A stretch of 40,746 nt of DNA from an uncultured Mitsuokella sp. (GTDB lineage Bacteria > Bacillota > Negativicutes > Selenomonadales > Selenomonadaceae). The DNA is taken from the NCBI GenBank assembly GCA_945873115.1, contig CAMCBT010000013.1:1-40746 (forward strand), written 5' to 3'. Positions 1 through 40,746 of this stretch are shown in pieces. Numbering within the stretch: the stretch's first letter is position 1; every line of letters begins with the position of its first letter. The translations under genes were made by a program, and so were the position numbers. The notes beneath the pieces are model-generated. The model was not told the origin of the DNA and searched no databases. It saw nothing but the letters and a program-made list of their open reading frames with translations.

Positions 1-36
1 AGGTCGACTTTTTGGGGGAAATCTGCTAAAATGGGG

Positions 37-86
37 AAAAGAGAGGCAGGGCTCCGTGTCACCTGCGTATGGCATGCCTCTCTTTT
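37..86 (+). terminator. Rho-independent terminator or leader hairpin
   Basis: Twelve bases at 37-48 (AAAAGAGAGGCA) are exactly complementary to 75-86 (TGCCTCTCTTTT), and the right arm ends in a T run. It lies 60 bp before the CorC-family start. It most simply terminates a gene beyond the left edge; an attenuator in the leader of the next gene is the alternative. Confidence 0.6.
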
Positions 87-145
87 TGTCGTTAGAGGCT
101 ATCGGAAGCGCGCCGCAGCCGGCGCTTTTTTTGGAGGGAATTTTT

Positions 146-1474
146 TTGGACATTGTGTCCCTGGTGCTGAACCTTCTTCTCGTGCTTTTTCTCATCTTTA
201 TGAACGGTTTTTTCGTGGCGGCGGAGTTCGCCTGCGTGAAGATCCGGCCCTCCCGACTGGAGACGCTTATACAGGAGGGGTCGAAGCGGGCGAAATATGC
301 AAAGCAGCTGACGGACCACCTGGATGCGTCGCTCTCCGTGACCCAGCTGGGCATCACGCTGGCCTCCCTCGGCCTTGGCTGGGTGGGCGAGCCCTTTGTG
401 GCGCGGCTGATCTTGCCGCTGACGACGGCGGTGGGCCTCGGGGAGACGGTGGGCCATACGGTGTCGCTGGCCCTCGGCTTTTCCCTCATAACGGCGGGCC
501 ATATCGTGCTGGGGGAGCTGACGCCAAAGACCATGGCCATCCAGAGTGTGGAGAAAATCGTGCTCATCGTGGCTCTCCCCATGGTGATTTTCCACAAGGT
601 CATGTATCCCTTCGTGTGGCTCCTCAATCACGTGGCGAACTGGACGGCAAGGCGGCTGGGTTTTGAGGCGGCTTCGGAGGGAGAGGAGGCCCACACGGAG
701 GAGGAGATCCGCCTGCTCATGGAGGAGAGCCACAAGCAGGGGCTCATCGACGACACAGAGGCGGGTTTCGTGGACAATGTCTTTGACATGGGCGACCTCA
801 ATGTCCGGGAAATCATGACGCCCCGGACGGATATGGTCTGCCTCTATCTCGAGGACTCCTTTGCGGACAATATGGAGACGGTACTGGAGGAAAAGCTGAC
901 CCGCTATCCCCTCTGCCGGGAGGACAAGGACCACATCGTGGGCTTCATCCATGTGAAGGACATGATCCACGCCATGGCGAAGGGCAGGCGGCCCAGCCTC
1001 CGGCGGCTGGTGCGCAAGGCCCTCGTGGTGCCGGAGAGCATGGATGTGAGCGTGCTCCTGAAGACCATGCAGAAGAACCGCTCCCAGATGGCCATCGTGG
1101 TGGACGAGTACGGCGGCACGGCGGGCATGGTGACCATCGAGGACATCGTGGAGGAAATCGTCGGCGATATCCAGGATGAGTTCGACGAGGACCGGCCCAC
1201 GGCGGAGTGCATCGGCCCTAGGGTTTACTCGGTGGATGCGAAGATGCTCCTGGAGGAGCTGGCGGACATCCTCGAAATCACCATTGAGGACGAGGATGTG
1301 GACAGCGTCGGTGGCTGGCTCTACGACCAGATAGGAAGGGAGCCTCGGGTAGGCCAGATGGCGGCGGCAGAGGGGGCCACCTTCTTCGTGGAGGAGGTGG
1401 AGGGCCTCAGGATCACGCGGGTGCGGATCCGCCTCGCAAAGGAGCTGGAGGAGGAGCACAAGGAAATCGTTTAA
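146..1474 (+). CDS. CorC/HlyC-family membrane protein (CNNM + CBS pair + CorC domain)
   Basis: This is a 442-residue integral membrane protein of the hemolysin/CorC family, implicated in divalent cation (Mg/Co) efflux. Four hydrophobic segments of a CNNM (DUF21) domain fill residues 1-170, including the family signature MNGFFVAAEFA. A CBS pair follows (about 215-335; MTPRTDM at its start, VVDEYGGTAGMVTIEDI near its end), then a C-terminal CorC/HlyC domain (about 350-435). I place the start at the TTG at 146, because GGAGGG lies 7 bases upstream and the protein then begins directly with the first membrane segment. The frame stays open upstream to a GTG at 56, but that start would overlap the hairpin at 37-86. 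The gene is monocistronic, with its own terminator. The substrate cannot be told from sequence. Confidence 0.9.
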   Translation: MDIVSLVLNLLLVLFLIFMNGFFVAAEFACVKIRPSRLETLIQEGSKRAKYAKQLTDHLDASLSVTQLGITLASLGLGWVGEPFVARLILPLTTAVGLGETVGHTVSLALGFSLITAGHIVLGELTPKTMAIQSVEKIVLIVALPMVIFHKVMYPFVWLLNHVANWTARRLGFEAASEGEEAHTEEEIRLLMEESHKQGLIDDTEAGFVDNVFDMGDLNVREIMTPRTDMVCLYLEDSFADNMETVLEEKLTRYPLCREDKDHIVGFIHVKDMIHAMAKGRRPSLRRLVRKALVVPESMDVSVLLKTMQKNRSQMAIVVDEYGGTAGMVTIEDIVEEIVGDIQDEFDEDRPTAECIGPRVYSVDAKMLLEELADILEITIEDEDVDSVGGWLYDQIGREPRVGQMAAAEGATFFVEEVEGLRITRVRIRLAKELEEEHKEIV

Positions 1475-1485
1475 CTGCAAATATA

Positions 1486-1528
1486 TTTCCGTGATACACG
1501 CACATTGATGCGTGTCGGAAAAATTTTT
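1486..1528 (+). terminator. Terminator after the CorC-family gene
   Basis: A two-part stem (TTTCCG at 1486-1491 with CGGAAA at 1516-1521; ACACGC at 1496-1501 with GCGTGT at 1510-1515) is followed by AATTTTT. It starts 12 bp after the stop. Its first bases, TACACGCACA, are the same 10-mer that opens the dispersed repeats at 29680, 29784 and 40698. Confidence 0.65.
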
Positions 1529-1557
1529 GTAAAATAGTGGAATTTCTCAAAGTTCTG

Positions 1558-1566
1558 TGTTATACT
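1558..1566 (+). promoter_or_regulatory. Extended -10 promoter element
   Basis: TGTTATACT is an extended -10 (TGn followed by TATACT at 1561-1566). The -35 is weak (TGGAAT at 1538-1543, 17 bp spacer). It would start a transcript near 1573 that runs to the terminator at 1970-2006. Confidence 0.45.
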
Positions 1567-1660
1567 GATATCAGATATCGGGTAAAAGGGAAAATCCCCC
1601 TTTTCAGGAGGTGAGATTAGCGAGGGAGAGACAACTACATACTTGGAAAGGAGAATTTGC

Positions 1661-1834
1661 ATGATGGACAGAAGCAGAAATATCCGTCAGGCTTCTATGA
1701 GCGGCATGACCCAGGGGTGCGCCGTGGCAGAGCCGAAGCGTGAATGGCACGCAAAGTGGGGACAGAAATGCTTCAATGGCGAAAGCCTTCAGATCCGCAA
1801 GCAAGTTATCCAGGACAGGGTCGCGGGTAAGTGA
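1661..1834 (+). CDS. Possible 57-residue basic small protein
   Basis: The frame starts at ATG 1661, seven bases after a good Shine-Dalgarno (GGAAAGGAG), and ends at TGA 1834. The product is polar and basic (MMDRSRNIRQ start, RVAGK end), with two Cys and no membrane segment or signal peptide. I do not recognise it. It occupies the middle of the putative 435-nt transcript and could equally be a chance frame inside a structured RNA. The well-placed ribosome binding site is the only strong argument that it is translated. Confidence 0.3.
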   Translation: MMDRSRNIRQASMSGMTQGCAVAEPKREWHAKWGQKCFNGESLQIRKQVIQDRVAGK

Positions 1835-1969
1835 GCGAGCAGGCTGGAAAGCATGTTTGTAGAAGCATTGCCCACAGGATGGGAAAAGACTTGTCATCCG
1901 CCATACGCAAGAAAGCAAGTCGCGCAAGCGGCAATGATACAAGGGATCAGGGGGAAGGATGCCCCCGCA

Positions 1970-2006
1970 AAAAAACGGCAAAAGCTTGTAGCTATTGCCG
2001 TTTTTT
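1970..2006. terminator. Bidirectional terminator between convergent units
   Basis: AAAAAACGGCAA at 1970-1981 pairs perfectly with TTGCCGTTTTTT at 1995-2006, leaving a 13-base loop. The A-rich and T-rich flanks let it act in both directions. It would end the upstream plus-strand transcript and the minus-strand PepSY gene, which stops at 2031. Confidence 0.8.
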
Positions 2007-2030
2007 GTTTCTGTGGGAAGGATGAACGAG

Positions 2031-2564
2031 CTAGTCGTAGTCGACCTCGCTCTTGAGGACGACACCGCTTATGGCATCTATGTCAAGCTCATACTCGATG
2101 CGGTCAAAGCCGCTGCCGGTGGTGCACTCGACGTCGTAGATCTGATGCCGGTGCTTCAGATCGATGGAGTGGAAAGTGATGGCGGTCTCATCCTGACCGA
2201 TGAAGCTTGCAACAATGGACCGGATTTCCTCAGGGGTCAGAAGGCGGGCGTTTTGGGAGGTGGCTGCGCCATTCGCACCCGGTGCGTTGTGCTGGATGGT
2301 CTGAGCCTTGGCAGGCTGGGCGGGCTGGGGGGCGGCTGCTCCATCGGCGCGCCGTTCGTTTGCCTGCTCAACGCTCTTCTGGAGGAGTTGCTGCTGCAGG
2401 GCCTGGGCCTCGGCGCGGTGGGCTTCCTTGTAGGAATGGATGCCGTAGGATCCGATGCCGCCGAGGGCGGCGAGGACGACTGCGGCGAGGGCGGCTTTCT
2501 TCAGGTGCTTGGCGGTGAAGATGGTGCCGGCGGTCTCTTTGAGTTTTTTCGTATCGATTGCCAT
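2031..2564 (-). CDS. Membrane-anchored PepSY-domain protein
   Basis: The 177-residue protein has a short cytoplasmic N-terminus, one membrane segment at about 24-42 (LAAVVLAALGGIGSYGI), an Ala/Gln/Pro-rich linker (about 50-105) and a C-terminal PepSY domain (about 107-177; LTPEEIRSIVASFIGQ start, acidic end). PepSY domains occur in secreted peptidase inhibitors and envelope sensors, so the domain probably lies outside the membrane. The gene is divergent from an OmpR-type two-component operon, and phased half-sites lie between them, so it is probably a target or modulator of that system. AGGAGGGACCC ahead of the ATG at 2564 gives a clear ribosome binding site. Its -10 is ATTGTA (2613-2618, minus strand), with a poor -35. 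Confidence 0.75.
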   Translation of the reverse strand: MAIDTKKLKETAGTIFTAKHLKKAALAAVVLAALGGIGSYGIHSYKEAHRAEAQALQQQLLQKSVEQANERRADGAAAPQPAQPAKAQTIQHNAPGANGAATSQNARLLTPEEIRSIVASFIGQDETAITFHSIDLKHRHQIYDVECTTGSGFDRIEYELDIDAISGVVLKSEVDYD

Positions 2565-2627
2565 GATGGGTCCCTCCTCTAGGGCAGTGGATTGTTTTTC
2601 TTTGATGGCTTTATTGTAGCGGGGATT

Positions 2628-2670
2628 TCGAAACTGGAGCTAATGGAATCGAAACAAAGTCGAAACAAAG
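2628..2670. promoter_or_regulatory. Three phased TCGAAAC half-sites (putative response-regulator operator)
   Basis: TCGAAAC occurs at 2628, 2649 and 2660. The last two are perfect tandem 11-mers (TCGAAACAAAG), an 11-bp period like PhoB/OmpR-type boxes, and the first lies two turns upstream. The array sits between the divergent PepSY gene and the two-component operon, ending 23 bp before the operon's -35 and overlapping the weak -35 region of the PepSY gene. The regulator is most likely the adjacent OmpR-family protein; this is inferred. Confidence 0.5.
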
Positions 2671-2692
2671 GGAAAAGAACCCCGAAAATCCA

Positions 2693-2720
2693 TTGACTTG
2701 CGGCACGCTTTTGGTAGGAT
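2693..2720 (+). promoter_or_regulatory. Promoter of the two-component operon
   Basis: TTGACT at 2693-2698 and TAGGAT at 2715-2720 are separated by 16 bp. This leaves a short leader before the kinase ribosome binding site (AGGAGGG at 2734-2740). Confidence 0.55.
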
Positions 2721-2746
2721 AGGTATGGAGGAAAGGAGGGCATCCA

Positions 2747-4267
2747 TTGTTGCAAAGCATTTCCCGGAGGGTGCCGCTGGGGCGGCGGATCCTTATTGCG
2801 AACTTCATCATGGTCATCGTGCCGGTGGCACTGCTCATCGGGGTGGGGGCGCTGCTCTACGGGGTGGGGGCGTTGCTCTACGGAGTGTTCGGCATGTTTG
2901 ACGGGGCGTATCTCGGGGAGGTGTCGCGGCTCTTTCCGAAGTGGGGGCCGGTCATTGTCACGGAGTATGCGCTGTCGGAAATCGCCGAGGAGCTGGAGGA
3001 CAAGAAGCCGGACTGGCAGGAAATCCAGACCATGGCCTCTGTGCTGGAGAGCCAGGGGCTGCAGGTGGCGGTGTTTTCGCCCCAAGGGGCCAAGCATGCT
3101 ACGGCGGGGATTGACCCGGCGATGCTCCGGCGGCAGCTGGAGGCGCTTTCAACCCGGGGCATCCTCCTGCGCTGGGAGGGGGGCGATGTGCTTTTCGTCC
3201 ACCATTCGCCCCGTGGAAATGCGGTATTTGCCCAGGGGAGGCTCCTGCTGCATGGGAGGGGGGATTTTGACCGGGATAAGGTCCGGCGGCTGTGGCTGGC
3301 CATCCGGGTGGGAGCCTTTGTGCTGCTCGCCGGGACGATCCTTCTCATCATCCTCTTGGGGCGGTACGTCGCCCGGAGCCTGACGCGGCAGATCCTCGCG
3401 CCGCTGGAGGCTATCCGGGAGGCGGCGGGGGAAATCAGCCGGGGCAAGCTCGACCGGCCCCTCGCGCTGACGTCCCGAAATGACGAGCTGGGGGAGGCTT
3501 GCCGGGATATTGAGAAAATGCGGCGCGATCTCCTCGCGGCGAAGGAGGAGCGGGAGCGGTACGAGGCGAACCGCAAGGAGCTCCTGGCGGGTATCTCCCA
3601 CGATCTGGCGACGCCGCTCACCTCCATCAAGGGGTATGCCAGCGGCATCCTCGACGGCATCGCCGCCACAGAGGAGAAGCGGCGCCACTACCTCACGCGC
3701 ATCGCCACCACCGCCTCCACCATGCAGTCTCTCGTTGAGGAGCTCTTCCTGTTCTCGAAGCTGGATCTGGGGCGGCTGGAATTCCACACTGCCCGGGTGA
3801 ATCTCTCGGCCTGGCTGGCGGACTTCACGGGGGAGAGCCGGGTGCTCTACGAGGGGCGGGGTCTCGCCGTGGACTACGAGGGGGAGCCCTCTGTGGTCGT
3901 GAGCCTCGACAGCATGCAGTTCGCCCGGGTGGTCCAGAATATCCTGTCGAACAGCGCGAAATACGGGGCAAAAAAAATAGCCGTCCGGCTTTGGAGGGAG
4001 GAGGGGCTCGCAGAGCTTTCCTTCACGGATGATGGCAAGGGTGTGGCAGCGTCGGATCTGGGGGCGATATTCGAAAGCTTCTATCGGACGGACAAGGCCC
4101 GGAGCGACACGGCGAAGGGGAGCGGCCTGGGGCTTGCCATCGCGCGGAAAATCATCGAGGGCCTCGGCGGCCGCATCTGGGCGGAGAAGCCGGCAGAGAG
4201 GGGGCTCGCCATCCGCATCACGCTTCCCCTGGTGGAGTCAGCCGGCAGAAAGGACGGAGAACAATGA
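2747..4267 (+). CDS. Sensor histidine kinase, two-component system
   Basis: This 506-residue kinase has two membrane segments (about 14-45 and 185-207) flanking a roughly 140-residue sensor region. A HAMP linker (about 208-260) is followed by a HisKA dimerisation helix with the phospho-acceptor H285 in ISHDLATPL. The HATPase_c domain has an N box (NILSNSAKYG), G1 (DDGKGV) and G2 (GSGLGLAIA). It should autophosphorylate and pass phosphate to the overlapping response regulator. I use the TTG at 2747 because AGGAGGG lies 6 bases upstream; a second TTG follows immediately. The stop overlaps the next start as ATGA, so translation is coupled. The stimulus is unknown; the divergent PepSY gene points to the cell envelope. 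Confidence 0.9.
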   Translation: MLQSISRRVPLGRRILIANFIMVIVPVALLIGVGALLYGVGALLYGVFGMFDGAYLGEVSRLFPKWGPVIVTEYALSEIAEELEDKKPDWQEIQTMASVLESQGLQVAVFSPQGAKHATAGIDPAMLRRQLEALSTRGILLRWEGGDVLFVHHSPRGNAVFAQGRLLLHGRGDFDRDKVRRLWLAIRVGAFVLLAGTILLIILLGRYVARSLTRQILAPLEAIREAAGEISRGKLDRPLALTSRNDELGEACRDIEKMRRDLLAAKEERERYEANRKELLAGISHDLATPLTSIKGYASGILDGIAATEEKRRHYLTRIATTASTMQSLVEELFLFSKLDLGRLEFHTARVNLSAWLADFTGESRVLYEGRGLAVDYEGEPSVVVSLDSMQFARVVQNILSNSAKYGAKKIAVRLWREEGLAELSFTDDGKGVAASDLGAIFESFYRTDKARSDTAKGSGLGLAIARKIIEGLGGRIWAEKPAERGLAIRITLPLVESAGRKDGEQ

Positions 4268-4956
4268 AGGAAATCCTGATTATCGAAGACGATGCTTCCA
4301 TCGCGGAGCTGGAGAGGGACTATCTGGAGGCCTCGGACTTCCAGGTGACCATCGCGGCGGACGGGGCGATGGGGCAGGAGCTGGCGCTCTCGCGGGACTT
4401 TGCCCTCATCATATTGGATCTCATGCTGCCCCATGTGGATGGGTTCTCCATTTGCCGGGCGGTGCGGCGGGAGAAGGACACGCCAATCCTCATGGTGTCG
4501 GCTCGCCGGGAGGAGGTGGACAAGATCCGGGGCCTGGGCCTGGGGGCGGATGACTACATGGTAAAGCCCTTTTCCCCGGGGGAGCTGGTGGCACGGGTGA
4601 AGGCCCATATCGCTAGGTTCGAGCGGCTGACGGGGAGCAGTGAGACGGAGGCGATCCTCGCAGGGGGCCTGGAGATTCGCCCGGCGGAGCACCGGGTCTT
4701 CGTGGAGGGGAAGGAGGTGAATCTAGCGAATCGGGAGTTCGAGCTGCTGCTCTTCCTGGCCCGTCACCCGGGGCTGGTGTTCTCGAAGGAGGCGCTCTAC
4801 GAGAAGCTCTGGGGCCAGGAGGCCCTGGGGGACACGGCGACGGTGATGGTGCACGTGGGCCGCATCCGGGAAAAAATAGAACCGCACCCCGAGAAGCCTA
4901 TCTACATCGAGACAGTCTGGGGTGCGGGGTATCGGTTCAAAGGAGAAAGAGGCTAG
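4264..4956 (+). CDS. OmpR/PhoB-family response regulator
   Basis: The 230-residue regulator has an N-terminal receiver (1-120) with the acidic pair E8/D9/D10, the phospho-acceptor D52 (LIILDLMLPHVDG) and the conserved Lys in DDYMVKPFSP. The C-terminal winged helix (about 130-228) has the family-typical ending (VWGAGYRFKGER). It overlaps the kinase gene by four bases and is the expected partner. Its DNA target is probably the tandem TCGAAAC array at 2628-2670, because OmpR-family dimers bind direct repeats about 11 bp apart. The gene converges with cheB, with only 35 bp between the stops and no clear terminator. Confidence 0.92.
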   Translation: MKEILIIEDDASIAELERDYLEASDFQVTIAADGAMGQELALSRDFALIILDLMLPHVDGFSICRAVRREKDTPILMVSARREEVDKIRGLGLGADDYMVKPFSPGELVARVKAHIARFERLTGSSETEAILAGGLEIRPAEHRVFVEGKEVNLANREFELLLFLARHPGLVFSKEALYEKLWGQEALGDTATVMVHVGRIREKIEPHPEKPIYIETVWGAGYRFKGERG

Positions 4957-4991
4957 GATCTACAGGTCACGATAGGAGATGGCAGCCTCTG

Positions 4992-6161
4992 TTACTTTGC
5001 GCGGACGATTCGAGTGATTTCGTCCGCTATTTTATTTAGGGGCAGCTGCTTTTCCACGGCGCCCTTTTCGTAGGCGGCCCGGGGCATGCCGTAGACGACG
5101 CAGGTGGCTTCGTCCTGGCCGAGGGTCCTTGCGCCGCGCTCCTTGAGCTCCAGGAGGCCCACGGCACCGTCCCGGCCCATGCCCGTCAGGATGACACCCA
5201 GCACGGCCTCGCCCTCTACGGCGGAGGCGACGGAGTGGAAGAGCACGTCGGCGGAGGGGCAGCAGTTGTGGACCCTGGGACCCTCCATGCAGCGGAGGCG
5301 CAGGCGGTCACCCTCCTTTACCACAGTCATGTGCTTGCCCCCGGGGGCGATGTAGACGGTGTTCGAGGCGAGCGGCTCCCCGTTTTCCGCCTCCTTTACG
5401 TGGAGACTGCTCTCCCCGTCCAGCCGGTTCGCGAAGAGGGCGGAGAAGGTGGCGGGGATGTGCTGGACGATGACGATGGGGGGCATGGGGGCTGTGAGGC
5501 GGGGGATGATCTGGTTCAGGGCCTCGGGGCCCCCGGTGGAGGAGCCGATGGCGATGAGGCGCAGGCCCTTCCCGCCGCGCCGAGGGGCGCCGGATTTTTC
5601 GGCGGCCTTTTGCCGGGCAGCTACTACAGGATCCATGGTCACCGGCGTGTTGTGGATGGAGCCTGGCTTGCCGGAGGCGATGGGGGGGATATGGGGCGGC
5701 GCCTTTCGGGTGCTGGCCCAGATATCCCGGGTCACCATATCCCCGGGTGCGAAAAGGGGCTTGGGGGGATGGCGCTTTTCGGCGATGGCCACGGCCCGCA
5801 GCGTCAATGTGGAGAGGAAGGTGCCGTCATCCGTATCCTCCGGCTTCAGGATGTAGTCGGCAGCGCCCAGGGCCCGGGCGTTTTCGGCGCTGGAGGGCAG
5901 GAGCCCGTAGGCCAGCACCGGCAGGTGGGTCCTCGCCACGAGGGCGGGGAGGAAGGGGTTGCCGTTTATGGTGAAGACGGCAATGGCGAAGTTCATGAGG
6001 ATGATGTCCGGGCGGAAGAGCTCCACCTTCGACTGGGCATCGATGGCGGAGAGGCACTTTTCCACCAGGCTTCCCGCCGGCAAGCGGATGAGGAGCCCCT
6101 GGGCGATTTTCTCCGAGGCGAGTATGGAGTTGTCGATGAGTAGGATGCGCAGCTTTTGCAT
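4992..6161 (-). CDS. cheB: CheB-type protein-glutamate methylesterase with degenerate receiver
   Basis: The 389-residue protein has CheB architecture: receiver (about 3-128), linker, then methylesterase domain (about 198-387). The catalytic triad is intact: S208 in GSSTGG, H234 in VQH and D331 in GMGRDG. CheB removes methyl groups from, or deamidates, glutamates of chemoreceptors. The receiver is unusual: D10 and K106 remain, but the phospho-acceptor position is Asn (N57, in IILMNFA). Normal CheA-driven activation therefore seems impossible. No cheA, cheR or receptor gene is in the window. The start at 6161 begins the receiver directly; the frame continues upstream into the tRNA, which is not a plausible start. 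Transcription may arise from the tRNA promoter or a promoter I cannot see. Confidence 0.85.
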   Translation of the reverse strand: MQKLRILLIDNSILASEKIAQGLLIRLPAGSLVEKCLSAIDAQSKVELFRPDIILMNFAIAVFTINGNPFLPALVARTHLPVLAYGLLPSSAENARALGAADYILKPEDTDDGTFLSTLTLRAVAIAEKRHPPKPLFAPGDMVTRDIWASTRKAPPHIPPIASGKPGSIHNTPVTMDPVVAARQKAAEKSGAPRRGGKGLRLIAIGSSTGGPEALNQIIPRLTAPMPPIVIVQHIPATFSALFANRLDGESSLHVKEAENGEPLASNTVYIAPGGKHMTVVKEGDRLRLRCMEGPRVHNCCPSADVLFHSVASAVEGEAVLGVILTGMGRDGAVGLLELKERGARTLGQDEATCVVYGMPRAAYEKGAVEKQLPLNKIADEITRIVRAK

Positions 6162-6200
6162 GGACAGAACCACCCCGGCAACTATGTGCCGTATAAATAC

Positions 6201-6222
6201 AAAAAAAGCCCCTTGCGGAGCT
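6201..6222 (-). terminator. Terminator after tRNA-Thr
   Basis: Read on the minus strand, AGCTCC, a GCAA tetraloop and GGGGCT form a short hairpin followed by seven T. It lies just after the tRNA and 40 bp before cheB. Confidence 0.6.
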
Positions 6223-6232
6223 GAATGTTTTA

Positions 6233-6308
6233 TGGAGCTGATTATAGGACTTGAACCTACGACCTGCTCATTACGAATGAGCTGCTCTACCAACTGAGCT
6301 AAATCAGC
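6233..6308 (-). tRNA. tRNA-Thr (anticodon CGT)
   Basis: The 76-nt sequence folds into a normal cloverleaf: acceptor GCTGATT pairing with AATCAGC, D-arm with AGCTCAGTTGGTAGAGC, anticodon stem GCTCA/TGAGC with loop TTCGTAA (anticodon CGT, reading ACG), and T-arm with GGTTCAAGTCC. The CCA end is encoded. It is a single-tRNA unit with a consensus promoter upstream and a terminator downstream. Confidence 0.96.
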
Positions 6309-6350
6309 ATGTTATCCGGGGGCTGCCCCCGCGTCGAATTGACATAGACT

Positions 6351-6379
6351 ATTATAGCGATGGGCAAGTGGATTGTCAA
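6351..6379 (-). promoter_or_regulatory. Consensus promoter of tRNA-Thr
   Basis: On the minus strand, TTGACA (6374-6379), a 17-bp spacer and TATAAT (6351-6356) form a perfect sigma-A consensus about 43 bp before the mature tRNA 5' end. Confidence 0.9.
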
Positions 6380-6448
6380 CAGCTTTTTTCTCGGTTTTTG
6401 AAAAAAGTTTTGCGGGGGAAGGCGGAGGGGGCCCTGTCTTCTCTTTCC

Positions 6449-6477
6449 TTGCGCCTCCGGGGATTCTATGGTATGAT
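6449..6477 (+). promoter_or_regulatory. Promoter of the secG operon
   Basis: TTGCGC at 6449-6454 and TATGAT at 6472-6477 are 17 bp apart. The position suits a transcript starting about 55 bp before secG. Confidence 0.55.
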
Positions 6478-6540
6478 AGCAAGTACGGATTTGTCACATT
6501 CCCGCTGGGGAAAGGCTCGGCTGGGAAGGAGGGAAAGGTT

Positions 6541-6771
6541 TTGCTACTTACGGTTTTGATGGTGCTCGATGCGCTGGTGGCTCTGGTGCTCATCGCCTCT
6601 GTCCTGGGACAGGAGGCGAAGTCGGACGGCATGGGAGGACTGGCGGGCGGTCAGGAGACGGTGTTCTCCGGCAAGGCGCGGGGCATGGATGCGCTTCTGG
6701 CACGGGTGACCGTCGTCTTTGGCGTGCTCTTCGCCGTCATCACGGTCATCATTGCGAAATTGACGAACTGA
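6541..6771 (+). CDS. secG: Preprotein translocase subunit SecG
   Basis: The 76-residue protein has two membrane helices (about 3-20 and 53-73) joined by a Gly-rich cytoplasmic loop with the family motif GGLAGGQETVFSGKARG and a following MDALLAR. SecG is the small accessory subunit of the SecYEG channel. I place the start at TTG 6541, eight bases after AAGGAGG (6527-6533). It is the first gene of the classic Firmicute order secG - carboxylesterase - rnr - smpB, which supports the call. Confidence 0.92.
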   Translation: MLLTVLMVLDALVALVLIASVLGQEAKSDGMGGLAGGQETVFSGKARGMDALLARVTVVFGVLFAVITVIIAKLTN

Positions 6772-6860
6772 CCCACTGTGCGTGCAGGCGGCCCGGAAGG
6801 CGCAGCTGTGCGCTTTTGCCCTTGCCGGTTGGCAGGGGCTTTTCTAGAGGAGGGAGCGGC

Positions 6861-7613
6861 ATGGTCATCGCTGGTGCAGAGCCCTTTATCCTGCCGGCCG
6901 GACGGACGGGGGTGCTGCTTCTCCACGGTTTCACCGGGGTCACGGCGGAGCTGAGGCTCCTGGGGGAGGCCCTCGCCGGCGGCGGCTGCACGGTGCTGGC
7001 TCCCCGGCTGGCGGGCCACGGAACGAGCCCGGAGGACATGGCCCGCATGGGGGCGGAGGACTGGCTGGACTCGGCCCGGGATGGCTACGCGCTGCTTTCC
7101 GGCATCACAGACCGGGTTGTGGTCTGCGGCCACTCCATGGGGGGACTCCTCGCCCTGCTGCTGGCGGTGGAAAAGCCGGTCCTCGGCGCCATCCTCCTGG
7201 CGGCACCCATCTTCATCGCCCAGGAGCAGGGGGTGGAGCACCTGCCCCCGAGGGAATACTGCGAAGGGGTCTACGTGCCGAAGCCCAGGCGGAAGCTCAA
7301 GAATGTGCCAGAGGGGGTCAACGACACCTACCGGAAGATGCCGCTCCTTTGCGTCCACGAGCTCCTGACCCTCGTAAAGCGCGCAAGGGAGGCGGTCCCC
7401 CGCGTCACCGTGCCCGCCCTCATCCTCCAGGGCCTCCAGGACCATACGGCGAGCCCCGAGAGTGCCATCTACCTCGAAAAGTACCTGGGCAGCAATGAGA
7501 AGCGCCTCGTCTGGCTGGAGGGGGCCGGCCACATGATCCCCGTCGCAGACGGCCGAGAGCATGTCTTCAAAGAGGCTCTGGAATTTTTGGGTAAATTAAA
7601 CGGAACGAATTAG
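6861..7613 (+). CDS. Alpha/beta-hydrolase carboxylesterase (Est30 type)
   Basis: The 250-residue alpha/beta hydrolase resembles the small carboxylesterases found between secG and rnr in Firmicutes. The oxyanion region HGFTG lies near residue 25. The nucleophile is the Ser of GHSMGG (about 94), the acid is the Asp of LQDHT (about 195) and the catalytic His is in GAGHM (about 224). It has no signal peptide, so it is probably cytoplasmic and acts on short-chain esters; the natural substrate is unknown. The ATG at 6861 follows GAGGAGGG. It lies 89 bp after secG and 39 bp before rnr, consistent with one operon. Confidence 0.88.
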   Translation: MVIAGAEPFILPAGRTGVLLLHGFTGVTAELRLLGEALAGGGCTVLAPRLAGHGTSPEDMARMGAEDWLDSARDGYALLSGITDRVVVCGHSMGGLLALLLAVEKPVLGAILLAAPIFIAQEQGVEHLPPREYCEGVYVPKPRRKLKNVPEGVNDTYRKMPLLCVHELLTLVKRAREAVPRVTVPALILQGLQDHTASPESAIYLEKYLGSNEKRLVWLEGAGHMIPVADGREHVFKEALEFLGKLNGTN

Positions 7614-7652
7614 AACGGAATAGAACGGAATATATCAGTACGGGAGAACTAC

Positions 7653-10370
7653 ATGGACTTAAAAGATCGGATTTTGGCCTATATGCGTGACGAGGCCTAC
7701 AAGCCACTGCTGGCGGAGGATCTGGCTGAGGCGCTGGAGCTGGAGGGCGAGGACCTCATCGCCTTCAGCGAAGCCCTGGCGGCCCTCGAGAAGAACGGTG
7801 CCATCATCCAGAACCGCAGCGACCTCTACGGCGTTCCCAGCCGCATGCACCTCGTGGTGGGCCGCCTCTCCATGACGGCGAAGGGCTTCGGCTTCATCAT
7901 CCCCGACACCCGGGAGACCGAGGAGGAGACGGATGTCTTCGTGCCGGGCACGGCGCTATCCACCGCCATGCACGGCGACCGGGTCGTGGCCCGCGTCACC
8001 CCCGCCCTCACGGAGGGGAAATCCCGGGAGGGCGAGATCATCCGGGTGCTGGAGCGGGCCAATGAGCGCATCGTGGGCACCTTCGAGGCCAGCAAGAGCT
8101 TTGGATTCGTGACGCCCGACAGCACGAAGCTCACCCAGGACATCTTCATTCCGAAGCGGGAGACGAAGGGCGCAAAGACCGGCATGAAGGTGGTGGTAGA
8201 GGTCACCAAGTGGCCCGACGGCCGCCGAAATGCTGAGGGACGGGTCATTGAGATCCTCGGCCGTGCGGACGCCCCGGGCGTGGACGTGCTCTCCGTCATG
8301 CGGGAGTACGACCTCTCGGAGGAGTTCCCGGAGGACGTGCAGGAGGCGGCCTCCGCCTGCGAGGAGGAGCCCTCCCCCGAGGAGTACCGGGGCCGGCGCG
8401 ACCGCCGCGATCTCCCCATCGTGACGGTGGACGGGGACGACTCCAAGGATCTTGACGACGGTGTCTTTGCCCGGAAGAATGCGGATGGCTCCTTTTTCCT
8501 CGGCGTCTACATCGCCGACGTGTCCTGGTACGTGCGGGAGAACCAGCCCCTCGACCGGGAGGCCCGGGAGCGGGGCACCAGCGTCTATCTCGTGGACCGG
8601 GTCATCCCCATGCTGCCAAAGGAGCTCTCCAATGGCATCTGCAGCCTCAATGCCGGTGTGGATCGGCTCTCCATGGCCTGCGAGATGGAAATCTCTCCCG
8701 AGGGCGAGGTGACGCGCTACGAGATTATCCCGACCGTCATCCACGTCTACCGTCGCCTCACCTACAACATCGTCAAAAAGGTTCTGGTGGCGAAGGAGGA
8801 GCCCTTCACGAGCGACAATCAGGACATCGGCTCCCTGCTGGAGACCCTCGCGGAGCTCCGGGACGTGCTGAAGGCGAAGCGGCGTCGCCGCGGCTCCATC
8901 GACTTTGATCTCCCGGAGGTCAAGGTGAAGCTGGACGAGAAGGGTCGCCCCGTGGCCCTCATCAGGCGGGAGGGGTCGCTGGCCGAGTCCATCATCGAGG
9001 AGTGCATGCTCATCGCCAATGAGACGGTGGCCCGCCACATGGACGAAAAGCACCTGCCCTTCCTCTATCGCGTCCACGAGCAGCCCGAAAAGGAGAAAAT
9101 CGAGCGGCTCAACAGCCTCCTCTCGACCTTTGGCCTCTTCGTGCGCCAGTCGGAGGGCGGCGATATCGAGCCGAGGGATGTGCAGCAGGCCCTCTTGAAG
9201 GTGGAGGGGCGCCCAGAGGAGCGCATCGTGAGCGCCGTGGCTCTTCGCTCCATGCAGCAGGCCCGCTACAGCGATCTGAGCCTGGGCCACTTTGGCCTGG
9301 CGGCCCGCTACTACACCCATTTCACCAGCCCCATCCGCCGGTACCCGGACCTCATCGTCCACCGGCTCCTCCGGGAGACCTTCGAGACGGGCACCCTGCC
9401 GAGAGAGCGGCAGGAGCGGCTGAAGACGCTTCTCCCGGAGATCGCGGAGCATTCCTCGGCCCGGGAGCGCATCGCCATCGAGGCGGAGCGGGCCACCACG
9501 GATATGAAGAAAATCGAGTACATGGCCCAGTTTGTGGGGGATACCTTCGACGGCGTCATCTCCGGCGTCACCCAGTTCGGCATCTTCGTGGAGCTGGATA
9601 ACGGGGTGGAGGGCCTCGTCCACGTGTCCACCATGGCGGACGATTTCTATGCCTATCGGGAGGACATCTACGCCATGGTGGGCGAGCGGACGAACCGCAT
9701 GTACCAGCTGGGCGGCGAGGTGCAGGTGGTCCTCATCAAGGCAAACCAGAAGGAGCATACATTGGATTTTGTGCTGAAGGATAACGCGGCAGAGGGCATC
9801 GCCCCCGCGCGCGCACCCCGCGGCAGGGCCAAGGGCGCCGGCGGCGAGGGGAAGGAGAAGGCCCCCAAAAAAGGGCGCGAGGGGCATAGCGAAAAGCGTG
9901 GCAGCCGCCGGGAAAGAGGCCGCAGGCGCGATAGCGATGCCATCGTGGCCGAGGTGGATACGGAGGCCGCGGCCAAGGAGCCCAAGCGGAAGAGCAGTGA
10001 AGCTCGCGGCGAGGGCCGCGGCAGGAAGCGCCCGGACGCGACCGGCGCAAAGGGCGAGGGGGAGGCCCGCCGACGGCAGAAGCCGGAGCGGAAGGGTACC
10101 CGGGCCCTTGGCGAGAGCCGCACCCGCCGGGAGGTCAAGAAGCAGCCCCGCACCCAGTTCCGGGATATGGGAGAGACCAGGGCCCCTCGCGACTACCACC
10201 GGGTGAAGGTCACGGGCCTTACCAGCGCCGTCTGGCCAGATCCCCCGGGCTACGTATCGCGGGAGCGGCAGGAGGCCCAGAGGGCTGAGGCGGAAAAGGA
10301 AAAGAAGGCCGCACCGAAGAGGAAGCCCCGCCCCCATCGGAAGACCGAGGCCGGTACCTCGAAGGACTAA
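7653..10370 (+). CDS. rnr: Ribonuclease R with long basic C-terminal tail
   Basis: RNase R is a processive 3'-5' exoribonuclease that degrades structured RNA and works with tmRNA-SmpB in clearing stalled mRNA. In this 905-residue protein a winged-helix start (about 1-65) precedes two cold-shock domains (about 68-235). The RNB nuclease domain follows (about 250-600), with the metal-binding acidic cluster in DGDDSKDLDDGV (about 258-269), then an S1 domain (about 628-708). Residues from about 710 to the end are a Lys/Arg/Glu-rich, low-complexity tail of nearly 200 residues, much longer than usual, probably disordered and RNA- or ribosome-binding. smpB follows after 11 bp, so the two are cotranscribed. 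Confidence 0.95.
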   Translation: MDLKDRILAYMRDEAYKPLLAEDLAEALELEGEDLIAFSEALAALEKNGAIIQNRSDLYGVPSRMHLVVGRLSMTAKGFGFIIPDTRETEEETDVFVPGTALSTAMHGDRVVARVTPALTEGKSREGEIIRVLERANERIVGTFEASKSFGFVTPDSTKLTQDIFIPKRETKGAKTGMKVVVEVTKWPDGRRNAEGRVIEILGRADAPGVDVLSVMREYDLSEEFPEDVQEAASACEEEPSPEEYRGRRDRRDLPIVTVDGDDSKDLDDGVFARKNADGSFFLGVYIADVSWYVRENQPLDREARERGTSVYLVDRVIPMLPKELSNGICSLNAGVDRLSMACEMEISPEGEVTRYEIIPTVIHVYRRLTYNIVKKVLVAKEEPFTSDNQDIGSLLETLAELRDVLKAKRRRRGSIDFDLPEVKVKLDEKGRPVALIRREGSLAESIIEECMLIANETVARHMDEKHLPFLYRVHEQPEKEKIERLNSLLSTFGLFVRQSEGGDIEPRDVQQALLKVEGRPEERIVSAVALRSMQQARYSDLSLGHFGLAARYYTHFTSPIRRYPDLIVHRLLRETFETGTLPRERQERLKTLLPEIAEHSSARERIAIEAERATTDMKKIEYMAQFVGDTFDGVISGVTQFGIFVELDNGVEGLVHVSTMADDFYAYREDIYAMVGERTNRMYQLGGEVQVVLIKANQKEHTLDFVLKDNAAEGIAPARAPRGRAKGAGGEGKEKAPKKGREGHSEKRGSRRERGRRRDSDAIVAEVDTEAAAKEPKRKSSEARGEGRGRKRPDATGAKGEGEARRRQKPERKGTRALGESRTRREVKKQPRTQFRDMGETRAPRDYHRVKVTGLTSAVWPDPPGYVSRERQEAQRAEAEKEKKAAPKRKPRPHRKTEAGTSKD

Positions 10371-10381
10371 AGGGATGACAT

Positions 10382-10855
10382 ATGGCGAAGGCTACACAGG
10401 GGATGAAGGTGGTCTGCGAAAACCGCAAGGCCCGCCATGACTACTTCATCCATGAGACAAACGAGGCGGGCATCGAGCTGAAGGGTACGGAGGTAAAGTC
10501 GCTGCGAGCGGGCAAGGCGAATCTCAAGGACAGCTTCGCCACCATCACAAATGGTGAGGTCTTCCTGGAGAACATGCACATCAGCCCCTACGAGCAGGGC
10601 AATATCTTCAACCATGACCCCCTCCGGAAGCGCAGGCTCCTGCTGCACAAGCAGGAAATCGCCAAGCTCTTCCAGAAGACGCGGGAAAAGGGCTTCACCC
10701 TGGTGCCGCTCAAAATCTACTTCAAGCGGGGAAGGGCGAAGGTGGAGCTGGCACTCGCCAGCGGCAAGCACAACTACGACAAGCGCCAGAGCCTCCACGA
10801 GAAGGCGGCAAAGCGCGAGGTGGAGCGTGCCCTGAAGGAGCGGCAGCGTTACTGA
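10382..10855 (+). CDS. smpB: SsrA-binding protein SmpB
   Basis: The 157-residue SmpB binds the tRNA-like end of tmRNA and delivers it to stalled ribosomes. The family pattern is intact: [18 protein letters not shown] at the start, [45 protein letters not shown], and a basic C-terminal tail (about 130-157; [20 protein letters not shown]) that enters the decoding centre. The product directly follows rnr, whose nuclease acts in the same rescue pathway. No tmRNA gene is visible in the window. Confidence 0.97.
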
Positions 10856-10875
10856 TAAAGGATCCAAGAAAATAC

Positions 10876-10924
10876 AAAGCCTCTGATTTTCCCTGTGGAA
10901 AAATCGGAGGCTTTGCGCTATAAT
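10876..10924 (+). promoter_or_regulatory. Hairpin overlapping a promoter upstream of the EIIA gene
   Basis: A near-perfect inverted repeat (10876-10892 with 10897-10914, AAAGCCTC to GAGGCTTT) lies after smpB. Its right arm contains a possible -35 (TGGAAA at 10896-10901), 17 bp from TATAAT at 10919-10924. It could combine an end-of-operon hairpin with the EIIA promoter. There is no T run, so simple termination is not well supported. Confidence 0.45.
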
Positions 10925-10993
10925 GATAGGCAGGGGATTATAAGTGTGGCGCATGAACCCCATGCGCTCTGTATCGGATGGAGGGATTCATCG

Positions 10994-11422
10994 ATGTTTG
11001 GTATTATCGTTGGAACACATGGCCTTTTTGCAGAGGAGCTTCTCGCCTCCTGCGAGATGATCTGCGGCGAGCAGAAGAATGTGCGGGCTGTGACGCTCTT
11101 GCCGGGGGAGGGCCCGGACGACATCGTCGCCAAGTACGAGGCGGCGGCAAAGGAGCTGGACACCACGGACGGCCTGCTTATCCTCAACGACCTCTTCGGC
11201 GGCAGCCCCTACAATGCAGCCTGCCGTCTCGTCATCGCCCATGAGGACTACGGCATCGTCACCGGCGTGAACTTGCCGATGCTCATCGAGATGTGCTCCG
11301 CCCAGCTCATGGGAGGGGAGAACTCCATCCAGGACCTCATGGCAAAGGCCCAGGAGTCCGGCAAGAACGGCATGCAGCTCTTCCATGCCAGCCAGGTTTC
11401 GGATGAGGAAGAAGAGCTCTGA
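10994..11422 (+). CDS. PTS EIIA protein, mannose/fructose family
   Basis: The 142-residue single-domain EIIA belongs to the mannose family. The phosphorylated His is H9 in the opening MFGIIVGTHG, and the fold signature LILNDLFGGSPYNAA is present near residue 60. Such proteins take phosphate from HPr and pass it to EIIB, or serve regulatory roles. The ATG at 10994 follows TGGAGGG. No EIIB, EIIC or EIID gene is adjacent, so this is an orphan that may be regulatory or serve a transporter elsewhere. A strong terminator follows. Confidence 0.88.
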   Translation: MFGIIVGTHGLFAEELLASCEMICGEQKNVRAVTLLPGEGPDDIVAKYEAAAKELDTTDGLLILNDLFGGSPYNAACRLVIAHEDYGIVTGVNLPMLIEMCSAQLMGGENSIQDLMAKAQESGKNGMQLFHASQVSDEEEEL

Positions 11423-11442
11423 CCCAATCGGGAAGCTTAGGA

Positions 11443-11470
11443 GGCAGGCGCGAGAAGTGCCTGCCTTTTT
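11443..11470 (+). terminator. Terminator after the EIIA gene
   Basis: GGCAGGC at 11443-11449 pairs with GCCTGCC at 11459-11465 and is followed by a run of T. Confidence 0.85.
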
Positions 11471-11502
11471 TAATCCTTTTTCATTGGTTTGCTTTTGAAA
11501 AA

Positions 11503-11532
11503 TTGACAGAGGGCCTTTTTCAATGCTATCAT
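11503..11532 (+). promoter_or_regulatory. Promoter of purB-purA
   Basis: TTGACA at 11503-11508 and TATCAT at 11527-11532 are separated by 18 bp. No purine riboswitch fits the short leader before purB at 11571. Confidence 0.7.
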
Positions 11533-11570
11533 AAGATGTATATTTGTGCAGAGGTTGAGGAGGATTTCCG

Positions 11571-12863
11571 ATGATTGAGCGTTATACGAAGCCGGAGATG
11601 GGCCATCTCTGGTCCATGGAAAACGAGTGGCAGCAGATTCTGAATGTGGAGATGGCAGCCTGCGACGCCATGGCGGATCTGGGGGAAATCCCGAAGGAGG
11701 CGGCGAAGAACATCCGGGCGAAGGCCAAGTTCGACGTGGCCCGCATCCGGGAAATCGAGAGCGTCACCCACCACGACATCATCGCTTTCCTGACGAATGT
11801 GGCGGAAAACGTGGGGGATGACAGCAAGTACATCCACAAGGGTCTCACCTCCTCCGACGTGAAGGACACGGCCTACTGCATGATGATGCGGGATGCTGCG
11901 GACATCATCCTGAAGGATTTGCGCAATTTCCTCGAGGTGCTGCGCCGCCGGGCGGTGGAGTTCAAGCACACCCCCTGCATCGGCCGCACCCATGGCATCC
12001 ACGCCGAGCCCATGACCTTCGGGCTGAAGCTCCTCCTCTGGAGCGCGGAAATCGAGCGGGATATCGAACGGGTGGAGCATGCGAAGAAAATCGTCTCCGT
12101 CTGCAAACTCTCTGGCGCCGTGGGCACTTACTCCAACATCGACCCGAAGATTGAGGAGATGGTGGGCAAGGCCCTGGGCCTCACGCCGGTGCGCCTGGCC
12201 ACCCAGGTCATCCAGCGGGATCGCCACGCGGAGTTCGTGACGACGCTGGCCATCGTGGCCTCGACGCTAGAGAAGATTGCCACGGAGGTCCGAAACCTCC
12301 AGCGCACGGATATCCGGGAGGCGGAGGAGTACTTCTCCCCCGGCCAGAAGGGATCGTCCGCCATGCCCCACAAGCGCAACCCCATCAACTGCGAGCGCAT
12401 CTCCGGCATGGCCCGCCTCGTCCGCGGCAACGCCGTGGCGGCCATGGAGGATATCACCCTCTGGCACGAGCGGGACATCTCCCACTCCTCCGTGGAGCGG
12501 GTCATCCTGCCGGACAGCACCATCAATGTGGACTACTGCACCCAGAAGCTCACGGACATCATCGACAAGCTCCTCGTCTATCCGGACAAGATGCTCCACG
12601 ACATGAACCGCACCGGCGGCCTCATCTACAGCCAGCGCATCATGCTGGCCGTGGTGGACAAGGGCGTCCTGCGGGAGGATGCCTACAAGTGGGTGCAGCG
12701 CAATGCCATGAAGCGCTGGCTGGAGAAGGAAGACTTCCGCACGAATGTGGAGAAGGATCCGGATATCACGAAGTATCTGACGAAGGAAGAAATCGACGAG
12801 TGCTTCGACTACAAGTATTTCCTGCGCAACGTCGATATGATCTTCTCCCGCTTCGGACTGTAA
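11571..12863 (+). CDS. purB: Adenylosuccinate lyase
   Basis: PurB (430 residues) performs two fumarate-releasing steps of purine synthesis: SAICAR to AICAR and adenylosuccinate to AMP. It belongs to the fumarase/aspartase superfamily. The substrate-loop signature GSSAMPHKRNP, with the catalytic Ser, is near residue 263; SVTHHDIIAF (about 65) and GRTHGIHAEP (about 141) hold the conserved His residues. Length is normal for the short bacterial form. The ATG at 11571 follows GAGGAG. purA follows after 88 bp, giving a two-gene adenylate module with its own promoter and terminator. Confidence 0.97.
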   Translation: MIERYTKPEMGHLWSMENEWQQILNVEMAACDAMADLGEIPKEAAKNIRAKAKFDVARIREIESVTHHDIIAFLTNVAENVGDDSKYIHKGLTSSDVKDTAYCMMMRDAADIILKDLRNFLEVLRRRAVEFKHTPCIGRTHGIHAEPMTFGLKLLLWSAEIERDIERVEHAKKIVSVCKLSGAVGTYSNIDPKIEEMVGKALGLTPVRLATQVIQRDRHAEFVTTLAIVASTLEKIATEVRNLQRTDIREAEEYFSPGQKGSSAMPHKRNPINCERISGMARLVRGNAVAAMEDITLWHERDISHSSVERVILPDSTINVDYCTQKLTDIIDKLLVYPDKMLHDMNRTGGLIYSQRIMLAVVDKGVLREDAYKWVQRNAMKRWLEKEDFRTNVEKDPDITKYLTKEEIDECFDYKYFLRNVDMIFSRFGL

Positions 12864-12951
12864 GCTTCTGCCTGTATGTCAGGCGCTTGCATAAGGCAGG
12901 CAAACTCACTGCGTGTGTATCCGATGCAACCTATAGAAAAGAGGAATCCGT

Positions 12952-14238
12952 ATGGCAACCGTAGTAGTAACTGGTACGCAATGGGGCGATGAGGGCAAGG
13001 GCAAGATCGTCGACTACCTCGCCCAGCAGGCTGATGTGGTCGTCCGCTTCCAGGGGGGCAGCAATGCCGGCCACACCGTCACCGTCGATGGGGAAGAATA
13101 CAAGCTGCGGCTCATGCCCTCGGGCATTCTCTACAAGGGGTCGCTGTGCGTCGTAGGCAATGGCGTCGCCTTTGACCCCATGATTATGCTGGAGGAAATG
13201 GACGGGCTGGCCGCGCGAGGCATCGACCTCTCCGGCATCCGCATCTCGAACCGCGCCCACGTCGTACTCCCGTACCACCGCCTCATGGATGGCATCGGCG
13301 ACGAGGCTCGGGGAAAAGGCAAGATCGGCACCACGAAGCGGGGCATCGGACCCTGCTACATGGACCGGGACAACCGCATCGGCATCCGGGTCTGCGACCT
13401 CATCGATAAGGAAGAATTCGCCAAGCGCCTGAAGGAAAACCTCGCCCTGAAGAACAAGGAGCTCAAGGCCCTCTACGACCACGAGCCTCTGGACTACGAC
13501 GAGATTCTCAAGGAATATGAGGGCTACGCCGATCGGCTGCGCCCCTACGTCTGCGATACCATCGCCCTCCTCAATGAGGAGGTGGCCGCCGGCAAGAAAA
13601 TCCTCTTCGAGGGCGCCCAGGCCACCATGCTGGACATCGACTACGGCACCTATCCCTACGTCACCGCGTCCCACCCCATCTCCGGCGGCGTGGCCGTGGG
13701 CGCAGGTGTCGCACCGAAGAAAATCGACAAGGTGGTGGGCATCGTCAAGGCCTACTGCACCCGCGTGGGCGAGGGGCCCTTCCCCACGGAGCAGCTCAAT
13801 GCCATCGGCGACAAGATTCGCGAAGAGGGCCATGAGTACGGCGTCGTCACAAAGCGCCCCCGCCGCACCGGCTGGCTCGATGCCTGCGTCGTCCGCTATG
13901 CGGGCCTCATCTCCGGCATCGACTACATGGCCGTCACCCGCCTCGATATCCTGGACTCCTTCGACGAAATCAAGATGTGCGTCGGCTACAAGTACAAAGG
14001 GGAGCTCCTGAAGGAAATCCCCGCCAGCCTCAAGGTGCTGGCCCAGGTGGAGCCGGTCTACGAGACCTTCCCCGGCTGGAAGACGAGCATCACGAAGTGC
14101 CGCAGCTACGAGGAGCTGCCGGAAAAGGCAAAGGCCTACCTCACCCGCATGGCAGAGGTCACGGGCATCGCCCTCGGAATCGTCTCCGTGGGCCCGAACC
14201 GCGACGAGACCATCGTGGTGGCAAAGGACATATTCTAA
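12952..14238 (+). CDS. purA: Adenylosuccinate synthetase
   Basis: PurA (428 residues) uses GTP and aspartate to convert IMP to adenylosuccinate, the substrate of the preceding purB product. The N-terminal P-loop-like motif GTQWGDEGKGKIVD (7-20) includes the catalytic Asp, GGSNAGHTV follows with the catalytic His, and further signatures are GTTKRGIGPCYMD near 127 and TKRPRRTGWLDA near 300. Length and motif order match the family. An AAGAGG-like ribosome binding site precedes the ATG. Confidence 0.97.
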   Translation: MATVVVTGTQWGDEGKGKIVDYLAQQADVVVRFQGGSNAGHTVTVDGEEYKLRLMPSGILYKGSLCVVGNGVAFDPMIMLEEMDGLAARGIDLSGIRISNRAHVVLPYHRLMDGIGDEARGKGKIGTTKRGIGPCYMDRDNRIGIRVCDLIDKEEFAKRLKENLALKNKELKALYDHEPLDYDEILKEYEGYADRLRPYVCDTIALLNEEVAAGKKILFEGAQATMLDIDYGTYPYVTASHPISGGVAVGAGVAPKKIDKVVGIVKAYCTRVGEGPFPTEQLNAIGDKIREEGHEYGVVTKRPRRTGWLDACVVRYAGLISGIDYMAVTRLDILDSFDEIKMCVGYKYKGELLKEIPASLKVLAQVEPVYETFPGWKTSITKCRSYEELPEKAKAYLTRMAEVTGIALGIVSVGPNRDETIVVAKDIF

Positions 14239-14256
14239 AGTTCCTAAAATACAAGG

Positions 14257-14279
14257 GGCTGCTCCGGCAGCCTTTTTTT
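14257..14279 (+). terminator. Terminator after purA
   Basis: GGCTGC, a TCCG loop and GCAGCC are followed by seven T, 18 bp after the purA stop. Confidence 0.85.
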
Positions 14280-14306
14280 GAAGGGCGAAATTTTGAAAGG
14301 CGAAAT

Positions 14307-14474
14307 ATGGATAGTGAGGCAAAGCGGCGGATACAGAAGAGCATCGATATGCTCACGGAGCGCATGAAGGGGGACTTTTCCGACCTGGAGTACGAGTCCC
14401 ACCTCAGGCAGAAGCGGCACCTGGAGGAAATCCTCGCCCGGGCCGCCGAGCGGGAAGCCGAGGCGAATTCATGA
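14307..14474 (+). CDS. Small charged protein, unknown function
   Basis: A 55-residue frame starts at ATG 14307 (MDSEAKRRIQKS), six bases after GAAAGG. It is dominated by Lys, Arg, Glu and Leu, and most of it would form one amphipathic helix, perhaps a coiled coil (LTERMKGDFSDLEYESHLRQ, then a Glu/Arg-rich end). It has no Cys, membrane segment or signal peptide. It sits between the purA terminator and another small gene and has host-like codon use, which favours a real gene. No function can be assigned. Confidence 0.55.
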   Translation: MDSEAKRRIQKSIDMLTERMKGDFSDLEYESHLRQKRHLEEILARAAEREAEANS

Positions 14475-14532
14475 AGGTTTCAGTCGCGTCAGGTAAACTA
14501 TAAAACAGCAAAAAGTCAAAGGAGGAAATCCC

Positions 14533-14814
14533 ATGTCCCAGCGCATGACAATGGACGAGGTCCTAAAGGAATACGGCGTGCCCCAGGTGAAGCTCGACAT
14601 CCACGCCAAGCGCAGCGAGCTCCTCTCCCTCCGGGAAAAGCTCATGGCGATTCGCGACCTGTCGAACGGAGCGGAGCAAGGCTATCTCGATATCGATTGC
14701 AAGCTCTTCATCGACGTGGACGACATCGACCGCTATCTCTCCGGCGAGCTAGACACCGTCGGCGAGATCTACGCCTTCCCCGAGGATATCAAGGCATATA
14801 AAGAGAATGGATAA
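14533..14814 (+). CDS. Small hypothetical protein (93 aa)
   Basis: A soluble acidic 93-residue protein starts at ATG 14533, eight bases after AAAGGAGG, a very good ribosome binding site. The N-terminal half is helical and charged (MTMDEVLKEYGVPQVKLDIH, then AKRSELLSLREKLMAI). The C-terminal half is rich in Asp and aromatic residues (FIDVDDIDRYLSGELDTVG). It has no signal peptide or membrane segment. I do not recognise a family. It may share a transcript with the exported protein 58 bp downstream. Confidence 0.7.
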   Translation: MSQRMTMDEVLKEYGVPQVKLDIHAKRSELLSLREKLMAIRDLSNGAEQGYLDIDCKLFIDVDDIDRYLSGELDTVGEIYAFPEDIKAYKENG

Positions 14815-14872
14815 GTGCAATACAACGACTTGACGAGCCTCACTTACAACGGATAGAAGGAAGGAGATTTAT

Positions 14873-15556
14873 ATGAATAAGGCAAAGAAACTGGCGGCGG
14901 CAATGCTTGCGGGCTCCATGATGCTGGCGGCCTCGCCTGTGCTTCCGGCCCATTTTGATATGGCGGGCACCGCCTACGCCGCAAAGGGCGGAGCGAAGAT
15001 GAGCATCCCGAAGGCGGCCCCGGCCCCGAAAGCTGCGCCCGCCCCGAAGGCCGGCACCGGCGAGAACGGCAGCAAGTCCGTCTCCGGCGGCGGCGAGACC
15101 TACAAGCCCTCCAATGACGCCAAGAGCCTCCAGAAGGACGCACCGACCACAAATAGCGCCGCAAAGAGCCAGACAAGCCCCACCACCAGCACGACGCCCC
15201 AAAGCTCCGGCGGTTTTGGCGGCATGCTGCGACATATCGGCCTCTTCGCCGGCGGCATGTTCCTGGGCTCCATGCTCTCCGGCCTCTTTGGCATGGGCGG
15301 CGGCTTCTTCGCCGATGCTCTGGGCTTCCTCATGAATATCCTCATGCTGGCTGCCGCCTTCGCCCTTCTCCGCTATATCTGGAAACGCGTGCGCTCTGGC
15401 AGGACCTCGCGGACGGATGCCCCCATGGAGAGCCGCCGCTATGACGCGGGCAGCCGGCCCATCGACATCACGCCGAAGGGAGCCGTGCAGGATATCACGC
15501 CGAAGGAAGCCGGCTACGACCCGAAGCGCACCGCTGACCGGTATCGTAGCCTCTAA
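14873..15556 (+). CDS. Exported protein with Gly-rich membrane region
   Basis: The 227-residue protein begins with a clear signal peptide (KKLAAAMLAGSMMLAASPVL, probable cleavage after ..GTAYA near residue 36). A Pro/Ala/Lys segment with short PKAAPAPKA repeats follows, then a Ser/Thr-rich linker. A hydrophobic Gly/Met-rich region (about 117-170) holds two membrane segments (LRHIGLFAGGMFLGSMLSGL and ADALGFLMNILMLAAAFALL), and the tail is basic with the duplicated motif DITPK. The layout recalls Tim44-like or other exported proteins with Gly-rich membrane hairpins, but I cannot assign a function. GGAAGGAG lies ahead of ATG 14873. gmhA starts nine bases after its stop, implying cotranscription. 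Confidence 0.75.
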   Translation: MNKAKKLAAAMLAGSMMLAASPVLPAHFDMAGTAYAAKGGAKMSIPKAAPAPKAAPAPKAGTGENGSKSVSGGGETYKPSNDAKSLQKDAPTTNSAAKSQTSPTTSTTPQSSGGFGGMLRHIGLFAGGMFLGSMLSGLFGMGGGFFADALGFLMNILMLAAAFALLRYIWKRVRSGRTSRTDAPMESRRYDAGSRPIDITPKGAVQDITPKEAGYDPKRTADRYRSL

Positions 15557-15565
15557 GGAGCAGCC

Positions 15566-16237
15566 ATGATAAAGGAATCCACGAAAAAAGCCATCGGGGA
15601 TCTCATCGCCCGCTATCCCGGCCTCGCCGCCTGTGAGGCAGACCTCCTCGCCGCGGTGGAGGCCCTATGCGCCGCCTATCAGAGCGGCAAAAAGCTCATC
15701 GTCTGCGGCAACGGCGGCAGCGCTGCCGACGCGGAGCACATCGTGGGGGAACTCATGAAGGGCTTCCTGCTCCCTCGGAAGCTGGGCGGCGACTTTGCCG
15801 AAAGGCTTCGCCGGGACTGCCCGAAGGAGGCGGACTATTTCCTCGCGAATCTCCAGGGGGCCCTTCCCGCCATCTCCCTTGTGAACCAGGTGGCCCTCGG
15901 CACCGCCTTTGCCAATGACCAGGCCCCGGATCTCTCCTTCGCCCAGCAGGTGCTGGGCCTCGGAAATGAGGGGGATGTCCTCCTCGGCATCTCCACCTCC
16001 GGCAATTCCACCAATGTGATCTACGCCCTCCAGCTGGCAAAGGCAAAAGGACTCACTCGCATCGCCCTCACGGGAAAGACCGGCGGCAGGATTGCGGAGC
16101 GCGGCCTTGCGGAGGTCCTTATCCGCGTACCGGAGACGGAGACCTACAAAATTCAGGAGCTCCACCTCCCGGTCTACCACATGCTCTGCATCGCCGTGGA
16201 AAACGAATTCTTCGGCGACTGCTCCCAAGAAGCGTAA
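15566..16237 (+). CDS. gmhA: SIS-domain phosphosugar isomerase, GmhA-like
   Basis: The 223-residue single SIS domain resembles sedoheptulose-7-phosphate isomerase, the first step toward ADP-heptose for lipopolysaccharide core. The family pattern CGNGGSAADAEHIVGEL is near residue 47 and the phosphate-binding STSGNSTN near 146. Between them is an insertion (about 66-105; KGFLLPRKLGG to FLANLQGALPAI) that makes it longer than the usual 190-odd residues. The late His in ELHLPVYHMLC fits the GmhA active site. A heptose role suits a diderm. A related SIS isomerase with another substrate remains possible because of the insertion. Confidence 0.78.
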   Translation: MIKESTKKAIGDLIARYPGLAACEADLLAAVEALCAAYQSGKKLIVCGNGGSAADAEHIVGELMKGFLLPRKLGGDFAERLRRDCPKEADYFLANLQGALPAISLVNQVALGTAFANDQAPDLSFAQQVLGLGNEGDVLLGISTSGNSTNVIYALQLAKAKGLTRIALTGKTGGRIAERGLAEVLIRVPETETYKIQELHLPVYHMLCIAVENEFFGDCSQEA

Positions 16238-16249
16238 AGAAAAACGCCC

Positions 16250-16278
16250 TTGAAAAATCGCGGGCGTGTTGGTAAGAT
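16250..16278 (+). promoter_or_regulatory. Promoter of a putative antitoxin RNA
   Basis: TTGAAA at 16250-16255 and TAAGAT at 16273-16278 are separated by 17 bp. It points toward the minus-strand toxin-like frame and has no plus-strand gene directly downstream. Confidence 0.55.
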
Positions 16279-16284
16279 ATATAT

Positions 16285-16346
16285 GCAATGATATTGCGAA
16301 AAAGATGGGTCGATGATTGGTACCGTCAGCCCCTCTCTTTTTCGTG
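16285..16346 (+). ncRNA. Putative antisense antitoxin RNA (type I locus 1)
   Basis: A short RNA from the promoter at 16250-16278 would start near 16285 and end at a hairpin. CGAAAAAGA (16297-16305) pairs with TCTTTTTCG (16336-16344), extended by GGG with CCC. The hairpin has A and T tracts on opposite sides and can terminate both directions. GCCCCTC in the RNA can pair with the GAGGGGGC Shine-Dalgarno of the toxin-like frame. The arrangement matches TxpA/RatA and Fst-type loci; function is inferred. Confidence 0.5.
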
Positions 16347-16389
16347 ATTGAAGGAGTCTGGGTGCTTTGTTAGCGGAAGCTTCCTGGAT

Positions 16390-16473
16390 TTAGTCCTTCA
16401 GCAACGCAGCGATGCTGACGATTAGCTGAAGAAGAGCCAATAGGATGGTCAGTTCCTCATACGTCATGGGCAT
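16390..16473 (-). CDS. Tiny hydrophobic peptide, putative type I (holin-like) toxin
   Basis: A 27-residue peptide reads MPMTYEELTILLALL and continues as one hydrophobic helix to a charged end (LLKD). The pattern of a short M-T-Y-E start followed by one membrane helix is that of the small holin-like/TxpA toxins of Firmicute type I systems, which damage the membrane when overproduced. GGAGG lies five bases ahead of ATG 16473; a second ATG two codons later is an alternative start. A promoter lies upstream on the same strand (16526-16554), and an antisense RNA is predicted to converge from the left. The peptide is too short for usual gene finders. Confidence 0.6.
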   Translation of the reverse strand: MPMTYEELTILLALLQLIVSIAALLKD

Positions 16474-16525
16474 CGCCCCCTCCGAAAAGGAGAGGCTAAC
16501 TCATCGACCACGGGAATGGTATACC

Positions 16526-16554
16526 ATACTATTGGCTTTTCTGCTATCTGCAAA
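16526..16554 (-). promoter_or_regulatory. Promoter of the toxin-like gene (locus 1)
   Basis: On the minus strand, TTTGCA (16549-16554) and TAGTAT (16526-16531) are 17 bp apart, roughly 55-80 bases ahead of the peptide start. Confidence 0.45.
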
Positions 16555-16596
16555 CAGTATGGCAGAAGAAAATCGCTTCGAAACGGGCGGAACTTT

Positions 16597-16625
16597 TTGT
16601 AAAACGTCCCGGGACGTGGTATAAT
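16597..16625 (+). promoter_or_regulatory. Promoter of the mqn operon with a palindrome in its spacer
   Basis: TTGTAA at 16597-16602 and TATAAT at 16620-16625 are 17 bp apart. The spacer holds a perfect 14-bp palindrome, ACGTCCCGGGACGT (16604-16617). A dimeric regulator bound there would block or reshape the promoter. I do not recognise the site. Confidence 0.65.
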
Positions 16626-16687
16626 GTTTGTGTTTTGTATACATGCGCGGACATTTCCGCGAGAGCGATTCGAGAGGAGGATCTCCG

Positions 16688-17785
16688 TTGCTGGCTAGGA
16701 AAGAGTATGAGGAGATCGAGCGCAAGGTGCTATGCGAAGAGCGTCTTTCGCGGGAGGACGGGCTCCGCCTGTTCGCCTGCCCGGATCTCTCCTGGCTGGG
16801 GGCCCTGGCCGACTACGTGCGGCGGAAGAAGTGTGGCGATATCGTCTACTACAACGTGAACTGCCACGTGAACCTCACGAATATCTGCACGTCGCGCTGC
16901 AAGTTCTGCGCCTTTGGAAGGGACGCGGAGGACAGGGGTGCCTATGCCATGGAGGAGGCGGATGCTATCCATGTGGTGGAGGACGCTATGCGCGACCCGG
17001 ATCTGGCGGGCCTCCATGTGGTGTCGGGGCTTCATCCCAACTGGTCCTTCGAGGACTATCTATCGCGGGTGGAGACGCTCCATCGGCGCTTTCCTAAGCT
17101 CTACATTAAGGGGTTCACGGGGGTGGAAATCACCCATTTCGCGAAGATTTCCGGCAAGAGCGTGGAGGAGGTGCTCCGGCTCCTGATGGAGCGGGGGGGC
17201 CTGGAGGCCATCGCCGGCGGCGGCGCGGAGATTCTCTCCGATAGGGTCCGGGGCGAGCTCTGCCCGAATAAGGCGACGGCCGCCGAATGGCTGGAGGTGC
17301 ACCGCACGGCCCATAGGCTCGGCCTCCGCAGCAACGCCTCCATGCTCTACGGCCACATCGAGACCATGGGAGAGCGCATCGACCATCTGTTGACCCTCCG
17401 GAAGCTCCAGGACGAGACGGGGGGCTTCCAGACCTTCATCTGCTTCCCCTTCCTGCCGGCCAATTCGGAGCTGGGAAAGACGGTGAAGCAGACGAGCATG
17501 TTCGACGACCTGAAGACCATGGCCATCTCCCGCCTGATGCTGGACAATTTCCAGAACATCAAGGCCTACTGGGTCATGCTGACGGTGCCAGTGGCCCAGG
17601 TGGCCCTGTCCTTCGGGGCAAACGATATCGACGGCACGGTGCACAAGGAGACCATCCTCCATGACGCGGGCGCCACGAGCCCCCGGGCCCTCTCGGAGGA
17701 CAGGATCATCCGCATCATCCGGGAAGCCGGCCGCATCCCCGCCGCCTGCGACTGCAATTTCAATATCATCCGGAAATATGCCTGA
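16688..17785 (+). CDS. mqnE: Radical SAM enzyme, aminofutalosine synthase-like (MqnE paralogue 1)
   Basis: The 365-residue radical SAM protein belongs to the MqnE/MqnC/CofH group. The cluster-binding Cys are C67, C71 and C74 (CTSRCKFC), in the context NLTNIC..FCAFG. Later group signatures are present: SGLHP, GGGAEILSDRVR, SMLYGHIET, LQDETGGF and AYWVMLT. MqnE joins S-adenosylmethionine to 3-[(1-carboxyvinyl)oxy]benzoate to make aminofutalosine for menaquinone. I use the TTG at 16688, preceded by GAGGAGG; the frame is open upstream to an ATG-like start in the promoter leader, which lacks a ribosome binding site. It is first in a three-gene operon. Having two MqnE-like proteins in a row is unusual, so this copy may have a different substrate. 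Confidence 0.8.
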   Translation: MLARKEYEEIERKVLCEERLSREDGLRLFACPDLSWLGALADYVRRKKCGDIVYYNVNCHVNLTNICTSRCKFCAFGRDAEDRGAYAMEEADAIHVVEDAMRDPDLAGLHVVSGLHPNWSFEDYLSRVETLHRRFPKLYIKGFTGVEITHFAKISGKSVEEVLRLLMERGGLEAIAGGGAEILSDRVRGELCPNKATAAEWLEVHRTAHRLGLRSNASMLYGHIETMGERIDHLLTLRKLQDETGGFQTFICFPFLPANSELGKTVKQTSMFDDLKTMAISRLMLDNFQNIKAYWVMLTVPVAQVALSFGANDIDGTVHKETILHDAGATSPRALSEDRIIRIIREAGRIPAACDCNFNIIRKYA

Positions 17786-17805
17786 TTGGTGAAAGGTTTC
17801 TATAC

Positions 17806-18897
17806 ATGACAGAGTTGGAATCGGCTCGAAAGAAAGCTATGGAGGGAGAGCGCCTGTCACTCAGTGATGCGATGGCGCTCTATGATGACAATGACTTGCT
17901 CTTCCTCGCGGAGGCGGCGCGGCGGGCGAAGGAGCGCGCCAGCGGGTGGCGGGTATTTTACACCGTCAACCGCCATATCAACCTCACGAATATTTGCAGC
18001 TCAAACTGCCCCCTCTGCGCCTTTCAGGTGGAGGAGGGGGACAGGCGGGGCTTCCTGCTGGAGACGGAGGATATCGACCGGATCCTCGAGGACGCGAAGA
18101 ACGTCAAGAACCTTACGGAGGTCCATATCGTCTCCGCTCTTCATCCGGAGAGGCCTTTCTCCTACTACAGGGACGTGGTGCGCCAGGTAAAGGCGGCCCT
18201 TCCCCAGGTGGACGTGAAGGCCTTCACCCCCGTGGAGATTGTGAACTTCGCAAAGCTGGAGGGTCGCCCCATCCGCGCCATACTGGAGGAGCTTCAGCAG
18301 GCGGGCCTCGACTCCCTGCCCGGCGGCGGCGCGGAGATCCTCTCCGACCGGGTCCGGGAAATCATCTGCCCGAAGAAGGCCACGACGGCCGAGTGGCTGG
18401 AGACCATGAAGATGGCCCACGCTCTCGGCATCCGCACGAACGCCTCCATGATGTACGGCCATGTGGAGACGGTGCAGGAGCGCTTGGAGCACCTCATCAC
18501 CCTCCGGGAGTTGCAGGACGAGACAGGGGGCTTTCAGGCCTTTATGCTCTTCCCCTTCCATCCCGCCCATACGAAGCTGGGGGAGGAATACCACCTGCGG
18601 CGGGTGGGCTCCTGGGAGGATCTGAAGATGCTGGCTCTCTCGCGCCTTGTCCTCGACAATGTGGCCCACTTCAAGGCTTTTTGGGTCATGCTGACGGCTC
18701 CCATCGCCCAGCTGGCCCTGGGCTTTGGGGCGGATGATCTCGATGGCACCATCGGCGAGGAGAAAATCATCCATGCGGCAGGGGCGAAGACCGGCACCGG
18801 CATCACGAAGGAGACCCTCAAGCGCATGATTCGCGAGGCGGGCTACGAGCCCATCGAGCGGGATACGTTCTATCAGGAAATCCGGGAGGAGGGATGA
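17806..18897 (+). CDS. mqnE: Radical SAM enzyme, aminofutalosine synthase-like (MqnE paralogue 2)
   Basis: The 363-residue paralogue of the preceding protein has its cluster motif at C64, C68 and C71 (CSSNCPLC). It shares SALHPE, FTPVEIVNFAKL, LPGGGAEILSDRVRE, SMMYGHVET, LQDETGGF and FWVMLTAP. GLDSLPGGGAEI and FGADDLDGT are closer to typical MqnE than paralogue 1, so this is the better candidate for the true aminofutalosine synthase. It starts 20 bp after paralogue 1 and ends one base before mqnC, so all three are surely cotranscribed. Confidence 0.85.
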   Translation: MTELESARKKAMEGERLSLSDAMALYDDNDLLFLAEAARRAKERASGWRVFYTVNRHINLTNICSSNCPLCAFQVEEGDRRGFLLETEDIDRILEDAKNVKNLTEVHIVSALHPERPFSYYRDVVRQVKAALPQVDVKAFTPVEIVNFAKLEGRPIRAILEELQQAGLDSLPGGGAEILSDRVREIICPKKATTAEWLETMKMAHALGIRTNASMMYGHVETVQERLEHLITLRELQDETGGFQAFMLFPFHPAHTKLGEEYHLRRVGSWEDLKMLALSRLVLDNVAHFKAFWVMLTAPIAQLALGFGADDLDGTIGEEKIIHAAGAKTGTGITKETLKRMIREAGYEPIERDTFYQEIREEG

Positions 18898-18898
18898 G

Positions 18899-19927
18899 AT
18901 GCGCCTGACACCAAAGGAAGCGGAGACGCTTCTCACAAGCGGCGACCTCATCGCCCTCGGGCAGGAGGCGGACGCGGAGCGGCGCCGCCGCTTCGGCGAT
19001 ACGGTCACCTTCATCGTGGACCGGAACATCAACTACACGAACGTCTGCGAGAGCGAGTGCAAATTCTGCGCCTTCTACAAGCGCAAGGACGAGAAGGGGG
19101 CCTACCTCCTCTCCTATGACACCATATTGGAGAAGGTGCGGGAGACGGCCAACGCCGGCGGCACCCAGGTCATGATCCAGGGGGGGCTCCACCCGGATCT
19201 TGACCTGGAATACTACCTCAAGATGCTTCGCCTCATCAAGGAGGAGTTCCCCTCCATCGTCATCCACTCCTTCACCGCCACGGAAGTGCTCTACTTCGCA
19301 AAGAAGGCGGGCCTCACGGTGGAGGAGACCCTAAGGCGCCTTCAGGAGGCGGGGCTCGCCAGCCTCCCGGGGGGCGGCGCGGAGATCCTCGTGGACGAGG
19401 TGAGGAGCCGCATCAGCCCCAACAAGATTTCCACGGAGGAATGGCTGCGGGTGCATCGCACGGCTCACAAGATCGGCATGGAGAGCACAGCCACCATGGT
19501 CATCGGCTTCGGCGAGACCATGGCGGACCGGGTGGCCCACATGGAGCACATCCGCCGCCTCCAGGAGGAGACGGGGGGCTTCCGGGCCTTCATCACCTGG
19601 ACGTACCAGCCGGGCCACACGGAGCTGGGCGGCGAGAAGACGAGTGCCTGGGACTACATGCGGACGCTCGCCGTCACCCGGCTCTATATGGATAATGTCT
19701 CCCACATCCAGGGCTCCTGGGTCACCCAGGGGGAGCGCATGGGCCAGCTGACCCTGGGCTTCGGCGCGGACGACCTCGGTAGCATCATGCTGGAGGAAAA
19801 CGTCGTCCGCGCCGCCGGCACCAGCTACGACATGAGCATCCAGAAGATGGTGCGCATCATCGAGGGCGCCGGCCGCACCGCCGCCCAGCGGGATACGGAG
19901 TACCATATCCTGCGTTCGTTTCCATGA
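18899..19927 (+). CDS. mqnC: Cyclic dehypoxanthinyl futalosine synthase
   Basis: MqnC (342 residues) is a radical SAM enzyme that cyclises dehypoxanthinyl futalosine in the futalosine route to menaquinone. Cluster Cys are C50, C54 and C57 (CESECKFC) in NYTNVC..FCAFYKRK, the MqnC version of the motif. Further signatures are MIQGGLHPDL (instead of the SGLHP or SALHP of the MqnE-like pair), LPGGGAEILVDEVR, STATMVIGF and FITWTYQPGHTELGG. Its ATG begins one base after the preceding stop. mqnA and mqnD are not in the window. Confidence 0.93.
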   Translation: MRLTPKEAETLLTSGDLIALGQEADAERRRRFGDTVTFIVDRNINYTNVCESECKFCAFYKRKDEKGAYLLSYDTILEKVRETANAGGTQVMIQGGLHPDLDLEYYLKMLRLIKEEFPSIVIHSFTATEVLYFAKKAGLTVEETLRRLQEAGLASLPGGGAEILVDEVRSRISPNKISTEEWLRVHRTAHKIGMESTATMVIGFGETMADRVAHMEHIRRLQEETGGFRAFITWTYQPGHTELGGEKTSAWDYMRTLAVTRLYMDNVSHIQGSWVTQGERMGQLTLGFGADDLGSIMLEENVVRAAGTSYDMSIQKMVRIIEGAGRTAAQRDTEYHILRSFP

Positions 19928-19959
19928 GAAAGGTGCTTTACGGCATATGGATTGATTGG

Positions 19960-19997
19960 AAAAAGGCAAGCCTCCGAATTGGGGGGCTTGCCTTTTT
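19960..19997 (+). terminator. Terminator of the mqn operon
   Basis: GGCAAGCCTCC (19965-19975) pairs with GGGGGGCTTGCC (19981-19992), with A before and T after. It separates the radical SAM operon from the downstream phosphorylase gene. Confidence 0.88.
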
Positions 19998-20007
19998 CGC
20001 GAAGAGA

Positions 20008-20036
20008 TTCGACAGGATGTGAAGAATCTGTTATAC
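20008..20036 (+). promoter_or_regulatory. Promoter of the MTAP-family gene
   Basis: TTCGAC (20008-20013) and TTATAC (20031-20036) are 17 bp apart, giving a leader of about 155 nt before the gene. A TTTCGCGAA motif (19997-20005) lies immediately upstream. Confidence 0.45.
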
Positions 20037-20049
20037 TTCATAACCATAA

Positions 20050-20147
20050 AGAAATGAGAAGAGCCGCCCACAGTTTCCCGACTAGAGGCGGCTATCTCAT
20101 AGCATAAATCGAATTGGGGCTGCGACCGTTTGCGCATGCCTCTATCT
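20050..20147 (-). ncRNA. Candidate small antisense RNA in the leader of the MTAP-family gene
   Basis: On the minus strand, TTGCAA (20176-20181) and TAGAAT (20154-20159), 16 bp apart, would start an RNA near 20147. It ends in a compound hairpin (ATGAGA/TCTCAT and AGCCGCC/GGCGGCT, 20054-20100). The order of parts (GAGGCA start, GCAGCCCC, then a GCCGCC hairpin) resembles the antitoxin RNA at 29993-30076. No toxin frame is present, so it may be a solitary remnant. Read on the plus strand, the hairpin lies in the mRNA leader. Confidence 0.35.
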
Positions 20148-20199
20148 GTTTGTATTCTAGCATTTTTTCCTGTTTTTGCAAGATTTTGGAGGCATGAAG

Positions 20200-21042
20200 A
20201 TGAGTGAGAAGATTCCTGCGGCAGAGTTTGCCATCATCGGGGGCTCGGGGACGCTATCCAGCGATTTCCCGAAGCGCAGTACGTCGAAGGATGTGGAGGT
20301 GCTGGCGGACGATTTGCGCTTTGAGACGCCCTACGGCACGACGCCGGCTCTGCGGCTCTTTTCCGTGGCGGGGGTGCGGGTGCTCACCGTAAAGATGCAC
20401 GGCTGGCGATCGGGGGTGACCCGGGCAGACGCCTCCCGGCAGATTTTCCACGTGTTCCAGGAGGCGGGAGTCCGGAGGATACTCTCCGAGGGAGGCGTGG
20501 GCACGGCGAATCCCCTCCTCGATATCCGGGACTTCCTCATCCCCGACGACTACATCGACCTCTCCATGCGCAAGGACGTGATGCTGGACGGCCGGTATCT
20601 CCTCGTCATGCGGGATCCTTTTTGCGCAGAGCTCCGGCAGGCCCTTATCGACGTGACGCGGGAGCGCTTCGACGGGCGCATCTTCACTAGGGGGACGTAT
20701 GCCTGCACGGACGGGCGCCACTTCGAGAGCCCGGCGGAGGTGGCCATGCTCCGGGGCCACGCCGATATCATCGGCCAGAGTATCTGCCCGGAGGTGTACC
20801 TCGCCCGGGAGATCGGCGCCTGCTATGCGGGGCTCTACTATACGGTGAACTACGGGGAGGGCATCCGGAGGTGGTCCCACGACACCCTTTCGGATATCTT
20901 TTACGACGATGCGCCGATGATTGGGGATATCCTCCTGGACACCATCCGCCGCACGGCAAAGGCGCGGGGCTGCGAGTGTGCGTCGCTTCGAAAGGAGACG
21001 CTCCTGAAGGATGTGTATCATGAAGCTTCCTCCAAGGGATGA
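20200..21042 (+). CDS. MTAP/PNP-family nucleoside phosphorylase
   Basis: This 280-residue protein is of the methylthioadenosine phosphorylase/purine nucleoside phosphorylase family, which splits purine nucleosides with phosphate. It shows a phosphate-binding GGSG near residue 14, SEGGVGTANPLLDIRDFLIP near 100, and the family substrate motif in variant form, GTYACTDGRHFESPAE near 168. I prefer ATG 20200 (MSEK) because TTGGAGG lies eight bases upstream; ATG 20194 is too close. The gene directly follows the mqn operon but has its own promoter. The location suggests removal of adenine or hypoxanthine from (amino)futalosine, or recycling of methylthioadenosine formed by radical SAM chemistry. The exact substrate is inferred. 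Confidence 0.75.
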   Translation: MSEKIPAAEFAIIGGSGTLSSDFPKRSTSKDVEVLADDLRFETPYGTTPALRLFSVAGVRVLTVKMHGWRSGVTRADASRQIFHVFQEAGVRRILSEGGVGTANPLLDIRDFLIPDDYIDLSMRKDVMLDGRYLLVMRDPFCAELRQALIDVTRERFDGRIFTRGTYACTDGRHFESPAEVAMLRGHADIIGQSICPEVYLAREIGACYAGLYYTVNYGEGIRRWSHDTLSDIFYDDAPMIGDILLDTIRRTAKARGCECASLRKETLLKDVYHEASSKG

Positions 21043-21105
21043 GAACTTGCAAGGCTGTTTCGTGACGATTTGCGCTCGCCCATCATGCGGGTATCCGCTT
21101 TCCCA

Positions 21106-21167
21106 CAGACTCCCCCTTGCCTCCCTCTGGCGGGAGTTGGCACGCGAAGCGTGACGTAGGGAGTCTG
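21106..21167. repeat. Dispersed palindromic repeat, copy 1
   Basis: CAGACTCCC (21106-21114) pairs with GGGAGTCTG (21159-21167). The interior contains CCTCCCTCTGGCGGGAG and GGCACGCGAAGCGTGACG. An inverted relative lies at 22166-22204, with bioY and rpmF between. It also lies between the convergent MTAP-family and bioY genes and may end transcription. Confidence 0.6.
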
Positions 21168-21203
21168 CGAGAAAGATGGGAAAGGGCCGAGGGACGGGTT
21201 TTG

Positions 21204-21743
21204 TTATCTTCTGTCCAGTGCCTGGTTGACCTTCAGGCCGAGAAAAGAGGCTAGGAGGCATTTCATGATATCCCCGGGAAGGAAGGGCAGGACGGCCATG
21301 GTGAGGGCGGCGGGGAGGGTGATGTCCATGACGAGCATCATGGAGATGAGGCCGCCGATGTAGGTGATGGGCATGCCAATGGCGATGTCGAGGAGCGCAT
21401 AGCGGCGGAAGGAGGGAGTCCTTCCCTTCAGGACGCTGATGATGGGATAGGCCACGACCCAGGCGAAGTAGAAGCCGCCCGTGGGCCCCAGGAGCTTTCC
21501 GATGCCCCCTGCGCCGCCGGGAAAGATCGGGACGCCGACGGCACCCAATAGGAGATAGCAGGCGATGGCAAGGAACGTCTGCTTCGGCGTCAGGACGAAG
21601 GCGGTGATACCGAGGGCTATGGTGAGGGCTGTGACTAGACCTGGGGTGAAGGGCAGGGGGAAGGAGATGTAGGCGGTGACGAAGCAGAAGGCGATGCAGA
21701 GCGCCATCTTCGTCAGATCCCGTACGGAAAAGTTTTTGTTCAT
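21204..21743 (-). CDS. bioY: BioY-family biotin transporter substrate-binding subunit
   Basis: BioY is the membrane S-component of biotin ECF transporters. This 179-residue protein has about six hydrophobic segments. Family landmarks are an N-terminal MALCIAFCFV, PFTPGLVTALTIALGI, LLLGAVGVPIFPGGAGGIGK and GPTGGFYFAWVVA. It ends in the cytoplasm with NQALDRR. GGAG lies six bases ahead of ATG 21743; an in-frame ATG four codons upstream is less well placed. rpmF lies upstream on the same strand, separated by a strong terminator. No adjacent bioMN energising subunits are visible and I see no clear BirA site. Confidence 0.9.
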   Translation of the reverse strand: MNKNFSVRDLTKMALCIAFCFVTAYISFPLPFTPGLVTALTIALGITAFVLTPKQTFLAIACYLLLGAVGVPIFPGGAGGIGKLLGPTGGFYFAWVVAYPIISVLKGRTPSFRRYALLDIAIGMPITYIGGLISMMLVMDITLPAALTMAVLPFLPGDIMKCLLASFLGLKVNQALDRR

Positions 21744-21766
21744 AGCTGACTCCATTCTGAAAATAA

Positions 21767-21814
21767 AAAAGAGGGGATTTTCCAAAGAAGAATCTTGGAA
21801 AAATCCCCTCTTTT
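21767..21814 (-). terminator. Terminator after rpmF
   Basis: A long inverted repeat (21767-21785 with 21795-21814, AAAAGAGGGGAT to ATCCCCTCTTTT) follows the rpmF stop on the minus strand. The A/T tails make it potentially bidirectional. Confidence 0.85.
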
Positions 21815-21828
21815 CTCGTTCCTGCAAC

Positions 21829-22008
21829 TTATTCTGCAGCGGCGAAGATTTCCTTGCCGTCGTAGTAACCGCATTCTGTGCAGACGCGGTGCGGCATCTT
21901 CGGCTCATGGCACTGCGGGCAGGCGACGTAGCCGGGAGCAGTGAGCTTCCAGTTCGCACGACGCTTGTCGCGGCGCGCCTTCGAGGTTTTGCGCTTAGGG
22001 ACTGCCAT
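21829..22008 (-). CDS. rpmF: 50S ribosomal protein L32, zinc-ribbon form
   Basis: L32 (59 residues) has the canonical start [20 protein letters not shown] and two CxxC pairs (CPQC near 34 and CTEC near 47), so it is the zinc-binding paralogue. GGAGGTGAACTCT ahead of ATG 22008 is a perfect ribosome binding site and decides the start over an in-frame ATG five codons upstream. A good promoter lies 84 bp upstream. The usual neighbours plsX or yceD are absent. Confidence 0.97.
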
Positions 22009-22091
22009 AGAGTTCACCTCCAAATAGTTCGTGAAATCTATGCAGTGGTTGATGCTGGCGGGATTTCACTGAGAAAATGACATATAAAGAG

Positions 22092-22120
22092 ATTCTAGCA
22101 GATTTCGCGCCAATGCGCAA
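22092..22120 (-). promoter_or_regulatory. Promoter of rpmF
   Basis: On the minus strand, TTGCGC (22115-22120) and TAGAAT (22092-22097) are 17 bp apart. The spacer includes ATTTCGCG (plus-strand 22102-22109), a half of the palindromes at 25043 and 25086. Confidence 0.65.
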
Positions 22121-22165
22121 GAGGAAATTGTAGAAATCTGTAGGTTCCTACGGGCGGGCTCCTTC

Positions 22166-22204
22166 CGTCACGGTATGCGTGCCACCTCCCTCCCGGAGGG
22201 AGGC
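22166..22204. repeat. Dispersed palindromic repeat, copy 2 (inverted)
   Basis: Read on the minus strand, this holds GCCTCCCTCCGGGAGGGAGG and GGCACGCATACCGTGACG, closely matching the interior of 21120-21156 in opposite orientation. Its CCTCCC/GGGAGG hairpin lies just after the stop of the FtsA-like gene and may terminate it. Confidence 0.6.
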
Positions 22205-22231
22205 CTTCGCTCGTCCGTCCTTGCGTAGAAT

Positions 22232-24946
22232 TCAGTCCCGATGGATGAAGTCTGCGAGGGACTTCTTTGGCGGTTGGCTCTGGGTGGGGGGCAGGGGCAT
22301 GCCGGGGATGTGTTTGATGGGAATTACGGGCTCGTGGGCCGTGGGGGTGGTCGCTGCCGGCGGGGGCGTGGGAGTGGCGGCGTGGCGGGTGCCGTAGGCT
22401 CCTGCGTTTATGGCGGAGAGGGTCGGGACGGACTGGCCGCTGGCGGTGACGGCGGAGGTGCGCAGGGGCTGGGCCTCCGGCACCTCCACGGGGATGCCCG
22501 CCTGCTTCAGCCGGTCTAGCATGGTGTGGTGGGGCCTATTTGCTTCCTCCATAGCGCGGGCGTCATCCTCCGGTGTCGTGACGTGGCTGGCGGGGGCTGC
22601 CGGCGCCTTTTCCTGGGCATTCAGGTCCGTCAGCTCCACGGCCAGCGTATCGCCATTTTTCACGATGTCCGTGAAGTCCGCAGGCGCCCCATTCACCAGG
22701 ATGGTGAAGCTCACCCGGCTCGTGGCGGCGGGGGGCTGGAAGCCCACGGCGAGGAGTGCCTCGCTGACGGTGGTCGTGGTGCGGTCCTCCTTCTCGAAGA
22801 GGATGTCGAAGCCGTCGTCGATGAGGGTGCCGGGGCTGGCGCTCCGGCCGTTGACGGTGAGCGTCACATTGGCGGAGGGGATATGGACCTCCTCCCCCTC
22901 GTAGTAGATGCGGATGGCCGTGTCGCTGTCCGTGAGGCCCAGCACCTCGCCGATCTTCGGCGCATCGTCCGTCAGGTACTCGATGTGATCCCCCTCGTGG
23001 ATGGGCATGGCGATGTTGGCGGGCTCATCGTCCAGGAGGATTTCCGGCGTGCAGGTGTAGAAGGTGTCCTTGCCGTTGAGCTTGTAGCGGATCTTGCGGC
23101 CGGTGGGCGGGTAGCCTGCGGCGGCGAGGGCCTCGCCGATGCTCTTGAAGGCTCGGCTCTCGATGGTGTCCCCGTCCTTTAGGAGCCGGTCGCCCTCCGC
23201 TTCCTCGCCATTGACGGTGACCTTCTGGCGGATATGCTTCTCCCGGCCGTTGATGTAGATGGTGTACTCCTCGCCGGTCGTCACGAGGTCCTTCAGCCGC
23301 ACCTCGGGGGTGGTGCCGTTCTCGCCGGGGATGATGTCGATGTGGGCCCCGTCCCGGATGACTGTATCGAGCTCCGCCTCCTCGTCGTTGACGGTAATGC
23401 GGGCGAGCGTCCCCATGGTGCCGGGGAAGGTCTTGCGCTCCGTGCCGATGTTGACCATGAGGCCGAGACCGGGGCGACCGTTGTACTTCCGGAGGCTGAT
23501 GCCCGCATTGAGGAGAGCGTCCGTGACCGTGAGCTCTCGGAAGTTAAAGAGGCTGTACTCCTCGCCGTTCACGTAGACGGAGAGGAAGTGGAGGGTGTTG
23601 AGGGAGGCGATTTTCAGGATGCCGAGAGGCGTGACGGCATCGGGGGACTGGAGCTCCTTCGGGATGTCCGCCATGCCTACGACGCCCTCGGGATGGCGCA
23701 CGGCCACCCGGTTTTCCGGCATGCCTAGGGCCTCCGCCACGCACTCCTGCAGGTGGGGCGTCAGGGCTCCCCCGCCCACCAGCATGACGGCCTGGGGCAC
23801 ATCGCCGTTGAGCTCCAGGATGGTCTTTGCGATGGCGCCGGCGAGATTCTGGACGTTCGGGATGATGGGGTCCAGCACCTCCTTGGCGCTGAGCTCGTAG
23901 CTTTGCCCCAGGATATCGGTGAACTTTGTGTCCTCCCCGTGGGAGGCCCGGCGCTTGATGTCCTCCGCCACGTTGAAGTCCAGCAGGAACCGCTGGGAGA
24001 TGGCCTCCGTAATCTCATCGCCGGCGAGAGGCACCATGCCGTAGGCGATGACGGAGCCGTGCTTCGTGATGGCGATATCGCTGGTACCCGCGCCGATATC
24101 CACGAGGACGAGGTTCAGATGACGCATGGTGGGGGGGATGAGCACGTTGATGGCGGCGATGGGCTCCAAGGTGAGCGCCCGCATCTCCAGGCCCGTATCG
24201 TGGAGCGCGCTTTGCATGGAGTCAATGACCTGTCGCGGGAGGAACGTGGCGATGACCACGGCCTTCGCCTTCTTGCCCCGCTGGCCGATGAGGGATTTGA
24301 GCTCATTGTCGTCCAGCACATAGCGGATGGTGGAGTAGCCCACGCAGTAGTAGCGGGTGGGATCCTCGACGGCATTGGAGGAGGCGAGCTTCGCCTGGGC
24401 CGCCTGGACGCCGGAGAAGTCGAGGTTCTGCTGCTGCTCCGCCGTAATGAGGCCGCCCACCTCGATTTCCGCCTCGCCGGTCATGGTGTAGAGGGCGCGG
24501 CCCGCGGCGGCCACCGCCGCATTGTGCAGGGGCCCCGTCTTCTCCTCCAGCAGGCCCTTCACCTCGGAGATGATGGCGGCCACCTGGGGCACGTCATGGA
24601 TCTGGCCGTCCAGCATGGCCCGGGTCTTGTGCTCCAGGCGGGCCGTCTCGATGATGTGCATGGTGCTGCCCGCATCCTGCTCCGCCACGATGCCGATGAC
24701 GCTCCGGGTGCCGATATCGAGGGCGAAGATGCGGTCATGCTTGTTCTTCGCCAGCTCCGCCGCCTTTGCCGCCTTCTCTGCGATGGGGGACCGGGGGGAG
24801 GCGCTGCGGTGGGCCCTTGGCTCCTTCGCCGCCTTCCTCGTCTCGTGCTTCGCCTCCTTTGCCTCCGAGGCGGCAGCCGTTTCCTCCACCTGGCGGGCCT
24901 TGGGGGTGACAGTTTTCTCTACAGTCGTTTTCTTCTGGGATGGCAT
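22232..24946 (-). CDS. FtsA-like actin-family ATPase with long repeat-bearing C-terminus
   Basis: This 904-residue protein has a Lys/Ala/Glu-rich start (1-70) and an actin-like ATPase core (about 75-440): phosphate-1 ALDIGTRSVIG, an FtsA/PilM-type subdomain, phosphate-2 VDIGAGTSDIAI and the adenosine motif VMLVGGGALTPH. The following 380 residues contain at least four modules with VNG near the start and a DGD- or DGxD-type turn later (VNDEE..IRDGAHIDI, VNGEE..LKDGDTIE, VNGRS..IDDGFDILF, VNGAP..VKNGDTLAVEL). They resemble beta-grasp (ThiS/TGS-like) folds. The tail is Pro/Ala-rich. AAGGAG lies seven bases ahead of ATG 24946. FtsA anchors FtsZ at the membrane, but no amphipathic C-terminal anchor is clear, so a divergent cell-division or envelope scaffold is as likely. 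Confidence 0.75.
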   Translation of the reverse strand: MPSQKKTTVEKTVTPKARQVEETAAASEAKEAKHETRKAAKEPRAHRSASPRSPIAEKAAKAAELAKNKHDRIFALDIGTRSVIGIVAEQDAGSTMHIIETARLEHKTRAMLDGQIHDVPQVAAIISEVKGLLEEKTGPLHNAAVAAAGRALYTMTGEAEIEVGGLITAEQQQNLDFSGVQAAQAKLASSNAVEDPTRYYCVGYSTIRYVLDDNELKSLIGQRGKKAKAVVIATFLPRQVIDSMQSALHDTGLEMRALTLEPIAAINVLIPPTMRHLNLVLVDIGAGTSDIAITKHGSVIAYGMVPLAGDEITEAISQRFLLDFNVAEDIKRRASHGEDTKFTDILGQSYELSAKEVLDPIIPNVQNLAGAIAKTILELNGDVPQAVMLVGGGALTPHLQECVAEALGMPENRVAVRHPEGVVGMADIPKELQSPDAVTPLGILKIASLNTLHFLSVYVNGEEYSLFNFRELTVTDALLNAGISLRKYNGRPGLGLMVNIGTERKTFPGTMGTLARITVNDEEAELDTVIRDGAHIDIIPGENGTTPEVRLKDLVTTGEEYTIYINGREKHIRQKVTVNGEEAEGDRLLKDGDTIESRAFKSIGEALAAAGYPPTGRKIRYKLNGKDTFYTCTPEILLDDEPANIAMPIHEGDHIEYLTDDAPKIGEVLGLTDSDTAIRIYYEGEEVHIPSANVTLTVNGRSASPGTLIDDGFDILFEKEDRTTTTVSEALLAVGFQPPAATSRVSFTILVNGAPADFTDIVKNGDTLAVELTDLNAQEKAPAAPASHVTTPEDDARAMEEANRPHHTMLDRLKQAGIPVEVPEAQPLRTSAVTASGQSVPTLSAINAGAYGTRHAATPTPPPAATTPTAHEPVIPIKHIPGMPLPPTQSQPPKKSLADFIHRD

Positions 24947-25042
24947 AGAAACGCTCCTTGGAATCTGGACGCCGCGGGCGCAAAACCTGCGCCCGTGGAT
25001 CTGCTGTGAAATTTCTTGCGATAAAAAAGGTATTCCTTTCTT

Positions 25043-25097
25043 ATTTCGCGAATACAATAGGAGAATCCTGTTTTTTATAAAAACAATTTCGCGAAAT
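25043..25097. promoter_or_regulatory. Two TTTCGCGAA palindromes in a divergent intergenic region
   Basis: ATTTCGCGAAAT (25086-25097) is a perfect 12-bp palindrome, and ATTTCGCGAATA (25043-25054) matches it at 10 of 12 positions. Their centres are 43 bp apart, about four helical turns. They lie between the minus-strand FtsA-like gene and the plus-strand DAK2-like gene. I see no convincing -35/-10 pair for either gene. Confidence 0.45.
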
Positions 25098-25146
25098 CCC
25101 ATAAATTTACGGGAGCCGGCGAAAAAAAATGGAAGCGGGGAAAGCT

Positions 25147-26400
25147 ATGACAGAGAAAAAGACAAACCGGGAAGTCATCACAGGCAGTGATTTCAAGCGG
25201 ATGGTGAGCGGCGCCTACAGCGAATTTCTGCTGGAGTACGAGCGCATAGACGGTCTCACGGGGGCAGGCACAAGGCCCGGCACCCAGATCCTCCGGACCC
25301 TTGGGGCGGCCATCGCTGCCATCGACGGCCTCCAGGATGCGGGCATCGGGGCGCTCTCCCGCCGCTTCGCCTCGGCGGCCATCCTTGGGGCCCGGGGGAG
25401 TGCCGGCGTGACGCTTGCGCAGCTCCTCCGAGGCCTCGCCAAGGGCCTGACGGGAAAGTACAACGCCACCTCCTCGGAGTTTGGCAAGGCCTTCCAGTAC
25501 GGCATCCTCTACGCCCAGCGGGTCATCCCCGACGGACAGGAGCGGCCCATCATCACCCTCGCGAAGGCGGTGGCGAAGGGTGCCTACAAGGCAGTCCGGG
25601 CAGATTTGCCCATCCTGGATATCCTGGAGGCGGCCACAAAGGCCGGAGAAAAGCACCTGGAGGGGAGCCGTGGGGACGCGGGGGCCAATATCCTCTTTTC
25701 CTTCTTCGCCGGCTGCCGCAAGGGCCTCGATGGCAACTTCGTGTCCCCGGCCATGAGCCTCGGCCTCGGCCTTGCCTCCGGGAAGGCGGGGCTTACGGAC
25801 CCCCGCACAGACCTCGTGCGGCCCTACTGCATGACCTTTTCCATCCGGGGCGGCCACGTGGACGGGGAGGCCCTCCGGCAGGAGCTCGCGGAGATCTCCC
25901 CCTACCTCACCATCTCCCATAGTGCCCAGAGCACCCACGTCCACATCCATACGGAAAAGCCCGGGGAGGTGCTGGAAAAGAGCATCGGCTGGGGCAGACT
26001 CGGGGACGTGCATATCATCAACATGAGCGAGCCCCATACACTTCGGGCGGAAAGCCCCCTGGAGCAGGTGGCCCTCATGGCCCTTGCGACGGACGAGGCG
26101 GAGTCGGAGGCCCTCACGGCCCAGGGTGTCCGGGTGGTGCTCCTCAGCTCTGCGGGGGATCCCCCCGCCGTGGCGGAAATCGTCGAGGCCGTCCACGCCG
26201 ATCTCGCGGAGGACTACGTCCTCGTGACCGGGAGCCCCGAACTTCGCCTGGTGGCGGAGCAGGCCAAGCGTCTCCTGGGCGACCGGCTCGCCATCGTCCT
26301 CTGCCCGGACAAAGAGGCTCGGGCAAAGGCCATCGGCGCCTTTCAGTCGGGGAAGAGTGCCGAGGAAAACGCGGCGGCCATGAAGGCTGCCCTCGGGTAA
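25147..26400 (+). CDS. DAK2/FakA-like protein lacking the kinase metal-binding motif
   Basis: The 417-residue protein follows the layout of the fatty-acid kinase FakA/DAK2 family. Its helical N-terminal domain includes AAILGARGSAGVTLAQLLRG (family GALMGARGNSGVILSQ), and a middle domain has HTEKPGEVLE and MSEPH-like features. The PDGDTGTNM loop that binds the nucleotide metals is replaced by LTGAGTRPGTQI, losing both Asp, so kinase activity is doubtful. It may be a regulatory pseudo-kinase. ATG 25147 follows GCGGGGAAAGCT; ATG 25129, six codons upstream, is an alternative. No fakB/degV gene is adjacent. It is divergent from the FtsA-like gene and shares its palindrome-bearing control region. 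Confidence 0.7.
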   Translation: MTEKKTNREVITGSDFKRMVSGAYSEFLLEYERIDGLTGAGTRPGTQILRTLGAAIAAIDGLQDAGIGALSRRFASAAILGARGSAGVTLAQLLRGLAKGLTGKYNATSSEFGKAFQYGILYAQRVIPDGQERPIITLAKAVAKGAYKAVRADLPILDILEAATKAGEKHLEGSRGDAGANILFSFFAGCRKGLDGNFVSPAMSLGLGLASGKAGLTDPRTDLVRPYCMTFSIRGGHVDGEALRQELAEISPYLTISHSAQSTHVHIHTEKPGEVLEKSIGWGRLGDVHIINMSEPHTLRAESPLEQVALMALATDEAESEALTAQGVRVVLLSSAGDPPAVAEIVEAVHADLAEDYVLVTGSPELRLVAEQAKRLLGDRLAIVLCPDKEARAKAIGAFQSGKSAEENAAAMKAALG

Positions 26401-26441
26401 GGCTCTGTTTTACGCAGCATAGAACAATAGATGTGTCTTTA

Positions 26442-26504
26442 GAAGATGCCCTCCCGTAAGCGGAGCGTTGTGGAGAGGGCGTGAAGCGCTCTATGGGCAT
26501 CTTC
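26442..26504 (+). promoter_or_regulatory. Inverted repeat in the leader of the GH13 gene
   Basis: GAAGATGCCC (26442-26451) is exactly complementary to GGGCATCTTC (26495-26504) around a 43-base loop that itself holds AGCG/CGCT. There is no T run. It ends 33 bp before the glucosidase start and may be a leader structure or an operator. Confidence 0.35.
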
Positions 26505-26537
26505 GCTACTCGTACAAACGATGGAAGGAGCAGTAGA

Positions 26538-28211
26538 ATGAGCGAAAATAAGGCCTGGTGGAAGGAAGCCGTCATTTATCAGATTTACCCCCGGAGCTTC
26601 CAGGATACGAACGGGGATGGCATCGGAGATCTCAAGGGCATCACGAGCCGCATGGACTACCTCGCAAGGCTCGGGGTGGACGTCATCTGGCTCTCCCCCA
26701 TCTACGCCTCCCCGAACGATGACAATGGCTACGATATCGCGGACTACCGGGCCATCATGAAGGATTTCGGCACCATGGCCGACTTCGACGAGATGCTCGC
26801 CGCCGCCCACGACCATGGCATCAAGCTCGTCATGGATCTCGTGGTAAACCACACCTCCGACGAGCACCCCTGGTTTGTGGAAAGCCGCAGCAGCAAAGAG
26901 AATCCGAAGCGGGACTACTATATCTGGCGCCCCGGGAAGGGGAACAATCCCCCCAACAACTGGGAATCCTTCTTCTCCGGCTCCGCCTGGCAACTGGACG
27001 AGGCCACGGGAGAATTCTACCTCCACCTCTTCTCGAAGAAGCAGCCGGATCTCAACTGGGAAAACGAAAAAGTCCGCCGGGAGGTCTACGACCTCATGAC
27101 CTTCTGGTGCGAAAAGGGCATCGATGGCTTCCGCATGGATGTCATCAGCATGATATCAAAGGTGCCGGATCTTCCGGACGGCCCTCGGAAGGCGGATGGC
27201 TACGGCGACCCCATGCCCTACGTCTGCAATGGCCCGCAGGTCCACGCGTTCCTCCAGGAAATGAACCGGCGCGTCCTCTCCAAATACGACCTGCTGACCG
27301 TGGGAGAGACGGCGGGGGTCACCATCGACGAGGCGAAGAAGTACGCCCGCGCCGATGGCAAGGAGCTGGGCATGGTCTTCCAGTTCGAGCACGTGGGCAC
27401 GGATGGCAAGGAAAGCCGTCTCGGCAAATGGACCTGCGGCAAGCCGGACCTCCCCTTCCTCCGGAGCATTCTCAATAAATGGCAAAAGGAGCTTGCGGGC
27501 GTCGCCTGGAACTCGCTGTACCTAGAGAACCACGACCAGCCCCGCTCCGTCTCCCGCTTCGGCGACGACCGGCCAAAGTGGCGCGTCCTCTCGGCGAAAA
27601 TGCTCGCCACCATGCTCCACTTCCAGCAGGGCACTCCCTACATCTATCAAGGGGAGGAGCTGGGCATGACGAACAGCCACTTCGCCTCCATCGAGGACTG
27701 TGAGGATCTGGAGGAAATCAACGCCTATCGCCAGTATGTGGAGGAGCAGCATTTGTTGACGGCCGAGGAGATGCTTGCCGCCATCGACCGGGTCGGAAGG
27801 GACAATGCCCGCACCCCCATGCAGTGGAGCAGCGAAAAGAACGCTGGCTTTACTGCCGGCACCCCCTGGCTTGCACTGAACCCCAACTATAGGGAAATCA
27901 ATGCGGAGGCGGCGCTGAAGGACCCGGACTCCGTCTTCTACTACTACCAGAAAATCCTGAAGCTGCGGAAAAAACATCCCATCATCGTCTACGGCACCTT
28001 CGAGCCCCTTCTGGAGACGGACGAAAATGTCTACGCCTATGCCCGCGTGTACGAGGGAAAGCGTCTCCTCGTCGCCTGCAACTGGCGGGATAGAGAGGTG
28101 TCCTGCACCCTCTTTGACAGCACGAAGGGGGAGACAATCCTCTCGAACTACCCGGCGCACAAGGAGGGCCTTCTCCAGCCCTATGAGGCTCGGGTGGTGC
28201 TGGAGGGCTGA
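26538..28211 (+). CDS. GH13 alpha-glucosidase (oligo-1,6-glucosidase type)
   Basis: The 557-residue cytoplasmic glycoside hydrolase of family 13 begins with the oligo-1,6-glucosidase signature WWKEAVIYQIYPRSFQDTNG. The catalytic Asp is in GFRMDVI (about 200), the acid/base Glu in LLTVGET (about 257) and the transition-state Asp in LENHDQPRS (about 331). GYDIADYRAI, MDLVVNHTS and TPMQWSSEKNAGF are also conserved. It probably cleaves alpha-1,6- or alpha-1,4-linked glucose from isomaltose- or maltose-like sugars; trehalose-6-phosphate hydrolase is a close relative and cannot be excluded. ATG 26538 follows GAAGGAG. A permease gene starts two bases after its stop. Confidence 0.92.
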   Translation: MSENKAWWKEAVIYQIYPRSFQDTNGDGIGDLKGITSRMDYLARLGVDVIWLSPIYASPNDDNGYDIADYRAIMKDFGTMADFDEMLAAAHDHGIKLVMDLVVNHTSDEHPWFVESRSSKENPKRDYYIWRPGKGNNPPNNWESFFSGSAWQLDEATGEFYLHLFSKKQPDLNWENEKVRREVYDLMTFWCEKGIDGFRMDVISMISKVPDLPDGPRKADGYGDPMPYVCNGPQVHAFLQEMNRRVLSKYDLLTVGETAGVTIDEAKKYARADGKELGMVFQFEHVGTDGKESRLGKWTCGKPDLPFLRSILNKWQKELAGVAWNSLYLENHDQPRSVSRFGDDRPKWRVLSAKMLATMLHFQQGTPYIYQGEELGMTNSHFASIEDCEDLEEINAYRQYVEEQHLLTAEEMLAAIDRVGRDNARTPMQWSSEKNAGFTAGTPWLALNPNYREINAEAALKDPDSVFYYYQKILKLRKKHPIIVYGTFEPLLETDENVYAYARVYEGKRLLVACNWRDREVSCTLFDSTKGETILSNYPAHKEGLLQPYEARVVLEG

Positions 28212-28213
28212 GC

Positions 28214-28990
28214 ATGGAGCTATCGCTTCTGGACTCTGGGACGCTGGCGTTCCTCGTCTTCTTCGGCTTTATGGCCGCCTTCATCGACTCGGTGGTGGGG
28301 GGCGGCGGCCTCATCTCCGTCCCGGCACTTCTCTGGACGGGACTGCCGCCGGTGACGGTGCTGGGGACCAACAAGGTGGCCGCCGTCATGGGGGCCCTCA
28401 CCAGCTTCGTGACCTTTGCGAAAAGCGGCCAGGTCAATGGCTGGCTTATCCGCAGGCTCTTCCCCTTGTCCCTTCTGGGCTCCGCCACCGGTGTCTTCCT
28501 CGTGCGGATGATGCCCTCGGACTTCCTGCGGCCCCTGGTGACGGCCCTTCTCCTCTTCGTGCTGATTTACAGCATTTTCAAAAAGGACTGGGGACGGGAC
28601 GCGGTCTTTTGCGGCATGAGCCGGCGGCGCCTGCTGCTCTCCGGCCTCGTGGCGTATCTGCTTGGCTTCTACGATGGCTTCTTCGGCCCCGGCACCGGCT
28701 CCTTCCTCCTCTTTGCCTTCCTCCTCGTGGGCTTCGATTTTCTCGGGGCGGCGGCCAATGCCCGGGCCCTGAACTTCGCCAGCAATATCGCGGCGGCGGT
28801 GCTTTTCTCCTATACGGGGGATGTGGACTTTTCCTACGCGATTCCCATGGGGCTCGCGATGATTGTGGGGGCCTGGGCCGGGGCCCATATGGCCCTGAAG
28901 CAGGGCGTATCCTACGTGCGCCCCCTCTTCATCTTGATGACCACGGTGCTTATCGGCAAGCAGATTTATGAGCTTTTCCGCCAGCCTTAA
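28214..28990 (+). CDS. TauE/SafE-family membrane permease
   Basis: The 258-residue protein has about eight hydrophobic segments and the TauE/SafE duplicate pattern: an N-terminal AAFIDSVVGGGGLISVPAL followed by LGTNKVAAVMGA, and in the second half GFYDGFFGPGTGSFLLFAF followed by ARALNFASNIAAAVLFSYTG. The family exports or imports sulfonates, sulfite or related organic anions; the substrate here is unknown. It is translationally linked to the glucosidase (two bases apart), an unexpected pairing that may only reflect operon packing. Confidence 0.9.
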   Translation: MELSLLDSGTLAFLVFFGFMAAFIDSVVGGGGLISVPALLWTGLPPVTVLGTNKVAAVMGALTSFVTFAKSGQVNGWLIRRLFPLSLLGSATGVFLVRMMPSDFLRPLVTALLLFVLIYSIFKKDWGRDAVFCGMSRRRLLLSGLVAYLLGFYDGFFGPGTGSFLLFAFLLVGFDFLGAAANARALNFASNIAAAVLFSYTGDVDFSYAIPMGLAMIVGAWAGAHMALKQGVSYVRPLFILMTTVLIGKQIYELFRQP

Positions 28991-29018
28991 AATTTTCCGA
29001 GGAAGGACACATTTTCTG

Positions 29019-29047
29019 TTGAAAAATCAGGGGCGTTTCGCTATAAT
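29019..29047 (+). promoter_or_regulatory. Strong promoter of the repeat-protein gene
   Basis: TTGAAA (29019-29024), a 17-bp spacer and TATAAT (29042-29047) form a near-consensus promoter 90 bp before the gene start. Confidence 0.8.
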
Positions 29048-29136
29048 AAGATTGAACCGAAATGGGGAAGAGAAAGCTTTATTAGGACTTTTGGCCCCTT
29101 TGCTAGGGATAGCGTTTGGAAAGTGAGGGAACAGAT

Positions 29137-29676
29137 ATGGCAATCAATGTATCCGACATCGTCGGCAAGGGTCAGATTCAGACGTTCCAGCAGATGAATC
29201 TGAATACCACAAAGACGGGCATGCGCAAGGCTGAGCAGATCAATAACAGCATTGGGAGCAGCATGCACCAATCCTACTTCGGCAACGGCACCACCATCGG
29301 CAAGGGCCCCTTCGCCCAGATGAACAAGACCGTCGTCAGCATCGGCGAGCGCTCTACAAAGCAGATTTCCGAGAGCACGAAGCAGATTTACCAGGCTTCG
29401 AACTTCGGCAACAACACGAAGCTCGGCACAAGCCCCTTCCAGAAGATGAACCGCGAAGTGACGGATGTGGGTCAGCAGAAGACCTCCACCATCATGCAGC
29501 AGACCATGAAGCCCCTGGAGCACTCCAACTTCGGCAACGGCCCCGGCCCCGGCAGCAGCGAGGCCTCTCAGCTGAACGCTCTGGTGACCCAGATGGCCCA
29601 CGATGCCTACCAGCGCGCCCTGGACTCCACGAGCCCGACGCCAGCCGTCGGCGGCAACACCGATATCTCGGCATAA
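29137..29676 (+). CDS. Unrecognised polar protein with internal ~42-residue repeats
   Basis: The 179-residue protein has no signal peptide, membrane segment or Cys. It is built from about three imperfect 42-residue units carrying GKGPFAQMN-like and SYFGNG/SNFGN motifs: GKGQIQTFQQMN near 11, IGKGPFAQMN near 55, LGTSPFQKMN near 97, with SYFGNG near 46, SNFGNN near 88 and SNFGNG near 130. It is rich in Gln, Asn, Ser, Thr and Gly. I recognise no family. ATG 29137 follows GTGAGGGA. It has a near-consensus promoter and is followed by two tandem 104-bp repeats and a terminator, so it is a monocistronic, probably well-expressed gene. An assembly-forming or structural role is only a guess. Confidence 0.8.
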   Translation: MAINVSDIVGKGQIQTFQQMNLNTTKTGMRKAEQINNSIGSSMHQSYFGNGTTIGKGPFAQMNKTVVSIGERSTKQISESTKQIYQASNFGNNTKLGTSPFQKMNREVTDVGQQKTSTIMQQTMKPLEHSNFGNGPGPGSSEASQLNALVTQMAHDAYQRALDSTSPTPAVGGNTDISA

Positions 29677-29679
29677 AAA

Positions 29680-29783
29680 TACACGCACAAATGTCCACTT
29701 GCGGGTCTTGTGCGCCGCCCTTGCAAGAGAACAACCAATCATCTGCGCCCTTTGGGCTTGATTCTTGGGTTCTCATAGTAAAC
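29680..29783 (+). repeat. Tandem intergenic repeat, copy A
   Basis: The 104-bp unit begins TACACGCACAAATGTCCAC and ends CATAGTAAAC. It contains CGCACAA..TTGTGCG as outer stem and CAAGA..TTCTTG as a second stem. It starts three bases after the preceding stop codon. The inner stem of copy B is broken here. Confidence 0.85.
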
Positions 29784-29888
29784 TACACGCACAAACGTCC
29801 ACTTTGTGGACATTGTGCGCCGCCCTTGCAAGAAACCAGCCAATCAGTCTGCGCCTGCGGCTTGACTTCTTGGGGTTTCATAGTAAAA
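29784..29888 (+). repeat. Tandem intergenic repeat, copy B
   Basis: The 105-bp unit directly follows copy A and differs from it at scattered positions. CGCACAA, GTCCAC, a TTT loop, GTGGAC and TTGTGCG form a strong hairpin (29789-29820). CAAGAA..TTCTTG forms a second. A third copy begins at 40698. Confidence 0.85.
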
Positions 29889-29893
29889 TTCAG

Positions 29894-29917
29894 CCCTCCC
29901 GGACGGGAGGGTTTTTT
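29894..29917 (+). terminator. Terminator after the tandem repeats
   Basis: CCCTCCCG, a two-base loop and CGGGAGGG are followed by six T. It ends the transcript of the repeat-protein gene after both repeat copies. Confidence 0.85.
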
Positions 29918-29958
29918 GTGGTCTGGAAAGCTTGACACATACCCATGGAAATTCCTCC

Positions 29959-29986
29959 TTGAAAAAATACGAAAATTTGATATAAT
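29959..29986 (+). promoter_or_regulatory. Promoter of a putative antitoxin RNA (locus 2)
   Basis: TTGAAA (29959-29964) and a perfect TATAAT (29981-29986) are 16 bp apart, with no protein gene downstream on this strand. Confidence 0.7.
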
Positions 29987-29992
29987 GAATGC

Positions 29993-30076
29993 AAAGAGAG
30001 GCACCGCCTAGCGGCCGCCCCCTTGGGATTACCGAAATAAGCCGCCGGAGCTGGTCACTGGGGCGGCTTATTTACG
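29993..30076 (+). ncRNA. Putative antisense antitoxin RNA (type I locus 2)
   Basis: The RNA would run about 84 nt from the promoter at 29959-29986 to a hairpin formed by AAATAAGCCGCC (30035-30046) and GGCGGCTTATTT (30062-30073). That hairpin is symmetric and also ends the convergent toxin transcript. CGCCCCCTT at 30016-30024 repeats exactly at 30146-30154, so the RNA is complementary to the toxin Shine-Dalgarno as well as to the shared terminator. This is the layout of Fst-type antitoxins. Confidence 0.65.
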
Positions 30077-30139
30077 TGGTTTATTCATCTCAATAACGAG
30101 AAGAAGCAGAAGTATGAGAATCAAGATAATCTCATGCAT
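30068..30139 (-). CDS. Tiny hydrophobic peptide, putative type I toxin (locus 2)
   Basis: The 23-residue peptide starts MHEIILILILLLLLV and ends IEMNKPRK: one membrane helix with a basic tail, the usual form of Fst/Ldr- and holin-like type I toxins. AAAGGGGG lies eight bases ahead of ATG 30139. The stop codon lies inside the shared terminator stem. A consensus promoter on the same strand (TTGACA-17-TACAAT) would give a leader of about 75 nt. The antisense RNA from the left can pair with both the ribosome binding site and the 3' end. The peptide sequence alone is too short to prove homology. Confidence 0.65.
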   Translation of the reverse strand: MHEIILILILLLLLVIEMNKPRK

Positions 30140-30220
30140 ACGCCTCGCCCCCTTTCCTCATAGAATGATTGAATGGGGTGGGGGCGCCACATTTTCACCG
30201 CCAAACGATGCCATACTGAC

Positions 30221-30249
30221 ATTGTAGGCGGTTTTTCTTTGGCTGTCAA
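30221..30249 (-). promoter_or_regulatory. Promoter of the toxin-like gene (locus 2)
   Basis: On the minus strand, TTGACA (30244-30249) and TACAAT (30221-30226) are exactly 17 bp apart. It overlaps the end of the gene remnant upstream. Confidence 0.8.
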
Positions 30250-30614
30250 TCCGAGGAGGTATTTGCTTGCCCGTCCAGCCGCTCGGCCCGGCGCTTTCGG
30301 ATGTAGTCGGTCAGCGCTGCGTGGAGCTTGCTCTTGGCGGAGAAGCGGGAGCAGCCGTAAGTCTGCATGATCTTATGGATGTCGGCGGTGTCCTCGACTT
30401 CTTTGAGGGCTATCTGATTGATGGGCTGCGAGCCGGTCGCGCGGTAGATGTCGAGCAGCTTGCCTTCGTCGATTCCGTACTTGGCGGCTTCTTCGTGGAT
30501 GGCGTGGCAGATGGCTTCCTCGCGGTACTCGGTGATGTAGGTTGCAAAGCGCAAGGATTCAGGCTTGACGGATTCTAGCTTCTGCGATATACTGCAAACT
30601 GTATAAAATTTCAT
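30246..30614 (-). pseudogene. Probable 5'-truncated gene remnant
   Basis: A minus-strand frame encodes about 105 residues of plausible soluble helical protein (RFATYITEYREEAICHAIHE, IYRATGSQPINQIA, DYIRKRRAERLDGQ), ending at TGA 30246. An in-frame ATG at 30614 has no ribosome binding site. The region ahead of it is occupied by the plus-strand B12-riboswitch promoter (30565-30593) and riboswitch. The simplest reading is the 3' part of an older gene whose start was lost when the cassette arrived. I do not recognise the family. A short intact gene starting at 30614 is the alternative. Confidence 0.4.
30565..30593 (+). promoter_or_regulatory. Promoter of the B12-riboswitch transcript
   Basis: TTGACG (30565-30570) and TATACT (30588-30593) are 17 bp apart, starting a transcript near 30600, just before the riboswitch. 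Confidence 0.8.
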
Positions 30615-30620
30615 AGCGGA

Positions 30621-30802
30621 GCAGGTGCCATGAGGCATAATAGAGAATCCGGTCAGAAGCCGGAGCGGTCCCGCCACTGTATGGGGAGTGACGCGCAGGG
30701 GAGGCTTTCTTGTTTTGAGAGCCGCCCGGTCACTGGAAAGAGCGAAGTCTTTCTGGGAAGGCGCGCGAAGCGATGAACCGAGCCAGGAGAACTGCCTGCT
30801 TG
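30621..30802 (+). ncRNA. Cobalamin (B12) riboswitch
   Basis: The class signatures appear in order: GAGAATCCGGTCAGAAGCCGG, GAGCGGTCCCGCCACTGTAT (B12-box-type GCCACTG core), CCGGTCACTGG, CTGGGAAGGCGCG, and CGATGAACCGAGCCAGGAGA followed by CTGCCTGC. It precedes a TonB-dependent receptor gene by about 320 nt, with a terminator between, so it should switch transcription off when cobalamin is plentiful. Confidence 0.95.
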
Positions 30803-30990
30803 ACAATCACCGACAAGAGCGTTGCACGGCTTTCTTTGCGACGCTACCTGCGAGCGATGGGGAGGGGATTTTCAAACATGCTTGTGTCTCTTTGGGAGCG
30901 GCATCTTTTGTTCGCCGTTTTCACGTGGGCTGGCACAGGCTGCCTGCAAAGCGGGCGCTTGCGCATGGTGTGCGCTGTTCCGGCTGTTTT

Positions 30991-31027
30991 GAAAAGCTTT
31001 TCCTGAAAGGGGGAAGCTTTTTTTATT
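30991..31027 (+). terminator. Expression-platform terminator of the B12 riboswitch
   Basis: GAAAAGCTTTTCC and GGGGGAAGCTTTTTTT form a hairpin followed by T residues, about 190 nt after the aptamer and 97 nt before the receptor start. It fits transcriptional attenuation. Confidence 0.65.
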
Positions 31028-31123
31028 GGCATGGCCGAAGGGCGGCTTTTTGCAACCGGTGCGGTATGGAGCCGCCTGCTTGCAGATGCGGCGCGGATGG
31101 GTAGGAGCAAGGAGGATTTTTTT

Positions 31124-33340
31124 ATGCAAATGGCATGGCGTCATCGGAAATGGATGGCAGGCGCGATGGGCGGCGTGGCGCTTTTGGCGTGGGCGGCGCA
31201 GGGCGAGGCGAAGGAGGAGGATCATGCGGCGGAGGCGAGCGCAGAGGCCGCACACATGGAAGCGGCGAAGGAGATCGATCCGCACGATCTCGGCGAGACC
31301 GTCGTGACGGCGACGCGCGTCGAAGAGCCCCTTGCCAAAGTGCCGGCGAGCGTCACCGTCATCACGGCGAAGGAGATGGAAAAGCGCCAGGCGTTTTCCC
31401 TGCGGGAGGCACTCGCAAGGGAGGCGGGGGTGTACGTATCCCCGACGGCGGAGACGAAGGACGGGCTGACGCTGCGCGGCTTTTCCGGCAAGGATGTCCT
31501 CGTGCTGTACAACGGGCAGCAGCTCAACACGGCCTTTGACAGCAGTGTGAACTGGGATACGATCCCCATGAGCGAGATCGAGCGTGTCGAGATCGTGCGC
31601 GGCGCAGGCTCCTCTCTTTACGGCGGTCATGCCGTCGCAGGAGTCATCAACATCGTCACGAAGGCGCAGGCAAAGGATGGGGCCCTGCACGGACGCGCGG
31701 AGACGAAGTTCGGGACGAACCAGACGTGGCAGAGAAGCCTTTCCGTCACGGGCGGGGAAGGGGCATTTTCCTTCCGCCTCGGCTATGACGCGCGCTCGAG
31801 CGATGGCTATGCGGGCTATTTCTCGCGCGGCACGGAGGCAAAGTCCGGCAAGGTCAGCGCCTATGGCGATCTGCGGCGCAGCGCCGATGGGCGCTACATC
31901 ATCGGCAGCCGCGGGGCGAAGAAGAAGGAGAGCGAGAACGTCACGCTATCGCTTCGCTACGACATTTCGGACGCACGCTTCCTCGAATATGCGTATCTGC
32001 ACAGTGACTACAAGTACAACTATCATGATCCGTTTACGTATCTCGTCGATGCTGCGGGACATCCGACGTTCAGCGGGATCGTCGATGCGGATGGGACGCT
32101 GGTGCGCGCACGGTATTCCGACTATCTTGGCTACTATGGCGAGCGCGGGCAGGATCTGCACCGGCTTCGTTATGAGGATGCGAAAAACAGGTTTAAGCTG
32201 AGCGCGGGCTACAGCGATGTCTACAAGGAAGGGTATACGTCCATTCCGACCTCGGCGGGCAGCATCGACTACCAGGGGCCTGGCGCGCGGGCGAGCTATC
32301 CGAGCAAGAATTACAATGTTGATGTGCAAAAGGTTTGGCCGATCGGCGCACACACGCTGCTGCTGGGCGGCGCGTGGTCAAAAGACGAGATGGAATATAC
32401 GAATCAGAATCTCGCTTCGTGGACTGATTTTTCCTCCGTGGTGGGAAGCCCCACGATGGAGAGCGGCGGCTCGATCGTTTCTTCGGCGCTTTTCTTGCAG
32501 GATACGTATGCTTTCGCGCCGAAGTGGGAGCTTGGCCTTGGGATTCGTTACGACAGATTCGATAAGAAGGATGGCTATTCCGTCGCAGGCGGGGTGCGCC
32601 GTGACTATGCGGACAAGCGCTTCACGTCGTACAGCCCGAAACTTTCCCTCAGCTATGCGCCGAAGAAGAACGCGCTCGTGTTCCTGAGCTATGGCAAGTC
32701 CTTCAACCCGCCCTCAATCTACAAGCTCTTCCGCCGGGCAGGCGATACGATGAGTTCCGTGCAGGCAAATCCGAATCTCACGCCTGAGACGGCGAAAACG
32801 TATGAGATCGGCTACAAGGACAAGGTAAGCGGGCGCTTTTCCTACAGCGCGACGCTCTTTCAGATCGATAGCGATGATACGATCGCGCTTGCGACGCAGG
32901 GCGGCGTAAAGGCTTACTACAATATGAATCGCGGGCGGACGAAGGGCGCGGAGATCGCGATGAAGTACGATTTTTCCCATGACTGGCACACGTATCTCAA
33001 CTACACATACGAGACGGGCACGCTGACCTCCGGCGGCGTGACGCGTGACAATTATGACATCCCGCGCCATATGGTGCATACAGGGATCGAGTGGAGGAAG
33101 GGGCGCTGGGATGTGGTGCTCGACGGGCAGTATGTGAGCGCGCGCCAGAGCGCAGACGTCGTCACGGGCGAATACGGCTCCGAGGATGCGTTCTTTACGG
33201 CAAATTTCGCGCTCAATTATGCCATCGAGCAAAATTTCAAGGCACAGCTTGCCGTAAGCAATCTGTTTGATCGGACGTTTTATGCAGGGGAGGCAGCGAG
33301 CGGGCGCACCGTGACCTTTGGCCTCTCGCTGGACTTTTGA
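31124..33340 (+). CDS. btuB: TonB-dependent outer-membrane receptor, B12-regulated (BtuB-like)
   Basis: The 738-residue receptor has a signal peptide (1-30, ending AAQGEA), a TonB-box-like ETVVTATRVEEP, a plug domain (about 50-160; SVTVITAKEMEK, LTLRGFSGKDVLVLYNGQQL, ERVEIVRGAGSSLYG, AVAGVINIVTK) and a 22-strand-type barrel ending in Phe (GLSLDF). Cobalamin-riboswitch control makes corrinoid uptake the likely role. I choose ATG 31124 because AAGGAGG lies eight bases upstream and the signal peptide follows directly; the frame is open further upstream without a ribosome binding site. Codon use (many GCG, CGC, ATC) differs from the flanking genes, suggesting transfer. A PepSY membrane protein follows immediately. 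Confidence 0.92.
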   Translation: MQMAWRHRKWMAGAMGGVALLAWAAQGEAKEEDHAAEASAEAAHMEAAKEIDPHDLGETVVTATRVEEPLAKVPASVTVITAKEMEKRQAFSLREALAREAGVYVSPTAETKDGLTLRGFSGKDVLVLYNGQQLNTAFDSSVNWDTIPMSEIERVEIVRGAGSSLYGGHAVAGVINIVTKAQAKDGALHGRAETKFGTNQTWQRSLSVTGGEGAFSFRLGYDARSSDGYAGYFSRGTEAKSGKVSAYGDLRRSADGRYIIGSRGAKKKESENVTLSLRYDISDARFLEYAYLHSDYKYNYHDPFTYLVDAAGHPTFSGIVDADGTLVRARYSDYLGYYGERGQDLHRLRYEDAKNRFKLSAGYSDVYKEGYTSIPTSAGSIDYQGPGARASYPSKNYNVDVQKVWPIGAHTLLLGGAWSKDEMEYTNQNLASWTDFSSVVGSPTMESGGSIVSSALFLQDTYAFAPKWELGLGIRYDRFDKKDGYSVAGGVRRDYADKRFTSYSPKLSLSYAPKKNALVFLSYGKSFNPPSIYKLFRRAGDTMSSVQANPNLTPETAKTYEIGYKDKVSGRFSYSATLFQIDSDDTIALATQGGVKAYYNMNRGRTKGAEIAMKYDFSHDWHTYLNYTYETGTLTSGGVTRDNYDIPRHMVHTGIEWRKGRWDVVLDGQYVSARQSADVVTGEYGSEDAFFTANFALNYAIEQNFKAQLAVSNLFDRTFYAGEAASGRTVTFGLSLDF

Positions 33341-33348
33341 GGGGCGGT

Positions 33349-34584
33349 GTGCGCCTGCTCTTCCGCTTTCATCAGGTGGCAGGGCTGTTTTCGGCGCTCT
33401 TTATTTTCCTCTTTCTCGTGACGGCGGCCGTGCTGCTCTTTCGCGAGGAGATCACGTGGCTTGACACGGACGAGGGTGCGCCGATGGCGCGCGAGACGCT
33501 TCTTCTGGATCTCGATCGGGCGATCGGCGCGGCAGAGGAGGAGGGGCGGCGCGTCACGTATGTGCGCGTGGAGGAACGATACGGCAGGCTCCGCCTGGAG
33601 GCGAAAGAAACGCGAAACGGACATGGCGCACCAAAGCTCCTCTGGCTGGGCGGCGAGGAGCGGCTGGCGCACGCGGAGGGGCGGGGCAGCCCGTGGGTGC
33701 GGGACGCGATGCGCGTGTTGCATCTCCTTCACACGCAGCTCGCGCTCGGAAGGAATGTGGGGAGAGATCTCGCGCTCTTTGCCTGCGTCCTTTGCGTGCT
33801 TCTCGTCCTGTCAGGCTGGGCACTCTATCCCGCCTTCCAACAGCGGCTCTCCTTCGGCGCGGTGCGCCATGCGCCGCGGCGCCTCTTCTATGCCGATCTG
33901 CATCGAAAGCTTGGCGCGATCACGGGCATGTGGCTCTTTCTCCTCGCCCTCAGCGCCGTGATGATCCTCCTCTATGGCGAGGAAAAGAGCGCGTATACGC
34001 AACGCGCATGGCAGGAAGCGCGGGCGGAGATGGCGGACACGCCGCGAGGGCTCGCGCCCCATGCGGCGCTGGAGAGAGCCGAGGCAAGCGCGCCCGGTTG
34101 CCTCGTGGAGGCGATCTACCTGCCGCAGGAGGATGCGCCCTTCTACGCCTTCGAGATGCGTCCTGCTTCCACGCGCGAGGGCATCTATCGCCTCTCGGAC
34201 TGGGCCTTTCTCGCGAAGGACGGCAGCGACTGGCGCATCGATCCGCAGCCGCGCATGCTCACGTTTTTGAGCGAGGGGCTGAACCTGCATCTTCATAACC
34301 ATCCAGGGCTCCTCTACCGGATCTTGTGGCTTGCCTTTGCGCTCCTTGCCATCGCGATGGTCGTATGCGGCGTTTTGGCCTCGCTTGCGCGGTGCAGGCG
34401 GGATACAGGCGTGAGGGGGAGGCGCTTCCTTCCTGCGCGACCCACGCGAAGTGCCTGCCGCTATACCGCTGCGGCCGCACTCCTCACGCTTCTTGGCTTC
34501 GTCCTCCCCATGTGGGAAGGCTGGGCGCGATGGCTGGGCGCGGCGTTGCTCTTCCTCGTGCTCTTGCTCTCCGTTCGGAAGTGA
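33349..34584 (+). CDS. PepSY-associated transmembrane protein
   Basis: This 411-residue inner-membrane protein has four or five membrane segments (about 12-32, 145-166, 192-213, 322-345 and 375-407) and two periplasmic PepSY-like stretches. The family signature HQVAGLFSALFIFLFLVTA opens the protein, and the central FYADLHRKLGAITGMWLFLL is typical of PepSY_TM proteins. These often sit beside TonB receptors for siderophores, where some reduce iron; here the partner is B12-controlled. GTG 33349 follows GAGGGGC; a TTG four codons upstream overlaps the receptor stop and is also possible. The same codon bias as the receptor shows they moved together. Confidence 0.85.
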   Translation: MRLLFRFHQVAGLFSALFIFLFLVTAAVLLFREEITWLDTDEGAPMARETLLLDLDRAIGAAEEEGRRVTYVRVEERYGRLRLEAKETRNGHGAPKLLWLGGEERLAHAEGRGSPWVRDAMRVLHLLHTQLALGRNVGRDLALFACVLCVLLVLSGWALYPAFQQRLSFGAVRHAPRRLFYADLHRKLGAITGMWLFLLALSAVMILLYGEEKSAYTQRAWQEARAEMADTPRGLAPHAALERAEASAPGCLVEAIYLPQEDAPFYAFEMRPASTREGIYRLSDWAFLAKDGSDWRIDPQPRMLTFLSEGLNLHLHNHPGLLYRILWLAFALLAIAMVVCGVLASLARCRRDTGVRGRRFLPARPTRSACRYTAAAALLTLLGFVLPMWEGWARWLGAALLFLVLLLSVRK

Positions 34585-34680
34585 GGAAAGGAAGGGGCAG
34601 AGTACGCGGCATACTTCGCGGTGCCCGTCTCCTCTCTGTGCTTTTTGCAAGAAGCCGCGTTGCCTGCATCCTTATCCTTG

Positions 34681-34712
34681 CCTTTCTGTCAGTGACAGGG
34701 AGGTTTTTTTTT
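34681..34712 (+). terminator. Terminator of the B12 cassette
   Basis: CCTTTCTGTC, a three-base loop and GACAGGGAGG (two G-T pairs) are followed by nine T. It closes the receptor-PepSY unit only 36 bp before hflX. Confidence 0.88.
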
Positions 34713-34748
34713 GATACCATAGGAGAAGAATGATATAGGAGAGCGTTT

Positions 34749-36551
34749 ATGAAAAAGATACATGGAGACCTGAATAATATCCGGGGGAGCGTCACAGCGG
34801 AGCTCATGGAGCTCTATGAGCTCACGGTGCCGCCGGGGCAGCTGGTGACCCAGGAGATAGCAGAGCGGATGCTCGCCCTCACGGAAAAGCTCGGCCGGGA
34901 GGTGGCGGTGTATCTCACCCGGAAGGGGATGGTGGAGGCGGTGTCCCTCGGCGATACCGCGACCGTTTCTTTGCCGGACTTTGCGGCTAGGTCCAGCCGC
35001 CGGCTCTCCGGCATCCGCTGCGTCCATACCCACCCGGGGGGCGACACGCATCTGTCGGGGCCGGATATCTCGTCGCTGCGGCAGATGCGCTTTGACTGCA
35101 TGACGGCCATCGGGCGCAGGAGCGCTTCGAACCGTACCTTTGCCACCATGGGCTTTTTCACAGGCGAGGAGGGAGAGGACGGCACGCCCCTCGTGTCCTC
35201 CTACGGGCCCCTGCCGCTGCACGTGCTGAATCGGGTGAACCTTGCCCGGCTCCTGGCGGAAATCAACCGGCGGCTGGGGGAGAACGTCACCCACCGGACG
35301 GAGGCGGGGAAGGAGCGGGCGGTGCTCGCTGGCATCGGCCTCGGCGGGGCACTGCCCCTCGAGGAGTCCATGGCGGAGCTTGCACGGCTCGCCGATACGG
35401 CGGGGGCGGAGGTGGTCGGCACCTTTGCCCAGAAGCGGGAGCGGCCGGACGGAGCGCTCTTCTTGGGAAAGGGGAAGGTGCGGGAGATTGCTCTCGCCGC
35501 CCAGAGCGTCGATGCCACGCTCCTCATCCTGGACGATGAGCTCAGCCCCTCCCAGCAGCGAAATCTCGAGCAGGAGACGGGCCTCCGGGTCATCGACCGG
35601 ACGGCGCTCATCCTCGATATCTTTGCCCAGCGGGCGGCGACCCGGGAGGGAAAGCTCCAGGTGGAGCTGGCCCAGCTCCAGTACCGGCTGCCGAGGCTCT
35701 CGGGGCAGGGCCTCGCCCTCTCCAGGCTTGGCGGCGGCATCGGCACGAGGGGGCCCGGCGAGACGAAGCTTGAGGTGGACAGGCGGCGCATCCACAGCCG
35801 CATCCACGATATCCAGCAGGAAATCGACAGGCTTCGGGCGACCCGCGGCCGCCATCGGGAAAGACGCCGGGAGGCCCGCATCCCTGTGGCGGCCCTCGTG
35901 GGCTATACGAATGCGGGAAAGTCCACGCTCCTGAACGCGCTGACAGAGGCGGAGGTCTTCGCCGAGGACAAGCTCTTTGCGACGCTCGACCCCACGACCC
36001 GGAGGCTGGAGCTAAAGGATGTGGGGGAGGTGCTGCTGACGGACACGGTGGGATTCATCCAGAAGCTTCCCCATACCCTGGTCTCTGCTTTCCGGGCGAC
36101 GCTGGAGGAGGTCTCGGAGGCGGATGTGCTCCTCCATGTGGTGGATGCCTCGAGCCCCAATGCGGAGGGCCAGATCGAGGCGGTGGTGAGTGTGCTGCGG
36201 GAGCTCGGTGCCCTCGATAAGCCCACGATTTTCGTCTTCAACAAGGCGGATGCCTATGCGGGTGGCGAGGCCGCGAAGGCCCAGCTCATGAATGGCCGGG
36301 AGGGCCTCTTCCTCTCGGCAAAGACGGGGGAGGGGCTAGGAGAGCTTCGGGATCGGCTCGCCGCCTTCTTCCGGGCTAGGGACGTACAGCGCACGCTCCT
36401 TATCCCCTTTGCCGATGGCAAAGCACTCTCGGTGCTCCATGAGGCGGCAGAGATCCTCTCCACCGGCTACGAGGAGACGGGCACCCGGGTGGAGGCCCGC
36501 ATCCCCCTCGCGGAGGAAGGGCGCTTTTCGGCCTACTATATCGATACCTGA
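34749..36551 (+). CDS. hflX: GTPase HflX with an N-terminal JAMM-like domain
   Basis: HflX is a ribosome-associated GTPase that rescues or splits stressed 70S ribosomes. The C-terminal 410 residues are standard: a Gly-rich HflX domain (ALFLGKGKVREI, LSPSQQRNLE, GGIGTRGPGETKLE), then G1 GYTNAGKST, G3 DTVGF and G4 NKAD. The extra N-terminal 180 residues carry E51, H93, H95, S103 and D106 in an HTHPGGDTHLSGPD stretch, an exact HxH-x7-SxxD JAMM metal-binding pattern. Long clostridial HflX proteins are known, but a possible metallo-isopeptidase role is not something I can confirm. GGAGAG precedes ATG 34749. Total length is 600 residues against about 430 for the E. coli form. Confidence 0.93.
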   Translation: MKKIHGDLNNIRGSVTAELMELYELTVPPGQLVTQEIAERMLALTEKLGREVAVYLTRKGMVEAVSLGDTATVSLPDFAARSSRRLSGIRCVHTHPGGDTHLSGPDISSLRQMRFDCMTAIGRRSASNRTFATMGFFTGEEGEDGTPLVSSYGPLPLHVLNRVNLARLLAEINRRLGENVTHRTEAGKERAVLAGIGLGGALPLEESMAELARLADTAGAEVVGTFAQKRERPDGALFLGKGKVREIALAAQSVDATLLILDDELSPSQQRNLEQETGLRVIDRTALILDIFAQRAATREGKLQVELAQLQYRLPRLSGQGLALSRLGGGIGTRGPGETKLEVDRRRIHSRIHDIQQEIDRLRATRGRHRERRREARIPVAALVGYTNAGKSTLLNALTEAEVFAEDKLFATLDPTTRRLELKDVGEVLLTDTVGFIQKLPHTLVSAFRATLEEVSEADVLLHVVDASSPNAEGQIEAVVSVLRELGALDKPTIFVFNKADAYAGGEAAKAQLMNGREGLFLSAKTGEGLGELRDRLAAFFRARDVQRTLLIPFADGKALSVLHEAAEILSTGYEETGTRVEARIPLAEEGRFSAYYIDT

Positions 36552-36576
36552 TACATTTTCTGTACCAATTTCTCTC

Positions 36577-36604
36577 TTGCGAAATCCCTCGTTTATGGTA
36601 CAAT
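36577..36604 (+). promoter_or_regulatory. Promoter of the two-partner-secretion gene
   Basis: TTGCGA (36577-36582) and TACAAT (36599-36604) are 16 bp apart, 59 bp before the GTG start. Confidence 0.65.
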
Positions 36605-36662
36605 GGTAAAATGGTATCATAAATTTATAATGTTGTCAGAAAACAGAAAAAGAGGAGATTTT

Positions 36663-38270
36663 GTGGAGCAGAGGAATGTGCTTTTTTCAGGGGTGGCAGC
36701 CCTGGCAATGATTTCTTTCGGTGCCGGGAGCGCCAGCGCGGGGACGCTGGCAGAGTCCCAGGCACTCATCGACGGCTATATCAGCGAGGCGGACAAGGGC
36801 TATGGGCCCAGTATCCGTCGGGCTAACGAGGCGGATACGGCACCGGACCTCCACCTCCAGCGGTACAAGGACGGCCTCAATACGGTGCTCGACGATCATA
36901 ACCTGTCGCAGCTGGAGCAGGGCACTGTCCCGTCGCCCCAGCTGGAAAATCCGGAGCTTATGGCTCTGCCCGTGGGAAAGGTCACGGTCGAAAGCTCCCG
37001 CATGAAGGCCTCCTACGTGATGGATTACCTGGGCCTCAAGGAGGGGGCGCAGGTGGATCCGGAGGCCTTCCAGAAGGCCTTCTTCCGCTTCCATGGGGCC
37101 CATGATACGGTGCTTCACATCGCGCTTGCGGAGGGGGCGAAGGGGACGGCGGACTGGACCATCCGGTGCCTGGAGCCTCGGGACGTGACGGTGGGCGCTC
37201 TCATGGAGAACATGGGCAGCAAGTCCGTGGGCTTCTACCAGCACGGCTACGCAGTGCGCTTCAACGGCATCTCGGGCCGCTCGGACAACCTTCTCCTGAG
37301 CGGTCTTTTCTCCACAGGCTCTCGGAGCGGCCTCATCGACTACACCACGCCGGTGGGCCGCGCGGGCGATACGCTGAACCTGACCTATGGGGTGGCGTCT
37401 CTTAACTATACGGATGGGTTCTTCGAGCCCTTCCGTGTGACGGGCCACAGCCAGATGGCAAATGTGCTCTACTCCCACGCCCTCGATGTGAAGGAGTCGG
37501 GAAAGACCGCCCTGAATGTCTCCTATCGCTATTACAATGCAAAGCTCAGTACGGATGTGCCCAGCGAGATCCAGACCCTCTACGACTACGCGGAGGCGAA
37601 GCCGGATGGCAGCGGCCTCCAGGCCTACGCCCAGGCGGTGGCGCAGATCATCCAGTACAACTACCTCCCCTACGAGGCCAGGACCCATGTGGTGGATGTG
37701 GCCTACAACCGCTACACAAAGGGAGACAGCTACATGCTCTCCCAGAACTACGGCTACCGGCTGGGCTACGCCACGAAGGAGCTGGGGGGAAGTGCCCTCT
37801 TCGCCCAGAGGGATGACCGCAGCTTCGGCCTGGCCCACGCCGAGCTGCTCTACCGGAAGTACTACGCCCACGGGCAGAAAATACAGATGCTGGCCACGGG
37901 CCAGTGGGCCAGCACGGGGATGCTCTCCATGACCCAGCAGTTCTATCCCGGCGGCATCAATACGGTGCGGGGCTACAAGGAGAACCTGCTCTTCGGCGAC
38001 AGCGGGGCGGCCTTGCAGCTGGACTACATGGTGCCGCTGGACAGCAAGAAGCGATTCTTCGCGGATATCTTCCTGGATGGGGCCTTCGTCTCCGGCAAGG
38101 GCACGGCAGGTCAGGACAATACGCGCATCGCTAGCACCGGCTTCGGCCTCCGGGGGGCGCCGGCGGACAATGTGAATGTGAATCTCTTCCTGGGCTTCCC
38201 GCTTGTGCGGCATCTCGACGGCATCAAGCAGAATCCCCATATCAATTTTATGACAAGCTATATCTTCTAA
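36663..38270 (+). CDS. ShlB/FhaC-type outer-membrane translocator (TpsB-like)
   Basis: The 535-residue protein has a signal peptide (1-26, ending GSASA), one POTRA-like region (about 100-165; VTVESSRMKASYVMDYLGL) and a barrel domain. The translocator signature is QQFYPGGINTVRGYKENLLF near 440, including the conserved VRGY loop, and the protein ends in Phe (NFMTSYIF). TpsB proteins secrete large TpsA exoproteins. No TpsA gene lies beside it, since hflX is upstream and a repeat and TPR gene downstream, so it is an orphan or acts at a distance. GTG 36663 follows AGAGGAG by five bases. A hairpin after the stop (38280-38320) may terminate it. Confidence 0.82.
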   Translation: MEQRNVLFSGVAALAMISFGAGSASAGTLAESQALIDGYISEADKGYGPSIRRANEADTAPDLHLQRYKDGLNTVLDDHNLSQLEQGTVPSPQLENPELMALPVGKVTVESSRMKASYVMDYLGLKEGAQVDPEAFQKAFFRFHGAHDTVLHIALAEGAKGTADWTIRCLEPRDVTVGALMENMGSKSVGFYQHGYAVRFNGISGRSDNLLLSGLFSTGSRSGLIDYTTPVGRAGDTLNLTYGVASLNYTDGFFEPFRVTGHSQMANVLYSHALDVKESGKTALNVSYRYYNAKLSTDVPSEIQTLYDYAEAKPDGSGLQAYAQAVAQIIQYNYLPYEARTHVVDVAYNRYTKGDSYMLSQNYGYRLGYATKELGGSALFAQRDDRSFGLAHAELLYRKYYAHGQKIQMLATGQWASTGMLSMTQQFYPGGINTVRGYKENLLFGDSGAALQLDYMVPLDSKKRFFADIFLDGAFVSGKGTAGQDNTRIASTGFGLRGAPADNVNVNLFLGFPLVRHLDGIKQNPHINFMTSYIF

Positions 38271-38347
38271 GGTCTATAGGGCGTGGCTGTTTCTATCAGG
38301 GAGCAGCCCCGCTCTTTTTGCAGCCGGGTGTCACGACCTTCAAGGTC

Positions 38348-38515
38348 TTAAGGAACCACTGATTAATTCGGCACTCCGTCTTCACGCGTCTGCACTGTCC
38401 TCCCGTCGTCGACAAATCCTCAGCGTAGCTCTGCTACGCCTCCGGTTTGTCTCCTAGGGAGATACAGCGCATCCACGCAAATCCGGAGCACTTCATTTAA
38501 TCAGCGGTTCCTTAA
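38348..38515. mobile_element. MITE-like palindromic element
   Basis: The 168-bp element is bounded by 19-bp terminal inverted repeats (38348-38366 and 38497-38515) differing at one position (TTAAGGAACCACTGATTAA). The interior continues the fold: GACAAA/TTTGTC (38411-38416 and about 38445-38450) around GCGTAGC/GCTACGC. It has no coding capacity and sits between two genes. TTAA at both ends could be a target duplication or part of the repeat. Confidence 0.7.
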
Positions 38516-38561
38516 ATTTTTCACCGAGAAAAGCTTGACACATCCCTGACGTTGCCGTTTA

Positions 38562-38590
38562 TTGACATCTATTCATTTTTGCGCGATAAT
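38562..38590 (+). promoter_or_regulatory. Promoter of the TPR membrane-protein gene
   Basis: TTGACA (38562-38567) and GATAAT (38585-38590) are 17 bp apart, 46 bp before the start. It lies just outside the MITE-like element. Confidence 0.8.
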
Positions 38591-38636
38591 ATAGAAAGCC
38601 GCGTAGATTCTTAGAGGTACAGGGGGTGGGCTTTTG

Positions 38637-39599
38637 ATGTTTGTCCTGCTGACGCTTTCCTTTCTTGTCGTCAGCATCGTCCTCATCCGTTTCCTATGCC
38701 ACCGCACCGGCATCCAGGTCAAGACGACGGCCCTCGTGCTGGCCGCCTTTCTCGCCGCCTGCATGGTGGCCCTGGCCATCGCCCTTGGCACCTACCTCGA
38801 CACGGAGCAATACATCCGGCTGGTGGTGCTGGCCCTCGTGGCCAGCCTCCTGGTGACGGCCGTCAACGAGTACCTCCTGAAGCGGGAGAAAAAGCCGAAG
38901 GAGTGGGAGACGGCGGCACTGCCCTGGGAGGACCTCGAAACTATCGAGCTCGATCCCCTGCCCCGCCCTGCGGCCAAGGGGGAGGGCGCCCCGCCGGAAG
39001 CAGCCGAGAGCGCCGCGGATACCGGCGCCCCGGCGATGGAAGCTGCCGCAGAGCCCACGGCCACGCCCCTCGGCAGTGCCGAAGACTCCGCGGCGCCAGT
39101 GCCCGGCGGAGCAGCAGAGCTCCTCTCGGAGGCTGGCCGCGAAGTGGAGGAGAGGACGCCCGCGGAATCCGCCGAGGCAGAAGCGGCCCTGGAAGAAGGA
39201 GCGAAGGCTCCAGAGGCCCCCGCTCCGCCGACCCTCGACGAGCTTCTCGACATCGCCTACGCAAACCGCGACAGCGACATACCCGCCGCCATCGCCGCCT
39301 ACCGGGAGGCCATCGACCGCTACCCGGAGGACGACTATGCGCCCTTCCTCGTCATCGAGCTGGCGGGCCTCTACAAGGACAGCGCCTACTACAGTGGGGC
39401 CATCGACCTCTACAAAAAGGCACTTGACCTTCCTATCGTTGCACAAAACGACGCCCTGGTGGACGAATTCAAGAAATCCATCCGCTATCTCGGCATCGTT
39501 TCTGATATCCTTGCGAAACACCACGCAGAGGGTACGCCCTATCCGGCTATCCCAGAGCCCATCCGGCAGGAGATTGAGACTGCCTTTGGGATAGGCTGA
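38637..39599 (+). CDS. Membrane protein with C-terminal TPR-like region
   Basis: The 320-residue protein opens with three membrane helices (about 1-20, 31-52 and 58-80). A long Ala/Glu/Pro-rich, low-complexity linker follows (about 95-200), then a soluble C-terminal region with tetratricopeptide-like helices (LDELLDIAYANRDSDIPAAI, AIDRYPEDDYAPFLVIELAG, YKDSAYYSGAIDLYKKALDL). The TPR part probably binds a partner protein at the membrane. ATG 38637 follows GGGGGTGGG; a TTG one codon upstream is possible. It has a clear promoter and may be cotranscribed with the PRC-barrel gene 56 bp downstream. Its function is unknown. Confidence 0.75.
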   Translation: MFVLLTLSFLVVSIVLIRFLCHRTGIQVKTTALVLAAFLAACMVALAIALGTYLDTEQYIRLVVLALVASLLVTAVNEYLLKREKKPKEWETAALPWEDLETIELDPLPRPAAKGEGAPPEAAESAADTGAPAMEAAAEPTATPLGSAEDSAAPVPGGAAELLSEAGREVEERTPAESAEAEAALEEGAKAPEAPAPPTLDELLDIAYANRDSDIPAAIAAYREAIDRYPEDDYAPFLVIELAGLYKDSAYYSGAIDLYKKALDLPIVAQNDALVDEFKKSIRYLGIVSDILAKHHAEGTPYPAIPEPIRQEIETAFGIG

Positions 39600-39655
39600 A
39601 GGAGCGGGACTCCGGGCAATCCGACAGGTGGAAATCTAATTTTGGGGGAATTTTC

Positions 39656-40684
39656 ATGAAGAAAAGCGTACAAATCCTTGGGCTCCCTATCATAAGCATC
39701 ACAGAGGGCCGCGAACTCGGCATGAGCAAGACGCTCCTGATGGATGCGAAGCATGGCACGGTAGCTGCCATCACCATAGAGGATGCCGACTGGTACCGGG
39801 GGGTCAAGCTCATACCCTATGAGTCCGTCATCGCCATCGGCGACGATGCTGTCACGGTGACCAGCAGCGAGAACATCCTGACCCTCGACGATGCTGGCGA
39901 CTATGAGCAGCTCCTCGACGAGAACATCCGCATCATCGGCACGAAGGCCATCACGAAGTCCGGCACCATCCAGGGCAAGATTTCCGAGGTCTTCGTGGGG
40001 GACGACGGGAAAATCGAGAAGTGCGAGGTCACGGCACCGGACGGCACCACCACGGAGGTGGCCTGCGATCAGATTTCCATCTTCGGCAAGGAGGTCACCG
40101 TCATCGACCCCAGCGGGGAAAAAAAAACGACTCCCGTAACGCCTAGCGCAGAGCCTGCCGGTGTTGCCGCCCCGGCTCCGGAGCCCACGCCTCTGCCGGC
40201 AGTGGAGGTCCCGGCAGAGGCAGCACCGGCGCCCGAGATGCCCGAGGCTCCTGCGGCCCCCGCCGTAGAGGCCCCGGCACCGGAGCCTGTACCGGAAGCT
40301 CCCGCTGAGGAGCCCAAGGCGGAAGAGGCGAAGGCAGAGGAGCCCAAGGCCGAGGCACCGAAGGTAGAGGAGCCGAAGGCAGAGGAGGCCCCCAAGGCAG
40401 AGCCTGCCAAGAAAGAGGCCAAGGAGGAAAAGCCCAAGGAGACAAAGGCCCCCGCAAAGAAGGCGGACAAGAAGGACGAGGCCAAGGACGCCAAGAAGGC
40501 GGCCGATGACAAGGCCGCCGAGGAGCGCCATCGCCGCTTCCTCCTGGGCAAGAAGGCCGCCCGCACCATCAAGATGGACAACGGCATCGTCATCGTCGAG
40601 GCCGGCCAGGACATCACGGAGGAGGTCCTCCAGAAGGCAAAGCTCTCCAACAAGTTCATCGAGCTCTCCATGAACGTGCAGTAA
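39656..40684 (+). CDS. PRC-barrel protein with Glu/Lys/Pro/Ala-rich region
   Basis: The 342-residue protein starts with two PRC-barrel modules (about 3-75, GLPIISITEGRELG; about 90-155, ITKSGTIQGKISEVFVGDDG), a fold found in RNA-processing factors and photosynthetic reaction centres. A long region (about 165-285) of short repeats such as EEPKAEEAKAEEPKAEAPK and PAPE is probably disordered. The last 55 residues form a compact, conserved-looking end (RRFLLGKKAARTIKMDNGIV and onward). Such proteins may scaffold at the membrane or nucleoid; I cannot assign a role. GGGGGAATTTTC precedes ATG 39656. A copy of the 104-bp repeat begins 13 bases after its stop. Confidence 0.78.
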   Translation: MKKSVQILGLPIISITEGRELGMSKTLLMDAKHGTVAAITIEDADWYRGVKLIPYESVIAIGDDAVTVTSSENILTLDDAGDYEQLLDENIRIIGTKAITKSGTIQGKISEVFVGDDGKIEKCEVTAPDGTTTEVACDQISIFGKEVTVIDPSGEKKTTPVTPSAEPAGVAAPAPEPTPLPAVEVPAEAAPAPEMPEAPAAPAVEAPAPEPVPEAPAEEPKAEEAKAEEPKAEAPKVEEPKAEEAPKAEPAKKEAKEEKPKETKAPAKKADKKDEAKDAKKAADDKAAEERHRRFLLGKKAARTIKMDNGIVIVEAGQDITEEVLQKAKLSNKFIELSMNVQ

Positions 40685-40697
40685 ACATATTACAAAC

Positions 40698-40746
40698 TAC
40701 ACGCACAAACGTCCACTTTGTGGACATTGTGCGCCGCCCTTGCAAG
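40698..40746 (+). repeat. Intergenic repeat, copy C (cut by the window end)
   Basis: These 49 bases match the first half of copy B at 29784, with no difference that I can see, including the GTCCAC-TTT-GTGGAC hairpin. As with copy A, it starts just after a stop codon. Confidence 0.85.

Follow-up and report, generated by a model that had tools for sequence, protein, structure and literature searches.

The window, the whole 40,746-nucleotide stretch of DNA analysed here, comes from an uncultured Mitsuokella sp. and carries an hflX gene on the plus strand. The gene starts with ATG preceded by AGGAG, and its open frame of 605 aa extends just five codons upstream of this ATG. Directly upstream, a gene for a TonB-dependent receptor overlaps that of a PepSY_TM protein (31031-34584), and the two probably work together in taking up iron or another metal. 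Right after hflX, at the position held by ynbB in other Negativicutes, lies a gene for a ShlB/FhaC-type (Omp85 superfamily) outer-membrane transporter (36603-38270), and 39656-40684 encodes a PRC-barrel protein whose long repeat region is rich in Ala, Pro, Glu and Lys. The features of hflX are as follows.

34749-36551, plus strand: hflX, 600 aa, with N-terminal JAB/MPN+ domain (open reading frame; Pfam, NCBIfam and PDB sequence matches)
34749-35243, plus strand: JAB/MPN+ (JAMM) domain, residues 1-165 (AlphaFold model, PDB comparison, hhalign against RadC)
34899-34901, plus strand: E51, the JAMM glutamate, predicted acid-base catalyst (conservation; opposite an invariant RadC Glu)
35025-35066, plus strand: H93-T-H95-x7-S103-x2-D106, predicted to supply the metal ligands and the oxyanion serine (conservation; motif definition in PMC300881)
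35025-35027, plus strand: H93 of the JAMM site
35031-35033, plus strand: H95 of the JAMM site, with T94 between H93 and H95
35055-35057, plus strand: S103 of the JAMM site
35064-35066, plus strand: D106 of the JAMM site
35283-35312, plus strand: low-confidence linker between the JAB domain and HflX, residues 179-188 (pLDDT of the full-length model)
35361-35627, plus strand: HflX N-terminal domain (PF13167, GTP-bdg_N), residues 205-293 (Pfam)
35631-35867, plus strand: HflX middle/helical region (PF16360, GTP-bdg_M), residues 295-373 (Pfam)
35889-36245, plus strand: GTPase domain (MMR_HSR1), residues 381-499 (Pfam)

The C-terminal 400 amino acids are a true, full HflX. The window protein scored 483 bits against TIGR03156 (the HflX equivalog), well above the curated cut-off of 216.75, and Pfam and NCBIfam identified HflX from residue ∼190 onward. 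The PDB sequence matches were likewise HflX structures, starting at residue ∼162 or later. By homology, the window protein would be expected to bind and split ribosomes. The HflX proteins of E. coli, Listeria (HflX/HflXr) and Mycobacterium are alike over these 400 residues but have no counterpart of the JAB domain of ∼185 aa; in Mycobacterium the extension measures 39-58 aa (PMC12493154). Across 80 named loci, a ynbB-like gene was found after hflX in 62, lexA recurred near hflX, and a spoVK-like gene recurred in the Sporomusa group. We take these recurrent neighbours to be ynbB, lexA and spoVK-like genes, and the B. subtilis locus to be ynbA-ynbB; a locus of the ynbA-ynbB type indicates that the domain-bearing HflX is the housekeeping HflX, not an accessory paralogue. 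The hflX neighbours in the window differ from those of the ynbB-type loci.

An earlier note on this DNA had read a full JAMM metal site, E51 plus H93-T-H95-x7-S103-x2-D106, in the N-terminal extension. The residues were found exactly as stated, and they match the published JAMM signature, EXnHS/THX7SXXD (Ambroggio et al., PMC300881). In JAMM proteins the His and Asp residues bind zinc, the Glu hydrogen-bonds the metal-bound water, and the second Ser of the motif is predicted to stabilise the tetrahedral intermediate (PMC300881). The pattern H[ST]Hx7SxxD occurred once in the six frames of the 40.7-kb window, in the hflX extension, and was recovered in 11 of 200,000 shuffles of residues 1-188. 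Conservation is a stronger test of the motif than shuffling. The extension region was found in 39 of 60 relatives, and E51, H93, H95, P96, S103 and D106 were invariant in all 30 aligned homologues, which are 37-87% identical to the window protein. In Bacillota, E51, H93, T/S94, H95, S103 and D106 were present in 178 of 178 intact loci (196 loci minus RadC and degenerate ones, some of them from the same species), and E51 was conserved in 73/73 complete rows of the active-type set. The proposal that the five site residues would not vary freely among homologues was therefore borne out for the intact forms. A scan of genome contigs found 432 relatives. The 80 of them listed were mainly from the Negativicutes Selenomonas, Mitsuokella, Anaerovibrio, Schwartzia, Pelosinus, Sporomusa, Propionispira and Phascolarctobacterium, and the closest relative among the matches listed was an uncultured Mitsuokella, at 87%.

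Structure prediction agreed with the JAMM-like fold that had been proposed for the extension. The AlphaFold2 model built from the 30-row alignment (pLDDT 87.7, pTM 0.85) showed two helices, two strands and a low-confidence loop (residues 70-80), followed by a strand that ends in the HxH, by a helix from S103/D106 onwards, and finally by three strands and C-terminal helices. On its own, Foldseek ranked CSN5-type, BubCD and RadC chains first and gave no match at E ≤0.001, so that VIA realignment to the PDB was required. The top row was then RadC (2qlc; Z of 7.2 over 103 residues, 3.8 Å), with Rpn11 (7.0), PfJAMM1 (7.0), CSN5 (6.7) and AF2198 (6.4) close behind, and the PDB entries were matched over residues ∼30-164, the JAB-fold core of the extension. 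The best 39 PDB rows were all JAB/MPN; most of the best 50 were RadC, Rpn11, PfJAMM1, CSN5, AMSH, BRCC36 and their kin, and the few non-family rows after row 39 were deaminase-fold proteins. All Z values were below 8, a range that common folds alone can also produce and that would be weak by itself, but the evidence is not weak when a single superfamily fills the PDB list and the active site matches as well. The fold and the E-xn-H[S/T]H-x7-S-xx-D site are common to the extension and to Rpn11, CSN5, AMSH, BRCC36, PfJAMM1 and bacterial BubCD, at about 6-21% identity to the JAMM/MPN+ isopeptidases in structural alignments.

The earlier suggestion of a RadC-like module also held, in that RadC was the closest bacterial relative found, both by profile and by fold. 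Profile-profile comparison (hhalign) with RadC (PF04002, a JAB domain) gave a probability of 96.2 and an E-value of 2.4e-9, and each of E51, H93, H95, S103 and D106 was aligned to a RadC column that is invariant. By the RadC family's own cut-off, however, the extension is not RadC: the window protein did not reach the curated threshold of PF04002 and gave no match at E ≤1. RadC is moreover a separate protein, unlike the HflX-fused domain, and the genome of the window has its own RadC of 236 aa. Against Prok-JAB (PF14464) the window protein scored 16.4 bits, under the cut-off of 25, and no Pfam or NCBIfam model reached its cut-off on the extension. Among 30 single members, 28 matched Prok-JAB and 25 matched RadC, all weakly (best RadC match, E 0.00021). 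Because single-sequence family scores are weak, the extension stays unannotated, and annotation pipelines built on the Pfam and NCBIfam cut-offs miss the domain. By its sequence and its model, the extension has both the JAMM motif and the JAB/MPN fold. It is almost certainly a JAMM-fold domain with a complete site, and would belong to the JAB/MPN+ (JAMM) metal-hydrolase type as a subfamily so far without a name. The term JAMM protease for the HflX extension is a prediction from motif and model.

HflX was detected above its cut-off in 305 of 398 Bacillota genomes, and the domain was present in 73 of these 305, in HflX-length frames with the exception of a single 324-aa frame (G357). The motif was intact in about 60 of these 73 carriers, 59 of which were checked residue by residue. 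The JAB model gave 78 matches in the 398 genomes; five were RadC proteins, the sole matches other than the fused domains, and the domain was not seen apart from HflX. In the Negativicutes, the class of the window, HflX was found in 170 of 300 genomes and the domain in 164 of the 170, counts obtained by comparing two genome lists by hand. One of the six exceptions was cut by a contig end (G614) and five were domain-free. The HflX of these five (G519, G670, G056, G057 and G486; L246-L250) begins at about residue 166-184, at the domain boundary, with no JAB elsewhere in the genome, which looks like clean domain loss. For two of the five, the other members of their genus do carry the domain. JAB matches with no HflX at the strict threshold were found in three genomes of the class, one cut by a contig end (G450), one with a broken gene (G516) and one with a RadC-like frame of 204 aa (G544). 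HflX was absent from 130 of the 300 class genomes; genomes without it, such as G007, G009, G010 and G039, were numerous in both the family and the class of the window. The long HflX frames of f70 and G424 contained no recognisable JAB domain. On a tree of the HflX core, built to weigh one origin of the fusion against several, at least 14 label changes were needed, only two of which were forced by well-supported (starred) branches. The domain appears to be permanently fused to a housekeeping HflX.

In some carriers the domain was kept and its site was lost. This was the case in families f60 and f112 and in genome G206 (f103), the last recognised by eye, which have for example LSGLRCIYLTFNS instead of LSGIRCVHTHPGG; the His residues were likewise lost in family f104, where the domain is still fused to HflX. 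Bacillota HflX with a degenerate JAB and no His ligands were seen at loci L168-L170, L173, L174, L176 and L200, and at L175 and L177-L182. Comparing 74 active-type rows with seven degenerate rows, E51, H93, T94, H95, P96, S103 and D106 were at least 97% conserved in the former and lost in the latter (H93 and S103 kept in 0/7; E51, H95 and D106 kept in 1/7 each), in an alignment that is uncertain near the lost site, where the region also shortens. One active-type row seemingly without the site was a truncated stretch. R58, G60, G68, R90, D116 and E189, by comparison, were conserved at 86-99% in the active-type rows and in 7/7 degenerate rows. Such joint loss is expected of a metal site if its residues function together. 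A second function is predicted by the fold having survived site loss, and the lineages whose domain has no metal site imply that catalysis is not the sole role everywhere; together with the clean losses, they indicate that catalysis is dispensable in places. In the degenerate lineages the domain is presumably a pseudoenzyme, retaining only a binding or steric role.

On balance we lean towards a metal-dependent hydrolase of the JAMM type on a flexible tether, which HflX brings to the 50S subunit and which also has a non-catalytic role. HflX-GTP would split 70S ribosomes that are stalled or idle, binding them on the A/P-site side of the 50S, while the N-terminal JAMM domain on its short flexible linker would be positioned at the intersubunit face. 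A single metal ion, Zn by analogy, would have H93, H95 and D106 as its ligands; E51 would be the base and S103 the oxyanion helper, and the domain would cleave an amide or isopeptide bond of a protein bound at that face. A nascent chain, a ribosomal protein tail and a hibernation factor are candidate substrates, with no preference among the three. In some lineages the domain would have turned into a pseudoenzyme. In the full-length model (pTM 0.66), the mean pLDDT was 56 for the block of residues 181-190 and fell below 50 for residues 181-185; the low-confidence linker at ∼179-188 suggests that the domain can probably move against the rest of HflX. In mycobacterial HflX, a short N-terminal extension touches both uL16 and H38 and extends to the H69-71 junction; when it was removed, splitting had a different outcome (PMC12493154). 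If this geometry holds by extrapolation, the JAMM domain would lie on the 50S intersubunit face near the A/P sites. Where a lineage has the full site, catalytic activity of the domain is quite probable; for a substrate on or next to the ribosome we put the chances at even. Replacement of the Prp protease in bL27 maturation was considered as a separate candidate role, and was rejected since Prp was present in 15/16 genomes with and without the domain, with no complementarity.

A rather unlikely alternative is that the domain serves mainly to bind the ribosome or to act sterically, as an aid to splitting or anti-association, with a structural or vestigial metal site. At least two lineages or sets (f60, f112 and f103; f104) keep the fused domain after site loss, as this would predict. 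MPN- proteins demonstrate that the fold can act purely as a scaffold, so that MPN- subunits offer a parallel. The mycobacterial extension, too, works on rRNA helices without catalysis (PMC12493154). However, E51 and S103 vary no more than the His and Asp residues across very diverged sequences, although neither is a metal ligand in JAMM proteins, and a purely structural role would leave this unexplained.

Less probable still is an active hydrolase for which HflX is a mere carrier or a GTP-controlled regulator, and which acts on a non-ribosomal substrate, for instance a small molecule, a peptide, or a protein of the ubiquitin-like or sulphur-carrier kind. Ubiquitin-like proteins are the substrates of most JAMM enzymes whose function is known, and the linker in the full-length model is flexible, both consistent with such an arrangement. 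The JAMM/MPN+ isopeptidases act on ubiquitin-like conjugates, whereas the partner of the extension is a ribosome-splitting GTPase. The recurrent hflX neighbours gave no hint of a substrate, ynbB, lexA and the spoVK-like gene being the only recognisable ones, and included no ubiquitin-like gene. Furthermore, the domain was not seen as a separate protein and, in the class, is absent where HflX is absent, which ties its function to that of HflX. A chance motif in an unrelated fold, which the weak single-sequence Pfam match (E 0.008, under the cut-off) might suggest, was ruled out jointly by the conservation in 178 loci, the PDB fold comparison and the RadC profile comparison, which agree with each other, and its probability is accordingly very small.

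The tethered hydrolase thus remains our preferred reading of the domain. The stress factor HflX is regarded as a GTPase that only splits ribosomes, and no paper linking HflX with JAMM or JAB was found among open-licence papers. It is conceivable, at somewhat less than even chances, that in Negativicutes and many other Bacillota the ribosome-splitting GTPase is also a JAMM protease, with a nascent chain or a protein bound to the ribosome as its target in rescue or exit from hibernation, and that several lineages later turned the protease into a pseudoenzyme. If so, proteolysis would be a step not described before in bacterial ribosome rescue, and JAMM enzymes would acquire a ribosomal role. Since HflX proteins with an active domain, a degenerate one or none all occur naturally, the question is open to direct testing. 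If an intact JAMM site is present in about a fifth of Bacillota HflX, proteolysis may be part of ribosome rescue in these bacteria.
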